A DNA stretch of 64,000 nt from Pseudophaeobacter arcticus DSM 23566 (GTDB lineage Bacteria; Pseudomonadota; Alphaproteobacteria; Rhodobacterales; Rhodobacteraceae), in contig NZ_AXBF01000004.1 of NCBI RefSeq assembly GCF_000473205.1, forward strand, positions 124,001 to 188,000. The letters run 5' to 3'. The position numbers and the translations under genes are program-made. Below are positions 1 to 64,000 of this stretch, in pieces. The first letter of the stretch is position 1, and every line of letters starts with the position of its first letter. Below the pieces are notes generated by a model. That model searched no databases, had not been told where the DNA came from, and was given only the letters and a program-made list of their open reading frames with translations.

Positions 1-90
1 CTCCACGCCCTTGAGTGTCAGCGCACGCGCCACCGCAAGGCCTGCGGGGCCCGCACCAATGAGACAGACTGTAGTTTCTGACTTCGACAT
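1..90 (-). CDS. N-terminus of an FAD/NAD(P)-dependent oxidoreductase (edge-truncated)
   Basis: Reading leftward from an ATG at 90, the first 30 codons give a short polar stretch and then a hydrophobic strand ending in GAGPAGLAVARAL, the dinucleotide-binding GxGxxG fold of flavin-dependent monooxygenases and related oxidoreductases. The rest lies outside the window, so the subfamily cannot be decided. An AraC regulator is encoded divergently about 280 bp away, an arrangement often seen for monooxygenase genes under AraC control, but regulation here is only inferred. The motif is seen directly; the monooxygenase reading is a guess. Confidence 0.7.
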   Translation of the reverse strand, partial: MSKSETTVCLIGAGPAGLAVARALTLKGVE

Positions 91-366
91 TATTGACCTT
101 CCTGTTTTTGTGTATTTTCCCGGCCCTCACTCAGGGAGGGGAGGGGGCCCAAACTCTCGGAAATCGGTTTGGGGCCAGGTATTCGGTCAAGATTGCCAGA
201 TTGAGCGGGCTGAAAAAGGCCAGCGGCGGCACACAAACGGACAATTTCGGACAGGAAACTGTCTTGTTGAGTGCCGCAAAACTGATACCCTGACCTCAAA
301 GGGAGAGAAACGATCAAAAATCTGGCAACAATACCGCCTCAGGTTCTGTTCTATACCAGCCAGGAG

Positions 367-1326
367 ATGCGGGAGCGCGGGTTTGATCTGGGGCAGAATG
401 CGCTGTGGCGCCCTGTCTACCGAATGGTGGTTGACGGCAACCGGCCGCAGGTCACTTTCAATCAGAGCCAGTCATTGATCCATGAGGCAATCCGCCTGGC
501 CAAAGATCCCGATCTTGGGCTCGCTGTCGGACGGCAGCAGAATTTTTCTTCCGCAGGATTGCTGAGCGCAGGTCTGCTAGCCTGTCAGACCCCGCTGGAT
601 GCGCTGCGTCTGGGCGCTAAATATCACCGTCTGACGGGCAGTATGCTGGATCTTCACCTGGTCGAAACAGCCAATGGAACCACCGCCCTGACCGCGTCTT
701 CCCGGGATCCGAATTCGCTGATTTTCCGTTTCCTGATCCAGGAGCTGTTCACCAATGTGGCGCAGATTGCGCGCTTTCTGTATCGCCACGGCAATCCGTT
801 GCAGCGGGTTGAGTTCACATTCAAGACCACCAACCCCGCGAATTTTCGCACCGCCTTCAATTGCCCGACGCTGTTTGGCGCATCAGAAAACCGCCTGATC
901 TTCAGCGCCCAAGCGCTGAGCGTTACGCTGGACACTGCGGATCCATTTGCCTTGAAATCCGTCGAAGAGGCCCTGAACAGCCTGATGGAACAGGAACGCT
1001 TCAAGCATACACTCGTGACCCACATCGAAAGCATTCTGCTCACGGAACTGGCTGAGACACCCTCGATTAGCGATATCGCCGACCGACTGGCGATGAGCGA
1101 ACGCAGCCTGCGCCGCAAACTTAGCGATGCTGGCACAAGCTACCGCGAACTGCTGTCCGGGGTCCGTCAGACCCGCGCCATGGAATTGATACGAGCGACA
1201 GATCTGCCCCTGAGCACTATCGCTCATATGCTAGGATTTGATGACACGCGCAGCCTTCGGCGCAATGTGAAGCTCTGGACGGGTCAATCCGCGAAGGCCC
1301 TGCGAAACGAAAGTGCCCCGGATTAA
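367..1326 (+). CDS. AraC-family transcriptional regulator (arabinose-binding-type N-terminal domain)
   Basis: About 320 residues. The N-terminal two thirds resembles the Arabinose_bd/OruR-type sensory domain. The C-terminal ~85 residues carry two helix-turn-helix units, first ISDIADRLAMSERSLRRKL and then the STIAHMLGFDDTRSLRR region. The annotated ATG has AGGAG directly against it with no spacer, which is a poor site. The frame stays open upstream and reads PPQVLFYTSQE, a typical beginning for this family, and a better Shine-Dalgarno (GGGAGAG, 301-307) lies further up without a normal start codon at the usual distance. The true start may therefore be upstream at a non-ATG codon. A likely target is the divergent flavoprotein gene at 1-90. 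Confidence 0.85.
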   Translation: MRERGFDLGQNALWRPVYRMVVDGNRPQVTFNQSQSLIHEAIRLAKDPDLGLAVGRQQNFSSAGLLSAGLLACQTPLDALRLGAKYHRLTGSMLDLHLVETANGTTALTASSRDPNSLIFRFLIQELFTNVAQIARFLYRHGNPLQRVEFTFKTTNPANFRTAFNCPTLFGASENRLIFSAQALSVTLDTADPFALKSVEEALNSLMEQERFKHTLVTHIESILLTELAETPSISDIADRLAMSERSLRRKLSDAGTSYRELLSGVRQTRAMELIRATDLPLSTIAHMLGFDDTRSLRRNVKLWTGQSAKALRNESAPD

Positions 1327-1483
1327 GAGCGCTTTCGTTGAAACCACAGCGCGCCGCCGACTTCCCACTCTGATCCGCAAGAACAGCTTATCGTGGAAGC
1401 TAGACCGCTCGGGTGCTCGGGTTCGCAACAAAACATACGCGCCACTTGGCACGACCGTTGGGCGCTTCTGGACGCGTGGGTGA

Positions 1484-1523
1484 GGCGGCATCCAATGCCC
1501 TGTCAGATGCCGCCTTTTTTCTT
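1484..1523 (+). terminator. Rho-independent terminator
   Basis: GGCGGCAT at 1484-1491 pairs with ATGCCGCC at 1507-1514 and is followed directly by six T residues on the plus strand. It lies between the plus-strand AraC gene and the convergent end of the minus-strand amidohydrolase operon. Only the plus strand has the T-run. Confidence 0.8.
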
Positions 1524-3363
1524 ATTGGTCCAGGAAGTCTTCGGCGCGATAGACCTCTTGCCCGCCGACCATGGTCAGCAGCACTTTGGTATCGCTGATG
1601 GCGCTGGGATCGATCTGGAACAGATCGCGGTCGATCACGATGAGGTCGGCCAGCTTGCCCGGTTCAATCGAGCCAATGTCCTGATCCATGTCCAGCGAAT
1701 AGGCCGCGTCGATGGTAAAGGCCCGCAGGGCGGTCGGCAGATCAAGACCAGGGTCGTCGCCCAGACGCCCGGCATAGGCCGGATCGGGGCTCTGGTCGTT
1801 TTCGCGGGTAATCGCCACTTCCATCGCAAACCATTCGTTCAGCGCATCGACGGGCCAATCGCTGCCAAAGGCGATCCGCGCCCCGGAGTCATGGAACTTG
1901 CCCGCTGTTTCGAGATAGGCGAAACGCTCGGGTCCGATGTAATCTTGAACAGTATCAATGGTGTCGGGTGCCCGCTTGCCCCATTGCATCGACAGGACTG
2001 GCTGTGCGCCCAGTTCGGCGAACCGGGCATAATCTGTCGGGTCCATCAATTCGCAATGGGCAAAGGCCGGACGGAATGCGGCATCGGGATGCAGGGCACG
2101 GGTGGCCTCCAGCGCGTTCAGCGCGACCGTGACTGCGCCGTCGCCATCGGCGTGCAGATGCACCCGCAACCCGGCCTCGGCAAAAGCCGCCATGACGCCG
2201 GTCAGCTGCGCTTCGCTGACATAAAGCGTGCCGCTATTGTCGCTTGGTTCAAAGACCGGGGCGTCATCGGTGCCGGTATTGTGCAGATAAGGCGCATTCA
2301 ACGCGCCATTCAGCGCCGGAGCCTGGATCACGCCATCCATGAACACCTTGGCCGTCCGCACGGACAGGCCCGGTGCCACCGCGCCCGGTGTGGTGTTGTA
2401 GGTGTCGCCAAGGGCGATCACCTTGGCGACGGCGGCGGCCGGATCGGCAGTCTCATCGGCAGAAACCACCGGGGCGAATTGCGCCCGTACGGTCAGCAGA
2501 CCCTCGTCGCGCAGGGTGTTGAACTGGGCAATGCCTTCGGGTCCTGCCGCTGCGTCCAGGATGGTGGTCACCCCCTGGGCACGGATAGCAGCAAGCGCGG
2601 CCTCCAGATTGGCGCGGTTCTTGATGGCCTGCAGATCGGCGGGTAAGTCGGGCGCTGCGCCGACGACCATCCAGATAGCACCATCCAGAAAGATGCCGGT
2701 CGCCAGGCCATCGGCATCGCGGATAATCTCACCATCGCTGGGATTGGGCGTATCACCGGTGATGCCGGCGGCGCTCAGGGCGGCACTGTTGGCCGCCATG
2801 GAATGAAAGTCGGTGGCAATGACAATGATCGGGCGTGCGGTCGGCACCTGGTCCAGGATCGCCGCAGTCAGATCGGCGCCGGCCGGTGTCATCGCCTGGC
2901 GGAACCAGCCGTTCACCCGCAGCCAAGTGGTGGGATCTGCCTCTGCCTCTGCCTCGGCACAGGCGGTGATCTTGGCCAGAACCTCCGCCACCGACAGCGG
3001 CGCGTAGTTCAGGTTGCAGGCCGTCAGCTGTGCGCCGCCGCCCATCGGATGCATGTGGCCGTCCACCAGACCCGGCATCAGCACCCGGCCCGACAGATCC
3101 ACCAGCTGCGTGGCGTCACCGATCAGGGCGTCAATGTCGGTGTTCGAGCCAACGGCCAGAATACGGCCATCCTTGACGGCGACGGCCTCGGCGAAATCTG
3201 CCTGATCGTTGACCGTATAGACAACACCGTTGTGAAAGACGGTATCGGCAATCTGCTGCGCGCTGGCTGGCAGAGCCAACAGAGCCAGCGCGGCGCCGGC
3301 CAGCAACTTTGTCAGCGTCCTGCGGCCGCGAGGATTGAAACCTGTAGTCTCTAAGGTGTCCAT
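1522..3363 (-). CDS. Exported YtcJ-type amidohydrolase (amidohydrolase_3 family)
   Basis: 613 residues. The N-terminus has an arginine pair (GRRTLTKLL), a hydrophobic stretch and an ASAQQ cleavage site, so it looks like a Tat-type signal peptide and periplasmic export is likely. The mature part shows family hallmarks: a metal-binding motif DGHMHP near residue 100, an HLHADGDGA segment near 400, FGSDWPVDALNEW near 500, and a C-terminal GSIEPGKLADLIVID strand. YtcJ-like proteins hydrolyse C-N bonds of amide or imide substrates through a metal centre; the substrate here is unknown. It is the last gene of the operon at 10642-1522, which also encodes a cytoplasmic paralogue, so one enzyme may act before uptake and the other after. 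Confidence 0.88.
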   Translation of the reverse strand: MDTLETTGFNPRGRRTLTKLLAGAALALLALPASAQQIADTVFHNGVVYTVNDQADFAEAVAVKDGRILAVGSNTDIDALIGDATQLVDLSGRVLMPGLVDGHMHPMGGGAQLTACNLNYAPLSVAEVLAKITACAEAEAEADPTTWLRVNGWFRQAMTPAGADLTAAILDQVPTARPIIVIATDFHSMAANSAALSAAGITGDTPNPSDGEIIRDADGLATGIFLDGAIWMVVGAAPDLPADLQAIKNRANLEAALAAIRAQGVTTILDAAAGPEGIAQFNTLRDEGLLTVRAQFAPVVSADETADPAAAVAKVIALGDTYNTTPGAVAPGLSVRTAKVFMDGVIQAPALNGALNAPYLHNTGTDDAPVFEPSDNSGTLYVSEAQLTGVMAAFAEAGLRVHLHADGDGAVTVALNALEATRALHPDAAFRPAFAHCELMDPTDYARFAELGAQPVLSMQWGKRAPDTIDTVQDYIGPERFAYLETAGKFHDSGARIAFGSDWPVDALNEWFAMEVAITRENDQSPDPAYAGRLGDDPGLDLPTALRAFTIDAAYSLDMDQDIGSIEPGKLADLIVIDRDLFQIDPSAISDTKVLLTMVGGQEVYRAEDFLDQ

Positions 3364-3405
3364 ATCTAGCTCCGTTATCCCATTGAAGTTTGTTACATTT
3401 CGTCG

Positions 3406-4983
3406 TCAATACCCAAGAGCCAGACCATCCTTGCGCGGGTCAGATCCGCCGATCAAAAGCCCGTCTGCCGTTATATTGATGGCCTGTGCACCACCCAGCG
3501 GTTTTTCAGCGACGCGCAGGTCGTGGCCCCGCGCCACCAGTTCGGCCCGCACCGCATCGTCATAGCCGCGTTCAATCTGCATTCCGTCAGGACCGGAAAA
3601 GCTGCGGGGCCCGTCGATGGCTTCCTGTACACCCATGCCGAAATCGACCCTATTGCTGACAAACCTCGCGTGGCCGCAGGGTTGATAGGCTCCACCCATC
3701 ACGCCAAAGCTGGTGCTGACCTTTCCGGCCTCGCGGATCATGCCGGGGATTATGGTATGGGCAGGACGCTTGCCGCCGCCAAGTTCATTGGGGTGCCCCG
3801 CGATCAGGTTGAAGCCCGCGCCGCGGTTCTGGAACAGCACCCCATGTTTGCTGCTGCACAGGCCCGAGCCAAAGGCGCTGTAGATCGAATAGATCAGCGA
3901 CACCGCCATGCGATCCTTGTCAACGACCGTGACATAGACCGTATCTTTGTGGACATGTTCGGTCAGCGGCGCCGCAGCTGCCATCGCCCGGCGCGGGTCA
4001 ATCAGCTCTGCCAGACTGGCCGCAGTCTGCGGGGCCAGCATATGGGCCAGCCTGGTGGTGTGGTCCGGGTCAGCAAGAAAGCGGTTTGAGGCATCATAGG
4101 CGAGCTTGGTGGCCTCTGCCTCCAGATGGGCGCGCTCAACGCCGTAGGGATCCAGCGCGGCGATGTTGAAATGCGACAGGATGTTGAGCAGCAGGATCGC
4201 AGTGGCCCCCCGTCCATTGGGCGGATGTTCGCACAGCTCGATGCCGCTATAGGTACCGCTGACCGGATCGCTCCAGTCACAGCTGACCGCAGCCAGATCG
4301 TCCAGGGTGTGAACCCCGCCCGCCGCCTGTAGCGAGGTGATCAGGTCATCGGCAACTTCTCCCTCGTAAAAACCGGCGCGCCCATTGGCGGCAACCTGGC
4401 GCAACAATTCGGCCTGTCCGGGAGCGCGGAACACCTGGCCAAGCCGTGGGGGTTCACCATCAAACAGATAGGCCTGTCGCGCGGCTCCCGCCAGTTTGCG
4501 CGTGCGCATTGCCCAATCAAAGGCCGAGCGCGGCCCGACCGGCACGCCTTCTTCGGCGTAGCGGATGGAGGGTCTGAGCGAAGCTTCCAGACCAAGATGA
4601 CCCCAATCATCGGAAAGACGGCAGAAGGCATCCACCGCCCCCGGCATGGTCACGGTGTCAATTCCCCAGTCGGGCATGGCGGTCAGCCCCTTGGCCCGCA
4701 TCGCCTCGGCATCCGCTGCCTTGGGCGCCCGTCCCGACCCGTTCAATGCGACAATCTTCTCCTGCCCTGCCGGTTTCAGCAAGACAAAGCAATCCCCGCC
4801 GAGCCCGGCCATATGTGGTTCGCAGAGCCCAAGCAGGACGGCCGCCGCAATGGCAGCATCCGCGGCATTGCCGCCGCTTTCCAGCAGTTCAATGGCGACT
4901 TTCACCGCCAGCGGGTGAGAGGTGGCACACATGCCATTGGTGGCAAAGACCGGCGATCTGCCGGGCAGTTGAAAATCACGCAT
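3406..4983 (-). CDS. Gamma-glutamyltransferase family hydrolase (cytosolic YwrD type)
   Basis: 525 residues from the ATG at 4983, chosen because the conserved start MRDFQLPGRSPVFATNGM follows and because the longer frame would overlap the preceding gene. Family features are present: GGNAADAAIAAA near the N-terminus, HMAGLGGDCFV, and the autocleavage region KDTVYVTVVDKD, whose threonine would become the N-terminal nucleophile of the small subunit. No signal peptide is visible, unlike periplasmic GGTs. The enzyme would cleave or transfer gamma-glutamyl groups from amines or peptides. Its place between a polyamine-type ABC transporter and an amidohydrolase suggests use of gamma-glutamylated or N-acylated amines, but that is inference. 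Confidence 0.88.
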   Translation of the reverse strand: MRDFQLPGRSPVFATNGMCATSHPLAVKVAIELLESGGNAADAAIAAAVLLGLCEPHMAGLGGDCFVLLKPAGQEKIVALNGSGRAPKAADAEAMRAKGLTAMPDWGIDTVTMPGAVDAFCRLSDDWGHLGLEASLRPSIRYAEEGVPVGPRSAFDWAMRTRKLAGAARQAYLFDGEPPRLGQVFRAPGQAELLRQVAANGRAGFYEGEVADDLITSLQAAGGVHTLDDLAAVSCDWSDPVSGTYSGIELCEHPPNGRGATAILLLNILSHFNIAALDPYGVERAHLEAEATKLAYDASNRFLADPDHTTRLAHMLAPQTAASLAELIDPRRAMAAAAPLTEHVHKDTVYVTVVDKDRMAVSLIYSIYSAFGSGLCSSKHGVLFQNRGAGFNLIAGHPNELGGGKRPAHTIIPGMIREAGKVSTSFGVMGGAYQPCGHARFVSNRVDFGMGVQEAIDGPRSFSGPDGMQIERGYDDAVRAELVARGHDLRVAEKPLGGAQAINITADGLLIGGSDPRKDGLALGY

Positions 4984-5072
4984 TCGGGTCACATTCTTGG
5001 AGGCTGTAAGATATCGGCCCAACAGGGCCGTGTTGGGACCTGCCCCAGGTCTCGCCGAGGCAGGTCGTTTGG

Positions 5073-6098
5073 TTACTTCAGCAGGTCGGTCCAGATTTTG
5101 GTATAAATACTGTTGACCTCTGGCGCGCAGGTTGTCTGCCATCCGCCCGCTGCCTGGAATTCTTCCGGGATATTCAGCTCAGGCGCTTCCTTCAGTTCCG
5201 GCCGCATGAAGGCTTCGGAGCCTTTGATGCCATTGGAATAGGTCGCAAAGTTCGAGATCAGCGCGGCATTTTCCGGTGCCATGATGAAGTTCAGGAACTG
5301 CTTGGCTGCTTCGGGATGGGGCGCGTCAGCAAGGATCGCAGCGCTATCCATAAAGATGCTGTAGCCTTCCTTGGCAAAACCATACTGGATATCGGGGTTG
5401 ATTTCGCGCGCCCGGAAAGAGGCGCCGTTGTAATAGAATTGCGCCAGCGTATCGCGGCTGTCCATCTTTTCGATGCCGTAATCCATCGACAACCAGTGTT
5501 GCTTGGCATCCACCAGCTGGTCGCGGACGGTTTTCAGGAAGGCCAAATCATCGGTGCACCATTCGCCGCCCGTATAGCGGATTGCGGCATACATCACATC
5601 GTTCATTTCAGGCGCGACGTTGATCTTGCCTTTCAGCTCCTCTGGCGGGTCGAGCCAGATCGCATTGGTGTTGACATCACCCGAGTAGTACTTGGTCGCA
5701 ACCACCGGGCCGATTGTACCCCATTGCCACGGCACCGAATAGTGACGTCCTTCATCCCAGGGCACATCAACCCAGCGGGGATCCATGTTGGAGAAGTTTT
5801 CCATTTGATCAGGCCGGGATTCCAGCAGCAGCCCCTCTGAAATCCAGATCGGCATGAAGTTGGCCGATGGAACCACAATGTCAAAGCCCGACCCGCCAGC
5901 ACGCACCTTGGCCAGCGCGGTGTCGTTGGAATCGTAGTCGGTCACAGTCACATGGACGCCGGTCTCGGCTTCGAATTTTTCCAGAAGTTCCGGGCTTGTG
6001 TAGTTACCCCAGTTGTACAGGGCCAGATCGCCATCGGCCTGGGCCATTGTGGCCATAAGTGTCAGGGTAGACACGCTCGCTATCATTTTGAAGGTCAT
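5073..6098 (-). CDS. Spermidine/putrescine-type ABC transporter substrate-binding protein (PotD/PotF-like)
   Basis: 341 residues with a signal peptide ending near AQADG and a mature start LALYNWGNYTSPELLEKFE, the usual opening of PotD/PotF-like binding proteins. The YDSNDTALAKV and FDIVVPSANFMP strands also match the family. A strong AAGGAGAG site precedes the ATG. It follows two permease genes and an ATPase gene, so the transporter is complete. The family binds polyamines, but many members near catabolic genes bind other cationic or amino compounds. The ligand is likely the substrate of the accompanying amidohydrolases or GGT. Confidence 0.9.
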   Translation of the reverse strand: MTFKMIASVSTLTLMATMAQADGDLALYNWGNYTSPELLEKFEAETGVHVTVTDYDSNDTALAKVRAGGSGFDIVVPSANFMPIWISEGLLLESRPDQMENFSNMDPRWVDVPWDEGRHYSVPWQWGTIGPVVATKYYSGDVNTNAIWLDPPEELKGKINVAPEMNDVMYAAIRYTGGEWCTDDLAFLKTVRDQLVDAKQHWLSMDYGIEKMDSRDTLAQFYYNGASFRAREINPDIQYGFAKEGYSIFMDSAAILADAPHPEAAKQFLNFIMAPENAALISNFATYSNGIKGSEAFMRPELKEAPELNIPEEFQAAGGWQTTCAPEVNSIYTKIWTDLLK

Positions 6099-6124
6099 TG
6101 TACTCTCCTTGTTGGTGGTTCTCG

Positions 6125-6934
6125 CTATTTTTTCTTGCGACTTATTATGTAGAAAACGGTGATCAGCAGGACTGACAGCAGCAGCAGCGATGCGGCAGCG
6201 GCGTTGACCTCGGGGGTCATGTCGCGTCGCAACTGACCCAGCATGTAGGTCGGCAGGGTCTCTTGCCCGGCAGATTTGACCAATTCTGTGATCACCACGT
6301 CATCGAGCGACACCACGAAGGCCAGCATGAAACCGGCCAAAATGCCCGGCCACATGTTTGGCAGGGTGACGTGGCGAAAGGTTTGCCAGGGGCCCGCGTA
6401 AAGATCGGAGGCCGCTGTTTCCAGGGTCAGATCCATGCCCTCCAGGCGAGCCCGGATCGGCAGATAGGCGAAGGGGATACAAAACGCCGAGTGGGCGATA
6501 ATCAGATAGGCCGGACCAGAATAGCCGGTCCAAACCCTGATCTGGGCAAAGACGATCAGCAAGGCAATCGCCGTCACGATTTCGGGCACCATTAGCGGCT
6601 GGTTCAGAATTGCAAATTTGAACGTCATGCCGCGATAGGGAGCAGTCCGCGTCATCGCGATGGCCGCCATGGTGGCCATTGTGGTTGCCGTCAGCCCGGC
6701 AATGGCGGCGACATAGACCGATGTCTGCGCTGCTGCGATGATCTTCTCGTTCTGCCAAGCCATTTCGAACCAGCGCAGCGAGAAGCCGCCCCAAACTCCC
6801 ATTGAAGAGGTGGCATTGAATGCAAAGATCACCAGCACAATGATCGGCAGATAGAGCATCACAAAGACTGTAGCGGCAATCAGGCCAAAGCCGGGTTGTG
6901 ATTTGATGGCAAAGACTTTTTTACTAGTGACCAT
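6125..6934 (-). CDS. ABC transporter permease, PotC-like
   Basis: 269 residues with about six membrane helices. The cytoplasmic loop EGMDLTLETAASDLYAGPWQTF is the EAA coupling motif contacted by the ATPase. Overall it looks like PotC/PotI: an N-terminal helix, then FSLRWFEMAWQN before the periplasmic region. The start overlaps the end of the upstream permease gene by 11 nt, so the two permeases are translationally coupled. It forms the heterodimeric channel with the product of 6924-7847. Confidence 0.9.
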   Translation of the reverse strand: MVTSKKVFAIKSQPGFGLIAATVFVMLYLPIIVLVIFAFNATSSMGVWGGFSLRWFEMAWQNEKIIAAAQTSVYVAAIAGLTATTMATMAAIAMTRTAPYRGMTFKFAILNQPLMVPEIVTAIALLIVFAQIRVWTGYSGPAYLIIAHSAFCIPFAYLPIRARLEGMDLTLETAASDLYAGPWQTFRHVTLPNMWPGILAGFMLAFVVSLDDVVITELVKSAGQETLPTYMLGQLRRDMTPEVNAAAASLLLLSVLLITVFYIISRKKK

Positions 6935-7847
6935 GGGAGCCTCCGCGCGACGCGTTCCGAATGTAGAAAACCAGTGCCACGGTGACGATCAGCAATAGCG
7001 TGATCGACAGCGCCGCCCCGAGGGGCCAGTTTCGACCCTGTCCGAACTGAAGTTCAATTAGATTGCCCATCATCATGTTCTTGCCACCGCCCAGAACCCG
7101 CGGCGTTACATAGGCACCGATCGCGGGGATGAAGACGAGGATGCTGCCGGCGATGATCCCGGCCTTGGAGGACGGAATGACGACATGGCGCAAGACCTGC
7201 AACCGACTGGCGTAGAGGTCATAGCCCGCTTCGACAAAGCAGAAGTCGAACTTTTCAAGACTGGCATAGATCGGCAGTACCATCAGCGGCAGGTAGACAT
7301 AGACCAACCCCAGCAGAACCGCGCCGGTTGTGAACAGCATCTGGATCGGCTCATCGATTACCCCGGCCCAGATCAGCGTGTTGTTGATGAACCCCTGATT
7401 GCTGAGAAAACCAAGGATGGCAAAGGTGCGCACCAGAAGGTTGGTCCAGAACGGAATGGTGATCAGCAACAGCCACAGATCGCGTGATTTTGGCGGACGA
7501 GTGGCAATGAAGTAGGCGGTCGGAAAACCAACTGCCAAGGCCAGGATCGTCGTCATCAGCGCCAATCGGATCGAGCGCCAGAAAATCTGGATATTGGCAT
7601 CGGCGAGGACCAGATTGCCGTCAAAAATGTCGCGCTCGACCAGAACGTTGGTCCACCCCTCCAGCGAGAACTGCCAGAGTTTGACGTCGCCGAAATCGCC
7701 TTTCACCATGAAGGAGTAGAGCAGTACGACCAACAGTGGGCCAACCGATGCGCAGAAAATCGTGATCAGCGCGGGTGCCGACAACAGCCAGCGTCGCCGA
7801 ACACTGGCGGCCCGAATTATCGCAGCGTTTTCAGAGGCATTCGTCAT
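6924..7847 (-). CDS. ABC transporter permease, PotB-like
   Basis: 307 residues with about six transmembrane segments, the first near residues 20-45. The EAA-type loop near residue 200 (FVEAGYDLYASRLQVLRHVVIP) and the end of the protein match PotB/PotH permeases. It starts 1 nt after the ATPase gene stops and overlaps the next permease, giving a tightly packed transporter operon. Confidence 0.9.
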   Translation of the reverse strand: MTNASENAAIIRAASVRRRWLLSAPALITIFCASVGPLLVVLLYSFMVKGDFGDVKLWQFSLEGWTNVLVERDIFDGNLVLADANIQIFWRSIRLALMTTILALAVGFPTAYFIATRPPKSRDLWLLLITIPFWTNLLVRTFAILGFLSNQGFINNTLIWAGVIDEPIQMLFTTGAVLLGLVYVYLPLMVLPIYASLEKFDFCFVEAGYDLYASRLQVLRHVVIPSSKAGIIAGSILVFIPAIGAYVTPRVLGGGKNMMMGNLIELQFGQGRNWPLGAALSITLLLIVTVALVFYIRNASRGGSHGH

Positions 7848-7848
7848 T

Positions 7849-8994
7849 TCAATCCCTCAAAATGCGGGCGGCGCCCTGGGTAACTGACAGGCCGACCTTT
7901 TGACCTGCCACAAAGCGCGTCGTCGCCCCAACTGCATTCTGTTCGCGCACCACAAAGGGAGAGCCATCGGCCAACTCGGTGTGATAGTGGGTGTCGGTGC
8001 CAAAAAACACCGCATTGGTGACCGTGACGGCGATGTCGCCGGGTTCCGGAATCTCGTGCAGGGTGGCGTGTTCGGGACGCACGACCACGGTGACACCGGA
8101 CCCGACCATGGGCGGGGCAGTCACGCTGGCCTGCAATCCGGCACCAGCCGCCAGGGTGACCTGGGCGGTGTTCTCCGCCACCGCATCGACCACCGCAGGC
8201 AGGAAGTTGGATTCGCCAATGAAATCGGCGACAAAGCGGGTCGCCGGCTGATTGTAGATTTCATTCGGTGTGCCGACCTGCAAGATGGCACCTTTGCTCA
8301 TCACCGCGATGCGATCCGACATGGTCAGGGCTTCTTCCTGATCATGGGTCACAAAGACAAAGGTGATGCCGGTCTGGGACTGCAGGCGTTTCAGTTCGAT
8401 CTGCATGTCCTTGCGCAGCTTATAGTCGAGCGCCGACAAAGGTTCGTCCAGCAGCAAGACCTTTGGACGCGGGGCCAGGGCGCGCGCCAGGGCGACGCGC
8501 TGCTGTTGCCCGCCCGAAAGCTGTGAGGTCTGGCGGTCCTTGAGGTTCTCCATTTGCACCAGGCGCAGCATTTCGGCCACCCGGTCGGCGATTTCGGCCT
8601 TGGGTGTCCCCAGCATTTTCAGGCCAAAGCCAATGTTCTGGGCGACGGTCATATGTGCAAACAGCGCGTAGTTCTGGAACACCGTGTTGATTGGCCGCTT
8701 GAAGGGCGGCAGCAGAGCGATATCGTCGCCGTGCAGCAAAATCTGACCATCGGTGGGAAAGTCGAACCCCGCGATCAGCCGTAGCAGCGTGGTCTTGCCG
8801 CAGCCCGACGGGCCAAGCAGGGTAAAGAACTCGTTCTCGGCAATCGCCACATCAATATTGGCCAGGGCCGTGACGGCGGCGCTTCCCACCCCGAACTGCT
8901 TTTGCAGGCCGCGCACATCAACTGCGAATTGCCGGGACTGGTCCTGGGGTGTCTGGAGTTCGGCGATCATTGTGTTATCTGTCTCATGTTTCAT
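7849..8994 (-). CDS. ABC transporter ATP-binding protein, PotA-like
   Basis: About 381 residues. Walker [10 protein letters not shown] lies at about 61-69, the Q-loop in TVFQNYALF near 108, signature LSGGQQQR at about 160-167, Walker [12 protein letters not shown] near 181, and the switch histidine in VTHDQEEA near 218. The C-terminal ~90 residues form a TOBE-type regulatory domain as in PotA and other importers of the CUT1/Pot group. The start is uncertain: ATGs at 8994 and 8970 and a GTG at 9003 share the frame, and none has a clear Shine-Dalgarno. I use 8994, which overlaps the upstream amidohydrolase stop by 11 nt. Confidence 0.9.
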
Positions 8995-10642
8995 AGGTGA
9001 CACGGCCTCCGCAGATGGTCAGCACCGGGCTGACAGTGCCAATTTCCTGCGGCGCGATGGTCTCGATATCGGCGGACAGCAGCACCAGATCTGCCAGGTA
9101 GCCGGGCTTTAGCTGACCTTTCCGGTCTTCGGCATGTTCGGCATAGGCCCCCTCCAGCGTGTAGGCAGAAAGTGCCTCCAGCACAGTAAAGCTCTGATCG
9201 GGCAGATCCGGCTCCCAGGGGGTGCGGGTCACGGCAGCCTGGATGCCTGCCAGTACATCAACGCGCGCGACCGGCCAGTCCGAGGCAAAGACCACATGTG
9301 CGCCGCTGTTTTTTACGCTGCGCCAGGCAAAGGACAGATGCCAGCGTTCGGGGCCAAACCGGCCTCTGGCGGGCTCTTCTGGAAAATCGAGCAGGCCCGG
9401 CACATGTGGCGGCTGCATCGAAGCAATCGCGCCAAGCTCCGCCAGGCGGGGGAGATCATCGCTATGGATCACCTCGATATGCTCGACCCGGTGTCGGGAA
9501 TCGCGGGGGCCATTTGCCGTCCGGGCTGCTTCGTAGCCATCCAGCACCCGGCGCACTGCCCCGTCGCCAATGGAATGGACCGCAATCTGCAAACCGCGGC
9601 GATCCGCTTCTATCGCCAGCTCGTTGAACTGCGCTTGGCTGAACAGGGGGTCACCCTTAAATTCGGGCCTGTCGGCATAGTCATCGACCATAAAGGCCGT
9701 ATAGGTTTCGCTAACCCCGTCGCAGAAAACTTTGACCATACCGGAATTGATCCAGTCGCCAGTATATGTCTCATGCATCATGCTGGCTTTTTCCAGCATG
9801 TCGATGGACATGAAGTTCTTGAAATGGAACGGGACTTTGATGCGGCAAGACAGATCGCCTTCGGCTTCGATTTCTTTAAGCAAATCGAGCGTGTAGAGAT
9901 TGCCGTCCATATTGTGGATCGAGGTGATGCCGTGACGGGCGCACCAGTCCAGGCCGCGCTTGATCGTCTCGCGGTCCGCTTTGCGATCTTCGTCACTGGG
10001 GGCGGGATTTGGCTCACCACCGGTGGACAGGCCGAGGCTGTTGCGATCTTCGCCAGCATAGACATCAATCGGGCCAAAGGCCTCGACCTCGCGCAGTTCG
10101 CCGGTGGCCAACCCGTCGGCGCCCATTACAATTTCATTGCCAGGGCCCAGGGTCTTCCCCTGCAAGAGGCCGGTCACTTCCAGCGCTTTGGTGTTCACCC
10201 ACATGGTATGATGGTCAAAGGTGACAATCGCCAAGGGCCGGTCTGCGACCATGCTGTCGAGCAAATGGCGGTCGAACGCGGCGCCATCCAGCATGTCGTA
10301 ATCAGCCCCCTGCGCATAAAGCACCTTAGCGTCGGGCTGGGCGAGGGCATGGGCCTGAACGGCGGCGCGGATCATCGCGGCGCCTTTCATTCCAGTTAGT
10401 TGCAGGTGCCCCAGCGACGCGCCGCCGCCAAAGACATGCATATGCGCTTCGACAAAGCCGGGGCTCAGCGTGGCGCCCTTAGCATCGACGACCCGAGTCG
10501 CCGGGCCTATCATTTCTACGATGTCGGCATCGGATCCGACGGCCAGGATTTTACCCTCTGCAACGGCAACGGCCTGAGCCCGCGGTTGGTCCGGATTCAT
10601 GGTCACCACACTGGCGCCTTTGATGATCAGTTCAGCATGCAT
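8984..10642 (-). CDS. Cytoplasmic YtcJ-type amidohydrolase (first gene of the ABC/GGT operon)
   Basis: 552 residues from the ATG at 10642, where the typical beginning [19 protein letters not shown] starts. The frame extends upstream to a TTG but that part looks like leader. It shares the amidohydrolase_3 plan with the exported enzyme at 1522-3363: EAHMHVFGG near residue 65, [11 protein letters not shown] near 365, FASDWPVA near 460 and [11 protein letters not shown] near the C-terminus. It has no signal peptide, so it should act on the imported substrate. It is the promoter-proximal gene of the operon, about 100 bp downstream of a TTGTATACAA palindrome. Confidence 0.88.
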
Positions 10643-10740
10643 TTGCTTTTGATATTTTCCCCTGGTTTGCGGCCCATTCGGTGCGCTTTTTCCCAGTGGA
10701 AACCTCTCTTCTGTTGATGGTTTCTTGTCGTGATACCTTT

Positions 10741-10750
10741 TTGTATACAA
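10741..10750. promoter_or_regulatory. Candidate GntR operator in front of the amidohydrolase/ABC operon
   Basis: TTGTATACAA is a perfect 10-bp palindrome 99 bp upstream of the first operon gene. FadR/FCD-type GntR regulators bind palindromes with GT-AC centres, and a GntR gene lies directly beyond this site. A related GTATACAAA sequence sits in front of the gntR gene itself (11761). Confidence 0.6.
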
Positions 10751-10987
10751 TGTGAAGAGAGATTTGACTTGTCAACACCTTTGCAGAGGGAATCCTCACC
10801 GAGGGTGCTGGTTGGAGTAGTCAGTGCCTAGAATTACCGCACAAGATGCAAATATCGCCAAGGTTGGGGATCCAGCGAAGCTGGCCATCGCAGGTGTTTC
10901 AGCAGAACTCAGAGGGGCAGGCGGGCAAGGCCATCGCGGCAATTTGCCCGACAGCCCCGTTTTCGAGCAATTGACCTGCTGAAAATA

Positions 10988-11686
10988 TTATTCGTGTTTG
11001 AGATAGGAATCGCGCAGATCGCTCCGGAGCCGCAACACTCTCAGGATCCCATCCCGCGACTGTTCGATATGGCGGCGGCTTTGCTGGCACGCCTGGTCGA
11101 CGTCACCTGCGGCGATGGCATCAAAGATGGCCCAGTGGTCCTCTCGTGCGGTTTTCCACTCGTCAAGCTGGGTCAGCTCCATCCAGACAAAAACCTGACA
11201 CTTGATCAACAACAGATCGATCGCATCCGCCAGCAGGCCATTGCCGCTGAAGCGGGCGATGGCGCGGTGGAAGTCGATGCCCATCTCCATCTCGGACATA
11301 CGCCCGCGTGGACTATGATCGGTTTGGGCCAGCGCGTCGCAATCGCTGAGCAACTGCCGCAACATTTGCACTTCTTCGGCGGTGATCCGCGCGACCGCCA
11401 ACCGCGTGGCATAGGCGTCAAGTTCGGCACGAAGGTCAAAAGCCTCGCCCAGCATCGTTTCATCGAACCGCACCACCGCGAAACCCGAGCGCGGCCGTTC
11501 GACCACCAGCCCGTCACGCTGAAGCCGGTTCAGCGCCTCACGGACCGGGGTGCGACTAACCCCCAGTTGATTGACAAGTTCCATCTCGGTCACCCGCTCA
11601 CCTGGTGACAGGTGGCCGGTCACGATCAGAGCCCGGATGGACTCATAGGTCGATTGTCGCAAACTTCCTGGCTCAATGCTGCTCAT
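10988..11686 (-). CDS. GntR-family regulator, FCD (FadR-like) subfamily
   Basis: 232 residues from the ATG at 11686; a TTG 14 codons upstream is also in frame. The N-terminal winged helix contains MELVNQLGVSRTPVREALNRL and the wing ERPRSGFAV. The C-terminal helical FCD domain keeps metal- or ligand-binding histidines, such as MGIDFHRAIAR and the late RRHIEQSRD. FCD regulators usually sense a small carboxylate. It is transcribed in the same direction as the operon downstream but separated by about 240 bp, and the shared GTATAC sites suggest that it controls both itself and the operon. Confidence 0.88.
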   Translation of the reverse strand: MSSIEPGSLRQSTYESIRALIVTGHLSPGERVTEMELVNQLGVSRTPVREALNRLQRDGLVVERPRSGFAVVRFDETMLGEAFDLRAELDAYATRLAVARITAEEVQMLRQLLSDCDALAQTDHSPRGRMSEMEMGIDFHRAIARFSGNGLLADAIDLLLIKCQVFVWMELTQLDEWKTAREDHWAIFDAIAAGDVDQACQQSRRHIEQSRDGILRVLRLRSDLRDSYLKHE

Positions 11687-11758
11687 TGGAGTCTCTATCG
11701 GCAATGTCTGCCCTTTAGTGTTACTCAATACCGGTTGACCGGCGTCTCCGCAAGTCGA

Positions 11759-11770
11759 CGGTATACAAAA
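11759..11770. promoter_or_regulatory. Second GTATAC-type GntR site upstream of gntR
   Basis: CGGTATACAAAA around 11759-11770 shares GTATACAA with the perfect palindrome at 10741-10750. It lies about 75 bp upstream of the gntR start, which fits autoregulation. The left half is degenerate. Confidence 0.45.
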
Positions 11771-11837
11771 AAGAAAACAAGCCGGAAGACGCCAGATGAG
11801 TCAGCCCACGAAGATCGCCTTCCCCCAACTCGGTCCG

Positions 11838-11975
11838 TCATGCCGCTGGGGAGGCTTTGTTCTTTTTCTGGTCAATGATTTTCGGAAACAAGTTACGCAC
11901 TTCTGTTTCCAGGCTTTCAAGGCTGCCGACCACATCTAGCATTTCCATGGTTCGAGCTTTTCCATTGTTAGACAT
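11838..11975 (-). CDS. Possible 45-residue small protein, unrecognised
   Basis: An ATG at 11975 opens a 45-codon frame whose product begins MSNNGKARTMEMLDVV and continues with an acidic/amphipathic stretch (SLESLETEVRNLF) and a lysine-rich end (DQKKNKASPAA). The composition is protein-like and helical, and the frame points toward gntR. There is no convincing ribosome-binding site and no recognised family. It adjoins a region of decayed genes, so it may be a fragment of something larger. Confidence 0.3.
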   Translation of the reverse strand: MSNNGKARTMEMLDVVGSLESLETEVRNLFPKIIDQKKNKASPAA

Positions 11976-11984
11976 TGTTCGCCA

Positions 11985-12550
11985 CCAGACAGATCGGCGC
12001 CGTTGAATGCGGTGCGGGTGATCTCCCCTTCATCGCTGCGGGGCGTGACAAGGCACGCATTCAGGCTGTTGTCGATAAAATCCCGGGAATTGAATCTGCC
12101 GATTATGAGGTGGTCGAAGTCGACCACACCGTCGAGGCTCTGACCGAGCTGTTCAAGGGCGCAGAGGTTGTGTCCAATATGGTCGGCCCCTTCATCAAAT
12201 ATGGCCCTGAGGTGGTGGAGGCTTGTTTGGCCGCAGGATGCCACTACACCGACACCACCGGAGAGCAGGACTGGGTTCTGAAATGCGAGCAGGACTGGGG
12301 GCGACAAGTTCGCAGAAAAGGGCCTGTTGCTGGTGCCCAACGTGGCGCAGATGTACACCACCGGCGAGATCGCGGCGAACATCTGTCTGGAAACACGTTG
12401 CAGGCCTATGCCGCGTTTTCGTTACTGCAACAAAAACCAGATCGGGTTGGCTTTGCCAGCGCCTGCCAAACCTTTGGCCACCGTCAGCTCCTGGGCCAGC
12501 TGCAAGCCTTTGGGCTGATCATGAAACCGAACCTGACCATTCAGGATTGA
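11985..12550 (+). pseudogene. Saccharopine-dehydrogenase-like (trans-acting enoyl reductase type) protein, decayed
   Basis: One frame reads AAGRDKARIQAVVDKIPGI and then AEVVSNMVGPFIKYGPEVV and CHYTDTTGEQDWV, the NAD-binding half of this family. Near 12300 the match moves to another frame (FAEKGLLLVPNVAQMYTTG). The original frame then resumes with VGFASACQTFGHRQLLG and a stop at 12550, which is the family's C-terminus. The first ~40 residues and roughly 200 central residues of a ~400-residue protein are missing. It is followed directly by similarly damaged acyl-CoA synthetase, thiolase and SDR genes, so a whole lipid- or steroid-catabolic operon has decayed here. Confidence 0.75.
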
Positions 12551-12622
12551 TCACGACATGGAGGCCGGTTGCCGCTCAGATTGGGCAACCGGCGCCCATC
12601 GTCTTTGCACAGGGGAAGTGTC

Positions 12623-13592
12623 ATGCGTTTGATTGATTTTCTAGACAAAGGGGCAAGTCTGGGCGCCAAGGCTCCCTGTCTGACGATGGCCGGACAAAGC
12701 CACAGCTATGGCGATGTCCAGGCCTTCAGCCATCGTGTTTCACATGCCTTGCAGCAGTCCGGCGTTGCTGCGGGAGACAAGGTGGCGATCCTGTCCTCGA
12801 ACGATCCGGTCGCATTCTCTTGTGTCTTTGGCATATCAAGAGCCGCCGCCGTGTGGTGCCCCATCAACCCGCGCAATGAACTTGCCGTGAACGCGGATCT
12901 TCTGGACGGGACGGACTGCAAGGTTCTGATCTTTTACAGCGATTATCACGAGATGGTCGCGGCGATGCAGAGCAAGCTACCAAAAATAACAGCCTGGGTC
13001 TGTCTTGATGCCGAATTGGATTTTGCCCAATCCCTCAAGGCTTGGCTTCCGACGGGTGAGATCGCAGCTGTCCATGTAGACCCAATTGACGATATTGCAC
13101 TGCTGCCAGGCACAGGCGGAACAACCGGGAAACCCAAAAGCGTCATGCTGACGGGTCGAAATATGGAAGTCATGAGCGCCATGACCCTCATGGGTTATCC
13201 ATTTTCGCAACGCCCGGTGTATTTGGCCGTCGCACCGCTGACCCACGCGGCGGGGGTGCTTTGCTTTCCTGTGATGGCAATGGGCTGCGAGATCGTGATC
13301 ATGAAAACGCCCGACATGGATACATTCCTTGATCTGATTGAGATCCACAAGGTCACGCTTACATTCCTGCCACCAACCGTCATTTACATGCTGCTGGACA
13401 ATCCACGCCTGGATTACAGCGATCTGAGTTCGGTGGAATGTTTCTGGTACGGTGCGGCACCCATTTCGCCGGTTCGCTCGCGCGACGCATTGGAACGATT
13501 TACCCAGATCGAGAGTCGGCAAGGTCATCAAGTCAGAAGTCCGGGAACGACTACGCGCGCAGGAAAATGCGGAAGGCCTTCAACATGGATGA
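12623..13592 (+). pseudogene. Acyl-CoA synthetase (AMP-binding enzyme) with internal deletion
   Basis: A good Shine-Dalgarno (AGGGGAAG) precedes the ATG. About 295 residues match the large domain of class I adenylating enzymes, including the P-loop-like LPGTGGTTGKPKSVMLTG and ECFWYGAAPISPVR. After about 13500 the frame becomes meaningless, while the neighbouring frame reads DLPRSRVGKVIKSEVRERL to a stop at 13592. That is the extreme C-terminus holding the catalytic A10 lysine (GK). Roughly 150-180 residues between the two parts, including the GQTE motif, are gone. The gene cannot give a working enzyme. Confidence 0.8.
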
Positions 13593-14307
<715 letters not shown>

Positions 14308-14318
<11 letters not shown>

Positions 14319-14358
14319 CGCGTTGTCATCTTTTATTTCAGGCCGCGTTAGGTGATGC
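14308..14358. repeat. Imperfect 15-bp inverted repeat at the end of the SDR remnant
   Basis: GCATCGCCTAACGCG (14308-14322) and CGCGTTAGGTGATGC (14344-14358) are complementary at 14 of 15 positions around a 21-nt AT-rich loop. No T-run follows. It could be the old operon's terminator stem or a scar of a mobile element. Confidence 0.5.
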
Positions 14359-14448
14359 AGTGATTTTTCATAATGCAGATCATAAGGATTATGGCGTGTA
14401 AACCACCGCATCGCCCTCAGGTTTGGATATGTGACGAGCCTTTGAAAC

Positions 14449-14545
14449 CTGGCCGGGCGGATGGCTGCACAGAGCATTGATCGCCTGGGCACGTTGCCAG
14501 ATCAGCAGTTCACGCAGGCGAAATAGCATGGCCGCGCCTTGCGTC
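14449..14545 (-). mobile_element. Fragment of an IS110-family transposase
   Basis: The minus strand reads QGAAMLFRLRELLIWQRAQ followed by AINALCSHP, closely resembling the R(E/D)LLIRQRTQAINALRGHL helix of IS110-family transposases. Nothing of the DEDD catalytic domain or of the element ends is recognisable nearby. Confidence 0.6.
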
Positions 14546-14596
14546 AGTCTGCGCCGATTGCCGTCCAAGGGTTACTTTGAGCAATAGTATTGCCTC

Positions 14597-14631
14597 CTAT
14601 AGCTCATAAATGTAATATATGTGAGCTATAG
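14597..14631. promoter_or_regulatory. Perfect 10-bp palindrome upstream of the fic gene
   Basis: CTATAGCTCA (14597-14606) and TGAGCTATAG (14622-14631) are exact inverted repeats around an AT-rich spacer. The right arm abuts the GAAAGGG ribosome-binding site of the Fic gene starting at 14650, so a bound repressor would block the promoter or translation start. Fic proteins of this type carry a C-terminal winged helix, so autoregulation is possible. Confidence 0.55.
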
Positions 14632-14649
14632 AAAGGGCATCTATACCTC

Positions 14650-15774
14650 ATGGCTTGGAATTGGACATTGCCGGGTTGGCCGGATTTCCGGTACGACGCC
14701 TCTGCTCTCGAATCGTTCGAACAGAAGTTTCTACTGTCGTCGGGGGAAATTCTTGGCGCGGTTCATCATGTCAGCCAGCCAGCACGCGAGCAACTGCGCA
14801 TCGAATTGCTCAGCGAAGAAGCAATGCAGACAAGCGCCATTGAGGGTGAAATTCTCGACCGGCTCAGCGTCCAATCTTCGCTGCGACGCCATCTGGGGCT
14901 CGCCCCTGACAGCTACCCTTCCAAGCCGCGCGAGCAGGGCGTGGCGGAAATGATGGTCGATGTCTATTCCGGCTTTGCGGATCTGCTGAGGCACGAAACA
15001 TTGTTCCGCTGGCACCGGATGCTGCTGTCCCATGATCGCCAATTGGAAACCATCGGCGCATATCGACAACACGCTGAGGCGATGCAAATCGTTTCCGGTC
15101 GCTTTGATAGGCCAACGATCCATTTCGAAGCGCCGCCCTCAGCACGGGTTATGCCTGAGATGGAGCGTTACGCCGCCTGGTTCAACAAGACCAGGCCGGA
15201 GGGGACAGAACCACTCCCGGCCCTGACCCGCGCAGGGCTCAGCCACCTTTATTTTGAGAGCATCCATCCCTTTGAAGATGGCAACGGTCGGCTCGGCCGC
15301 GCTCTGGCTGAAAAGTCGCTGGCGCAGAACATTGGTCAGCCAACCCTCATCGCGCTTGCCTTTACCATCGAAAAAGAACGCAAGGCTTACTACGCGCTGC
15401 TCGAACAGCATCAAAAGACGCTCGACGTCACAGCGTGGCTCATCTGGTTCGCGGAAATTGTTTTGACCGCCCAACAAGTTACACTTGATCGCGTGGGGTT
15501 CTTTATCAACAAGGCACGTTTCTATGATCGCCACAGAGACCAGTTGAACGCGCGCCAGGCCAAGGTCATCGCCCGGATGTTTCGGGAAGGCCCTGGCGGT
15601 TTCAAGGGCGGCCTCAGCGCCGAGAACTACCTCAAGATCACCGGAACCTCACGGGCAACCGCGACCCGCGATCTGCAGGACCTGGTCGAGAAGGGGGCGT
15701 TCAGCCGAACCGGCGAACGACGGCACACGCGGTACGGGCTAAATATCGACCAAGATGTTGAAAGTATCCAATGA
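14650..15774 (+). CDS. Fic-domain protein (DUF4172-Fic-winged helix), likely AMPylator
   Basis: 374 residues, apparently intact. The N-terminal ~110 residues look like the DUF4172 region, including a helix with EAMQTSAIEGEIL that carries the (S/T)xxxE(G/N)-type inhibitory motif. The Fic core has the catalytic motif HPFEDGNGRLGRAL near residue 208. The C-terminal ~70 residues form a winged helix (TGTSRATATRDLQDLVEKG). Fic enzymes transfer AMP from ATP to target hydroxyls and are silenced by the inhibitory helix. It stands alone between degraded genes and IS scraps with an exact palindrome at its promoter, which suggests a mobile stress or toxin-like module. Confidence 0.88.
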   Translation: MAWNWTLPGWPDFRYDASALESFEQKFLLSSGEILGAVHHVSQPAREQLRIELLSEEAMQTSAIEGEILDRLSVQSSLRRHLGLAPDSYPSKPREQGVAEMMVDVYSGFADLLRHETLFRWHRMLLSHDRQLETIGAYRQHAEAMQIVSGRFDRPTIHFEAPPSARVMPEMERYAAWFNKTRPEGTEPLPALTRAGLSHLYFESIHPFEDGNGRLGRALAEKSLAQNIGQPTLIALAFTIEKERKAYYALLEQHQKTLDVTAWLIWFAEIVLTAQQVTLDRVGFFINKARFYDRHRDQLNARQAKVIARMFREGPGGFKGGLSAENYLKITGTSRATATRDLQDLVEKGAFSRTGERRHTRYGLNIDQDVESIQ

Positions 15775-15921
15775 AACAGGGATGGCGCTGGGGATCTTGC
15801 GATGTTTTCCACCATCCGACTTTCATCAGCTCAGGACACTGCGGGTAATCCCCCCCCCGATCTTCAGGGGATGCGGAAGTAGAATTTTCTCGGCGCGATG
15901 AACGAGACGATTCCGATGAAT

Positions 15922-15990
15922 ATGACAGGAGTCAGCGAAGCCCAAATCATGGCTGTCCTACCCCGGAGCTGTCCGCGAACACGGCATCCG
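15922..15990 (+). mobile_element. Scrap of an IS3-family orfA
   Basis: The plus strand reads VSEAQIMAVL, a nearly invariant start of IS3-family OrfA proteins, followed after a gap and a one-base loss by an ELCREHGI-like stretch. No transposase core follows. The rest of 15775-16090 shows nothing recognisable apart from a run of nine C residues. Confidence 0.45.
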
Positions 15991-16090
15991 GCACTAAGCT
16001 TGGGCGCAAGGCCTGTGTTTGCAGGCCGGATCCAATCCAGAGGGTGAAGGGGCGAATGCCACTGCTCCATCCGACGAAACCAGACTGACT

Positions 16091-17800
16091 TCAGGACTTT
16101 GAAATCGCGACTTCAATGAGCGCCAGCCCCTTCTTCGCCGCGACGTGATCGAGAGCCTCGGTCAGGGCGTTGCGGAACTCGGCCACGGTCTTTGCGTGGC
16201 GCGCAAAAGCACGGGACGCCTCGGCGACTTTCACGAAGTTCGGGCTGGGCGAGAGGTCCGTCAGCGGCACCGTGTTGGCACGTGAGGCATGGCCGTCGGG
16301 GTAGACGTCGAGCACAGACTGACGCACCGCGCCCCATTCGGCGTTATTCAGCACCAGTACCAGCATCGACAGGTCAAGCGCCTCGGCGATCTGGTGGCAG
16401 GCGACGGGATTGGCGAACATGTAGGAGCCATCGCCCATGGTCGCCACTACCACCCGCTCGGGCCGCGCGAGGGCAAAGCCCATCGCTGCAGGGAAGCCCC
16501 AGCCGAGGCCCCCGGCATGCGGCCCGTCGAACCAGCTTTGATGTGTTTCGAGCTTCATCGAGGGCAGCTGGCAGCCGAGCTCTGAGAAGACGGACGCCTC
16601 GCGATCCTGCAAATGCAGCGACAGCTCGTGGCTGATCCAGCGCTTGGTCAGGGCCGTGGCATTTTCATCGGCCAGTGCCGCGTCGAAACGGGCCGTTCTG
16701 TCGGCCTCATTCGCCTGGGCGACGGCCTTGCCGCGGGCCGCCGCCGTGCCATCGCTGTCCGTGAATTTCGAAAGCGCGGCCTCAAGCGCGAGGATGGCGG
16801 GGGCAACCTCGCTGGTCACGCCCAGATCGCAGCGGAAATTGCGCACGCCCGAGCGTTCCTGCAAGGGACGCGGGCCGATCTGGATGACGGTGGTGTCTTC
16901 CAGCGGTTCCACATCTGTCGGCGCCCAGGGCGCCAGCACGTCGAGGCAGAGGATCACATCGGCCTTTTCCAGCCATGGGCGCGGGTCCGGCCCGGTTGCC
17001 ATCGGGTGCGTGGTTGATAGCGCCAGCTCCACGGCCCAGTATTGGCAGACCGGGATGCCCCATTCTGCCGTCAGGCGCGCCAGCGCGGCAAAGGCCTCCT
17101 GTGATCCCGCACCGTGTTGGGCAAAGATCACCGGGTGCTTTGCCTCCACCAGCAGCCGGGCGACCTCACCCATCGTGGCGGGGTCGGGCGCAATGGTGAC
17201 GGGGCGCATCTGCGGGCGACGCAGGGCGCCCTTGGCGGGCACCGTCTCGCAGAGGACCTCGCGCGGCAGGCTGATATAGACCGGCCCCTTGGACGTAGAG
17301 GCGGCGATGCCATGGGCGCGGTCGGTGACGTCAAAGACCTGTTCGGGGAAGCGCAGCTCGTAATCCCATTTGGTGGCCTCTCGGATCAGGCTGGCCTGAT
17401 CGAGCATCTCCTGTCCCCAGCCGATGGGCACGGTGCGGGCACCCAGCCGTCCTTTTTCCAGCGTCGGTGTGCGGCCCGAGAACAGCAGCATCGGGATGTT
17501 GTCGCAGGCAGCATTGATCGCGCCCATGGCCACATTCGCAAGGCCCACATTGGTGTGCACCATGACGGCCTGCGGGCGGCCCGTGGCCAGCGTATAGCCA
17601 TGCGCCATGCCGATCGCGGCGCTCTCAAACGGCACAGTGACGGTGCGCGGCAGCGACATTCCTTCGGCCTCGGCTTCGGATAAGCCTTCGATAACAGGGG
17701 GAAAATCGGTGCCGGAGTTGGTGAATACATAGTCCACGCCCAAGGCGCTGAAACGCGACAGCAGCGCAGCTCCGGCGGTCATTTTCTTATCGTCACTCAT
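16091..17800 (-). CDS. Thiamine-pyrophosphate-dependent enzyme (acetolactate synthase / 2-oxoacid decarboxylase-like)
   Basis: 569 residues from the ATG at 17800, preceded by GAGGCCGAG. The N-terminal domain has VDYVFTNSGTDFPPVIEG and the cofactor-activating glutamate in FESAAIGMAHGYTLATGRP. The C-terminal PP domain has the TPP/Mg motif GDGSYMFANPVACHQIAEAL ending at LNN. This is the full pyrimidine, central and PP architecture. The class includes acetolactate synthase, benzoylformate decarboxylase and relatives; none can be singled out. The nearby operon encodes a TRAP importer, a 2-oxoacid reductase homologue and an aldehyde dehydrogenase, so decarboxylation of an imported 2-oxoacid to an aldehyde is a sensible hypothesis. 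Confidence 0.85.
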   Translation of the reverse strand: MSDDKKMTAGAALLSRFSALGVDYVFTNSGTDFPPVIEGLSEAEAEGMSLPRTVTVPFESAAIGMAHGYTLATGRPQAVMVHTNVGLANVAMGAINAACDNIPMLLFSGRTPTLEKGRLGARTVPIGWGQEMLDQASLIREATKWDYELRFPEQVFDVTDRAHGIAASTSKGPVYISLPREVLCETVPAKGALRRPQMRPVTIAPDPATMGEVARLLVEAKHPVIFAQHGAGSQEAFAALARLTAEWGIPVCQYWAVELALSTTHPMATGPDPRPWLEKADVILCLDVLAPWAPTDVEPLEDTTVIQIGPRPLQERSGVRNFRCDLGVTSEVAPAILALEAALSKFTDSDGTAAARGKAVAQANEADRTARFDAALADENATALTKRWISHELSLHLQDREASVFSELGCQLPSMKLETHQSWFDGPHAGGLGWGFPAAMGFALARPERVVVATMGDGSYMFANPVACHQIAEALDLSMLVLVLNNAEWGAVRQSVLDVYPDGHASRANTVPLTDLSPSPNFVKVAEASRAFARHAKTVAEFRNALTEALDHVAAKKGLALIEVAISKS

Positions 17801-17817
17801 CTCGGCCTCGTGTATTT

Positions 17818-17856
17818 TCTCATATAGTGAGATAGATATCTCATAAATGATTGAGA
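17818..17856. promoter_or_regulatory. Four alternating TCTCA/TGAGA half-sites (IclR operator candidate)
   Basis: Between the iclR gene and the TPP enzyme gene four half-sites alternate: TCTCA 17818-17822, TGAGA 17828-17832, TCTCA 17839-17843 and TGAGA 17852-17856. Neighbouring half-sites form exact palindromes, including TGAGAT-AGAT-ATCTCA at 17828-17843. IclR proteins bind as tetramers to two dyads, which suits this layout, just upstream of the TPP enzyme start. Confidence 0.6.
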
Positions 17857-17884
17857 GCCCGGCGATATTTGTCAAGCGTCCTGA

Positions 17885-17918
17885 CAGGCTATTGCGGGAT
17901 CCAGGCTATTGCGGGATC
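17885..17918. repeat. Exact 17-bp tandem duplication over the iclR stop codon
   Basis: CAGGCTATTGCGGGATC occurs twice head to tail (17885-17901 and 17902-17918). The gene's last codons and TAG lie in the second copy, so the duplication leaves the protein unchanged. Confidence 0.9.
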
Positions 17919-18655
17919 GCGTTTGAAACTTCTTGTGCCGCCTCAGCGAGGCTTGCTGCAATGCGTGTCACGTGGTCCGTCGAAAAACGGCTGGCCATGC
18001 CAAAGGCCGAGAGTGTCAGGCGCAGCCCTCCGGCCTCGTCAAAGACCGGAACGGCCACGGCCCCGATGTCCGGCTCGCTTTCGCCGCGATTGCAGGCGAA
18101 TCCGTCCTGTCGCGCACCGTCGATTTCGCGGTTCAGGGTCTGGGCATCGGCCTTGGTCATCTTGCCGGTCCGGATCAAATCGCCGATCCGCGCGGCGCGC
18201 TCCGCAGGCTCCATATGCGCAAGCCAGAGCTTGCCCTGCGCCGAGACGTGAAGCTCCAGCATCCGGCCCACTTGGATGTTTACCGAGATCGGACGCGGCG
18301 CGATGGCCGTGGCCAGACAGACGACCCCCTCGCGGGTGATCTGCCCCGCCATGACGGATTCATTCAGGCGGCTGCTGATCTGGGCGATGACTGGCTGAAC
18401 AAGCGTCGCCAGCGGATTGGTGCGTTCCGCGATACGGCCAAGCTGCTCGATATGGTGGCCGAGGCTATAAGCCCCCCGACGTACCTGCACCACGGCCCCG
18501 ACTTCCTCCAGCGTGATGAGAAACCGATGCGCCGAGCTGGCGCTCATTTCCAGCGAACGCGCAACCTCGGCCGCCGTTACCTGCGGTTGCTGCTCCGAAA
18601 AGAGGTCGAGGAGTTCGAAGGCCTTGATCAGAGACCCGTTCATCGGTGTGGCCAT
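17906..18655 (-). CDS. IclR-family transcriptional regulator
   Basis: 249 residues. The N-terminal winged helix includes VTAAEVARSLEMSASSAHRFLITLEEVG. The C-terminal effector domain has the usual LHVSAQGKLWLAHM and the late IGAVAVPVFDEAGGLRLTLSAFG strand. GGAG stands 8 nt before the ATG. It lies upstream of the TPP enzyme gene in the same direction, with a cluster of palindromes between them. It probably responds to an aromatic or organic acid effector and controls the TPP enzyme gene; the effector is unknown. Confidence 0.88.
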   Translation of the reverse strand: MATPMNGSLIKAFELLDLFSEQQPQVTAAEVARSLEMSASSAHRFLITLEEVGAVVQVRRGAYSLGHHIEQLGRIAERTNPLATLVQPVIAQISSRLNESVMAGQITREGVVCLATAIAPRPISVNIQVGRMLELHVSAQGKLWLAHMEPAERAARIGDLIRTGKMTKADAQTLNREIDGARQDGFACNRGESEPDIGAVAVPVFDEAGGLRLTLSAFGMASRFSTDHVTRIAASLAEAAQEVSNAIPQ

Positions 18656-18689
18656 TCAGTTTGCTCCGAAGTTGGTGGACGACCTGACG

Positions 18690-19631
18690 CTACGCGCGAT
18701 CCGGGCTATTGTCGGCATTGTCGCAGATGTCGGGGTTTTGAAACAGGTCCCTGATCTGCTCGCGCAGCCAGACACAGCCGGGATCCTGCATTGTGTTGAT
18801 GTGCCAGACGAGCTGCACCTTCTGACGTCCGCGCGGTAAAGTCATGTCGAGAAGCGTGGCCTGTCCCGCCTCGACCATCCGCCGCCCGAGATAGCCGGGC
18901 ACAATGGCAAAGGCGTTCAGGGTCGAGAGCAGCTCTGGCAAGGCGCCAAAATTGCGGATCCGCATACAGACATTGTTGGCCAATCCGCGTTCGGCAAGCA
19001 CCTGTTCGACATCGTCAGCATAGGTCAGGCTGGGCACCGCCATCACGATCCGCTCCTGGCACAGGTCCACGGTGGCCGCGCGCCGGGGCGACAGGCCCGG
19101 CGGGCCAATCACGCGGTAATCCTCGTCAAAGAGATGCATCTGCCGAAGCTGCGCATCCTGCATTTCCAACAGGCCGATGGCCATTTCCGATTCCCGTGTC
19201 GCGAGGGTCCGGGTCAGGTCGAGGAATGGCGAGGAGGCATTTTCTAGCCTGATGCCCGGCCCACGTTCGAACACGCGCCGGGCAAGCGGTGCGAGGAAGA
19301 CCTGCTCGCCCAGCCCAGACAGGGACAGGCGAAAGGTCCGCGTGCTGCTCAAGGCATCGAAACTTGCCGCATCGTTCAGGACTGATGCAATACCAGAGAG
19401 ATGCTCGCGGATGTCGGGAACGATCCGTTCGGCAAAAGGCGTTGGCTCCATCCCCCGCGCACCGCGAATGAACAGTGGATCGTCCAGCATCTGACGCAGA
19501 CGCGCCAGCGCATTCGACGTGGCGGGCTGGCTGAGGCCAAGATTCGCGCCGGCAACCGACACGGATTGCGAGTCATAGATCTGAAGCAACAGGTCCAGCA
19601 GGTTCAGGTCGAGGCGGCGTGGGTTTATCAT
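18690..19631 (-). CDS. LysR-family transcriptional regulator (NodD/LinR-like group)
   Basis: 313 residues. The start RRLDLNLLDLLLQIYDSQSVSVAG and the helix GLSQPATSNALARLRQML give the LysR winged helix; the RLDLNLL beginning is typical of the NodD/LinR/NahR-like group. The remaining ~220 residues form the substrate-binding domain. It is divergent from the TRAP/dehydrogenase operon starting at 19757, the standard LysR arrangement, and a clean palindrome lies between them. Confidence 0.88.
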   Translation of the reverse strand: MINPRRLDLNLLDLLLQIYDSQSVSVAGANLGLSQPATSNALARLRQMLDDPLFIRGARGMEPTPFAERIVPDIREHLSGIASVLNDAASFDALSSTRTFRLSLSGLGEQVFLAPLARRVFERGPGIRLENASSPFLDLTRTLATRESEMAIGLLEMQDAQLRQMHLFDEDYRVIGPPGLSPRRAATVDLCQERIVMAVPSLTYADDVEQVLAERGLANNVCMRIRNFGALPELLSTLNAFAIVPGYLGRRMVEAGQATLLDMTLPRGRQKVQLVWHINTMQDPGCVWLREQIRDLFQNPDICDNADNSPDRA

Positions 19632-19649
19632 TTTTCTGAATAGTCTCTA

Positions 19650-19667
19650 TCCAAACTATCATTTGGA
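19650..19667. promoter_or_regulatory. LysR-type operator palindrome
   Basis: TCCAAA-CTATCA-TTTGGA is an exact 6-bp inverted repeat with a 6-bp spacer, in the 125-bp gap between the divergent lysR and dctP-like genes. The T-N11-A-like geometry fits LysR binding. Confidence 0.6.
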
Positions 19668-19756
19668 CTTTAAGCACCGTCCCTTCCATCGTCCATCCTG
19701 CTTTTCGGAGGAGTCGCCCGTCTTGGGCAAGGGAAGCACATTAGGGGGAGATATCT

Positions 19757-20797
19757 ATGCACCGTCGTAACTTTATGGGCGCACTATTCATTGCCGCCTC
19801 CAGTCTTGCACTCGCATCTGGCGCAAGTGCGCAGGACTATACTTTCCGCCTGCACCATTTTCTAGGGCAGCAGGCCCCGGCGCAGACAAAGATGCTGGAG
19901 CCCTGGGCCAAGGCGGTCGAAGAACATTCGGGTGGCCGCGTCAAGATCGAGATCTTTCCGTCCATGACCCTTGGCGGGCGTCCGCCGGAGCTGATCCAGC
20001 AGGCGCGCGATGGCATTGTCGATCTGGTCTGGACGGTGAACGGCTATACGCCGGGGCTATTCCCGCGCACCGAGGTGATGGAACTGCCGACCGTCTACAA
20101 AAACGACCCGCGGGCCGCGAACCTTGCGCTCTATGACATGTTCGACGGTGAGCTTGCCGAGGAGTACAAGGGCGTCGAAGTGATGTTCCTGCATGTACAT
20201 GCCGGTCAGGCGCTGCATACCGGCGATCTGGATGTCTCCAGCCTGGACGACCTTGAGGGGGCAAAGCTGCGTATCCCGACACGGACGGGCGGCTGGGTGA
20301 TTGAGGCGCTTGGCGCCACCCCGGTGGCGATGCCGGTGCCCGAACTGCCGTCCGCGCTGCAAAAGGGCGTGGTCGATGGTGCGCTGATCCCGTGGGAAAT
20401 CATCCCGCCGCTGAAGATCCAGGATCAGACCAAATACCAAGTCGAACTCAATGAGCGTGAGCGCTTTGGCAACACGACCTTCCAGGTGTCGATGAACCAG
20501 ACTCGTTGGGACGGGCTGCCGGAAGATATCCAGCAGGCCTTCCGCGATGCCTCGGATCGTGACTGGTGGGGGCAGGTGGGCGACATCTGGCGTGCCTCGG
20601 ACGATTTTGGCATCAAGGTCGCTACAGAGGCGGGCAACACGCATCGCATTCTGAGCGAGGAACAAAGCCAGCCCTTCCTCGACGCCATGCAGCCCGTCGT
20701 GGACCGCTGGATCGAAGAGGTCTCTGGCAAAGGCATCAATGGTACCGCACTGGTAGAAAAGGCCCGTGCGCTGGTCGCCAAGAACACGGCGGATTGA
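19757..20797 (+). CDS. TRAP transporter substrate-binding protein (DctP family)
   Basis: 346 residues with a signal peptide (start MHRRNFMGALFIAASSLALA, cleavage near ASAQ) and a mature start YTFRLHHFLGQQAPAQ. The middle carries GAKLRIPTRTGGWVIEALGA, the region containing the carboxylate-binding arginine of DctP proteins. A GGGGAG site precedes the ATG. Followed by small and large permease genes, it gives a complete TRAP importer for an organic acid, probably the 2-oxo or aromatic acid handled by the enzymes encoded nearby. Confidence 0.9.
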   Translation: MHRRNFMGALFIAASSLALASGASAQDYTFRLHHFLGQQAPAQTKMLEPWAKAVEEHSGGRVKIEIFPSMTLGGRPPELIQQARDGIVDLVWTVNGYTPGLFPRTEVMELPTVYKNDPRAANLALYDMFDGELAEEYKGVEVMFLHVHAGQALHTGDLDVSSLDDLEGAKLRIPTRTGGWVIEALGATPVAMPVPELPSALQKGVVDGALIPWEIIPPLKIQDQTKYQVELNERERFGNTTFQVSMNQTRWDGLPEDIQQAFRDASDRDWWGQVGDIWRASDDFGIKVATEAGNTHRILSEEQSQPFLDAMQPVVDRWIEEVSGKGINGTALVEKARALVAKNTAD

Positions 20798-20811
20798 GTT
20801 TGGCAGAGGTG

Positions 20812-21324
20812 ATGGAAACGACAGGCCGCCCCGAAGGCACCGGGGCGGTCGCGACGGCGGTTACCGCTTGGGCGCTGCTGGGCGGTGCGCTATTGCTGGC
20901 GGTGGTGGTGATGAACGTCGCCTCGGTGCTGGGCACGCTGGTCGGCTGGCCCGTGTCCGGTGATTTCGAGATGACCGAGATAGGCGTCGCCGTGGCAGCC
21001 TTCGCCTTTCTGCCCTATTGCCAGCTGGCACGCTCGAATGTGTCCGCAGACATTTTTACCCAGCGGGCCGGGCCGCGCATGCTGGCCTTTCTCAGTCTTC
21101 TCGGCTCGGTGATCGCGCTGCTTTTTGCCCTGCTGATGCTGTGGCGGATGTACGATGGCATGCTCGATCAGAAAACCTATGGCTATGAAACCTCGATCCT
21201 GCAGATCCCGGTCTGGCTGGCCTATATCCCCATCCTCGCCTCCCTTGCCCTGTTGGCCGTAGCCGCGCTGACCACGCTGACGCAGGACATCCGTGGGCTG
21301 TCAAACGGAGGCCGCCATGACTGA
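20812..21324 (+). CDS. TRAP transporter small permease (DctQ family)
   Basis: About 170 residues with four hydrophobic segments, typical of DctQ, including the FEMTEIGVAVAAFAFLPYCQ helix near residues 50-70. The start is uncertain: TTG at 20800, GTG at 20809 and ATG at 20812 are all in frame. I use the ATG. The end overlaps the large permease start by 8 nt. Confidence 0.85.
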   Translation: METTGRPEGTGAVATAVTAWALLGGALLLAVVVMNVASVLGTLVGWPVSGDFEMTEIGVAVAAFAFLPYCQLARSNVSADIFTQRAGPRMLAFLSLLGSVIALLFALLMLWRMYDGMLDQKTYGYETSILQIPVWLAYIPILASLALLAVAALTTLTQDIRGLSNGGRHD

Positions 21325-22675
21325 TCCCCTTATGCTGGGCATCGCGGCGCTTGTCATTCTTGTTGCGCTGATCGCCATCCGCATTCCCATCGCCTATGCG
21401 ATGATCCTCGTGGGGGGCGTCGGCATCGCGTTGGTGAATGGCATCGCGCCGGTGTTCAACCAGCTCAAGACGCTGGCCTACGGGCAGTTCTCTGTCTACG
21501 ACCTGTCGGTGGTGCCGATGTTTGTGCTGATGGGGGCGCTGGCCTCCAGGGCGGGCCTCAGCCATGCGCTGTTCCGGGGGGCCAATGCCTGGCTTGGCTG
21601 GATGCGTGGCGGCACCGCCATGGCGGCGATTGCGGGCTGCGCGGGTTTTGGCGCGGTCTGCGGATCGTCGCTGGCCACCGCCTCGACCATGGGCCGCGTG
21701 GCGCTGCCCGAGCTTGCGAAATACCGCTATTCCGGCGCGCTGGCGACCGGCACTTTGGCGGCGGGTGGCGTCCTTGGCATCCTGATCCCGCCCTCGGTGG
21801 TTCTGATCATCTACGCGATCATCGTCGAGGCGAATATCGTCACCATGTTTGCCGCCGCGCTGCTGCCGGGCCTGCTGGCCGTGGTGCTGTTCATCCTGAC
21901 TATCGTCATCTACGTCTGGATCAAGCCGGAGGCCGGCCCCGCACATGGCGGTGTCGGCGGGGCAGAATTCCGCGCTGCAACCCTGGGCATGATCCCGGTG
22001 CTGGTGATCTTTGGCATCGTGTTGGGCGGTATCTATGGCGGTTTCTACAACCCGACACCGGCGGCCTCCATCGGCGTGGCGCTGGTCTGGCTCTACGGGG
22101 TGATCACCCGCGAAATCCGCCTGACCGATATGATCGGCGCCCTGCGCGAGACGGCCTCGACCACGGGCATGATCTACCTGATCCTCTTGGGCGCGGAGCT
22201 GATGAAGATCTTCATGTCCCGCATCGGCCTGCCGCAGGCGACCGCAGAGTGGATCATCCAGTCCGGCATGGCGCCGATGATGGTGATGATCCTGCTGCTG
22301 GTCGCGCTGATCCTGCTCGGGTGCCTGATGGACAGCCTGTCGATGATCCTGCTGGTCATCCCGTTCTTCTGGCCCGTCTTGGTCGAGTTGAACGGCGGGC
22401 TCTATATGGGCGCCGAAGGGTCGGGCTATGGCATGAGCACCGAGGACCTGAAGATCTGGTTCGGCATCCTGGCGTTGATCGTCGTGGAACTGGGCCTGAT
22501 CACGCCACCCGTGGGCATGAATGTCTTTGTCATCTCGGCACTGGCGAAAGACACCCCAATGTCCGAAACATTTAAGGGTGTGCTGCCCTTCTTTGGCGCC
22601 GAGATCCTGCGCGTGGTCGTCTTGCTGGCCTTTCCGGGGCTGGTGATGTGGCTGCCGCAGGTCTTAGGCAGCTAG
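21317..22675 (+). CDS. TRAP transporter large permease (DctM family)
   Basis: 452 residues from the ATG at 21317, preceded by GGAGG. There are about 12-14 hydrophobic segments with DctM hallmarks: SVVPMFVLMGALASRAGLS, GFGAVCGSSLATASTMGRV and GVLGILIPPSVVLIIYA near residue 150. It couples the Na+ gradient to uptake of the ligand delivered by the DctP protein. Confidence 0.92.
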   Translation: MTDPLMLGIAALVILVALIAIRIPIAYAMILVGGVGIALVNGIAPVFNQLKTLAYGQFSVYDLSVVPMFVLMGALASRAGLSHALFRGANAWLGWMRGGTAMAAIAGCAGFGAVCGSSLATASTMGRVALPELAKYRYSGALATGTLAAGGVLGILIPPSVVLIIYAIIVEANIVTMFAAALLPGLLAVVLFILTIVIYVWIKPEAGPAHGGVGGAEFRAATLGMIPVLVIFGIVLGGIYGGFYNPTPAASIGVALVWLYGVITREIRLTDMIGALRETASTTGMIYLILLGAELMKIFMSRIGLPQATAEWIIQSGMAPMMVMILLLVALILLGCLMDSLSMILLVIPFFWPVLVELNGGLYMGAEGSGYGMSTEDLKIWFGILALIVVELGLITPPVGMNVFVISALAKDTPMSETFKGVLPFFGAEILRVVVLLAFPGLVMWLPQVLGS

Positions 22676-22697
22676 GTCGGATTGAAAGGAAAACAGG

Positions 22698-23594
22698 ATG
22701 AAGATCGCAATACTCGGCGCGGGCGCCCTTGGATCGGTGATCGGTGCGGAGCTTCACACGGCGGGGCATGAGGTCGTGCTGCTCGACCTGAACGAGGCGC
22801 ATCTGACCGCGATCAACGCGGATGGGCTGCGTGTGGACTGGGACGACCGGACCGAGCACCTTCCGATCCCGGCGATGCGGCCCGATCAGGCGCCGCAGGT
22901 CGATTTGGTGATCCTGTTGACCAAGACGATGCATACGGACGGGGCGCTGGCGGGCATCGCGCCATTGATCGACGGCGGCGCCTGTGTGCTGACGCTGCAA
23001 AACGGGCTCGGCAATGTCGCGCGCGTGCAGGCGCGGGTGCCGGATGGACAGGTCCTTTTTGGCTGCACCATGACGCCGGGCGATCTGCGCGGGCCGGGTC
23101 ATGTGGCCAGCCACGGCATGGCCTACACCCCCTTTGACGCGCTGGACGCAAATGGGCCGGCCGCGCGGCTCGCGGCTGAGCTTGACGGCGACCAGCTGAC
23201 CTGGACCGATGCCGCCGCGGCGCAGGTCTGGCAAAAGGCCGCGTTCAACTGTGCGATGAACGCCACCGCCGTTCTGGGCGCGGGCACCGTCGGCGCGATT
23301 GCCGAGCACCTCGGCGCAGAGCTGGCCCAGGACATCGCCGCCGAGGTGCTGGCCGTTGGTGCCGCCGAAGGCGTCACCGGCGATATCGGTGCGGTGAGAA
23401 AACAGATCGACTTCGCTCTGAAACAACACACCGGCCACAAGCCCTCGATGCTGCAGGACGTCGAGGCTGGCCGCAGGACCGAAATCGAGTCGCTCAACGG
23501 ATATGTTGAACAGATTGGCCCCAAACGCGGTATAGATGTGCCAATGAATCGCCTGCTCGCCGCGCTTGTACGCATGCGTGAGAACCAGACCTGA
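22698..23594 (+). CDS. 2-dehydropantoate 2-reductase family protein (ApbA/PanE-like)
   Basis: 298 residues. The N-terminus has the Rossmann motif AILGAGALGSVIGAEL, then VILLTKTMHTDGAL and LQNGLGN, which match the NADP-binding half of ketopantoate reductases. The C-terminal helical half includes KAAFNCAMNATAVLGAGTVG with the catalytic lysine. A GAAAGGAAAAC site precedes it. Inside a TRAP/aldehyde dehydrogenase operon it is more likely a catabolic 2-oxoacid reductase than the pantothenate pathway enzyme, but that is inferred from context. Confidence 0.85.
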   Translation: MKIAILGAGALGSVIGAELHTAGHEVVLLDLNEAHLTAINADGLRVDWDDRTEHLPIPAMRPDQAPQVDLVILLTKTMHTDGALAGIAPLIDGGACVLTLQNGLGNVARVQARVPDGQVLFGCTMTPGDLRGPGHVASHGMAYTPFDALDANGPAARLAAELDGDQLTWTDAAAAQVWQKAAFNCAMNATAVLGAGTVGAIAEHLGAELAQDIAAEVLAVGAAEGVTGDIGAVRKQIDFALKQHTGHKPSMLQDVEAGRRTEIESLNGYVEQIGPKRGIDVPMNRLLAALVRMRENQT

Positions 23595-23642
23595 CAGACG
23601 GGCAATGTCCCGACGCAAGACCCACCCGAGGAGGAAACCAAG

Positions 23643-25088
23643 ATGACAGTGGCATTTGTAGTCAACAACAAGGACGCCGATGCGTCAGGCAAGGGCACGT
23701 TCGACCGGATCGACCCGGTCACGGGCGACGTGGCCTCGACCGCGGCGGCCGCCAAGGTAGTCGACGCGGCAGCGATCGCCACGGCGGCTGGCGCGGCCTT
23801 TCCCGCATGGGCCGCAACCGGCCCCGGTGAGCGCCGCGCCCTGCTGAACAAGGCAGCGGATATCATGGACTCCAAGGCGGATGAATTCATCGCAACCATG
23901 ATCACCGAAACTGGCGCGACCGGCCCCTGGGCGGGCTTCAACGTCATGCTGGCGGCGGGTGTGATCCGCGAAGCGGCGGCGATGACCACCCAGATCGGTG
24001 GCGAGGTGATCCCCTCGAACAAACCCGGGACCCTGGCCATGGGCGTCGCCACGCCCAAGGGTGTTTGCCTTGGCATCGCGCCGTGGAACGCGCCGGTGAT
24101 CCTTGGCACCCGCGCGCTGGCCATGCCGTTGGCCTGCGGCAATACGGTGATCCTGAAAGGCTCTGAGGCTTGCCCCAAGACCCACCGCCTGATCGTCGAT
24201 TGTTTCGTCGAGGCGGGTCTGCCCGAAGGCGTTGTCAACTATATCTCGAACGCGCCTGTCGATGCCGCCGAAGTGGTCAAGGCGCTGATCGAGGCCCCCG
24301 AGGTCAAGCATGTGAACTTCACCGGCTCCTCTGCCGTGGGGCGCATCATCGGGCGTCTGGCCGGTGAGAACCTCAAGCCGTCGCTCTTGGAGCTCGGCGG
24401 CAAGGCGCCGCTGGTTGTGCTGTCCGACGCCGATATCGACGGTGCGGTGAATGCTGCGATCTTTGGCGCCTTCATGAACCAGGGCCAGATCTGCATGTCG
24501 ACGGAACGCATCATCGTCGACGAGGAAATCGCCGATACCTTTGCACAAAAAATGGCCGACCGCGCGTCGAAACTGCCCTACGGCGATCCGCGTGGTCAGG
24601 TCGTGCTGGGTTCGCTGGTGACCCCCGAGGCTGGCGAAAAGATGGACGCGTTGATTGCCGATGCCACATCCAAGGGCGCGAAATGCATCGCTGGTGGTGC
24701 GCGCGACGGGGCGATGCATTCCGCAACCCTGCTGGACGGTGTGACGTCTGATATGCGCATCTATGGCGAGGAAAGCTTTGGCCCGGTCAAGTCGATCATC
24801 CGCGTCAAGGGCGACGACGAGGCGATCCGCGTGGCCAATGACACCGAATATGGCCTGTCGGCTGCGGTGTTCAGCCAGGACATCCAGCGCGCACTGTCCG
24901 CTGCCAAGAAGATCAAGAGCGGCATCTGCCACATCAACGGTCCGACCGTCGCGGATGAGCCACAGATGCCCTTTGGTGGCGTGAACGATTCCGGCTATGG
25001 CCGGTTTGGTGGCAAGGCAGCAATCGCTGAATTCACCGACCTGCGCTGGATCACCATCGAAGACCCGAACCAGCACTATCCGTTCTAA
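23643..25088 (+). CDS. NAD(P)-dependent aldehyde dehydrogenase (salicylaldehyde/vanillin dehydrogenase-like)
   Basis: 481 residues with all ALDH landmarks: PWNAPVILGTRALAMPLACG near residue 150, FTGSSAVGRIIG near 225, the general-base glutamate in LLELGGKAPLVVL near 250 and the nucleophilic cysteine in NQGQICMSTERI near 284. GAGGAGGAAA gives a strong start. Sequence features resemble aryl aldehyde dehydrogenases (salicylaldehyde, vanillin, benzaldehyde), though subfamily assignment by eye is tentative. Together with the TPP enzyme it could finish conversion of a 2-oxoacid to the carboxylate one carbon shorter. Confidence 0.9.
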   Translation: MTVAFVVNNKDADASGKGTFDRIDPVTGDVASTAAAAKVVDAAAIATAAGAAFPAWAATGPGERRALLNKAADIMDSKADEFIATMITETGATGPWAGFNVMLAAGVIREAAAMTTQIGGEVIPSNKPGTLAMGVATPKGVCLGIAPWNAPVILGTRALAMPLACGNTVILKGSEACPKTHRLIVDCFVEAGLPEGVVNYISNAPVDAAEVVKALIEAPEVKHVNFTGSSAVGRIIGRLAGENLKPSLLELGGKAPLVVLSDADIDGAVNAAIFGAFMNQGQICMSTERIIVDEEIADTFAQKMADRASKLPYGDPRGQVVLGSLVTPEAGEKMDALIADATSKGAKCIAGGARDGAMHSATLLDGVTSDMRIYGEESFGPVKSIIRVKGDDEAIRVANDTEYGLSAAVFSQDIQRALSAAKKIKSGICHINGPTVADEPQMPFGGVNDSGYGRFGGKAAIAEFTDLRWITIEDPNQHYPF

Positions 25089-25104
25089 GACGGAAATCCC
25101 CAGA

Positions 25105-25136
25105 CCAGCGCGCCCGCTGCGGTGCGCTGGCCTTTA
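25105..25136 (+). terminator. Hairpin after the aldehyde dehydrogenase gene
   Basis: CCAGCGC (25105-25111) pairs with GCGCTGG (25124-25130), starting 17 bp after the stop codon and followed by a weak CCTTTA tract. It lies where this operon meets the convergent SDR remnant. Confidence 0.5.
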
Positions 25137-25181
25137 CGGCCCAATGCAGGCCGAATTTCTATTCGGACAGCACGATCACCG

Positions 25182-25668
25182 TCAGAACGCGTTTGTCGTG
25201 GCGGTGACGGCAGCCTCCAGCCCGCCATCGGTCGCAAGATTGGTGCCGTTGATCCAGCGCGCCGCATCCGAACAGAGGAACAGGATCGCAGGCGTGATAT
25301 CGTCCGGTGTTCCCGCGCGACCCACGGCATCGACGTTGGAATTGACCCGCTCGTCGCCCAGAACATCGCGAAACTGTTGCAGGATCGGCGTTTCGACCGG
25401 GCCTGTGGACACCGCGTTCACCCGGATGCCACGGCCCTTGAACTGCTCCTGATGCGTGGCCAGCATGGTCCAGACCAGCAGGATTTCCTCGGACACCGGA
25501 TAACCCGCATCGTTTGGAATATCGTGCTGCGCCACGATCTCCGCAGGGTCGGGAACTCCGTTGTGCGGGCGATGGCGGCCACGTTGACCACAGACCCGCC
25601 ATCTCGGCGGTGCGGCGTCCGATGCCGCTGGCAGCACCAGTGGCCACGATGGTTTTGCCAAAGAGCAT
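25182..25668 (-). pseudogene. Coniferyl-alcohol-dehydrogenase-like SDR with internal deletion
   Basis: GGAGGTAAC precedes an ATG at 25668 and the first codons read LFGKTIVATGAASGIGRRTAE, an intact SDR nucleotide-binding start. The match then breaks off and continues in another frame with EEILLVWTMLATHQEQF, GIRVNAVSTGPVETPILQQF and LFLCSDAARWINGTNLATDG to the stop at 25182. That is the C-terminal half of coniferyl-alcohol-dehydrogenase-like SDRs. About 90-100 central residues are missing. It directly follows the livM gene and was probably the last gene of that operon. Confidence 0.75.
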
Positions 25669-25672
25669 AATG

Positions 25673-26671
25673 TTACCTCCCTGTTTCCGATTGGGTGTCG
25701 ACATGAACGCGGTAGCCCAGCGGCATCAGGCTGACACCCGTGCGGGTGGCGATCCAGCCCCACAGCCCCTTTGGTAGCAGCAGCGAGAACAGCAGTGCCG
25801 CTGCCCCCAGGCCGATCAGATACCAGACGCCGGTGTCGGCAAACCAGGTCTCGGCAGCAAAGAAGATCAGCGCGCCGAGGATGGCGCCCTCGAACCGGCC
25901 AAGCCCGCCGACGAGCACCATGAAGATCATATAGGCCGTCCATTGCACGCTGAAATAGGTCTTGGGCTGGAAGGCCGAGACCTGGGCCAGCCAGAGTGCG
26001 CCCGCGACGGCGGTGCCAAAACCCGCCAGCACGAAGAACAGCCGCTTGGTGCGCATCGGGTTCACACCAACGGAATCCGCCGCTTCCTCATTGTCGCGGA
26101 TCGCCTGCATGGCCAGCCCCGAGGGCGTGCGCAGCACCGCAAACAGCAGCGCCAGCAGCCCCACCATGCCGATGAGTGCCGCCCAGAAGATCAACACCCG
26201 CCGCGCATCAATGGCATAGGCGTTGAGCGCGATCAGCGAGGTGCCGGTCTCGCCCTGGATCAGCGGGTCGAGATTGACGCAGAGATGCGCGATCGAGGCC
26301 AGCACCCACATGCCTATGGCAAACTCGCCCGCACGCAGATGCAGCATGAAGAGCGACAGCAGCCAGCTCAGCCCGGCCACAATCCCGGCGCCCAGAGACA
26401 TGGCGGCAAAGGGGTTGATCCCCGCATCCGCCAGCCGGATCGTCGCATAGGCGCCAAGCCCGAAGAACAGCTGGTTGCCGATGGAGACCAGCCCGCCATA
26501 GCCCGCCAGCGCGTTCCACATCGCGGCGAGGATCACATAGATGAACAGCACGGTCAGCCGCTCGATCACCCCGTCGGATGCAAAACTCGGAACCAGCCCG
26601 AGGATCGCGATCACTCCGGCGGCCAGGGCAAAGGTGAGTTGGGACTGCCATGTCCAGCGATGGATGGTCAT
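25673..26671 (-). CDS. livM: Branched-chain-amino-acid-type ABC transporter permease LivM
   Basis: 332 residues with 8-10 hydrophobic helices. The AGYGGLVSIGNQLFFGLGAYAT region and the loop QAIRDNEEAADSVGVNPMRTK, the EAA-like coupling motif of LivM, are clear. The gene overlaps livH by 4 nt. It belongs to the operon livK-livG-livF-livH-livM downstream of the nitrilase gene. HAAT-family transporters of this type carry amino acids, amides, urea or aromatic acids, so the name gives the family, not the ligand. Confidence 0.88.
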   Translation of the reverse strand: MTIHRWTWQSQLTFALAAGVIAILGLVPSFASDGVIERLTVLFIYVILAAMWNALAGYGGLVSIGNQLFFGLGAYATIRLADAGINPFAAMSLGAGIVAGLSWLLSLFMLHLRAGEFAIGMWVLASIAHLCVNLDPLIQGETGTSLIALNAYAIDARRVLIFWAALIGMVGLLALLFAVLRTPSGLAMQAIRDNEEAADSVGVNPMRTKRLFFVLAGFGTAVAGALWLAQVSAFQPKTYFSVQWTAYMIFMVLVGGLGRFEGAILGALIFFAAETWFADTGVWYLIGLGAAALLFSLLLPKGLWGWIATRTGVSLMPLGYRVHVDTQSETGR

Positions 26672-27573
26672 TGCGCCGCTCCTTTTCCGGTGGCTCGCAG
26701 GATATGCATCAGATTGAGCGATCTGCCTTTCAGCGCCAGCCGGACGAAGAGCACGACCAGAAAAACCAGATGCCCGCCCAGTAAAAAGCCCTGCGGATGG
26801 ATTTGGGCGCCGAAGGATTGCGCCACGGCCAGCACGATGGCGCCCGCAAGCACCCCCCAGAGCGAGCGGGCGCCGCCGATGATCGTGGCCTCGAAGGCAA
26901 ACAGCAGCTGTGGTGCACCCGCATAGGCGTCGAATGTGCCGCGCAGACCAAGCGCCGCGCCAGAGACGGCAACGGTCATGCAGGCCAGTGCCGCTGCGAT
27001 GCCCGCGGTCCGACGCGCATCCACACCGACCAGCCCGGCGGTATCTGGGTCAGCCGCGGTGGCGCGGATTTGGCGACCAAGCGCTGTGCGCTTTAACAGT
27101 AGGTCCAGCGCGCCGATGATCACGATCACCGTGATCAGGATATAGACCGGCAGCTTGCCGACATAGATATTGCCGGGCAGCTCAAAGGCCTCCCAGCTGA
27201 GATCGCCAACCATCGGCGACAGGGACCGTGTATTGGCACCGAACTGCTGGAACAGCAGGTTGTCGAGCACGATGGCCAGGCCAAAAGTTGACAGCACCGG
27301 CAACAGCTCGCCTCCGCGGACGGCGCGCTCCAGCACCAGCCGTTGCAGCAGCCAGCCCGCCACGCCCATCAGTGGTACCACCGCCAGCAGGCTGACAAAG
27401 GGTGAGCCCCCAAAGGAGTCGGACAGACTCCAGACTGCATAGGCGCTGACCACGGCAAGCGAGCCATGGGCGAGGTTGATCACCCGCATGACCTGAAACA
27501 TAAAGGCCAGCCCGCAGGCAATCAGCGCGTAATAGCCGCCCAGAAGCACGGCTTGGATCAGGATGTTGGTCAT
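26668..27573 (-). CDS. livH: Branched-chain-amino-acid-type ABC transporter permease LivH
   Basis: 301 residues of membrane protein. The N-terminus (GGYYALIACGLAFMFQVMRV, then NLAHGSLAVVSAY) is characteristic of LivH. The coupling loop includes RTALGRQIRATAADPDTAGLVGV. It overlaps both neighbours by 4 nt (ATGA-type coupling). Confidence 0.9.
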   Translation of the reverse strand: MTNILIQAVLLGGYYALIACGLAFMFQVMRVINLAHGSLAVVSAYAVWSLSDSFGGSPFVSLLAVVPLMGVAGWLLQRLVLERAVRGGELLPVLSTFGLAIVLDNLLFQQFGANTRSLSPMVGDLSWEAFELPGNIYVGKLPVYILITVIVIIGALDLLLKRTALGRQIRATAADPDTAGLVGVDARRTAGIAAALACMTVAVSGAALGLRGTFDAYAGAPQLLFAFEATIIGGARSLWGVLAGAIVLAVAQSFGAQIHPQGFLLGGHLVFLVVLFVRLALKGRSLNLMHILRATGKGAAQ

Positions 27574-28325
27574 GCGTTTTCCTCCTGCGGCTCGGTCTGG
27601 GCTTCAGTCTGGGCCTCAGCCTGAGCACCGGTGCCGAAATAGGCCGCCGTGATTGCCTCGCGCGTGGTGTCGACCGTCGGGCTGTCGAGCAGGATCCGGC
27701 CCTCCAGCATGCAGATGACGCGGTCGGACACCGACATGGCGCGCGACAGGTCCTGTTCGACCAGGATGATGGTCGTACCTGTCTTCAGCAGCCCGTCGAG
27801 CGAGGCGTAGACCTGATCGACCACCAGCGGCGCCAACCCGAGGCTGACCTCATCCAGGATCAGCACGTCGGGGTTGGACATCAGCGCCCGGCCGATCGCC
27901 GTGGCCTGTTGTTCGCCGCCCGACATGGTGCCGGTGGGCGCGTGGCGGCGTTTGACAAGGTTGGGGAAGGTCTCGAACACCCGCTCGACCGTCCAGTCGC
28001 CGGGCCGCCCGACGGTGGCGCCAAGCCTCAGGTTTTCCTCGACGCTCATGTCCAGAAACAGCTTGCGCCCTTCGGGCACCAGCGCCAGCCCTGCCGCCAC
28101 GCGCGCATGGCTGCTGGTCTGGGTCATATCGGTGCCGTTCAGCTGAATGCTGCCGCTGAACACCGGGTTGGCCCCGGCCAGCGCGCGCAGCAGGGTGGTC
28201 TTGCCCGCACCATTGGCGCCGACCAGGGCAAGGATCTCGCCCTTTTCCAGCGCAAAGCTGACGCCGCGCACGGCGCGGAACTGGCCGTAGCGCACGTCAA
28301 GATCGCTGATCTTCAGAAGGCTCAT
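27570..28325 (-). CDS. livF: ABC transporter ATP-binding protein LivF
   Basis: 251 residues. Walker A GANGAGKTTLLRA near residue 37, signature MSGGEQQATAIGRALM near 136, Walker B VLILDEVSLGLAP near 155, and the switch region ILVEQD. LivF-type proteins are shorter than LivG and carry this exact VSLGLAP segment. The C-terminus has an unusual run of five AQTEAQ-like repeats (codons GCT/GCC-CAG-ACN-GAN, about 27585-27625), a low-complexity tail. It overlaps livG by 4 nt. Confidence 0.9.
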   Translation of the reverse strand: MSLLKISDLDVRYGQFRAVRGVSFALEKGEILALVGANGAGKTTLLRALAGANPVFSGSIQLNGTDMTQTSSHARVAAGLALVPEGRKLFLDMSVEENLRLGATVGRPGDWTVERVFETFPNLVKRRHAPTGTMSGGEQQATAIGRALMSNPDVLILDEVSLGLAPLVVDQVYASLDGLLKTGTTIILVEQDLSRAMSVSDRVICMLEGRILLDSPTVDTTREAITAAYFGTGAQAEAQTEAQTEPQEENA

Positions 28326-29053
28326 GCCGGCGCCCCCCCAAGATAGGCCTTGACCACTTCGGGATGGCTCATCACCTCGTCCGGCGTGCCCTCGGCGATA
28401 ATGCGGCCCGCGTCCATGCAGACCAGCCGCTCGGCGATCTGCACCAGGATATGCACGATATGCTCGATCCAGACGATGCCGATGCCACGCCCGCGCAGCT
28501 TGCGGATGGTCTCCACCAGCTCGCTGGCCTCGGCGTCGGTCAGCCCGCCGCCGATCTCGTCCAGCAGCAGAAGGCGCGGCCGCGTTGCCAGCGCCCGGGC
28601 CAGTTCCAGCCGCTTGCGATCCAGCAAGCCGACGCTTTCCGCCGGACGGTTCGCCACCGCCATCATGCCGCAGATCTGAAGCGCGTCCAGCGCCAGGTCA
28701 TAGGCCTCCGACTGGCGGCTGGCGCCCGCATGGGTCGCGGCCACCAGCACGTTCTCAAAGACGGTGATGCCGGAAAAGGGCTTGGGGATCTGATGCGTGC
28801 GCACCAGACCCTGTTTTGCCCGCTCCCGCGCCGGCAGAGCGCCGACCTCCGCACCATTCAGCTGGACCGAGCCGCGCGTTGGCAGCGTCGCCCCCGACAG
28901 CACGCCGAGCAGGGTGGACTTTCCCGCCCCGTTCGGCCCGACGATGCCCACGGCCTCGTTTGAATGCACCGAGAAATCAATGCCATTCAACACCGCAAGC
29001 GATCCAAAGGATTTGTGGATCCCCGTCGCATGAAGCTGGGTCTGCTCTGCCAT
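28322..29053 (-). CDS. livG: ABC transporter ATP-binding protein LivG
   Basis: 243 residues from the ATG at 29053; the frame extends 6 codons further upstream but overlaps the livK end. Walker A GPNGAGKSTLLGVL, an H-loop in WIEHIVHILV, and the LivG-specific LLLDEIGGGLTDAEASEL segment as Walker B are clear. The signature is a divergent VGLLDRKRLELARAL, normal for LivG. It partners LivF. Confidence 0.9.
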   Translation of the reverse strand: MAEQTQLHATGIHKSFGSLAVLNGIDFSVHSNEAVGIVGPNGAGKSTLLGVLSGATLPTRGSVQLNGAEVGALPARERAKQGLVRTHQIPKPFSGITVFENVLVAATHAGASRQSEAYDLALDALQICGMMAVANRPAESVGLLDRKRLELARALATRPRLLLLDEIGGGLTDAEASELVETIRKLRGRGIGIVWIEHIVHILVQIAERLVCMDAGRIIAEGTPDEVMSHPEVVKAYLGGAPA

Positions 29054-29067
29054 CACCGCGCCCCCGA

Positions 29068-30348
29068 TCATTCGTTATACGGGGTCAGCTCGGCGGTGAT
29101 CGGCACGTTCGGGTCGGTCGCGTTGTTGACCAGCACATAGTCCAGATCGAACGGGCCGTCCTTCGCCTTGACCCATTGCGAGCCGAGGATAGGGCCTGAG
29201 GCCACATTCGGCACCGGGCCGGAGGTGAAATCGACCTGGCCGCCGATGGTCTCCACGTTCAGCGTGGCGATGGCGTCGCGCACGGCTTCCTTGGAATGCG
29301 GATCGCTCGCGGCCTTCAGCGCCTCGATACCCGCATCCAGCAGCGACAGGGTCGCCCCCAGCTGCTGGGTCCATTGCTCGCCGCTCGTGGCTTCCCAACC
29401 CGCCGCCAGCTCGTGGCCGCTCTGGCCGGTCACCGGCGAGGTGTAGGGGAAATCACGGTGCCAATAGGCGGCCGAGGCCATGCCTTCGCCCAGCGATCCC
29501 ATCGCCTCCATCTCGGAGGGAAAAAGCCCGGTCTTGGCGGTCTGCATGATCTTGACCTGACGCGCCAGGCCCTGCTGCGCCGCCTGACGCCAGAAGGCGG
29601 CGAAATCCGGCGGGATCGGGAAGGAGTTGATGATCTCGACGCCCTCGGATTTGAACAGCGCGATCTGCGTCGAATAATCGGTGGTGCCGGTCTCATAGGC
29701 GCCGGGATCGACGATGGTATAGCCCGCCGCCTCCAGCTGCGGTGCCAGCACCGCGCGCACCGCATTGCCGTCGGCGTCGTTGGGATACATCACCCCGACC
29801 TTCTTGTTGGTCTCGATCGAGGGCCATGTCGAGGTATAGGTCTTGAAGATCTCGCCCACTCCAAAACCAAAGTGATAGGTCCATTTGAACGGGCTCGGCT
29901 CGCCCGGCTTGGCACCACGGCCAAAATACCAGGCCTCCCAGGGCATCACGGTCGACAGGCATGGCACACCGGCCGCCTCGCAGGCGTCCGAGACCGGGTT
30001 GATCACCTCGGGCGTGGACACCGCCAGCATCAGATCGATCCCCTCGTTGATCAGCTCTTTGGCCAGCTGCGCCGCCCGCGCCGGGTCCGACTGGGTATCC
30101 CGGTCGAGGATCTCAACGGCATAGCTCTTGCCCGCCACCACGATGCCACCCGTCAGCGCCGCCCGCACCTGCTCCAGCACATAGCCGTCCGTCTTGCCAA
30201 ACCCCGCCAGAGGTCCGGTGCGGGGGCTGACGAAGCCAATTCGGATGGTGTCACCGCCCTGCGCCAGCGCTCCACGGGCTGAGAAAGTGAGCGTTCCCGC
30301 AGCCAGAAGGCTGGAGAAATGGCGACGGTTCAATTTCAACTGTGTCAT
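29068..30348 (-). CDS. livK: Branched-chain-amino-acid-type ABC transporter substrate-binding protein (LivK family)
   Basis: 426 residues from the ATG at 30348, which has AGGGA six bases upstream; the ATG at 30354 has no spacer. The N-terminus reads LKLNRRHFSSLLAAGTLTF, a Tat-type signal. The mature start is DTIRIGFVSPRTGPLAGFG, typical of Peripla_BP_6 proteins of HAAT transporters. The nitrilase gene just upstream on the same strand suggests that the ligand is a nitrile or the acid or amide derived from one. The presence of an aryl/coniferyl-type SDR remnant downstream hints at aromatic ligands, but this is inference. Confidence 0.88.
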   Translation of the reverse strand: MTQLKLNRRHFSSLLAAGTLTFSARGALAQGGDTIRIGFVSPRTGPLAGFGKTDGYVLEQVRAALTGGIVVAGKSYAVEILDRDTQSDPARAAQLAKELINEGIDLMLAVSTPEVINPVSDACEAAGVPCLSTVMPWEAWYFGRGAKPGEPSPFKWTYHFGFGVGEIFKTYTSTWPSIETNKKVGVMYPNDADGNAVRAVLAPQLEAAGYTIVDPGAYETGTTDYSTQIALFKSEGVEIINSFPIPPDFAAFWRQAAQQGLARQVKIMQTAKTGLFPSEMEAMGSLGEGMASAAYWHRDFPYTSPVTGQSGHELAAGWEATSGEQWTQQLGATLSLLDAGIEALKAASDPHSKEAVRDAIATLNVETIGGQVDFTSGPVPNVASGPILGSQWVKAKDGPFDLDYVLVNNATDPNVPITAELTPYNE

Positions 30349-30559
30349 GTTCATTCCCTGTTGAATTACCCTTTGCGGGCGTTTGCATTCCCGTTTTCCG
30401 GGTATTGTTGACCTGCGCGCACCTCAGGCGGGGCGTGCGGGGCATCGAATGGATCAGTGTTTTTCTTGATACGCCGAGCAGAAACCGGGCAGCCGCTCCG
30501 CCGCGCTTGGGAGAACAGCGCAACGGAGGGGTCTGACCGCGCCCAGGCGGCGCGCTGGC

Positions 30560-31573
30560 CTAGGTCTCTGTCGCGTCCTCATAGAGGACGGGGATGAAGG
30601 CGCCGGTGCAGTTCTGTTCTTCCATGACAGTGCGTTTCTCGCGGTTGACCACCAGCTTCAGCACGTCAGGCCGCGCGTAATGGCCTGCGGGATCTGCGGC
30701 CCCCTTGGCGATGGCCAGCATGGCGGGGTCGAGATCGGCATAAAGGATGCCTTCCTGATCCTCGGGCAGCGGTTCGCAAAGCGGGCGACCGTCGGGGCCG
30801 AAGATCTGGGCAAATCCGCCGCCGGGTTTGGATGTCTGCGGGTTCAGCAGATGGGCTTTTTCGGCACTGTCGCCGGCAATCCGGTCAAACATCTCCTGGC
30901 TGACGATGGCGCAGGGCGCGAGAACATAGCACGACCCCTCGACCGCATAGACCTGCGAGGCAGCGTTGTTGACCTCGGGTCCCAGCGCATATGCCAGGTC
31001 ACGATAGACGCAAAAGCTGGGCCAGGCGGCGACGTGGATTTCCTCGTGCTGGGCATACATCGACATCTTGACCAGCGGCTGCACATGTTCCCAGCAGTTC
31101 AGCGCACCAAGGCGACCAATATCGCTGTCGACGACCTGAAGGTCGGATCCGTCGCCCTCACCAAACATGGTGCGTTCCACATGGGTCGGCTTCAGCTTGC
31201 GGCGATTGAGCAGAATGGTGCCATCCTCGCCGATGATGACCTGGCTCATGTAGCGGCTGCCGCCGGCGCGCTCGGAATAGCCCATCACCATGGTGATGAC
31301 GTTGTCATGGCAGATTTGCTGAAGCCGCTTCATCTGCGGCGAGGACACCTCCATGCTGTTGGCGTGATATTCCGGCAAAAAGCCCACACCTTCGGCGGGT
31401 GCGCCGGTCCAGATCCACCACGGGTATCCGGGCAGCCAGGTCTCGGGAAAGGCGATGAGCTTGGCCCCGGCCTGGGCGGCTTCGGCAGTAAGGCTCGCGG
31501 CCTTGTCGATGGAGGCATCGAGATCGAGAAAGACGGGAGCGGCCTGAACACAGGCGGCCTTGATCGGTTTCAT
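30560..31573 (-). CDS. Nitrilase (carbon-nitrogen hydrolase superfamily)
   Basis: 337 residues, the usual nitrilase length. The Glu-Lys-Cys triad is visible: Glu in FPETWLPGYPWWIW near residue 44, Lys in RRKLKPTHVERTMFGEGDG near 130, and the nucleophile in LGALNCWEHVQPL near 164. The GYPWW and HVERTMFGEGDGSD segments mark true nitrilases, which convert a nitrile to carboxylate and ammonia, rather than amidases or ureidopropionases. AGGGAAAT precedes the ATG. It is divergent from an AraC regulator and upstream of the Liv-type transporter in the same direction. Confidence 0.92.
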   Translation of the reverse strand: MKPIKAACVQAAPVFLDLDASIDKAASLTAEAAQAGAKLIAFPETWLPGYPWWIWTGAPAEGVGFLPEYHANSMEVSSPQMKRLQQICHDNVITMVMGYSERAGGSRYMSQVIIGEDGTILLNRRKLKPTHVERTMFGEGDGSDLQVVDSDIGRLGALNCWEHVQPLVKMSMYAQHEEIHVAAWPSFCVYRDLAYALGPEVNNAASQVYAVEGSCYVLAPCAIVSQEMFDRIAGDSAEKAHLLNPQTSKPGGGFAQIFGPDGRPLCEPLPEDQEGILYADLDPAMLAIAKGAADPAGHYARPDVLKLVVNREKRTVMEEQNCTGAFIPVLYEDATET

Positions 31574-31606
31574 GGTTGTTTATTTCCCTGTTCGCATTGT
31601 TCGCCG

Positions 31607-31622
31607 CAAACCCTCCGGTTTG
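31607..31622. promoter_or_regulatory. Palindrome in the nitrilase/araC intergenic region
   Basis: CAAACC-CTCC-GGTTTG is an exact inverted repeat 34 bp upstream of the nitrilase start, in the 180-bp gap shared with the divergent regulator. It may be an operator or a leader hairpin. Confidence 0.4.
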
Positions 31623-31752
31623 TTCAAATCGCCTGGTTGCGTGGTGCGGCTGATGGCACATATCTCTGCACGAGCGGCGCATCGCGACTTTGCACGACAC
31701 GACAAATCAGTTGACTTGTGGCGCCAGAGGCCAAAGATTTTACGATATTTCG

Positions 31753-32688
31753 ATGACGGAAAGGGCGACTCGGGAAATGTCGGTGATGTCACGCGACACA
31801 TGGGAGGTCTGGCGCGAACAACTCTGGTCGCGCTTCGTGCGGCTTGAGAGCACGTCCAGCGATGACGGCTTCTTTGGCCATGTCAGCGCGGCCGTCCCGG
31901 ATTCCTGCCGCTTGTCGACCGTGCATTCCACCACACAGGTCACCGAACGCACCGCCGCGCATCTGCGCCGCGATCCGCAGGATTACGTGTTGTTTGCCCT
32001 GCAGATCGAAGGTCACGGGTTTATCGAACAGGACGGCAGACAGGCGCGGCTGGAGACTGGCGATTTTGGCTGCTACATCACCGATCGCCCCTATCGTCTG
32101 GCCTTTGACAGCCCGTTTCGGCAGATCATCCTGCGCCTGCCGCGCGACCGGTTGGCCGAGCGGCTGCCCTGTCTGAGCCAGGTGACCGCCAGACGGTTCG
32201 ACGGCAGGGCCAAGGCCGGTATGCTGGCCACCGGCTTCATTCACCAGATGGTCGAAAACGGCGCCGACCTGACCGATACGATTCTGCGCGACATGGAAAC
32301 CGCGACCGCGCAGATGTTCGCAACCGCGATTCAGCAAAGCATCGAGGGCCCCGGCGACGCGCAGATCCAGCGATTGGACCGGGTCAAACGCAGGCTTAGG
32401 GCGCAGCTGCGGGACCCCGAGCTCGACCTTGGCGACATCGCCACTGCCGAGGCGATGAGCCTGCGCACGTTGCAACGCCTGTTCCAGACCGAGGGCCTGT
32501 CGCCCAGTCAGTGGGTGGCCGAACAACGCCTGACGAGGGTGGCTGGCAACCTGCGCGATCCGGCCCATGCGAAACGCTCGGTCACGGATATTGCGCTGTC
32601 CTGGGGATTTGGCGACCTGTCCCATTTCAGCCGCGCGTTCCGTCAACGCTTTGGCACCAGCGCGCGGGCTTGGCGCAGCGGAAACTAA
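31753..32688 (+). CDS. AraC-family regulator, NitR-like
   Basis: About 311 residues. The N-terminal domain is of the AraC_binding_2 type, with DTWEVWREQLWSRFVRLES and a cupin-like core (RRDPQDYVLFALQIEGHGF). The C-terminal two-helix-turn-helix domain includes LDLGDIATAEAMSLRTLQRL and VTDIALSWGFGDLSHFSRAF. Upstream ATG (31690) and downstream ATG (31777) are also in frame and none has a strong ribosome site. It is divergent from the nitrilase gene, the arrangement of NitR activators, so it probably activates nitrilase and transporter expression in response to a nitrile. Confidence 0.88.
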   Translation: MTERATREMSVMSRDTWEVWREQLWSRFVRLESTSSDDGFFGHVSAAVPDSCRLSTVHSTTQVTERTAAHLRRDPQDYVLFALQIEGHGFIEQDGRQARLETGDFGCYITDRPYRLAFDSPFRQIILRLPRDRLAERLPCLSQVTARRFDGRAKAGMLATGFIHQMVENGADLTDTILRDMETATAQMFATAIQQSIEGPGDAQIQRLDRVKRRLRAQLRDPELDLGDIATAEAMSLRTLQRLFQTEGLSPSQWVAEQRLTRVAGNLRDPAHAKRSVTDIALSWGFGDLSHFSRAFRQRFGTSARAWRSGN

Positions 32689-33257
32689 GCGCAGCTTCGG
32701 CGCGGGGGCCGCAACCGGGTTCTCGACGCGAACGAAGTTGGCTACACCCTGTTCAGCACCCCATGCAGTGCACGTTGACCTACTTGATCAAGACGAACAG
32801 GTTTGCCCGAACCAAGTTGCACGTTTGGCCCGCTCGCCGGGGATCAAGGCCCAGAGCGCCAAAACCTACGTCCACATCGCTCTCATTAACCGCTTCAATG
32901 CATTCGGAGCCACCAAGATCGTACATATCGCCTGGCTCAGTCGTAGATTTCGATATCAGTGACGGTGTTACTTTGCATTTCTACACGCCGGTGGAACGGA
33001 GTTCGACGCTTCAACGGATATGCTGACGGATCAAGCTATCCTGGTTTCATACGTAGATAATCTGCAAGGTATGCCACATGAGATATCCATTGGCCTGACG
33101 TCAAGCGCTACCGGTTCCCCCGCGACATTAAAGGAAGTTCTTGGTGCCTAGGACATCCTATGACCTTTCTGGAGACCCGCGCATAAAGCCCCCTTCCGTG
33201 TCACCAGAATAAAACTTTACATAACATGGATTATTGGCTACTTTCCTGTAGCCGGGT
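32689..33257. other. Non-coding stretch with insertion-sequence debris
   Basis: No convincing gene is present. A short frame around 32770-32850 reads QVARLARSPGIKAQ, faintly like an IS3 OrfB helix, but too short to assign. An IS6-like scrap lies at 33082-33132. The stretch ends at the left end of the IS30 element. Confidence 0.5.
33082..33132 (+). mobile_element. Scrap of an IS6-family transposase N-terminus
   Basis: The frame starting at 33082 reads DIHWPDVKRYRFPRDIK. The RYRFPxxII-type segment is the hallmark start of IS6-family transposases. The similarity ends abruptly after 17 codons. Confidence 0.5.
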
Positions 33258-34366
33258 GGATTCACAAACGAAGTGCAAATTCTTTACTAAAACAGAGAGT
33301 TGCACGGAGGATGAAGAATGGGAACCCACTACTGTCACCTGAAGCTGGACGAACGTCGCAAGCTTGCAAAGTGGCTTGAAGCCAAAATGCCGATTTCAGA
33401 GATCGCGGATCGACTGGGTCGCGACCCGTCCACGATCTACCGAGACATTAAGCGTAATCGGTACACGGACGACGAACTTCCTGAGCTAAACGGGTATCAC
33501 GCGCTCGTCGCTCAGGACAAATATGAGCAGCGCCGCGCGATCCATCGCAAGATGATCATTCACCCTGATTTGAAAGCCGCGATCGAAGACCGCCTGAAGG
33601 CTGGCTGGTCCCCCGAACAGATCGCCGGCCGGATGCGGCTCGAACGGCACCCGATCCGCGTCAGCCACGAGACGATCTATCGCTTTGCCTATTCCAAAGA
33701 CGGTCGCGAGGAACAGTTCTACCGCCATCTCCCTGAGCATCGCCGTCGCCGCCGGCCGCGTGGTTACCGCAGGCACAACAGAACCCACATATTCGACGTT
33801 CAAAGCCTGTCACACAGGCCTGAGCGCGTCTCAGAACGCCTGGAATTCGGCCATTGGGAGTGCGACTTGATGATGTTCCGCAAGGAGCATGGGAAGGTAA
33901 ACGTGACGTCACTGGTCGAGCGCGTCAGCCGCTATGCCGTCGTGATGCGTAATGAAGATCGCCAATCCAAACCGATCATGGAGTCCCTGATCAACGGGTT
34001 GGCTCCCCTGCCCGCCGACGCGCGCCAGTCGATCACCTTTGATCGCGGCACCGAGTTTTCGGCATGGAAGCATCTCAAGGCCGGGATCGGTGCGGATGCC
34101 TGGTTCTGTGACCCGCAAGCGCTCTACCAGAAAGGCACCGTGGAAAACACGAACAACAGGCTGCGGAAGTATCTGCCTTGATCAACGGAGCCGACGGCGC
34201 TGACAAATCGATATTTAAGGTCGATTTGCCACCGCCTCAATTCTACGCCGCGCAAGTGCCTCGGCTACCGGACGCCAGCTGAGATTTTTGAAACCAAGTT
34301 GATGGAAATCCAGAATCGATTGGAATAAGGAGACATATCTGGAACTGCACTGCGGCGTGAGTTCAC
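33258..34366 (+). mobile_element. IS30-family insertion sequence
   Basis: The transposase gene is flanked by imperfect terminal inverted repeats. The left end, GGATTCACAAACGAAGTGCA (33258-33277), is complementary, with mismatches and one gap, to TGCACTGCGGCGTGAGTTCA (34346-34365). The ~1.1-kb length suits IS30. I could not define the exact outer ends or a target duplication. The element sits at the left border of the glycosyltransferase/sulfotransferase island. Confidence 0.6.
33318..34328 (+). pseudogene. IS30-family transposase interrupted by an in-frame TGA
   Basis: Codons 1-287 encode an IS30 transposase: N-terminal helix-turn-helix (ISEIADRLGRDPSTIYRDIKR) and DDE core, with Asp in FGHWECDLMMF, Asp in TFDRGTEFSAWKHL and Glu in KGTVENTNNRLRKYLP. 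A TGA at 34179-34181 follows. The same frame then continues for 48 codons with STEPTALTNRYLRSICHRLN, TPRKCLGYRTPAEIF and a TAA at 34328, the normal family C-terminus. A single C-to-T change of CGA explains it. The truncated product keeps the full catalytic triad, so residual activity cannot be excluded. Confidence 0.85.
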
Positions 34367-34858
34367 ATAAAAATGTGCGGAACTTCAAACTTTGCATTCA
34401 GTTAGAAAACAGAATTTATCTAACGAATAGAAACGATACGGGTGCCAGAGATACGCAACTTAACCTCACAAAACGCTGAAAGATAAAAGACTGGAGGCGC
34501 GTAAAGGGTCCTGTTGGCGACGAGGTGGCGCGTGTTTTGAAGCCTTGACGATCCACGATATGTCGAGAGCCCAGAGCAAACAGTTCCCCGATCCGCGTAA
34601 GCCAAACTGCGATGGATACCAGGGGTCACCTCCCCGCCCCGAGCGCCTGTTTCGGATGCGTCAAATCGCGGGTGACAGCGGTGGCCGGATGTTGATGCCC
34701 AGGTGTAGGAGAGGTGAAATTGAACGTATGTTTTGCACCACCGCCTATCTCCGCTGGTCGCCATCATTCCGATGGACCACAGGTCAACTATACACTAATT
34801 TCGGCTGGGACCACACAAGCCGGGCTGCTGATCAGCCCCTGCACAGAATGAGGAATGC
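34367..34858. other. AT-rich non-coding stretch between IS30 and the glycan island
   Basis: No gene with a recognisable product or ribosome-binding site was found on either strand. Small frames are present but look random. The base composition is lower in G+C than the metabolic operons to the left. It presumably holds the promoter of the gene at 34859. Confidence 0.5.
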
Positions 34859-35425
34859 ATGGAATTTTCTCCGATGCTTTTTAAACGTCCCTTTATGGAA
34901 GGCGAGAAAAAACTCGTGAAGCCATACCAGGAATTTGCCAAGAATTTTCATATTGGGCTATCTGATGGGAAGGCAAAGATTGCTGTGCGGCAGCGCGCAA
35001 AAAAATCTATTTTTGACTCACCACCGGACCATCCACTTCTTCTGGATGTGTTGTTTGAAAATACCGGACATACCGAATGGGTCTCGCTTGAAGGGAAAAT
35101 TGACGCGACCGAGATCCGCGCCAATGCCCGGCTGACAGTCCTGATTTCTGTCATGGGCCCCAATGAGGCACCGCTCATTCTGGATCTGCGGCTGACGTTA
35201 AAAGACGGCAGCCACAAAGACATCCGCCTGGGGGAAGTGATGCCAGGGCAAGGCAGTGAGTTCCGGGCAATGACTGTTTCGCGAACGCTGGAGGAGGCCA
35301 CCGCTGTTCTCGATGCAAAAGAGGTGGTTTCGGCCTATCTTTTGGTGTTTTTCCCCGTTGCCGCGCCTCAGCAGTATTCGTTTTCCATGCTCAATCTGTT
35401 TGTATCCGAAAGCGAGTTAGCGTGA
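34859..35425 (+). CDS. Hypothetical protein in glycan-synthesis island
   Basis: 188 residues, not recognised. The predicted product is rich in beta-strand-like segments (LTVLISVMGPNEAPLILDLR, then AYLLVFFPVAAPQQYSF), without signal peptide or membrane helix, so a soluble beta-sandwich is plausible. Its stop overlaps the glycosyltransferase start by one base (TGATG), which ties it functionally to the island. The C-terminal part of the gene at 36348 has a somewhat similar beta-rich look, so both may carry a related carbohydrate-binding or scaffold fold. This is speculation. Confidence 0.7.
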   Translation: MEFSPMLFKRPFMEGEKKLVKPYQEFAKNFHIGLSDGKAKIAVRQRAKKSIFDSPPDHPLLLDVLFENTGHTEWVSLEGKIDATEIRANARLTVLISVMGPNEAPLILDLRLTLKDGSHKDIRLGEVMPGQGSEFRAMTVSRTLEEATAVLDAKEVVSAYLLVFFPVAAPQQYSFSMLNLFVSESELA

Positions 35426-36348
35426 TGGCTAAGAAAATTTCAGCAGTCGTTTGTGTCTATAATCGTGAAGATACATTGCCCCAATGTCTTGAGGCTCTGG
35501 CCCAGCAGACGATTTCCACAGACCTGTTCGAAGTCATTGTTGTTGACAACAATTCGACTGATGGATCACCGGAAATTGCCGCCAAATATGCGGCAAAATA
35601 CCCGCATATGCGGGTCGTGCGGGAGACCAAGCAGGGGTTGGCGAGCGCCCGGAACTGCGGCATGCGGGAAGCAAAATCTCCCATCGCGGCCTTTACGGAT
35701 GATGACGCGATCCCGGCCAAGGATTGGGCCGAACGCCTGTTGCAGCGCTTTGACGAACTGGGCGAGTCTGCTGCCGTTGTTGGCGGGGAATTGGATCCCG
35801 TTTGGAGCAGCCCAAAACCCGATTGGCTGCAGGGTGACAAGCTTTTGCATTCGCTTTCAGTGTGTCTGGGCTGGTCAACCCATGCCCGCTATTTGATCGG
35901 CTCCGAATGGCTTTGCGAAGCAAATAGCGCCTACCGTATTGCGCCGGTGCAAGAGCGTGGTGGTTTCCCCGAAAACCTTGGCCGGATTGGTACCAATCTG
36001 CTTTCGGGTGAAAACGCGATCAACGCAGTACTGGTCCGGGACGGGTATCGCTTTTTCTTTGACCCCGAGATCCGGGTGCAGCACCAGATCAACAAAGCGC
36101 GTTTAAGCAAGGATTGGTTCCGCCGCCGTTTCTTCTGGCAGGGTGTGACGACCTTTTTGGTCAATCAATACCTGCGCGATCAGGGATGTGTGGTCGAAGC
36201 CTCCGCGATGATCTCTGTGCCAATGAACGAAGCAAGCTGGGATGGCCTCTGCTCGGATGGCAGCGCTGCTGATTTTGATGCGGCCCTCGGGCAATTGTAC
36301 GGGATGGGTTATTTCCTTGCCGCCTCCAACCTCTTGGGGGGGCGATAA
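35425..36348 (+). CDS. Glycosyltransferase family 2
   Basis: 307 residues. The GT-A start ISAVVCVYNREDTLPQCLEAL is followed by FEVIVVDNNSTDGS and the metal-binding TDDDAIPAKDW, the DxD region of GT2 enzymes. A later NLGRIGTNLLSGENAIN acceptor-side segment is also typical. It would transfer a sugar from a nucleotide-sugar to a lipid, glycan or protein acceptor in the cytoplasm. Donor and acceptor are not predictable. It overlaps the next gene as TAATG. Confidence 0.88.
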   Translation: MAKKISAVVCVYNREDTLPQCLEALAQQTISTDLFEVIVVDNNSTDGSPEIAAKYAAKYPHMRVVRETKQGLASARNCGMREAKSPIAAFTDDDAIPAKDWAERLLQRFDELGESAAVVGGELDPVWSSPKPDWLQGDKLLHSLSVCLGWSTHARYLIGSEWLCEANSAYRIAPVQERGGFPENLGRIGTNLLSGENAINAVLVRDGYRFFFDPEIRVQHQINKARLSKDWFRRRFFWQGVTTFLVNQYLRDQGCVVEASAMISVPMNEASWDGLCSDGSAADFDAALGQLYGMGYFLAASNLLGGR

Positions 36349-37805
36349 TGGCGGGTGAACAAAGGACGCAGGCGTCTGTTGGTTCTCAAAACCTTGCAAT
36401 GGTTTTTGCCACCTTTCGCCGTCCGCATACGGTTCAAAGGCTGGTTAATTCGGTTCGAAAATACTTCCCTGATATGCCGATCTATGTTGCGGACCAGTCT
36501 GAACCTACGGACGAAATGCGGGACTATTATGCGCGGCATAACTGTAAAGTGGTCTGGATGGAGCTTGACGTAGGCGTCTGCGCGTCGCGCAACGCTGCCG
36601 TTGATCTGGTGACGGAGCCCTATTTCCTCCTGTGTGACGATGACTTCTTTTTTGGCCCCGAAACCAATTTTGATGCTGCGCTGACGCTTTTGGAAGACCA
36701 GACCGATATCGGTGTGGTGGGGGGGCGTCTTTTTGATGTCCACGAGTACGAGGGGGGCAGCAGCGCCGAAAACAGGTTCTGGGAGCTGTTCTTCAGCTAC
36801 GACAAAGACAAGGGAAAATTGGTCACCATTCCTGTTCACTACTTTGCGCCAGACCCAAAATACGCTCAGGGCATTGAGTATTTTGAATGTGACGCTGTGA
36901 TGAATTTTGCAGTTTTTCGCAGGGCAATGATCGACGATCAAATTCGCTGGGATCCGCAGTTTAAATCCAACGGCGAGCATGAGGATTTTTATCTGAACCT
37001 GAAGGTAAATGGTCAGTACCGGGTTGTCTACTCGCCTGGCATTGTTGCCTATCACCACCATCCTTTGCAGCCGAACTATCAAAAGCTGCGCTTCCGCAGT
37101 CACGGGTGGCAGAAATTTCTCGATAAGTGGCATTTGCGGCAGTTCCTGGAGCTGGAGCAGGGGCTGCGCATCACCAATATGGTGCAGGACCTGATCCCTT
37201 ATGCGATAGGTTACCAGGGCTTTTATGAAGGCACGCCTTTAGAGACGCGCAAACAAAATACCGCAGCCGGGTGCCTGCGTCTTTCCAATGTGACGGGCCG
37301 TATATTGCCCACAAAATCCAAAATCAATAATCCAATCAGGACCAGTGTAGCGGGCCGTCTTCAGATTGGCCTTGATGGCAAGGGCGGCTGTTCGGGCGGC
37401 AGCTGGCAAAAACCGATCACAAGGGCTGTGGAGGGGCAACCAGAGGTCATTTTTGATGCCCAGGCATTGGATTTTGAGCTAAAATGCCCTGACAGCTTTG
37501 AAAACGGCGTCGACACCGTGTGTTATCTTTGGCCCCGGCTTGAAGCAGAAGGTATTCACGAAATCACAGGCGTCGAGCTTTACTATTCAGTAGCAATCGG
37601 CGCTGACTATGTGGTTTGGCTGAAACCAGCCCTGCCCTACGGGCAAAAGATCTTTACAAACCAATGGAATGCCTTGGTGATCAACCTGCCGCCGGTAAAT
37701 CGGGATCTCTATGTTGAGGTTGTCGTGGTGAAGGATGGAAACCATCTGTTCAGCACAACCAGCCCAGAGATTTCTTGCGTCAAGGCCACCCAGAGACTGC
37801 ACTAA
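36348..37805 (+). CDS. Glycosyltransferase (GT-A fold) with C-terminal beta-rich extension
   Basis: 485 residues. Residues ~15-240 form a GT-A domain: VFATFRRPHTVQRLVNSVR, IYVADQSEP, CASRNAAVDLV and the LLCDDDFFFGPETNF DxD motif, then GEHEDFYLNLK and AYHHHP. This resembles the beta-1,4-N-acetylgalactosaminyltransferase-like (GT12-type) group more than ordinary GT2. Residues ~290-485 are an extra beta-rich domain of unknown role (SVAGRLQIGLDGKGGCSGGS), possibly substrate-binding. Base composition is AT-richer than the rest of the window. Confidence 0.8.
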   Translation: MAGEQRTQASVGSQNLAMVFATFRRPHTVQRLVNSVRKYFPDMPIYVADQSEPTDEMRDYYARHNCKVVWMELDVGVCASRNAAVDLVTEPYFLLCDDDFFFGPETNFDAALTLLEDQTDIGVVGGRLFDVHEYEGGSSAENRFWELFFSYDKDKGKLVTIPVHYFAPDPKYAQGIEYFECDAVMNFAVFRRAMIDDQIRWDPQFKSNGEHEDFYLNLKVNGQYRVVYSPGIVAYHHHPLQPNYQKLRFRSHGWQKFLDKWHLRQFLELEQGLRITNMVQDLIPYAIGYQGFYEGTPLETRKQNTAAGCLRLSNVTGRILPTKSKINNPIRTSVAGRLQIGLDGKGGCSGGSWQKPITRAVEGQPEVIFDAQALDFELKCPDSFENGVDTVCYLWPRLEAEGIHEITGVELYYSVAIGADYVVWLKPALPYGQKIFTNQWNALVINLPPVNRDLYVEVVVVKDGNHLFSTTSPEISCVKATQRLH

Positions 37806-37819
37806 ATCCTGTTGATATC

Positions 37820-37852
37820 TTCGTACCCTCTTATATTTCGAGGGGGTACGAA
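37820..37852. terminator. Hairpin between convergent genes of the island
   Basis: TTCGTACCC (37820-37828) and GGGTACGAA (37844-37852) form an exact 9-bp stem, with a further CTC/GAG pairing inside the loop. It lies in the 109-bp gap between a plus-strand stop (37805) and a minus-strand stop (37915). There is no T-run on either side, so termination is inferred from position. Confidence 0.5.
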
Positions 37853-37914
37853 ACCCTGTTGGGCAAGGTGAAGATCAGTGGCGCCCCTGTCTGAACTCTG
37901 AGAGCCCGCGACGG

Positions 37915-38730
37915 CTACATCATCTCGTGGGTGTCGCCGATAACCGTCTCTTTGGTGGCGTCATTCAGAGTGCACCCCCAGGCGGTAAAACTGCGTTCCA
38001 AAAGCTCTACCGCGTTGGCGCGTGTGCCGGGCCAGTCGAGATGGTGGATGTCGGTTTGCCCATTCGCAAAGGTGCGAAACCCATGGGCTGCGCAGAGAGC
38101 TGCTGCATCGACAAAGTGCCAGCCGTTGTTTGCGGCCTGCCGGGACACAATATCGGCAAATTCTTTGCGCCCGAACCCTTGCGCGCCGCGATAGATATGG
38201 GATTGCACGATGACCGGACGATCCCCTACGGCTTTTGCACAGCGCTCAAAATGGGCGGCGATATCTTGCTCTGTGTCCTGAAACCGTTTGACGTCAACCT
38301 CGGGTTCATAGGTTGCATAATAGCCGTCTTTCCAAACATCCGCGAAGGGCACATCGCGCTGATAATTTGGGTTGCCCTGTACATGCAGCTCGCCGAGCTG
38401 GAATTCCACTGAGCTAGAGAATTCCAACAAAAGGACATCAGCTGAAGCAAATTCTGCGCGCTTTTGCCTCCATAGCGCCTGATCAGGGGTCAGGGCACGG
38501 TTGTCAAATGGGTGGAGCGGCGTGCCGTCGCGGCGGGTAAGATAATGGCAGATCTCCGGTACGTCGCGGATCCCTGACAGAATTTCCAGCATGGTTGCGA
38601 TCTGGCCTGCAGATTGAAAATACCCGATGCGCGGAAAAATAACCTCAGTTGCATCATGCCGGGTGATGTACTCTGCTGCCCAATGGAGCCTTGATGTGCC
38701 CAGTGGAAAGAGAGTTGGAGTGGTTTTCAT
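37915..38730 (-). CDS. Hypothetical protein, possible SGNH/GSCFA-like enzyme
   Basis: 271 residues, not confidently recognised. The start FPLGTSRLHWAAEYI followed by IGYFQSAGQIATMLEIL, the central VLLLEFSSSVEFQLGELHVQ and the late VDAAALCAAHGF..DIHHLDWPG order recalls GSCFA/SGNH-like hydrolases found in polysaccharide loci, with a late Asp-x-x-His, but this is weak. No signal peptide. It overlaps the upstream sulfotransferase by 4 nt, so the two act together, probably in modifying a surface glycan. Confidence 0.65.
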   Translation of the reverse strand: MKTTPTLFPLGTSRLHWAAEYITRHDATEVIFPRIGYFQSAGQIATMLEILSGIRDVPEICHYLTRRDGTPLHPFDNRALTPDQALWRQKRAEFASADVLLLEFSSSVEFQLGELHVQGNPNYQRDVPFADVWKDGYYATYEPEVDVKRFQDTEQDIAAHFERCAKAVGDRPVIVQSHIYRGAQGFGRKEFADIVSRQAANNGWHFVDAAALCAAHGFRTFANGQTDIHHLDWPGTRANAVELLERSFTAWGCTLNDATKETVIGDTHEMM

Positions 38731-39506
38731 TGATATGCTGCCTGGGTCCAGTCAGAAATATCCAGCCCGGTAAGGCTCGCAAAATCGTCGAACGAGTGCT
38801 TGTGACGCTCTCGCAGCAGCTCAAGAATTTTAGGAGGACATTCTTTACTAGGGCCGGTGAAAACTTTGTTTTCCGGGATGTTGCCTAGATGGCTTTGATC
38901 TAGCCCAATATGGTCAAGCAACGATCCAACCACGGCTTTGGGGTCGGCTTCTAGCCCTGCAAGTGTATGGAACAAAAAGGAGGACCGGGGAAAGACGCTT
39001 AGCCACCGCTTGAGGGGCGCCAGATAGTCCCCCATGTCGATAACATGACGCATATTGGCAATCTGCCACAGCGCATCATCGTCTTCCAGTTCGTTCCGCC
39101 GCCCTGCAATCATGCGGATGGCAGACCAGTCCCGTTCGATTGGATTGCGGAAAATCGCAAAGAGTTTCACATCTGGGCAGCGATCGTGCAGTTCCTGGAT
39201 CCGCTCAAGAGGAGCGGTCATATATGCCGGAGAAATCTCGCCCGCCACTTCGCCCTCGGGGGTGCCCGAAAAAATATCGAAATACTGGTCCCAGCTCAGG
39301 TTTTTGTTGGGACCGTCAAGAAACTGAATTTCCTTTGGCAGGGTGTTTAAAACCACGCCATCAGATTCAGCGTTGGAAAGGAAATCACGGCATCCCGGCA
39401 TGGCTGGAAAGGACACTCCGGGGCAATAGCGCAGCGCCTCAAAGGCGTAGGTGGTGCCGCTCTTTTGAGCGCCTATTCCAATGAAGTCAGGACCTGTCTG
39501 GGACAT
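38727..39506 (-). CDS. Sulfotransferase (PAPS-dependent)
   Basis: 259 residues from the ATG at 39506. The 5'-phosphosulfate loop is IGAQKSGTTYAFEAL (residues ~11-25) and the 3'-phosphate site is LFAIFRNPIERDWSAIRM near residue 117, both standard for the PAPS sulfotransferase family. It should sulfate a sugar or lipid hydroxyl using PAPS. It is translationally coupled to the hypothetical gene downstream. Confidence 0.88.
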   Translation of the reverse strand: MSQTGPDFIGIGAQKSGTTYAFEALRYCPGVSFPAMPGCRDFLSNAESDGVVLNTLPKEIQFLDGPNKNLSWDQYFDIFSGTPEGEVAGEISPAYMTAPLERIQELHDRCPDVKLFAIFRNPIERDWSAIRMIAGRRNELEDDDALWQIANMRHVIDMGDYLAPLKRWLSVFPRSSFLFHTLAGLEADPKAVVGSLLDHIGLDQSHLGNIPENKVFTGPSKECPPKILELLRERHKHSFDDFASLTGLDISDWTQAAYQ

Positions 39507-39559
39507 GCGAAACCTTTGTGATTTATGTGCGGTCAAAAGGTAGGAAACGGGCCTGGATG

Positions 39560-39664
39560 TCAAGGCAATTCTTGGCCGTTTGAGTGCAGGAATTTGGCGA
39601 ATTCCTTGCCCTCAGGGTAAAGGAATTCTTCCTGAATTGCCGTCTCAAGATCGCTGAAAATCAC
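39560..39664 (-). pseudogene. Possible C-terminal gene remnant
   Basis: A short minus-strand frame reads VIFSDLETAIQEEFLYPEG followed by KEFAKFLHSNGQELP and TGA at 39560, a protein-like sequence with no start site of its own except a GTG at 39664. It lies just upstream of the sulfotransferase gene. It may be the tail of a lost gene or a small unrecognised protein. The rest of 39507-39874 shows nothing. Confidence 0.25.
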
Positions 39665-39874
39665 ATCCGATTGTGAAGAAATAAAATAGCTAATTCAATA
39701 TGGTGCAACTTGGTTTTGGGGCTGGCCCTAGCTCCGCTGCGCAGAACCCGTCAGGCCGTGGAGGCCCTGTCTGTCTGTGGAACTAAAACCCCTCACCCAA
39801 AGCCTGTGCTTCTTGTCTGTTCTGGGCGCCAATAATGACTGTTGGCGCTGGTTTTTCGGATGTCGGGGGCTTGG

Positions 39875-41593
39875 CTATTTGTACCCAAGCTGGGCATTGA
39901 GCACGCGCACCCCCTGGTGCGAAGCGGCGGCCATTTCTGCCGCCTGGGTGTGATCGCTGTCATGCGCCTGTCGCGCCGCAAATGTTTCTGCAACACGCTC
40001 AAGCCAGCCCTGATCAGGATCCGCGCCGAGAAAACGCAAAATGCGGCGTCCTTCCGCGCGGGGGGCGGCACAGAGTTCTTCGTAGCGCAGCAGGGTAAAC
40101 TGGGTTGGATCAAGCCGCTTGGCCACGCCGAGCGCCTCAGCGACGCGGGCACTCCAGATGTCGAGATAGGGGGCCAGGGTCTCTGGGGCCTCGCTGGTGG
40201 CCGTAGGCAGCCCCGGTGACGTTGCCAGCAGTTCAGCCCAGGAGGTTTCTCCAAGCGCGGCCAAGGTACGATAGCCATGATGGTTCCGCATCGACAGTGC
40301 GGTGGGGGCAGCCTCGCGTACCATCAAAATGATCCTCAGATCGGGCCAGAGGGTCAGCAATTCCTCAAGATGGTGCGCGTAATCAGGGGTCTTATCGATC
40401 AGGATGGAAGCCTGCGCGGAGGCCCGGTAATAGGCGGCCATATATCGGGCAAAGCGCGCTACGGTTAGCTCAGGTTCGGTGCTCACGATCCGGTCGAGAA
40501 ACGCGCGCAGATGGGTTGGAGACTTGCCGGCACGGCGCGCATTGGCTTCGGCGATCACCTGGGTGGGAGTAAAGCGCACCTCAAGGAAACTGTCGATGAG
40601 CGCGCGCGCAGGCACAGATGCAGTGCCAAAGCGGGCCTGAAGCAGCGGCAAATCCTGGCTTTCGTTGAGACAGAACAGCCCTGGGTGGTCGCTCAACGCG
40701 TCGGCAAGTGCGGTCGAGCCGGTCCGGCCTGGTCCGACAATTACCGCGCGCAGGCAGGCACTATCGAGATCCATCAGCTCTGGCCGCGGAACGGAGTCAA
40801 ACTCCCCACCATAGCCAAGTTGGGCAGGGGTTCCGAGGCTGGAAATATCGGATTGCAGCTTGATTACCCGCTGCGCCGAGGTGCGAAAACCCTCCGGCCG
40901 GGACCGGTAGGCCAGCCAGACATAGCCCTCTGGATGGATACGGGTGAGTGGTTCACCGGGCGGGCACCGGAGATGATTGCCAATCTTGCCCGGGGTCTGC
41001 GCATCTTTGGGGCGGGCTTTGAAAAAGAGCAGGTTCTGCCGGTACCACCAATCCACCTGGGAATCAGTCCAGAGCGCGGGGCGAATGAAATCGTAGGTGT
41101 CATAGCCTTGGGATTCGAAGAGACTGGCCCAGTATTCCGGCCACATTTCGTTGACATGCCCGTCCCCACCCTGGAAGGGGAGCGCGGCACTGAACAACAC
41201 GTTGTCTGAGATCGCGCACAGATCCTCGACAAAGCTGGCGGCGCGCGTGGGTGGGAGGTGTTCGGCAACCTCTACACAAATTGCGAGATCCGCTCTTTCA
41301 AAAGTTGAAAACCGCTGTGTCAGATTGCGCGCAACAAAACAGTCTTGCGGAATGGCCAGTGTTGCAGGATCCACATATTCCCCATCAATCAGGGTAACCG
41401 TTTTTGCGCCGAGTTCCCGGGCTGCAAGGCTCCAGTTTCCTGTGCCACCCCCGACATCCGTCACCGACTCAAATGGGATGCCCGCCTCTAACAGTATCGG
41501 CAAGACAGTCCTGGCAGCCAGTTGAGAACGCTCCTGAATACGCGCATGAAAGCTGGCGTCGTATACGGTAGAGTTTGTGGTATTTTTATTCAC
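39875..41593 (-). CDS. Methyltransferase-sulfotransferase fusion protein
   Basis: 572 residues with two domains. Residues ~40-190 are a class I SAM methyltransferase: motif I VTDVGGGTGNWSLA, acidic residue in TLIDGEYVD, and ICVEVAEHLPP. Residues ~283-570 are a sulfotransferase: PAPS loop AVIVGPGRTGSTALADAL, then LIDKTPDYAHHLEEL and LRIILMVREAAPTALSM as the 3'-phosphate site. The segment between (~200-280) looks like a linker. Such a fusion implies that methylation and sulfation occur on the same acceptor. It is monocistronic within the island. Confidence 0.85.
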   Translation of the reverse strand: MNKNTTNSTVYDASFHARIQERSQLAARTVLPILLEAGIPFESVTDVGGGTGNWSLAARELGAKTVTLIDGEYVDPATLAIPQDCFVARNLTQRFSTFERADLAICVEVAEHLPPTRAASFVEDLCAISDNVLFSAALPFQGGDGHVNEMWPEYWASLFESQGYDTYDFIRPALWTDSQVDWWYRQNLLFFKARPKDAQTPGKIGNHLRCPPGEPLTRIHPEGYVWLAYRSRPEGFRTSAQRVIKLQSDISSLGTPAQLGYGGEFDSVPRPELMDLDSACLRAVIVGPGRTGSTALADALSDHPGLFCLNESQDLPLLQARFGTASVPARALIDSFLEVRFTPTQVIAEANARRAGKSPTHLRAFLDRIVSTEPELTVARFARYMAAYYRASAQASILIDKTPDYAHHLEELLTLWPDLRIILMVREAAPTALSMRNHHGYRTLAALGETSWAELLATSPGLPTATSEAPETLAPYLDIWSARVAEALGVAKRLDPTQFTLLRYEELCAAPRAEGRRILRFLGADPDQGWLERVAETFAARQAHDSDHTQAAEMAAASHQGVRVLNAQLGYK

Positions 41594-42020
41594 ATGGAAC
41601 CTCGCAGCAGGTATGCAGACGGCAACTGGCGATCTCCAATAACGTCCTGCTATCTATCCAGAAGGCTTTCCTCATTGTCCAGAGCCGCGAGGGTCTTCAG
41701 CTTTTGAGCAGCGCAATTTTATCACACGTTACGGTTGATGCCCTCTGTCTCTCGTTTGTCTCACCGAAGTAAAGATTTGGCGCCCCTCCGGTCGAGGGCG
41801 AGGTGGCTTGTCCAGCCCGTTCTACCAGCTTGTTCCAAATATCGGGGTCACGATCTGACGGCTTTTGCGCCGTCTGTGTCAATCGGGCGGCTGGATTTCA
41901 GATCTGGGGTCATTGAAGATTTCTGAAACACTTAGCACCAGTGGAAGAGCGCCGACCACTTGCGAGTCCTTTAAGAAGCTGTAAAAAACTTGGGAACGAA
42001 AATTTTCTAGGTGCCTTTCA
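41594..42020. other. Intergenic region without recognisable genes
   Basis: A 427-bp divergent gap between the fusion protein gene and the plus-strand gene at 42021. No frame with a recognisable product was seen. It should contain both promoters. Confidence 0.5.
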
Positions 42021-42689
42021 ATGAGAATTCTATTTGCAGCAGGGAGCAGGTCGGGAAGTGAGTTTTCGATCCAGCTCATAACTGCACTTCTCGGCGGCAA
42101 GGAGCCTGAACCCTTGGCGCGTGTCCATTCTGCGCGGGAATCTCATCAAGGAGATTGGTCACCAGCCTATTCATTCTTCAAACAACAAGAAAAGATTGAA
42201 GATTTTGTGACGGTTCACCAACTGGAGGCCCTGAAATTTGAGGATCCAGGGGTTGATGACGATGCCTATACTTTGCTTGACGGCTTTCCGGATGCGATTG
42301 TGATTGCAACCTACCGCCCGCTTGAAAAAGTCATCAATTCCCATGGGAATATCAAGCCATGGGGCATGGCTCCTGACACAGTTGAACGCAACTGGACCAA
42401 TAACTTGCGCTTTTTTGAGCATGCCAAAAGCAAAAATAGACTGATCATGATCCCGTTGGAAAACAAAGACGCCTTTGACGTCGCCGCCGCCTTTGAAACG
42501 CTGGGATGCAAGCCAAGCCCAAGCTGGGATACGTTTTGGCAGGCTTGGCCCATTGTGAACGATCTGGTCAGCCAAAAGAAGATCAGCAATGACGCCTCAG
42601 AGGTTTCCTTTTTCATGAGCCGCGAGGAGGTTCTGGCAAAATACCCGGAGACCGAGGACAATGAGCGGCGCTATGAGGCGCTGCTTTAG
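42021..42689 (+). CDS. Sulfotransferase-like hypothetical protein
   Basis: 222 residues. The start ILFAAGSRSGSEFSIQLITAL has the spacing of a P-loop-like PAPS-binding segment, and IVIATYRPLEKVINS could be the counterpart of the 3'-phosphate site (normally R-x-P-x-x-x-x-x-S). The rest is not recognised. At 222 residues it is short for a sulfotransferase. It sits in the same island as two clear sulfotransferase domains, which supports but does not prove the assignment. Confidence 0.65.
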   Translation: MRILFAAGSRSGSEFSIQLITALLGGKEPEPLARVHSARESHQGDWSPAYSFFKQQEKIEDFVTVHQLEALKFEDPGVDDDAYTLLDGFPDAIVIATYRPLEKVINSHGNIKPWGMAPDTVERNWTNNLRFFEHAKSKNRLIMIPLENKDAFDVAAAFETLGCKPSPSWDTFWQAWPIVNDLVSQKKISNDASEVSFFMSREEVLAKYPETEDNERRYEALL

Positions 42690-42882
42690 GCAGGGGTTTC
42701 ACGCTGGGCGGTGCTTCTTCCTTGATGCCCGTTATCGAGGCCATAACAATGTGGCCGCCGCTCGCGGAGAACGTTTGAGCAAGGCTGCATAAAAAACTTG
42801 GTTTGAGCGCCCCGTGCTTGTATCTGGGCGAGGCAGTGAACCGGGCGGCCCCTGGGCGGCCATGGCCTCAAAGGATTTTTCC

Positions 42883-43932
42883 ATGACCCTCCCCCCTGCC
42901 CCACCCGATTCTGCTATTGGATTTTTTGAACGCTACCTGACCGTCTGGATTGCGCTTGCCATGGGCGCAGGCATCGCACTGGGCGCTTTTGCGCCGGGTC
43001 TGGTCAATGCCATTGCTGCAGCCGAGGTCTATTCGATCAACCTGGTTGTGGCGGTGCTGATCTGGGCCATGGTTTATCCGATGATGGTTGGCGTTGATTT
43101 TGGCGCGGTCTCTGGCGTTGCCCGCCAACCCAAGGGTTTGGTGGTGACGCTTGTGGTCAACTGGCTGATCAAACCCTTTACCATGGCCTTTCTGGCGGTG
43201 TTGTTTTTTGACACCCTGTTCGCGCCCTGGATCACGCCAGAAGATGCCGCGCAATATACCGCCGGGTTGATCCTGTTGGGGGCGGCGCCCTGTACCGCCA
43301 TGGTTTTTGTCTGGTCGCAGCTCACCCGCGGGGATGCCACCTATACGCTGGTGCAGGTCTCGGTGAATGATCTGATCATGGTGGTGGCCTTTGCCCCGAT
43401 CGTGGCCTTTCTGCTGGGCGTCACCGATATCTCGGTGCCCTGGTCTACCCTGGTTCTGGCCACCCTGCTGTATGTGGTGCTGCCTTTGATTGCAGGCCTC
43501 CTCACCCGGCGCATTCTGGGATCACAGGAGCGGATTGATGCCTTTATGGCCCGCGTCAAACCTTTGTCCGTCATCGGCTTGATCGCCACCGTGGTGATCC
43601 TGTTTGGGCTTCAGGGTGAGGTCATTCTGGCCAAGCCCATGGTGATTGCGCTGATTGCGGTGCCGATCCTGATTCAAAGCTACGGCATGTTTGCGATCGC
43701 CTATGGGGCAGCCCATGCGCTGAAGGTTCCGCACCGTATCGCAGCCCCCTGCGCGATGATTGCCACCTCAAACTTTTTTGAGTTGGCCGTGGCGGTTGCG
43801 ATCAGCCTGTTTGGCCTGAACTCCGGCGCAGCCCTGGCCACCGTTGTCGGGGTACTGGTCGAAGTGCCGGTCATGCTGTCACTGGTGGCCTTTGCCAATC
43901 GCACCCGCAGCAGGTTCCCGGGCCATAGCTAA
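42883..43932 (+). CDS. acr3: Arsenite efflux transporter, Acr3 family
   Basis: 349 residues from the ATG at 42883, which has AAAGGA at the right distance; ATG 42862 and an upstream frame are also open. About ten membrane helices. [21 protein letters not shown] holds the conserved Acr3 cysteine in helix 4 and [20 protein letters not shown] and [20 protein letters not shown] are diagnostic. Acr3 extrudes arsenite using the proton motive force. It is the first gene of the arsenic island, and a separate promoter may drive the genes behind it. Confidence 0.92.
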
Positions 43933-43947
43933 CACCCGATAGGTGGC

Positions 43948-43976
43948 AGCCCTGATCGGTGATTTTGATCAGGGCT
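43948..43976 (+). terminator. Strong hairpin after acr3
   Basis: AGCCCTGATC (43948-43957) and GATCAGGGCT (43967-43976) form an exact 10-bp stem with a 9-nt loop, 15 bp after the acr3 stop. No T-run follows, so it may weaken rather than stop read-through. Confidence 0.55.
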
Positions 43977-44055
43977 AAACACGTCTGCCTCTTGCCAAAC
44001 TGCAGTGCACGCCCCGGCGCTGCGCTAAATTTTGGCACAAACCCCATTGCCACAG

Positions 44056-44073
44056 ATTATCTATTTCGATAAT
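44056..44073. promoter_or_regulatory. ArsR operator candidate
   Basis: ATTATC-TATTTC-GATAAT is a perfect inverted repeat ending 9 bp before the arsR-arsC start codon. Its position over the expected promoter suits autorepression by the ArsR domain. A looser GTTAT-N7-ATAAC dyad at 42731-42747 lies upstream of acr3. Confidence 0.65.
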
Positions 44074-44082
44074 ACGTGAAAT

Positions 44083-44940
44083 ATGGAAAAACAGATTCCC
44101 CTCCGCTTATCCGTCCTTGGGCACCCCCAGCGCCTTGCGGTGTTCCGCTTGCTGATGCGGCGCTATCCCGATCATGTCCCCGCCGGGGAGATCAGCGCGG
44201 TTTTGGACATTAAGGCCAGCACATTATCGTCATATCTTTCTGCTTTGATGCAGGCGGATCTGGTGACCAAAACCCGCGCCGGCACCTGGCTGCGGTATCA
44301 GGTCAATATGAATACGACACGTGAAACGCTCGACGCGCTTTATCTGGACTGCTGTAGGGGCCGCCCGGATTTGTGCACATCCTTTCAGCAGTCTGCTGCG
44401 TCAGAGGAAAGACAAATGACTGACCGGAAATACAACGTTCTCTTTATATGTACGGGCAATTCCGCCCGCTCCATTTTTGCTGAGGCGATCCTGAATTCAA
44501 AAGGTCAGGATCGATTCCAGGTCTTTTCAGCCGGCACCACGCCGCACTCCAGTCTCAACCCTATTGCGCTGGAGATGCTCAAATCCAAAGGCCATGATGT
44601 CAGCGGCTTACGGTCCAAGAACATCGAGGAGTTCATGGGCGAGGATGCGCCGCAGTTCGACTTTGTCTTTACCGTCTGTGACCAGGCCGCAAATGAGCAA
44701 TGCCCCACCTGGGATGGTCAACCGATCAGCGCCCATTGGGGTATGCCCGACCCGGTCAAGGCCACCGGTACCGATGCCGAAAAAAGCCTCGCGTTCCATC
44801 AGGCCTACGGGGTGTTGTTGCATCGTCTGCAGGGGTTTGCCGCTCTGCCATTTGACCAGTTGGACCGCATTTCCCTGCAAGGTGTCGTCGACGAGATCGC
44901 CCAAATATCTGACCTGACCTCTGACCTGACATCTGAATAG
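44083..44940 (+). CDS. ArsR-ArsC fusion: arsenic-sensing repressor joined to LMW-phosphatase-type arsenate reductase
   Basis: 285 residues. Residues ~1-95 are an ArsR-type winged helix ([19 protein letters not shown] and the recognition region [20 protein letters not shown]) ending in a cysteine-rich [11 protein letters not shown], a likely arsenite site in an unusual C-terminal position. Residues ~118-285 are a low-molecular-weight phosphatase fold: catalytic loop [15 protein letters not shown] with CxGNSxR, plus [12 protein letters not shown] providing further cysteines and the late DPVKATG. One chain could both sense arsenite and make it from arsenate. It is followed after 8 nt by the GAPDH gene. 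Confidence 0.9.
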
Positions 44941-44948
44941 GACACATC

Positions 44949-45950
44949 ATGACTGTTTATGCTCTGAACGGCCTCGGCCGAATGGGAAAGCTTGCGCTGA
45001 AACCGCTGCTCGACAGTGGTGTTGAAATTGCCTGGATCAACGATGCCGTTGGCAGCCCAGAGATGCACGCGCATCTGTTGGAATTTGACTCGGTGCATGG
45101 TCGCTGGGACGCCGCGTTTCACCATGACGCGGCCTCCATCACCATCAATGGCACCCGGCTGCCAACCCATTGTGAACGCCGACTTGAGGATCTGCCCCTG
45201 CAGGGAGTTGACGTGGTGATTGACTGCACCGGGGTGTTCAAGACCGAGGCCAAGCTGGCGCCCTATTTTGATGCGGGTGTCAAAAAGGTCGTGGTCTCTG
45301 CCCCCGTCAAGGATGGCGACGCCGCCAATATCGTCATTGGTGTGAATGATGATATCTACCAGCCAGATCGCCACCGGATCATCACCGCCGCCAGTTGCAC
45401 CACCAATTGCCTGGCTCCGGTGGTCAAGGTGATCCACGAATCCCTTGGCATCAAACACGGCTCGATCACCACCATCCATGACGTGACCAACACCCAGACT
45501 ATTGTGGACCGACCCGCCAAAGATTTGCGCCGGGCACGTTCGGCGCTGACCAATCTGATCCCGACCACCACCGGCAGCGCCACGGCGATTACGCTGATCT
45601 ACCCCGAGCTCAAGGGCAAGCTGAACGGCCATGCGGTGCGGGTGCCACTGCTGAATGCCTCGATCACCGATTGTGTGTTTGAGGTGGAGCGCGAAACCAC
45701 CGCAGAAGAGGTCAACGCCCTGTTCAAGGCAGCCTCCGAAGAAGGTTCGCTCAAAGGTATCCTCGGCTATGAGACCCGCCCGCTGGTGTCTGCGGATTAC
45801 ACCAATGACCAGCGCTCCAGCATCATCGACGCGCCCTCGACCATGGTGATCAATGGCACCCAGGTCAAAATCTATGCTTGGTATGACAATGAAATGGGCT
45901 ATGCTTTCCGTCTGGTGGATGTGGCCCGCATGGTTGGGGATCAGCTGTGA
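44949..45950 (+). CDS. Glyceraldehyde-3-phosphate dehydrogenase of the arsenate-resistance (ArsJ) pair
   Basis: 333 residues, full-length GAPDH. The N-terminal Rossmann motif is [15 protein letters not shown], the catalytic cysteine lies in [15 protein letters not shown] near residue 148, and [14 protein letters not shown] closes the protein. Its overlap with arsJ (GTGA) marks it as the dedicated enzyme that forms 1-arseno-3-phosphoglycerate from glyceraldehyde-3-phosphate and arsenate, the unstable product ArsJ exports. Glycolytic use cannot be excluded from sequence alone, but the context is decisive. Confidence 0.93.
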
Positions 45951-47221
45951 CAGACAGGGGCGGACTGGCGGCCTATATCGCGGTCACGGCCTCGTATTGG
46001 GCCTTTATGCTGACGGATGGCGCCTTGCGGATGTTGGTGCTGTTGCACTTTCACACGCTGGGTTTTTCGCCGGTGCAGCTGGCCTATCTCTTTGTGCTTT
46101 ATGAAATTGCCGGCATGGTGACCAATTTGTCCGCAGGATGGATTGCAGCGCGATTTGGGCTGGCGGCGACGCTTTATGCGGGGCTTGCCCTGCAGGTGGT
46201 TGCCCTGCTGTTGCTGACGCAGCTGGATCCCAGCTGGCAGATCGGCGCCTCTGTCACCTTTGTGATGCTGGTGCAGGGTCTGTCCGGCGTGGCCAAGGAT
46301 CTGGCAAAAATGTCGTCCAAATCCGCCGTCAAGCTGCTCGCCCCTACCCAGGGCGACGGGCTGTTTCGCTGGGTCGCGGTGCTGACCGGATCCAAGAATG
46401 CGGTCAAGGGCCTGGGCTTTTTGCTGGGGGCTGCCCTGCTGACCTTTGCTGGGTTTACCTGGGCCGTCCTTGGCATGGCGGTGATCCTCACAGGGATCCT
46501 TGTTGCGGTTCTTCTGGCCATGCCCAGGGGTCTGCCGGTGGGCCGCAAAGGGGCAAAATTCGCTGAGGTCTTTTCAAAGTCACGCAATGTGAACTGGCTG
46601 TCAGCCGCGCGGGTATTTCTGTTTGGCGCCCGCGATATCTGGTTTGTTGTGGGTATCCCGGTTTATTTCTACGCGGTGTTTTCGGATGGCAGCGAAGCGG
46701 GCAACCGGGCGGCATTTTTCCTGATTGGCAGCTTCATGGCGGTCTGGGTGATCCTATATGGTGCCATTCAGGCCTGCTCCCCCCGCATCCTAAAGGCGGC
46801 CTCGCGGTCCGAAGCCGAGCTGCGCGCGGCAGCACGCACATGGGCCATGTCACTGACCCTGGTGCCTGCGGGGCTGGCCTTGGCGGTGGCGCTGGCTGGC
46901 GAGCCGGTGCTGTGGCTCACAGTGACGCTGGTCCTTGGGTTGCTGGTATTTGGGGCGATTTTTGCGGTCAATTCCGCGCTGCATTCCTATCTGATCCTGG
47001 CCTTTACCAAGGCCGAGCGGGTGACGATGGATGTGGGGTTTTACTACATGGCAAACGCGGCAGGCCGCTTGATGGGCACTGTGCTCTCTGGGCTGACCTA
47101 TCAACTGGGCGGCTTGGCTGCCTGCCTTGCAACCGCAGCCGCGATGGTCGCCCTTAGCGCTTTTGCAGCCAGTCAGTTGCAGGACAAGAGGGCTGAAAAG
47201 GCCGTCGGCCCAGTTAGTTAA
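45947..47221 (+). CDS. arsJ: ArsJ, MFS exporter of 1-arseno-3-phosphoglycerate
   Basis: 424 residues of MFS type with about 12 helices, starting at a GTG that overlaps the GAPDH stop as GTGA. Features typical of ArsJ are the start [20 protein letters not shown], the loop [19 protein letters not shown], and [17 protein letters not shown]. ArsJ exports the arseno-phosphoglycerate made by the paired GAPDH, which decays outside to arsenate; this removes arsenate without reduction. Confidence 0.93.
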
Positions 47222-47278
47222 TAGGTCAGTCTCGTGACGCAGGCCAAAGGTATAGCGTCCGGGCTAGGCGAGGGGCAA

Positions 47279-48229
47279 TTACCCCCTGCGCTTTAACATC
47301 TCATAGCCCGCGACCAGGTCCTGAACGATCAACCCGTGGGATTTATAGGCCGTGATATCTGTGTCTGCGCCACGCCCCAAGAGCGGGTTCTCGATGACCT
47401 GGCCAATTTCCGTGACCGGGTAGTCCGCGGCAATGGCTCCGGCACGTTTGGCCCCCAGTATCTCGCCGGATTCGCGGCTGCTGCTTTCGCGGGAATCGGT
47501 AAACATCGCCACCCGCGCAACGCCTGCATCGTCCAGCTCGCGGCTGTCTGCAAGACTGGCGCCCACCAGATTGATATGCTGACCGGGCTCCAGCCAGTCT
47601 CCGCACAAGAAGGCATGTGTTGCAGCGGTCACCGTGTGAATGACATCCGAGCCCCGTACCGCCTGTTGCAGATCCGGCATGGCCGTCACCTGCGCAGAGG
47701 CCCCGGCAAAGGTCAGCGCCAGCTGCCTGGCGGCGTCAAAGCGGCGGGCCCAGATCCGGATTTTGGCCTTAGGGAACCAGGCCAGAGAGCCGCGAATGTG
47801 CCAGTCGGCCTGCTCGCCGGCGCCGCAGACCGTGATGATCTGTGGATCAGGGCGCGCCAGGATCTGTGTCGCCAGCATCGACATGGCCGCTGTGCGCAAA
47901 GCAGTAAGAGCATCCGCGTCGCAAATGGCCAATGGGCGGCCATCCCGGCTGTCGAACAGCATGACAAACCCCTGATGACTGGACAGACCCACGGCGGGTG
48001 CATCTGGAAACAGGCTCAGCACCTTGGCCCCGTGAACGGGCGGATCCTGCAGATGCCCGTACATCAAGCCCATCCGCCCCTGCGCATTGACTGGCGCTGC
48101 AAACCGGGGCGGGTGGCCTGCGGTTTGTTGCGATACCGCAGTCATCGCAGCAATCAGCGGTTCCCGCAGATCCTTGAGGTTAAGGGCCGCGTGAATATCC
48201 GCAGCGGAGAACACAGCTGGGCGGGTCAT
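47279..48229 (-). CDS. Ornithine cyclodeaminase / mu-crystallin family protein
   Basis: 316 residues from the ATG at 48229, overlapping the upstream TRAP gene as ATGA. The Rossmann half carries TVCGAGEQADWHIRGSLAWF, and the family segments ALRTAAMSMLATQILARP, VIHTVTAATHAFLCGDWLEPGQHINLVGA and TDITAYKSHGLIVQDL are present. The family includes ornithine cyclodeaminase, alanine dehydrogenase and ketimine or imine reductases; the exact reaction is open. In this operon it probably acts on an imported amino compound, working with the divergent amidase. Confidence 0.87.
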   Translation of the reverse strand: MTRPAVFSAADIHAALNLKDLREPLIAAMTAVSQQTAGHPPRFAAPVNAQGRMGLMYGHLQDPPVHGAKVLSLFPDAPAVGLSSHQGFVMLFDSRDGRPLAICDADALTALRTAAMSMLATQILARPDPQIITVCGAGEQADWHIRGSLAWFPKAKIRIWARRFDAARQLALTFAGASAQVTAMPDLQQAVRGSDVIHTVTAATHAFLCGDWLEPGQHINLVGASLADSRELDDAGVARVAMFTDSRESSSRESGEILGAKRAGAIAADYPVTEIGQVIENPLLGRGADTDITAYKSHGLIVQDLVAGYEMLKRRG

Positions 48230-48717
48230 TGAGGCACCTTGTGTTTTGTCAAAAGCGCCGCAAGATGCAGCAACAAAACGGCGCAGCTGAGAGGCACGAT
48301 TGCACCCACCAGGGCCATATTGATCCCCATCCCCTGCGACAGCCGATTGCTGCTGCGCCACAGAAAGCCGCGTTCAAAGGTCATGTTTGGCCCGTAAAAG
48401 GAATAATACAGGATCGGTGCCAGGAAAATCACCACTGTCAGGGCAAAAATGGCCCTGTGCAGCAGGCCTTTGTCTTCGGGGTTGACCTGTACAACCGTCG
48501 GATCAAGGCGCCGTTTAAAGGCGCAGGTCGCCCCCAGCAGCCCAGCCCAGATCATCAGATAGCGCGCCAGTTCCTCGGTCCAGCTGAACGGATAGTCAAA
48601 GCCGTAGCGCGCCCAGATCTGTAGCAACACCGTCAGCGCCATGCCCGTCAGCGCCAGTTTTGCCAAGAGGAGGCAAGCGCGGTCTACCTGCGCGCTTACC
48701 TGATTGAGAAGCGCCAT
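48226..48717 (-). CDS. TRAP transporter small permease (DctQ family)
   Basis: 163 residues from the ATG at 48717 (a GTG one codon upstream is also possible). Four hydrophobic segments, with the conserved FDYPFSWTEELARYLMIW and CAFKRR loops of DctQ. It overlaps both neighbours by 1-4 nt. Confidence 0.88.
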   Translation of the reverse strand: MALLNQVSAQVDRACLLLAKLALTGMALTVLLQIWARYGFDYPFSWTEELARYLMIWAGLLGATCAFKRRLDPTVVQVNPEDKGLLHRAIFALTVVIFLAPILYYSFYGPNMTFERGFLWRSSNRLSQGMGINMALVGAIVPLSCAVLLLHLAALLTKHKVPQ

Positions 48718-49694
48718 CACCGGGTTTTCGCCGCCAGTGCGCGAAACGCTTCAACTGACTCCGCCGGCATGAGCCCGGCCCAGGCCTGTTCGCTGCGCGC
48801 CTTTAGGTCGGCCAGCGCTTCGGGTGACATGGTGGAGATGGTGACGCCGGATTTCTCCAGCCCTGCCAGCTCACCCGCTGCGGCCTTGGCGGTCCAGGCG
48901 CGGTTCTTGGCATTGGCCTGCGCCACCGCCTGATCCACCTTTGCCTTATCCGCGTCGCTGAGGTCGCTATACCAGTCGGCAGACATCAAAGCCGAGCGGA
49001 ACGGGGTGCCGGCCCCGATATCAGTATAGTGTTTCAAAAACTCGGTATGGCGAAAGATCAGCGCCACCACGGGTGGATTGTAATAGCCATCAACAACGCC
49101 CTGCTGCACCGCACCGGCAAATTCGGGCATATCAACCACAGCGCCCTGTACGCCCCAGTTCTTGAACAGTTCTATCTGCGTTGCATCAATCGCCCGCAGG
49201 CGCAGGCCGGCCATGTCTTCGACTTTGGTCACCGGGGTTTTGGCGTTGAACACACCCATGGTACCGCCCAATCCGGGCAGGCCAGCGATCCCTATGCCCT
49301 GCGCCTGCATCGAGGCTTTGATCCCCTCCAAGAGCTCGCTTTGGGTGTCCTGGGTGGCGCGGAAGAAATGCTCCATATCGTCGAACATATAGGGTGCAAT
49401 AAAGCCGAGAATGCGCGGGTCGACCTCCTTGATCATCACAAAGTTGGTCAGGCCAAACTGCACCAGCCCCTGGCTCAGCTGGTCCACCACCTCTGGGTCC
49501 TTGCCAAGCGCGCCACTGGCAAAGACGCTGGCCTCCAGGCCCTGGTCGCGCAGGCCGGAGGCCAGATCTTCGGCATAGACGTAGTCGGAACAGGCAGCCA
49601 CTGGCGGGCAACCAACGGCGATCTTGATCTCATCCGCCCAGAGCGGCGCAGCCGTCAGCAGAGTGGCGGTGGCGGCCAGCAGAAAATGTTTCAT
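48717..49694 (-). CDS. TRAP transporter substrate-binding protein (DctP family)
   Basis: 325 residues from the ATG at 49694, which has GGGAGA upstream. A signal peptide (MKHFLLAATATLLTAAPLWA) precedes the mature protein. MAGLRLRAIDATQIELFKNWG in the middle is the ligand-arginine region, and VQQGVVDGYYNPPVVAL is typical of the family. Two cysteines in VGCPPVAACSDYVY near the mature N-terminus are unusual and could form a disulfide. The ligand is unknown; neighbouring amidase and cyclodeaminase genes suggest an amino-acid-derived amide or acid. Confidence 0.88.
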   Translation of the reverse strand: MKHFLLAATATLLTAAPLWADEIKIAVGCPPVAACSDYVYAEDLASGLRDQGLEASVFASGALGKDPEVVDQLSQGLVQFGLTNFVMIKEVDPRILGFIAPYMFDDMEHFFRATQDTQSELLEGIKASMQAQGIGIAGLPGLGGTMGVFNAKTPVTKVEDMAGLRLRAIDATQIELFKNWGVQGAVVDMPEFAGAVQQGVVDGYYNPPVVALIFRHTEFLKHYTDIGAGTPFRSALMSADWYSDLSDADKAKVDQAVAQANAKNRAWTAKAAAGELAGLEKSGVTISTMSPEALADLKARSEQAWAGLMPAESVEAFRALAAKTR

Positions 49695-49717
49695 AATTGT
49701 CTCCCAAATTGGTCTGG

Positions 49718-51037
49718 TTATCGAACAAGCCCCAGCGCCCGAGGCAGGGTGAGGGTAATTTCGGGGTAGAAAATCAGCAGGATCAGCAGGGCGATCTGCA
49801 CCGCGAGAAAGGGCAGTATGGCGAGGCTGAGCCGCATGTAATTGACGCCACTGGCGGCGGATATGACCATCAGGCAGCCGCCAAAGGGTGGTGAGATCAG
49901 GCCCAGCGTCAGGTTCAGGCAGCTCACCACACCCACATGTACCGGATCCGCGCCGCCAGCAATTGCCGCCGGGATCAGCACCGGCACCAGCAGAACCAAG
50001 GCCATCGAGATATCCATCACCATGCCGGCCAGGAACATTACGCCGCTGGCGAGCAAAAAGTAATAGGTGCTGCTCAGACCAAGGCTTTGGACCAAGGCGC
50101 CGATATGGTCCGGCACCTTCAGGATCCCCATCAGATAGCCAAAAACCGCCGCCGCAAACAGGATCATAAAGATCGAACCTGTCAGCATAACCGTGCGTTC
50201 TACGGCACCAGAGGCCAGCTTGGCGGAGATTTTGAAGGCGCCGACAATGCCGTTGCGGTCCCAACAGGCATAGAGAAACACCAGCGTGAGGGTTATGGCG
50301 ACGGCAAGGCCGGCGGCCTCGGTTGGGGTGACGATGCCAAAGACGATGCCTGAAACGATGGTGATGGGGATTAGCAGGGCCGGCAGGGCTCGTAAAACAG
50401 TGGGTTTGACCGGCGGCAGGGTCTCTGCGGTGCCGCCGGGATGGTCTTCCCTGCGGGCGATCCAGAAGTTATAGGCGCCGAGGAAAACCGCCATCAGCAG
50501 GCCGGGAACAATCCCCCCGGCAAACAGGGCGGCCACCGAGACATTCATCAGGGCCGCATAAAAGATCATCACGATGCTGGGCGGAATGATTGGGCCGATA
50601 ACACAGCTGGCGGCCGTCAGAGCCGCAGCAAATTCGCTGCGATATCCCCGTTCTGTCATCGCCGGGACCAGCGTATTGGTGGTGGCAGCCGCATCCGCCA
50701 CGGCCGAGCCGGAAATGCCTGCCAGGAACACACTTGAGGCGATGTTCACATAGCCAAGCCCGCCTTTCAATCGCCCCACCAGCAGCATGGCCAGGTCAAT
50801 CAGCACCCGCGTCACACCGCCTTTGGTCATGGTTTCACCAGCCAGAATGAACAGCGGCATGGCCAGAAAGGTAAAGACATCAATCTGGCTGAAAATGCGC
50901 TGCGGTAGAATGCCGAGATAGGCCGCATGATCGGTCAGGACAAAGGCCAGAACCGCCGCCGCCCCGGCAACATAGCTGATGGCAACGCCAGACATCACTG
51001 CCGCCAGAGCAAAGGTTATGAGCACGATCCAGATCAT
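49718..51037 (-). CDS. TRAP transporter large permease (DctM family)
   Basis: 439 residues from the ATG at 51037 with AAGGAGAA upstream. DctM hallmarks are FTFLAMPLFILAGETMTKGG, SSVFLAGISGSAVADAAATT and ASCVIGPIIPPSIVMIFYAA. It is the first gene of the operon DctM-DctP-DctQ-cyclodeaminase, an order with the large permease first. Confidence 0.92.
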   Translation of the reverse strand: MIWIVLITFALAAVMSGVAISYVAGAAAVLAFVLTDHAAYLGILPQRIFSQIDVFTFLAMPLFILAGETMTKGGVTRVLIDLAMLLVGRLKGGLGYVNIASSVFLAGISGSAVADAAATTNTLVPAMTERGYRSEFAAALTAASCVIGPIIPPSIVMIFYAALMNVSVAALFAGGIVPGLLMAVFLGAYNFWIARREDHPGGTAETLPPVKPTVLRALPALLIPITIVSGIVFGIVTPTEAAGLAVAITLTLVFLYACWDRNGIVGAFKISAKLASGAVERTVMLTGSIFMILFAAAVFGYLMGILKVPDHIGALVQSLGLSSTYYFLLASGVMFLAGMVMDISMALVLLVPVLIPAAIAGGADPVHVGVVSCLNLTLGLISPPFGGCLMVISAASGVNYMRLSLAILPFLAVQIALLILLIFYPEITLTLPRALGLVR

Positions 51038-51088
51038 CTGTTCTCCTTGTTTGCAGGATCGTTTGATGATAGGAAAAATGTCAAGAAT

Positions 51089-51106
51089 ATTTTCGTATCG
51101 GAAAAT
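51089..51106. promoter_or_regulatory. XRE operator candidate between dctM and the regulator gene
   Basis: ATTTTC-GTATCG-GAAAAT is a perfect inverted repeat ending 4 bp before the regulator's start codon, with another GAAAAAT half-site at 51073. It could let the regulator control both divergent units. Confidence 0.55.
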
Positions 51107-51110
51107 CGTC

Positions 51111-51749
51111 ATGTCCAAGACCCACACTTCCGAAGACTTTCAGGACAAGCGCGCCGCCTTTGGCGCCATGGTGCAAAGCCTGAGGCAATCGCAGAAACTG
51201 ACCTTGAAACAGGTGTCGGAAGCTTCTGGCCTGGCCTTGTCGACAATTTCCAAGATTGAAAATTCCAACCTGTCCCCAACCTATGATGTGATGCTCAAGC
51301 TTGCAGCAGGGTTGGATACCGATATCGTTTCTATCCTGGACGGGGCCTCCGCGCAGACGCCAAAACCATCGCCCACAGGCCGGTTGACCGTGTCGCGGCG
51401 GTCAGAGCTGCCAAGGCTGCAAGCCGAGAACTACCTGTTTGAGCCAATCGCGACACAGCTGAAGAACCGGCTGATTGATGCCACCTATGCCACTGTTACC
51501 GCCCGTGACATTTCTGAATTTTCCGCCCCCATTCGCCATGGCGGCGAAGAGCTGGTGATTGTTCTTTCCGGCGCGGTGGAACTGCATTCCGAGCTCTATG
51601 AGCCGATCAGGCTCGAGACCGGCGACAGCGTTTATTACGACGCGGCCATGGCCCACGCCTATGTGTCGGTCAGTGAGGCGGATGCAGTGATCCTGAATAT
51701 CGTGTCTGGCGCAAATATGACTGAGGAGATTTTGAATGTTAAATCGTGA
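51111..51749 (+). CDS. XRE-family regulator with C-terminal cupin domain
   Basis: 212 residues from the ATG at 51111. Residues ~20-75 are an XRE helix-turn-helix (LTLKQVSEASGLALSTISKI followed by ENSNLSPTYDVMLKLA). The C-terminal ~90 residues are a cupin with HGGEELVIVLSGAVELHSEL and DSVYYDAAMAHAYVS. XRE-cupin proteins commonly regulate amino acid or polyamine catabolism. It is divergent from the TRAP operon and overlaps the amidase gene by 14 nt, so it likely controls both. Confidence 0.88.
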   Translation: MSKTHTSEDFQDKRAAFGAMVQSLRQSQKLTLKQVSEASGLALSTISKIENSNLSPTYDVMLKLAAGLDTDIVSILDGASAQTPKPSPTGRLTVSRRSELPRLQAENYLFEPIATQLKNRLIDATYATVTARDISEFSAPIRHGGEELVIVLSGAVELHSELYEPIRLETGDSVYYDAAMAHAYVSVSEADAVILNIVSGANMTEEILNVKS

Positions 51750-53160
51750 CGAATGGCTGCAGCAGGATCTGGTTGGCTTGGCGGCTCTGGCCGGGGCGGG
51801 CGAGATCTCGCGCCGGGAAATTTTGCTCTCTGCCATCGCGCAAATCGAGGCTCAGAACCCGGCGATCAACGCGGTTGTCCTCACCCAGTTCGAAGAGGCC
51901 CTGGATGCGCTGGATAAAACAGCCGAGACCTCTCGTTTCACTGGCATGCCCTATCTGCTGAAAGACCTGCATGCGCCGGCCAAGGGTATGGCGCTCTCCA
52001 ATGGCAGCGAGATGTTTCGCGGCACCGATATGGGGTTTGATTCCACCACCGTTTCGCGCCTGCGCGCTGCGGGTTTTGGGCTGCTCGGGCGCACGGCTTC
52101 GCCAGAGTTTGGCCTGACCATCACCACGGAAAGCAAAGCCTGGGGTAAAACCCGCAATCCCTGGAACACGGATCTCAGCGCGGGGGGATCCAGCGGGGGC
52201 GCTGCTGCTGCGGTTTCCAGCGGTATGCTGCCCGCCGCCCATGCCACCGATAGCGCCGGGTCGATCCGGATCCCTGCGGCCTATAATGGGCTGGTGGGGT
52301 TGAAACCAACGCGGGGCGTCAACGCCATTGGTCCTCATCGGGGGGATCCAAATTTTGGCATGAGCCACGAACATGCGGTGACCCGAACCGTGCGCGACTG
52401 CGCCGCCTTGCTGGATGTCACCGCTGGTCCTGATCAGGGTTGCCCCTATTTCACCGCCACCCCTGAAGGGGGGTTTGAGGCCCTGTTGAAACGCGCCCCC
52501 GGTACGCTGCGGATTGGGTTTCTGACGGATCGGTTTGACGGCAAGGCAATCCATTCCGCCAGCGCCCAGGCGGTGTCGCTGACCGCCAAAAAGCTGAGCG
52601 ACCTTGGCCATATCGTCGAAGAGGCGCGACCTGATTTCAACTTTGCGGAACTCACATCCCAGGCCTTCCGCCTGCTGGTGGGCTCGCTGGCAGGTTTCTT
52701 CCCGCCCGAGTTCGCCGCCGGACCGATGGAAGGGTTCGAGCCGATGACCCAACGCACCATGCGCTATGCTGCCGGGGTGTCGCTGCACCAGTATCTGGCC
52801 CGCTATGCTGCGGTGAATATCGAAGTCCGCAAGATGAGCGCCTTCTTTGATCGCTACGACATTCTGCTGACCGCAGCCACAAACGGCCCTGCACATGCGC
52901 TTGGGCTGACCAGTCTGGATCAGGAGCTGGAGTTTGACCCCTTTGTCGAGCTGCTGCTCGATCTCAGCCCCTTTTCCGTGCCGTTTAACGCCTCTGGCCA
53001 ACCCGCCATGACCCTGCCCGTGCATCAAACCGCCGAAGGCCTGCCCATCGGGGTGCAAATTGTCGGTGGCTTTGGTCAGGATGGTCGCGTGATGCAACTG
53101 GCGGCCCAGCTGGAAGCGATCTCGGAGTGGCGCACTGTGGCGCCCAGTTCTGCAAAGTAA
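51736..53160 (+). CDS. Amidase (amidase-signature family)
   Basis: 474 residues. The Ser-cisSer-Lys triad is visible: Lys in PYLLKDLHAPAKG near residue 76, then NTDLSAGGSSGGAAAAVSSG and AHATDSAGSIRIPAAYNGLV with the nucleophilic serine near 177. The C-terminal LPIGVQIVGGFGQDGRVMQLA is also typical. It cleaves an amide to acid and ammonia or amine. Coupling with the XRE gene and the divergent TRAP operon suggests that the imported solute is the amide or a related compound. Confidence 0.9.
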   Translation: MLNRDEWLQQDLVGLAALAGAGEISRREILLSAIAQIEAQNPAINAVVLTQFEEALDALDKTAETSRFTGMPYLLKDLHAPAKGMALSNGSEMFRGTDMGFDSTTVSRLRAAGFGLLGRTASPEFGLTITTESKAWGKTRNPWNTDLSAGGSSGGAAAAVSSGMLPAAHATDSAGSIRIPAAYNGLVGLKPTRGVNAIGPHRGDPNFGMSHEHAVTRTVRDCAALLDVTAGPDQGCPYFTATPEGGFEALLKRAPGTLRIGFLTDRFDGKAIHSASAQAVSLTAKKLSDLGHIVEEARPDFNFAELTSQAFRLLVGSLAGFFPPEFAAGPMEGFEPMTQRTMRYAAGVSLHQYLARYAAVNIEVRKMSAFFDRYDILLTAATNGPAHALGLTSLDQELEFDPFVELLLDLSPFSVPFNASGQPAMTLPVHQTAEGLPIGVQIVGGFGQDGRVMQLAAQLEAISEWRTVAPSSAK

Positions 53161-53171
53161 TCAGGCGCCGA

Positions 53172-53720
53172 TCAATGGTCGGCGTCTTTCCAGGTGGTCG
53201 GGGTCACGTAATGGATGGCGTCATCAACGCTCACCATCACCTCGCCATCCTGGATATTCACCTGCAGTTTCATTGAGCGGCTCGCAAGTTTTTCCAGACC
53301 TTGGGTGTCCGCCTCCGAGAGATTGATAACCTTGAGGTTATCAAACCGGGTGGTGCTGTTTTTGATCTTCTCCCACCAGGTCTCGGCCGTTCTGCCGCCG
53401 TAACAATAGACAATCACCTCTTTGGCTTTGCCACAGGATTGACGCACCACCTTTTCGCTCGGCAGTCCCAGCGCCACCCATAATTCCAGCTCGCCGCTGA
53501 GGCTTTTTTGCCAGATATCGGGCTCGTCATCCGTTGACAGCCCCTTGGTCAGTTCCAAATGCTCATCTGCGTTCAAGGCAAAGGCAAGAAGGCGCACCAT
53601 CAACCGTTCGTCCGTCTCCGAAGGATGTTTGGCGACGGTCAGCTTGTGGGTCTCATAATAGTGACGATCCATGTCGGATACGGACAGCTCGACTTTGTAG
53701 ATGGTGGATTTTTGCGCCAT
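53172..53720 (-). CDS. yaeQ: YaeQ family protein
   Basis: 182 residues from the ATG at 53720. The start STIYKVELSVSDMDRHYYETH and HPSETDERLMVRLLAFAL are nearly invariant in YaeQ proteins. The family has a nuclease-like (PD-(D/E)XK) fold and unclear function; in E. coli yaeQ affects haemolysin-related phenotypes. Single gene, convergent with the amidase. Confidence 0.93.
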   Translation of the reverse strand: MAQKSTIYKVELSVSDMDRHYYETHKLTVAKHPSETDERLMVRLLAFALNADEHLELTKGLSTDDEPDIWQKSLSGELELWVALGLPSEKVVRQSCGKAKEVIVYCYGGRTAETWWEKIKNSTTRFDNLKVINLSEADTQGLEKLASRSMKLQVNIQDGEVMVSVDDAIHYVTPTTWKDADH

Positions 53721-54099
53721 GGTTTGCCCCGAAAAAGCGAAGATAGGGATGCCTAGTCCGTCTGAGGGGTTTGTGAAAGGAGATAAAGGGATTCCCGGGA
53801 AAATGCGCGGAGATGAGGCTTGCCAGACCGCTGAGCCCTGGCCAAAGGATCCCGGATCTCTGTCGCGACCTGTCTGCCTGAACTTGCTGGCGACAGACTG
53901 GTGATGGGGCACGGGGTGTTTTGCGCAATCAAAGAAAAGATCTGAATTTGCAGCGCGGGCAAACCCCTATATCCGGGGATTATTCACGTTTGTTCAGGTA
54001 CTTAACCCGGGTCGAACAGGGATGTAGAAAACTCGGTGTTTTAAAATTTTAGCCCTTGCGCAACCGCCAGTGACTAAGTAATACACCGACACCAACAGT
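53721..54099. other. Intergenic region upstream of tRNA-Glu
   Basis: No gene recognised. It should hold the tRNA promoter. A small CCCC-N6-GGGG dyad near 53966-53980 is the only structure noticed. Confidence 0.4.
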
Positions 54100-54174
54100 G
54101 GCCCGTTCGTCTATCGGTTAGGACGTCAGGTTTTCAACCTGAAAAGAGGGGTTCGACTCCCCTACGGGCTGCCA
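54100..54174 (+). tRNA. tRNA-Glu (anticodon UUC)
   Basis: A full cloverleaf can be drawn: 7-bp acceptor stem starting GGCCCGT and ending ACGGGCT, anticodon stem TCAGG/CCTGA around loop TTTTCAA (anticodon TTC at 54133-54135), and T arm GAGGGGTTCGACTCCCC. CCA is encoded at 54172-54174. No integrase gene or repeated tRNA 3' end was noticed beside it. Confidence 0.95.
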
Positions 54175-54266
54175 CTTTCCCAGCAAGTTACTGACATTAT
54201 TAGTTTGTTTCAGAACCCTGGGTTCCTATGACCGTTGTAATACAAGCGCGAAGACGGCGCATGGCG

Positions 54267-55862
54267 TTAGGCCGCAGCGGTGATCAGCTCGGCAGCGGCC
54301 CGCATCATGGGTCGCCCGCGTTGCAGGGCTTGCCCGGCGGTGCGTTTGATCCGCTCCGGGCTGGGATGCGCATCTGCCACCCGCACCATCCGGGCAAACA
54401 GGCACTGCAAGAGTATTTCTGACGTCAGCGTCATAAAATCATGCGCCATGGGGCTGGGGTCGGGCTGCGCGCGGACAGTGTCTCGCGCCCCTTGCCAGAG
54501 TTTCAGGCAGGTGGTGATCGAATCGTCTTGCTGGCTTTGCGCCTCACCCTGAACGAAGGTCTCAAAGGCATCTGCCGCCGGACTGGCCAACAGGCGTGTG
54601 ACCAGCATTTTTGCGTGGATTCCGTTGGCACCCTCATAGATCGCGGTGATCCGGGCATCGCGATAGGTTTGCTCCAACCGGTATTCCTGCAGATAGCCGT
54701 AGCCGCCCAGAACTTGCATGCCCAATTGGGCTGCGCGGGTGCCCGCTTCGGTGCAATAGACCTTGGCGACGGGCGTCAGAAATTCGACCAGATCGGGGTT
54801 TTCACCCGCCTCCATCGTGACACAGGCCAAATGCGCCATGGCGCGCCCGCCCATGGCCAGCGCGTCGATCTCGCGCAGCATCCGGTCCACATCGGCATGA
54901 GCCGCCAGCACTGCTGAGCCCCCATCCGCGCCGCGTCCCTGCACCCGTTCGGCGGCATAGCTTGCGGCGATGTCGTAGGCCCGCGCGGCATGGGCAACCC
55001 CCTGCAAGGCAACATCGGCGCGGGCATGATTCATCATGGTGAACATCGCGGCCAGGCCCCTGCCCTCGGTGCCGATCAGCTCGGCTTCGGCACTGTCAAA
55101 GGCCAATTGGCAAGTGGGCGAAGCATGCAGCCCCATCTTTTCTTCGATCCGTGTGACGCTGACACCGTTGCGGCGGCCATCCGCGCCGGTACAGGGGCAG
55201 AGAAACAGTGACAACCCCTTGATACCATTGTCAGAAGTCCGCGCCAGAACGAGGTGCAGGATATGCGCGCTCATGTCCTGATCCCCGCCCGAGATAAATA
55301 TCTTTTCGCCATTGATCCACCAGCCATCGTCGCCTTGCACCGCCCGGCAACGCAGGCGTGACAGGTCCGACCCTGCACCCGGTTCTGTCAGGCACATGGT
55401 GGCCAGCGTTTCCCCCGAAGCGAGCGGTGGAATATGGCGGGTCTTTTGATCATCGGTGCCAAAGCGCATCAAGGTGCGTATAGCCCCCGGCACCAGCCCC
55501 GTGACCATTTGAAGACTGTGATTGGCGCCGGAAAACAGCTCGGAGGTGACAGCCAGCATCAGCGCGCCCAGCTCCTGCCCACCATAGGCCTCGGGCGCGG
55601 TGAGTCCGGGCCAACCCTGTTCTGCATAGCTTTGATACAAGGCGCCAAAGCCGTCCGGCATTGCGACGCGGCCGTCCTCCAGTCGACACCCCTGACGGTC
55701 GCCTGACGCATCCAGCGGGGCGATTTCACCCTCGGCAAAGCTGGCGAAATATTGCCCGATCTCAGCGCCCAGATCAGCGTCCCAAGTGGCGACATCTCCG
55801 GCACCGGCCACATGGTTCAGCGAGAACAGGATATCATCCAGGGGTGCCTTGAAAGCTTTCAT
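54267..55862 (-). CDS. Acyl-CoA dehydrogenase with C-terminal extension (AcdA / DmdC-like group)
   Basis: 531 residues from the ATG at 55862. The core shows MCLTEPGAGSDLSRLRC, INGEKIFISGGDQDM, GLHASPTCQLAFD and, near the end, QVLGGYGYLQEYRLEQTYRDARITAIYEGANGIHA, where the catalytic glutamate is in YEGANG. A C-terminal helical extension (~100 residues) puts it in the longer AidB/DmdC-like ACAD branch. In roseobacters, DmdC (methylmercaptopropionyl-CoA dehydrogenase) has this form, and a DmdA-like gene lies 1.5 kb away, but this is suggestive only. Other acyl-CoA substrates are equally possible. Confidence 0.85.
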   Translation of the reverse strand: MKAFKAPLDDILFSLNHVAGAGDVATWDADLGAEIGQYFASFAEGEIAPLDASGDRQGCRLEDGRVAMPDGFGALYQSYAEQGWPGLTAPEAYGGQELGALMLAVTSELFSGANHSLQMVTGLVPGAIRTLMRFGTDDQKTRHIPPLASGETLATMCLTEPGAGSDLSRLRCRAVQGDDGWWINGEKIFISGGDQDMSAHILHLVLARTSDNGIKGLSLFLCPCTGADGRRNGVSVTRIEEKMGLHASPTCQLAFDSAEAELIGTEGRGLAAMFTMMNHARADVALQGVAHAARAYDIAASYAAERVQGRGADGGSAVLAAHADVDRMLREIDALAMGGRAMAHLACVTMEAGENPDLVEFLTPVAKVYCTEAGTRAAQLGMQVLGGYGYLQEYRLEQTYRDARITAIYEGANGIHAKMLVTRLLASPAADAFETFVQGEAQSQQDDSITTCLKLWQGARDTVRAQPDPSPMAHDFMTLTSEILLQCLFARMVRVADAHPSPERIKRTAGQALQRGRPMMRAAAELITAAA

Positions 55863-56028
55863 CTTTAATCCGTTTGGTCCTTGGGGTTCGCAACAGTCGA
55901 GGCGCGTCGCAGGCTGATGCCTCGGCACCCTGCCTGGCCAGATGCGGCCTGGAATCTGCCCCAAGACCGCGATCGGTACGATTGCTCTACCGGAGTGTAT
56001 CTGCGATCCCCAGTTGCGATTTATGCTT

Positions 56029-56049
56029 ATAGTTATTTCTAATAACTAT
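56029..56049. promoter_or_regulatory. Exact AT-rich palindrome upstream of the acyl-CoA dehydrogenase
   Basis: ATAGTTATT-TCT-AATAACTAT is a perfect 9-bp inverted repeat, 167 bp upstream of the acyl-CoA dehydrogenase start. It resembles MarR/TetR-type operators. No regulator gene is adjacent, so its protein is unknown or was lost with the decayed locus to the right. Confidence 0.5.
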
Positions 56050-56253
56050 TATGAGTCAACCCGCTTGTGAAGGCAAAATCCCCGGCCCAGAAACCCCGGG
56101 CATGGGATGCTTTTGGGGGTGACGGATCAGGGTCCTGAGGCGCGCATAAAATGATGCAAGACGGTCTGGCTGCGGCCAAGGTCCTGTTCGCCAAGTAAGC
56201 CCTGTGCCCTTGCGTCCCGGACGCGAGGGCTCCCCCATTTTCAGGAGGACCAT

Positions 56254-56931
56254 ATGCACTATTCGGCTGATCGTGTATCCGGCGTTTTCTTTCTGCTCTT
56301 TGGACTTGCCATGTATTTCCTGGTGGTGCCCAACTACGTAGAGACAGTCACAGGCAGCAACCTGGCCCCAAAGACGCTTCCCAATGTCATTTCCATCGTC
56401 CTTGCCCTCGTCGGCGCGGTGCCTGGCATTGGCCCGATCATGGCCATGGCCATCGCGATCCCTTTTACATTTGCGCTCGACCCGCTGGTGGCAATTTCGT
56501 TTCTCGTCGGTGTCAACAAAGGCGGGCTTGTCGGCGGCGCGGTGCCTGCGGTGTTGATGAACACCCCCGGCACCCCGGACGCCGCCGCAACCGCCCTGGA
56601 TGGCTATCCGCTGGCCAAACAGGGCAAGCCGCTGAAAGCCACCAAGATGGCCCTGTTTTCGTCGATTACCGGGGACACCTTCAGCGACATCGTTTTGATC
56701 ACGGTTTCAGCCCCGCTGGCCATTCTGGCGCTGAAAATGGGCCCGATCGAGATCGTCGCTCTGATGATCTTTGCCTTTTCCGTTCTCGCAGGGCTAATCG
56801 GAAATTCTCTGGTCAGGCCCCGCGCCGTGGCTTGGCATCAGCGGTCGGCCTACCGCCTCGGAAAGGAAGACCCATGTCGATCTGAACCTGTCTGGGGGCG
56901 TCTCGCTGTCGGCCTATGCACGACCCTTTGA
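56254..56931 (+). pseudogene. TctB-TctA deletion fusion (tripartite tricarboxylate transporter)
   Basis: TCAGGAGGAC gives a strong start. Residues 1-53 (SADRVSGVFFLLFGLAMYFL) are a TctB small-permease start. The frame then runs without a break into TctA: VPGIGPIMAMAIAIPFTFAL, MNTPGTPDAAATALDGYPLA and GPIEIVALMIFAFSVLAGLI. Thus ~100 residues of TctB and the first ~40 of TctA are gone, and TctA stops ~300 residues early at the junction near 56820 with unrelated sequence. The binding-protein gene (TctC) is not recognisable upstream. Confidence 0.8.
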
Positions 56932-57295
56932 TCTGGTTGTGACCGGAGCCCATAGCCATATTGAGAACGAAGAACATCTGTCAGCCAACCCGGACCTGAT
57001 CGCCCTGCGCAGCGGCCGCCCGGTGCTGGTGGTCCCCGATGGCTATGTGGCCCCGGCGCCGGGCAGTGAGGTGCGGTTGCGCAACCTTGAACGCCACGGG
57101 ATCCAGGAAAATCTGCTGGTGAGATCGCGCCATAAATCCATCGCCAAGACCATTCTGACCACCGCGCGCAACGAGGGCGCCAAGGTCGTGATCATGGGCG
57201 CCTTTGAACACTCGAAATTCAGCCACGATGTGTTTGGCGGCGTGACGACGGATGTGATTGGCGAAAACGACGTGCCAGTGCTGCTGTCGCATTGA
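56874..57295 (+). pseudogene. UspA-family universal stress protein, internally deleted
   Basis: AAGGAAGACCC followed by ATG TCG ATC at 56874 looks like a real uspA start, but a stop follows at once. Another frame then reads GVSLSAYARPFDLVVTGAH, then GRPVLVVPDGYVAPAPGSEV and the C-terminus AKVVIMGAFEHSKFSHDVFG with VTTDVIGENDVPVLLSH to the stop at 57295. About 100 residues after the first codons are missing. Such uspA genes commonly accompany TctABC transporter loci. Confidence 0.7.
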
Positions 57296-57431
57296 TCCAC
57301 CGTTTCCAGGCCTGACGGACACCCCCGGCCTTTCGCCGGCCCAAGCGGCGACGGACTTGGTGGCGTTTTTGGGCTGGAAAACCCCGCATATCTGGCCAAT
57401 ACATTTGACAGTTAGCGCAACAGGAGACCCC

Positions 57432-58550
57432 ATGACACAGCAGATCGGCATCGGCCCGAATACACGTAAATCCGTGTATTTTGACGCAACCATTGCAGCT
57501 GGGGTGGCCAGCTTTTCTGTCTATAATCACATGCTTATCCCAGCCCATTTTGGAGATCCCCAGGCAGAATATGATAGCCTGATGACGGGGGTTGCGATTT
57601 GGGATGTCGCCGCGCAGCGGCAGGTGGAAATTTCTGGCCCCGATGCGCGCGCGCTGATCCAATATCTGACCACCCGCAATATGAGCAAAACCAGGATCGG
57701 TCAGGGACGCTATGTGCCGATCTGCGATCACGCGGGGACTTTGATCAATGATCCGGTGCTTTTGATGCTCGAGGAAAACCGCTATTGGCTGTCCATCGCT
57801 GACAGCGATATTGGGCTCTGGGCCAGCGCCATTGCCGCCGAACGCGGGCTGGATGTCAGGGTTCATGAACCGGATGTCTCTCCGCTTGCGATCCAGGGCC
57901 CCAAGGCTGAGACGCTGGTGGCTGAGCTGTTTGGCGATTGGGTCAAAGGGCTCAAATACTTTGGCTTCAAACAGACCGATCTACAGGGTATTCCGCTGAT
58001 CCTGTCCCGCTCTGGCTGGTCAAAACAGGGTGGGTTTGAACTATACCTGCAAGACGGCAGCCGCGGCTCGGAATTGTGGGCCATCGTAAAAGCAGCCGGC
58101 GCGGCCTATGGTATCCGCCCCGGCGCCCCCAATGATCTGGAACGTATCGAAAGCGGGTTGGTATCCTATGGTGCCGATGGGCGCATTCAGACAAACCCTT
58201 GCAACCCCTTTGAAATATCGCTGGGCAAGCTGGTGGATCTGGATCGCCCGGATGATTTTGTCGGCAAGGCCGCGTTGCAAAAGATCAAGGCAGAGGGCAT
58301 CAAGCGCCGCCGCGTCGGGTATGTGATCGCCGGGGCAGCCATCGAAAGTTTCCAACATTCCTTGCCAGTTCAGACATCTGACGGCCAAATTGTGGGGCTG
58401 CTCAGCGAGGCGGTCTATTCACCTCGGTTTGTGGGGAATATCGGGGTGGGAATGATTGCATCAGAGATTGATGAGGGCGCAACAGATTTGAGTGTCATGC
58501 TGGATCAAGCGCCGCGCAAAGTCACCATTCGACCCCTGCCGTTTGAGTGA
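57432..58550 (+). CDS. GcvT-family aminomethyltransferase, DmdA-like (DMSP demethylase or paralogue)
   Basis: 372 residues, the length of DmdA. It shares features with dimethylsulfoniopropionate demethylase: FSVYNHMLIPAHFGDP, IWDVAAQRQVEISGPDA, DVSPLAIQGPKAETLVAELF, LSRSGWSKQGGFELYLQDGS and PNDLERIESGLVSYG. These also occur in close GcvT paralogues that do not demethylate DMSP, and residue-level separation by eye is unsafe. DmdA passes a methyl group from DMSP to tetrahydrofolate. The acyl-CoA dehydrogenase nearby and MttB at 60924 fit a theme of one-carbon or methylated-sulfur metabolism. Confidence 0.8.
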   Translation: MTQQIGIGPNTRKSVYFDATIAAGVASFSVYNHMLIPAHFGDPQAEYDSLMTGVAIWDVAAQRQVEISGPDARALIQYLTTRNMSKTRIGQGRYVPICDHAGTLINDPVLLMLEENRYWLSIADSDIGLWASAIAAERGLDVRVHEPDVSPLAIQGPKAETLVAELFGDWVKGLKYFGFKQTDLQGIPLILSRSGWSKQGGFELYLQDGSRGSELWAIVKAAGAAYGIRPGAPNDLERIESGLVSYGADGRIQTNPCNPFEISLGKLVDLDRPDDFVGKAALQKIKAEGIKRRRVGYVIAGAAIESFQHSLPVQTSDGQIVGLLSEAVYSPRFVGNIGVGMIASEIDEGATDLSVMLDQAPRKVTIRPLPFE

Positions 58551-58646
58551 TCAGAGTGTCTGAGTGACCAAGGGTAGCCTGCTGGCCAGAGCACGGTCCA
58601 GAGCACTGGCTAGAGCTGCACAGGTCAAACCGAGGCAGATAAAATG

Positions 58647-58675
58647 GGGCGGTTCAGGGCGGTTCAGGGCGGTTC
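58647..58675. repeat. 10-bp tandem repeat
   Basis: The unit GGTTCAGGGC is present twice in a row (58651-58670), preceded and followed by partial copies (GGGC, GGTTC). It lies between the convergent DmdA-like and GGDEF genes and ends in a run of six C residues. Confidence 0.8.
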
Positions 58676-58724
58676 CCCCCAGATACTGCCCTCAGTGTTA
58701 TTGAGGCTTCAGGGGGTGGGGGCT

Positions 58725-59747
58725 TTAGGCCCCGACCTGCGTAGTGGCCTGCGGGTCGTCTTTTTGCATGCCCTGTTCAAAAAACAGATGCTGCGAGCGC
58801 CCCGCCCGTTTTGCCGCGTAAAGCGCCAGATCCGCCTGATGCAACATGGCCGCAGCCTCAACCGGTGCTGCGTTCCAGATCGACAGAGTGGTGCCGGCAC
58901 TGGCCGAAACCTTGCACAGCCTGCCGCTGTAGGGCACAGGCTCTTCCAGACGACTGATCAGGCGTTTTGACAAGGCCTCAAGAATTTTTGGCTCATTCAC
59001 GCCGCCAAAAATGATCACAAATTCATCGCCGCCAACACGGGCCACGGTATCGGTGTGGCGGGTGCAATCAACCATCACCTGGGCAACACTTTGCAAAACG
59101 GCATCCCCGGCGGCATGGCCGAGGGTATCGTTGACCTCTTTGAAGTAATCCAGGTCCACATGCATCAGCGCAAAATCGGTGCCAGAGCCAATCAGGCGGT
59201 TAAGGATGTGATCCATGGCGCGACGATTCTTGAGACCGGTCAGGGTGTCGGTAAAGGCCTGTTCTTCGGCGGCAATCTTGGCCCCTTGCAGGCGCAAATT
59301 CAGCTGTCGCGAAGCCTCCATGGCGGCCGATTTTGCCTCAACCAGATACAGCATCTCGATTGTCAGATCCGTAGGCGAGAAATCCGCGCTGGTCAGATCA
59401 TAATCGCGCACGGCCTCAAGCACCGAGATACCAAACGACAGGTTGATCAGGGCACCTTTGCCACCTGGCAGCGGTGCCAAGACGCCTTTTAGGCTGGTTT
59501 GTGGTGACTCGCGAAACTGCATGTGCAATTTGGAGCCTGCGGTTTTGAGCAGGTCATCCATGGAATTGACCCAGCGGGGGCGCAACAGATCAAAAACGTC
59601 AAAGAACTTCTTTCCCTTCCAGCCCATGTCAGGACGAAGTTTTTTCAGCGTCGGACCCGCAAAGCGAATGCGCCCGGCGGCGTCTACGACAAGGTACATC
59701 GGACAGATTTGGTCAATGATACCGGTCAGCTCATCCGCAGTCATCAT
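58725..59747 (-). CDS. Diguanylate cyclase with H-NOX-associated domain
   Basis: 340 residues. Residues ~1-135 match the HNOBA domain of H-NOX-linked signalling proteins (LTGIIDQICPMYLVVDAAGR, GPTLKKLRPD). A short coiled coil (~140-165) leads to a GGDEF domain with TDTLTGLKNRRAMD, DLDYFKEVNDTLGHAAGD and the active site ARVGGDEFVIIFGG. RHTD lies exactly five residues before GGDEF, so the inhibitory I-site is intact. It should make c-di-GMP under control of the H-NOX partner, whose gene overlaps it by 4 nt. Confidence 0.92.
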   Translation of the reverse strand: MMTADELTGIIDQICPMYLVVDAAGRIRFAGPTLKKLRPDMGWKGKKFFDVFDLLRPRWVNSMDDLLKTAGSKLHMQFRESPQTSLKGVLAPLPGGKGALINLSFGISVLEAVRDYDLTSADFSPTDLTIEMLYLVEAKSAAMEASRQLNLRLQGAKIAAEEQAFTDTLTGLKNRRAMDHILNRLIGSGTDFALMHVDLDYFKEVNDTLGHAAGDAVLQSVAQVMVDCTRHTDTVARVGGDEFVIIFGGVNEPKILEALSKRLISRLEEPVPYSGRLCKVSASAGTTLSIWNAAPVEAAAMLHQADLALYAAKRAGRSQHLFFEQGMQKDDPQATTQVGA

Positions 59748-60331
59748 AGGGCGTGGGCTCCCAAGTCAAAAGTACGTCCTTCGGCGAAATCCGTTTCAAC
59801 AAGCGTAATCGAGATCACCTCTGCACCGCCTTGTGTACCGCGATGATCAAGAATGACCAGATCGCCATAGTCATCCGCCATAGCGCGCAGAACGCCCATC
59901 AGGACATAGGCAAACCCAGGCAGGCCGGGTTGGCATACCAGATCAAACTGGCCCGGTGAGTTCTCAACCAGCTCAATGGCAGGCAGATGCAGATCGGCCA
60001 CCGCCAAGCGGGCGCGGTCTGGCAGATCATCCAGCGAATGCAGGAATTCCACATAGTTGACGCCGCCAAACCTCAGCAGGCGACGCAGGGCTTCAACCTG
60101 CGGATTGGACACCAGGAACGTGCCCGTGTCCTCAAGTATTTCTGGCAGCGGGCGTTCCAGCGATTTTTCCATAGCAGAGAGCATCTTGTTGGACTGCTCA
60201 TCAGTATAGAACAACATGGCCTCGAACTGAGCAAAGCCAAGATCCGCAGTATCCATAATATCGCTCCACCGTTCCTCCCCGTAGGTACTAACGACGAATG
60301 CCTGAATCGCTCTGTTGATCAGACCATGCAT
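59744..60331 (-). CDS. H-NOX-fold protein apparently lacking the heme ligand
   Basis: 195 residues, H-NOX length. The start HGLINRAIQAFVVSTYGEERW and VNYVEFLHSLDD are clearly H-NOX. Canonical members have a proximal histidine in an (N/D)xLHxR context; here the same place reads LDDLPDRARL, with proline at 104. The YxSxR motif that binds the heme propionates is also absent from the expected place (LVCQPGLPGF, ~131-140). This suggests a sensor that does not bind heme in the usual way. H98, two turns before, is the nearest histidine. It is coupled to the diguanylate cyclase gene. Confidence 0.82.
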   Translation of the reverse strand: MHGLINRAIQAFVVSTYGEERWSDIMDTADLGFAQFEAMLFYTDEQSNKMLSAMEKSLERPLPEILEDTGTFLVSNPQVEALRRLLRFGGVNYVEFLHSLDDLPDRARLAVADLHLPAIELVENSPGQFDLVCQPGLPGFAYVLMGVLRAMADDYGDLVILDHRGTQGGAEVISITLVETDFAEGRTFDLGAHAL

Positions 60332-60923
60332 AAATTGGCCCCTTGTTACACTTTACCCATATTGGGCTCCGGATCATTAAGATACGCCGAACAATTAAAG
60401 TTTGACAGACTTTCAATGCTGGCCCTGATCTGGAGCACCCTACGCTTTAACTTCTCATAACTAACATTTTCCGGCCACGCCTCAAACATAGGGCAGCGCA
60501 AAAACCGCAGACAGTTGCCAAGCGCTTTGTACCCGCTCTCTCCCGAGTCGCTGGGCGCGGATTGCAGGGGCGGCATAGCCTTTTTTCACTGAAACGGGAA
60601 AGAAAAACCACAAACATGCACTTCATTTGTGGCAAGAAAACTCTCTGAACACAGGCTTTCCGTAGGATCCCCTCAACGGCGTCCATTTGGTGAGCATGAT
60701 AACAAACTGATTTTGTTGCCAAAATATGAAAACCCTGACAGCATTCGCAGTTTCATCCAAGGCGACAGGAAACCATGCCAAAAGCACCGCCTGAAATCCG
60801 TAGAACGGCAAGCCATTTGGTTTTGCTCCAGAGGTCCGAGGCCCCTTGCAACAGCCAAAGGCCCGGCCCAGAGCCTTGGCCACAGAACTGCTGTCAAATT
60901 CCCTGGGCCAATTCCGGGATCAT
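60332..60923. other. Intergenic region without recognisable genes
   Basis: About 590 bp between the H-NOX start and the MttB-like stop. Several small frames exist but none has a recognisable product or ribosome site. It should contain the promoter of the H-NOX/GGDEF pair. Confidence 0.5.
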
Positions 60924-62477
60924 CTAGAAGTCGGTTGGCGCCCCGCCTTCTGATTTTCGGCGGGCAACAAAATCCTTCAACTCGTCATGCAGGGCGTCGT
61001 CCATCGGCGGCGGGGTGAACTCCTGCAGAATCTCCTTGTAGATCTGGTTGGCCCGCTGCGGGGTCCAGACGGCTCCGGCGGCCTCCCAGGCTTCGTAATT
61101 GCGCCAATCGCTCAGGAAGGGTTGGTAAAAGGCGGTGGCGTAGCGATCCTGCGTGTGTTGGATACCAAAGAAATGCCCCTCGTTTCCAACCTCGCGCACC
61201 GCGTCAAAGGCAATCTCCTCCGGTCCGGTAGCGCAGATTTCTGGCTGCATGTAGCGTTGAATTTGCTGCAGAACTTCACAATCCATAATGAATTTTTCCG
61301 GGCTGGCGATCAGCCCGCCTTCCAGCCAACCTGCTGCGTGGTAAACCATATTGGTCCCCGACTGCACCGCCGCCCAGAGCGAATTTGAAGTCTCCCACAT
61401 GGCCTGCCCGTCGGGCACATTGGCAGCACAAACCCCAGAGGAGCGCATCGGCAGGCCATAGTGGCGGGCCATCTGCCCCGTCATCTGCGTCGCGCGCATG
61501 TATTCGGGGGTGCCAAAGGCCGGGGCGCCGGACTTCATATCCACATTTGAGGTAAAGGTGCCAATGGCACAGGGGGTGCCAGGGCGGACATATTGAAACA
61601 GCGCAATGGCACAGAGCGCCTCGGCCAGGCTTTGCGCCACAGCGCCCGCCATGGTGACCGGCGCCATCGCCCCCGCCAGGGTAAAGGGCGTCACCACCAC
61701 CGCCTGCCCCCGGCGCACCAGCCGCAGGCAGCCGTCAATCATCGGATAGTCGTGTTTCAGCGGCGAGGTGGAGTTGATGTTGGTGTACATCCGCGGCGTG
61801 GCTTCGAACTCTTCATCCGTGAGCCCCCCGGCGATGCGCACCATTTCCATCACATCTTCGACCCGCTCTTTGCCCAGCGAATAGGCATGCATCGCCTTGT
61901 CGGTCAGCGTCAGCTTGTCATAGAGCACATCCAGATGGCGCACCGAGGCATGGATATCCACCGGTTCCACCGGGTAGCCACCGGCAAAATGGATGCAGTT
62001 GAAATACTGCGTCAGCTTGAGCAGATTGCGGCATTGCGCGCGGTTGCCAGCCACCTTTTTCCCCAGATCCATATCCCAGTAGTTGGGCGGCGAAGACACA
62101 TTGCCAAAAAGCAGGTTGGTGCCGCCAATCGGGATGGTCCGCTCCGGGTTGCGTGGTGTGATGGTGAACTGGCTTGGCGCCTTCCCCACCATCTCCATGA
62201 CAAAGTCCCGGTCCATCCGTACCAGATCCCCCTCAACCCGGCATCCGGCCTGTTTCAGGATCTCCAGCGCCTCAGGATTGAGAAAGACAATGCCGATCTC
62301 TTCCAGGATCCGCATGGCACCATCGTGGATTGCAGCAATGCCCTCTTCGGTCAAAGGCGCGATGGGGCGGTCAATGTTTTGCGGAATGTGCCAGGGCATC
62401 TGTTGCAACGCTGCTGTGCCGCGCCGCGCGGCAGCGCCGGCGCGTCCCCCCCCTCGTCTGCCGTTATCCCGTGCCAT
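60924..62477 (-). CDS. Trimethylamine methyltransferase superfamily protein (MttB, non-pyrrolysine)
   Basis: 517 residues from the ATG at 62477, preceded by AAGGAGAGG. The N-terminus is Arg/Gly/Ala-rich (GRRGGGRAGAAARRG) before the MttB core, with GGTNLLFGNVSSPPNYWDMD, NINSTSPLKHDYPMIDGCL and GNEGHFFGIQHTQDRY. No in-frame TAG is present, so pyrrolysine is not used; such homologues act on glycine betaine, carnitine, proline betaine and similar compounds with a corrinoid protein. No corrinoid-protein gene is visible in the window, so the partner must lie elsewhere. Confidence 0.9.
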   Translation of the reverse strand: MARDNGRRGGGRAGAAARRGTAALQQMPWHIPQNIDRPIAPLTEEGIAAIHDGAMRILEEIGIVFLNPEALEILKQAGCRVEGDLVRMDRDFVMEMVGKAPSQFTITPRNPERTIPIGGTNLLFGNVSSPPNYWDMDLGKKVAGNRAQCRNLLKLTQYFNCIHFAGGYPVEPVDIHASVRHLDVLYDKLTLTDKAMHAYSLGKERVEDVMEMVRIAGGLTDEEFEATPRMYTNINSTSPLKHDYPMIDGCLRLVRRGQAVVVTPFTLAGAMAPVTMAGAVAQSLAEALCAIALFQYVRPGTPCAIGTFTSNVDMKSGAPAFGTPEYMRATQMTGQMARHYGLPMRSSGVCAANVPDGQAMWETSNSLWAAVQSGTNMVYHAAGWLEGGLIASPEKFIMDCEVLQQIQRYMQPEICATGPEEIAFDAVREVGNEGHFFGIQHTQDRYATAFYQPFLSDWRNYEAWEAAGAVWTPQRANQIYKEILQEFTPPPMDDALHDELKDFVARRKSEGGAPTDF

Positions 62478-62644
62478 GAGCCTCTCCTTGGTGGTTCTGA
62501 GCGAACGCGCTGGCTGAGCCCCGCGCGCCGCCGGGGGCGCCCGGCAGAGTCTCAGCAGGCCCAATCAAAACGGATGACGGCTGCCAGTTCACGACATCTC
62601 GTGTCGTTTTTTCACCTCAATCCGGCTGAAACAGCCTTTTCTGT

Positions 62645-62677
62645 ACAGATGTGCCCAGTTCTACACAGATTTGCCCA
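62645..62677. promoter_or_regulatory. Two direct repeats 20 bp apart upstream of the MttB-like gene
   Basis: ACAGATGTGCCCA (62645-62657) and ACAGATTTGCCCA (62665-62677) differ at one base and are spaced exactly 20 bp, two helical turns, about 170-200 bp upstream of the start codon. Direct repeats in phase suggest an activator site. Confidence 0.5.
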
Positions 62678-62683
62678 ATGCAA

Positions 62684-62712
62684 AAGCGGCGGGGCCTGGC
62701 AGAGCCCGCCGA
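62684..62712 (-). terminator. Terminator of the HAD phosphatase gene
   Basis: Read on the minus strand, CGGCGGG and CCCGCCG form a stem around a ~10-nt loop followed by CTTTT, 44-72 bp beyond the phosphatase stop codon. Confidence 0.6.
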
Positions 62713-62755
62713 TAAGGTTCAAAAACTGAGATAACAAAAGGTCTGCGGCGCGGCG

Positions 62756-63445
62756 TCAGCGATCCAGCCACTCGGGGATATGCCCGATATGCGGCAGCAC
62801 CACATCCGCATGAGGGGCCAGATCGTCATGTTCTGCCATGCCGGTCAGCACGCCGATCCGGGTCATGCCGGCGGCCTGGCCGGCGATGAGATCATGCAGG
62901 CTGTCGCCCACCATAGCCGTCTGTTCCGGTGCAATGCCAGTCGCCGCACAAAAGGCCAGCAGAGGATCCGCATCCGGCTTGGCGCCATGCCCACTGTCAA
63001 AGCCGGCCACAAAGGCAAAACGATCCAACACACCCGAGCGTTCGAGCTGGCTGATGGCAGAAATCTCTGCATCATTGGTCATCACCCCCAGCACCTTGCC
63101 ACGGGCCAGCAGCCCATCCAGAAAGGCCGCCAGCGGCACCGCCTCACTTAGCGCGGCGGTTGCTGCGCTTTGGGCCAGGAAACGCTCCAGCTCGGCCTCT
63201 TCCATCTGCGGAACAAAAGGCGCCAGGACAGCGGCCACCTCGCCATTGGTGCCGGCAATGACCATGCTGTCAGCCCGAAAGGCCTGCTGCTCTTGATCAA
63301 AACTGATTACTTCGGCCATGGCGGTTGCCCGCGCCGGATCTCCCTGGCTCAGCTGCGCCAGCATATCCGCCGCCCAGGCGTTCCAGGTGGCGGAGAAATC
63401 AAACAGGGTTCCGTCCTTGTCGAAGAGAAAAGCATCTACCGGCAT
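62756..63445 (-). CDS. HAD-superfamily phosphatase (phosphoglycolate-phosphatase-like)
   Basis: 229 residues. Motif I is DAFLFDKDGTLFDF (nucleophile Asp and second Asp), motif II lies in VLGVMTNDAE, the motif III lysine in GHGAKPDADPLLAF, and motif IV is MVGDSLHDLIAGQAAG. The family hydrolyses phosphoglycolate or related phosphate esters; the substrate is not determinable from sequence. Single gene with its own terminator. Confidence 0.9.
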   Translation of the reverse strand: MPVDAFLFDKDGTLFDFSATWNAWAADMLAQLSQGDPARATAMAEVISFDQEQQAFRADSMVIAGTNGEVAAVLAPFVPQMEEAELERFLAQSAATAALSEAVPLAAFLDGLLARGKVLGVMTNDAEISAISQLERSGVLDRFAFVAGFDSGHGAKPDADPLLAFCAATGIAPEQTAMVGDSLHDLIAGQAAGMTRIGVLTGMAEHDDLAPHADVVLPHIGHIPEWLDR

Positions 63446-63539
63446 GGGTTTTCCTTGCGCCTATTCATCAGGGTCATCTGGCGCGAACCGTATCGGCAAA
63501 AAGCGGTGGTGCAAGTGCTTTCTGCTGGCAGCTGAAACC

Positions 63540-63824
63540 CTAGGTCCAATGCATCTGCGCACCACCCGGAAGCGCCATCCGCGCCAACATCGGCATCTCA
63601 TAGGCGATTCCTGCCTGGTCACAGAATTCAACCACCCAGGCATCGTCCATCGTTAAGAAATCGAGCAGCGAGCCCAAAAACGCAGGATCGGCGGCATTTT
63701 CCCGCAGATCCGCCTCGGCTGCGCCAGTGGCGCCCATAAACACCGGTAACAACTCATCATTTGTCATCAACCAGGCTAGCGCCTTAAGCGCGATCACCTC
63801 AGCTTGATCGGCGGAAATCTGCAT
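63540..63824 (-). CDS. DUF3572 family protein
   Basis: 94 residues from the ATG at 63824. The sequence SADQAEVIALKALAWLMTND, then FLTMDDAWVVEFCDQAGI matches the alphaproteobacterial DUF3572 family, of unknown function. The gene is divergent from pleD, an arrangement common in this class. Confidence 0.9.
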   Translation of the reverse strand: MQISADQAEVIALKALAWLMTNDELLPVFMGATGAAEADLRENAADPAFLGSLLDFLTMDDAWVVEFCDQAGIAYEMPMLARMALPGGAQMHWT

Positions 63825-63939
63825 GACGACCCCATTCCTGACACGTTGCGGACAAATTAGTAAAAACCCGAAACAGTTTATTAACCAGTCTGACGGAAAC
63901 TTCCAGTGTAACGAGCAAAAGGTTCGAAAGGCGACCCAC

Positions 63940-64000
63940 GTGCAAGGAACGATCCTAGTCATAGATGGTATTTCGACCAACCGCATTATGCTGAAGGTTC
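63940..64000 (+). CDS. pleD: PleD-type response regulator, N-terminus (edge-truncated)
   Basis: A GTG at 63940 opens QGTILVIDGISTNRIMLKV, the first strand and helix of a receiver domain as in PleD (usually TILVVDDxxxNR). One of the two acidic residues is replaced by glycine in the usual DD pair (IDG). The rest is outside the window. Identification as pleD rests on this beginning and the adjacent DUF3572 gene. Confidence 0.72.
   Translation, partial: MQGTILVIDGISTNRIMLKV

Follow-up and report, generated by a model that had tools for sequence, protein, structure and literature searches.

A marine bacterium encodes a gas-sensor-like protein that lacks the residues normally holding heme, beside a c-di-GMP-making enzyme

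The marine bacterium Pseudophaeobacter arcticus DSM 23566 encodes a protein of 195 residues that resembles the H-NOX gas sensors, lacks, as judged from its sequence, the residues that normally hold heme, and stands beside an enzyme that makes c-di-GMP. With moderate confidence, we consider it most likely that this protein is a heme-independent H-NOX subunit that regulates the cyclase encoded with it, because its heme residues have been lost under strong selection while it stays strictly paired with an intact cyclase. The locus is a new member of an already described, little-characterised class: in Lee-Lopez & Yukl 2022 (PMC8738867), a similarity network built from Paracoccus denitrificans H-NOX contains a fifth, very large cluster, termed Group 5. 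An earlier sequence-only reading of this DNA had thus rediscovered Group 5. The window is the whole stretch of DNA analysed, 64,000 nucleotides, and the parts of the hnox-like gene that matter here are the following:

59744..60331, minus strand: hnox-like gene, 195 residues, HNOB fold, Pro type of group 5 (open reading frame, Pfam HNOB, structure model, matches to H-NOX structures in the PDB)
60326..60328, minus strand: codon of His2, a residue that hardly varies across group 5 (present in 238 of the 248 proteins with the signature)
60002..60055, minus strand: helix of residues 93–110, which carries the proximal ligand in canonical H-NOX (DSSP on the model, conservation)
60020..60022, minus strand: codon CCA of Pro104, at the proximal-His position (alignment with Nostoc H-NOX, 206-protein alignment)
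59921..59935, minus strand: CQPGL, residues 133–137, at the place of YxSxR (the same two alignments, sequence)
59762..59779, minus strand: C-terminal tail GRxFxL, residues 185–190 (conserved, low model confidence)

The 195-residue open reading frame clearly has an H-NOX fold, as the sequence-only reading had proposed. The Pfam HNOB profile matches residues 2–157 with 77.7 bits (E-value 1.2e-21, cut-off 25.5), the predicted structure reaches a pLDDT of 89.2 and a pTM of 0.84, and the protein matches H-NOX structures in the PDB. The P. arcticus genome contains one HNOB, one HNOBA and five GGDEF matches, and a search of it with the FIST (NosP) profile gave no match. Its only HNOB protein belongs to group 5, whereas three other Rhodobacteraceae genomes (G018, G060 and G072) encode two HNOB proteins each, of which one (L038, L060 and L059, respectively) is canonical and has both His and YSR.

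Both losses can be placed by alignment. In the alignment with Nostoc H-NOX (4iah, 1.6e-14), which is free of gaps near the site, P104 lies opposite the proximal His of NLDNLHARVGL, and VCQPGL faces the HYQSTR stretch that holds YxSxR, so that YxSxR has become CxPxL. P104 and CxPxL take the same positions when 206 proteins are aligned with MAFFT. We also looked for another His at the proximal position, and none falls there. In the model, helix 93–110 runs unbroken through Pro104 according to DSSP. Hence, of the two hallmarks of a canonical heme-binding H-NOX, the proximal His and YxSxR, the 195-residue protein carries neither. The replacement of His by Pro and the absence of YxSxR, both noticed in the sequence-only reading, are borne out, and its doubt that NO is sensed through a His-ligated heme gains support from the two losses. 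As far as sequence can tell, the label "heme NO-binding" that the sources attach to the protein probably does not apply to Pro-type members.

The gene that follows, and two genes on the other side of hnox, are laid out as follows:

58725..59747, minus strand: diguanylate cyclase, 340 residues, HNOBA-like N-terminal domain plus GGDEF domain (open reading frame, Pfam)
59499..59720, minus strand: HNOBA-like domain, residues 10–83 (27.9 bits, just over the cut-off of 23.4)
59049..59060, minus strand: I-site motif RxxD, here RHTD (sequence)
59019..59033, minus strand: GGDEF active-site motif (sequence)
59744..59747, minus strand: ATGA, four-base overlap of the hnox stop and the cyclase start (sequence)
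60924..62564, minus strand: gene of an MTTB-type methyltransferase, lying upstream; such a neighbour has been reported for group 5 (Pfam, 751 bits)
62756..63445, minus strand: gene of a HAD-type hydrolase, a reported group-5 neighbour family (Pfam)

The GGDEF domain of the 340-residue protein scores 137.4 bits, and the presence of both the GGDEF motif and an RxxD I-site predicts an active diguanylate cyclase. Coupling to an HNOBA-GGDEF protein with an intact I-site had been claimed before, and the profile matches, the four-base overlap and RHTD agree with this. The overlap itself suggests translational coupling of hnox and cyclase. The pairing extends well beyond this locus: in 246 of the 248 loci with the signature, hnox is followed by an HNOBA-GGDEF homologue in the same orientation, and in the remaining two the contig ends 108 and 136 bases past the hnox stop. 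In an earlier set of 247 partners, where group 5 was split from canonical proteins by whether Tyr and Arg of YxSxR are both kept, GGDEF and RxxD were each intact in 244, and among the relatives in that set whose match starts at the first residues an offset of −4 was the commonest.

The surroundings of the pair offer some further observations. One-carbon or methylamine-type genes flank it on both sides, namely MTTB upstream of hnox and, beyond the cyclase on the opposite strand, a GcvT-like aminomethyltransferase gene (57258–58550, plus strand). A short open reading frame within 56254–57295 (plus strand) matches TctA over positions 12–149 of the 423-position profile and lies ahead of a C-terminal fragment of a universal stress protein; this stretch appears to be what is left of a tricarboxylate transporter region. 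A second GGDEF protein (match at 188819–189256 in a 528-residue open frame, plus strand) lies about 0.8 kb past the end of the window and about 4.5 kb from the hnox start. The 64-kb window contains no CtrA-type site TTAA-N6..8-TTAAC, and a promoter scan returned 2 promoter-like sites against 1.3 expected, to which we give no weight.

Across the Rhodobacteraceae, an HNOB match is present in 296 of 394 genomes, and the 195-residue protein is matched in 288 of the 394, about seven in ten, a few of them only via a canonical H-NOX. The Phaeobacter inhibens orthologue, P0062, shares 78% identity with the 195-residue protein. We aligned 271 distinct HNOB proteins from fetched loci, later 277 together with the Nostoc protein, and took as the mark of group 5 an arginine signature, R83-R84-R87, which does not draw on the heme residues and is present in 248 rows. 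Their proximal residue is Pro in 182 cases, His in 26 and one of 12 other kinds in 40 (S 10; Q 7; R 5; A and G 4 each; T, N and K 2 each; E, D, Y and V 1 each). The sample behind these counts is non-random and favours His-bearers: loci were chosen by score, and 80 were the listed matches nearest to an alignment led by the Dinoroseobacter shibae protein. Among the 120 proteins nearest to ours, the site is Pro in 118 and Ser in 2. The full YxSxR motif occurs in none of the 248, its Tyr is kept in 4, and His together with the Arg of the motif is found in two only, the D. shibae protein and L270. The D. shibae protein comes from genome G069, in which a 3-kb stretch is identical to plasmid records of D. 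shibae DFL 12. The 30 rows without the signature comprise L077, L328, the fragment L025 and 27 canonical proteins, with 26 His and 1 Gln at the proximal site and 26 YSR and 1 YHR at the motif; this canonical set is incomplete, as only 18 of the 30 HNOB loci L032–L061 entered the final alignment, the other 12 being below the profile threshold or duplicates (one duplicates L030).

Around the site the 248 proteins are well conserved (L103 in 240, R106 in 244, A110 in 245), so that, with the residue counts above, the ligand site is among the freest positions in a well-conserved stretch. The H-NOX of C. sphaeroides (L208, genome G085) is also of the Pro type; a 3-kb stretch of G085 is 99.6% identical to plasmids of this species. 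A Dinoroseobacter metagenome-assembled genome encodes L229, which is closely related to the D. shibae protein and was the top match in the scan led by it. In L229 the proximal residue is Arg and the YxSxR region reads YWR; Tyr and Arg of the motif have thus been kept and His lost, which means that His is not fixed even near D. shibae. A possible covariation of His104 with Trp or His at the Ser place of YxSxR (Trp or His in 20 of the 26 His-bearers) was discarded, as it comes down to 5 independent tree pairs with a median p of 1.

In addition to the signature arginines, near-invariant by definition, H2 (238 of 248), E37 (245), D68 (243), R149 (239) and D154 (245) are near-invariant in the 248 and rare or absent in other rows. 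P117 is invariant, as are G70 and G146 (248 of 248 each), which we take to be hinge glycines of group 5. The GRxFxL tail is similarly kept (G185 in 239, R186 in 234, F188 and L190 in all 248), and positions 186, 188 and 190 are a gap in 27 of the 30 non-signature rows, one of which, Nostoc, was entered only to residue 156; the model is of low confidence in the last two blocks of the protein (pLDDT 52 and 48).

The history of these losses can be partly traced. Five relatives in other alphaproteobacterial families keep His and YSR, and these, with three canonical Rhodobacteraceae proteins and Nostoc, made up the nine His-bearing rows on which the tree was rooted (the fragment L025 was excluded from all trees and L229 from the rooted one); a rooting on distant canonical proteins was dropped, as canonical rows were mixed with group-5 rows. 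Against the nine-row outgroup, group 5 forms a single clade with support 99. Its early side branches are rich in His, the state at its base is a tie between Pro, His and other (41/41/41), and the 195-residue protein sits in a clade of 151, 129 of them Pro, with support 81. An earlier tree requires no fewer than 12 changes of His inside group 5. The simplest account would be that the propionate motif was lost first, in the common ancestor, and that His was lost later and repeatedly, the latter step resting on modest branch support. Furthermore, dN/dS against 12 relatives is 0.02–0.17, good for an order of magnitude only because dS exceeds 1 for nine of them, and each of the four Pro codons occurs at the site among relatives; both findings argue that the Pro104 state is not the outcome of chance or decay.

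With this in mind, the heme-independent subunit that we favour may work as follows. Its observed basis is the fold, both losses, the strict pairing, the intact cyclase motifs and purifying selection; what we infer is direct binding, inhibition and the true input. The Pro-type protein would no longer hold heme via a proximal His and YxSxR, and would instead serve as a dedicated subunit that binds the HNOBA domain of the cyclase, a contact that probably holds cyclase activity down. In D. shibae and Legionella, according to the literature, NO-bound H-NOX inhibits the partner cyclase. In our protein, the missing Fe–His bond would mimic the His-released state that NO causes in ordinary H-NOX, in which case the inhibiting state would be constitutive or set by a factor other than NO. 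That a missing His may correspond to the activated state is an analogy with the H105C variant of human sGC beta, which is heme-free and resembles the activated enzyme as summarised in PMC8196705. Output would then be set by gene dose or by a second input. Dose may matter, since PMC12363192 reports that one dgc, together with the hnox associated with it, is decreased when the ctrA pathway is mutated in either P. inhibens or D. shibae. The activated-like shape of the predicted model was removed from the evidence after comparison with a His-type control.

In Paracoccus denitrificans, Kumar & Spiro 2017 (PMC5588039) describe an H-NOX without the axial His, a lack it shares with the R. sphaeroides protein. 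There, an hnoX mutant is partly biofilm-deficient and a dgcAB mutant overproduces biofilm; NO continues to act when hnoX is mutated, and the authors propose that H-NOX inhibits DgcA. Such a phenotype speaks against the idea that hnox is decaying or inert and the cyclase works alone, as do the dN/dS values, the pairing in 246 of 248 loci and the matches in 288 of 394 family genomes, the few that arise only via canonical H-NOX included. The heme-holding residues have indeed been lost, and in the same-genus genome G001 the hnox orthologue (L025/L031, C45:80653-81235) matches in three pieces, that is, it is frameshifted or misassembled; altogether, we find decay scarcely credible.

A greater, if still rather low, probability goes to the reading that heme is still bound, via His2, Cys133 (at the old Tyr place), H98 or no protein ligand, and that NO or another gas is still sensed. 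His2 is present in 238 of 248 signature-bearing proteins, in all 120 nearest ones and in none of 28 rows set apart as canonical, and by helix geometry presumably faces the pocket. Cys133 is present in all 120 nearest and in 155 of the 248, and the columns that we take to line the heme pocket stay mostly hydrophobic, with P117 invariant. The sequence-only reading had named H98 as an alternative ligand, which fares poorly: its column has His in 179 of the 248 (Tyr in 19, Gln in 18) and in none of 22 proteins assigned to the canonical set, and the D. shibae protein, a His-bearer at the proximal site, has Asp there. We thus judge H98 unlikely as a heme ligand; if a substitute His exists, the better conserved His2 would be the better candidate. 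The residues that hold the propionates are gone. PMC7232146 and PMC8846402 do cite the D. shibae protein as a heme/NO sensor, but it keeps the proximal His and the Arg, so that little can be concluded from its heme for Pro-type members. That the emptied pocket binds a different, perhaps hydrophobic, small molecule and makes the protein a non-gas sensor for the cyclase strikes us as improbable. We also consider unlikely a broader evolutionary scenario in which group 5 is a gas sensor turned into a heme-free switch: YxSxR would have been lost first, then His repeatedly, and the "His-released" inhibiting state fixed. Cyclase inhibition would now be set by the GRxFxL tail or by a new input, such as His2/Cys133 chemistry or a small molecule occupying the emptied pocket, and D. 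shibae would keep an intermediate form that still responds to NO.

If Pro-type proteins are heme-free regulators, as in the heme-independent reading, control of c-di-GMP in many roseobacters needs an input other than NO; the finding on NO that is cited for the group was made with the His-type D. shibae protein. Since natural His and Pro members share one type of partner, H-NOX function without the heme ligand is directly testable. What our study adds are the residue counts over 248 proteins, the 246 of 248 cyclase pairing and the contrast between His retention in D. shibae and the Pro type. Of the sequence-only reading, the two losses, the fold, the coupling and the I-site stand; the H98 ligand is weak, and the large published class had been overlooked.

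Among known systems, Legionella Hnox1/Lpg1057 and the Shewanella woodyi H-NOX/DGC-PDE likewise have an H-NOX controlling a c-di-GMP enzyme; in the descriptions available they are heme-based NO sensors with two-domain c-di-GMP partners, which sets them apart. The pseudo-H-NOX of sGC alpha is comparable in that, according to PMC8196705, it has the H-NOX fold without binding heme, and His or YxSxR may be missing from it. It is, however, a domain of a larger enzyme, and its pocket is filled by an N-terminal extension. Such an extension is absent here, as the alignment with Nostoc H-NOX starts at residue 1 of both proteins, at the same Met. Searches of an open-access library turned up no biochemical study of a Pro-type protein. 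With Group 5, our protein shares the fold, the conserved glycines, the replacement of His mostly by Pro (His in fewer than 10%, Pro in most, in PMC8738867) and nearby GGDEF, HAD and MTTB genes, families that a figure legend there lists as Group 5 neighbours; we found no feature that distinguishes it. The remark in that text that no Cys is conserved in Group 5 fails, however, for the 120 nearest proteins, in which Cys133 is invariant. Also close is D. shibae H-NOX/Dgc1, which shares the group-5 clade, the arginine signature and the downstream cyclase gene, and for which PMC7232146 and PMC8846402 cite Bedrunka et al. 2018 (also cited in PMC6473078) for inhibition of Dgc1 by NO-bound H-NOX. The D. 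shibae protein reads DDLHDRARLAV around the proximal site and CIWHR in the YxSxR region; it retains both the proximal His and the motif's Arg, neither of which the 195-residue protein has, so that a result obtained with this His-bearing member is not simply transferable to the Pro type.
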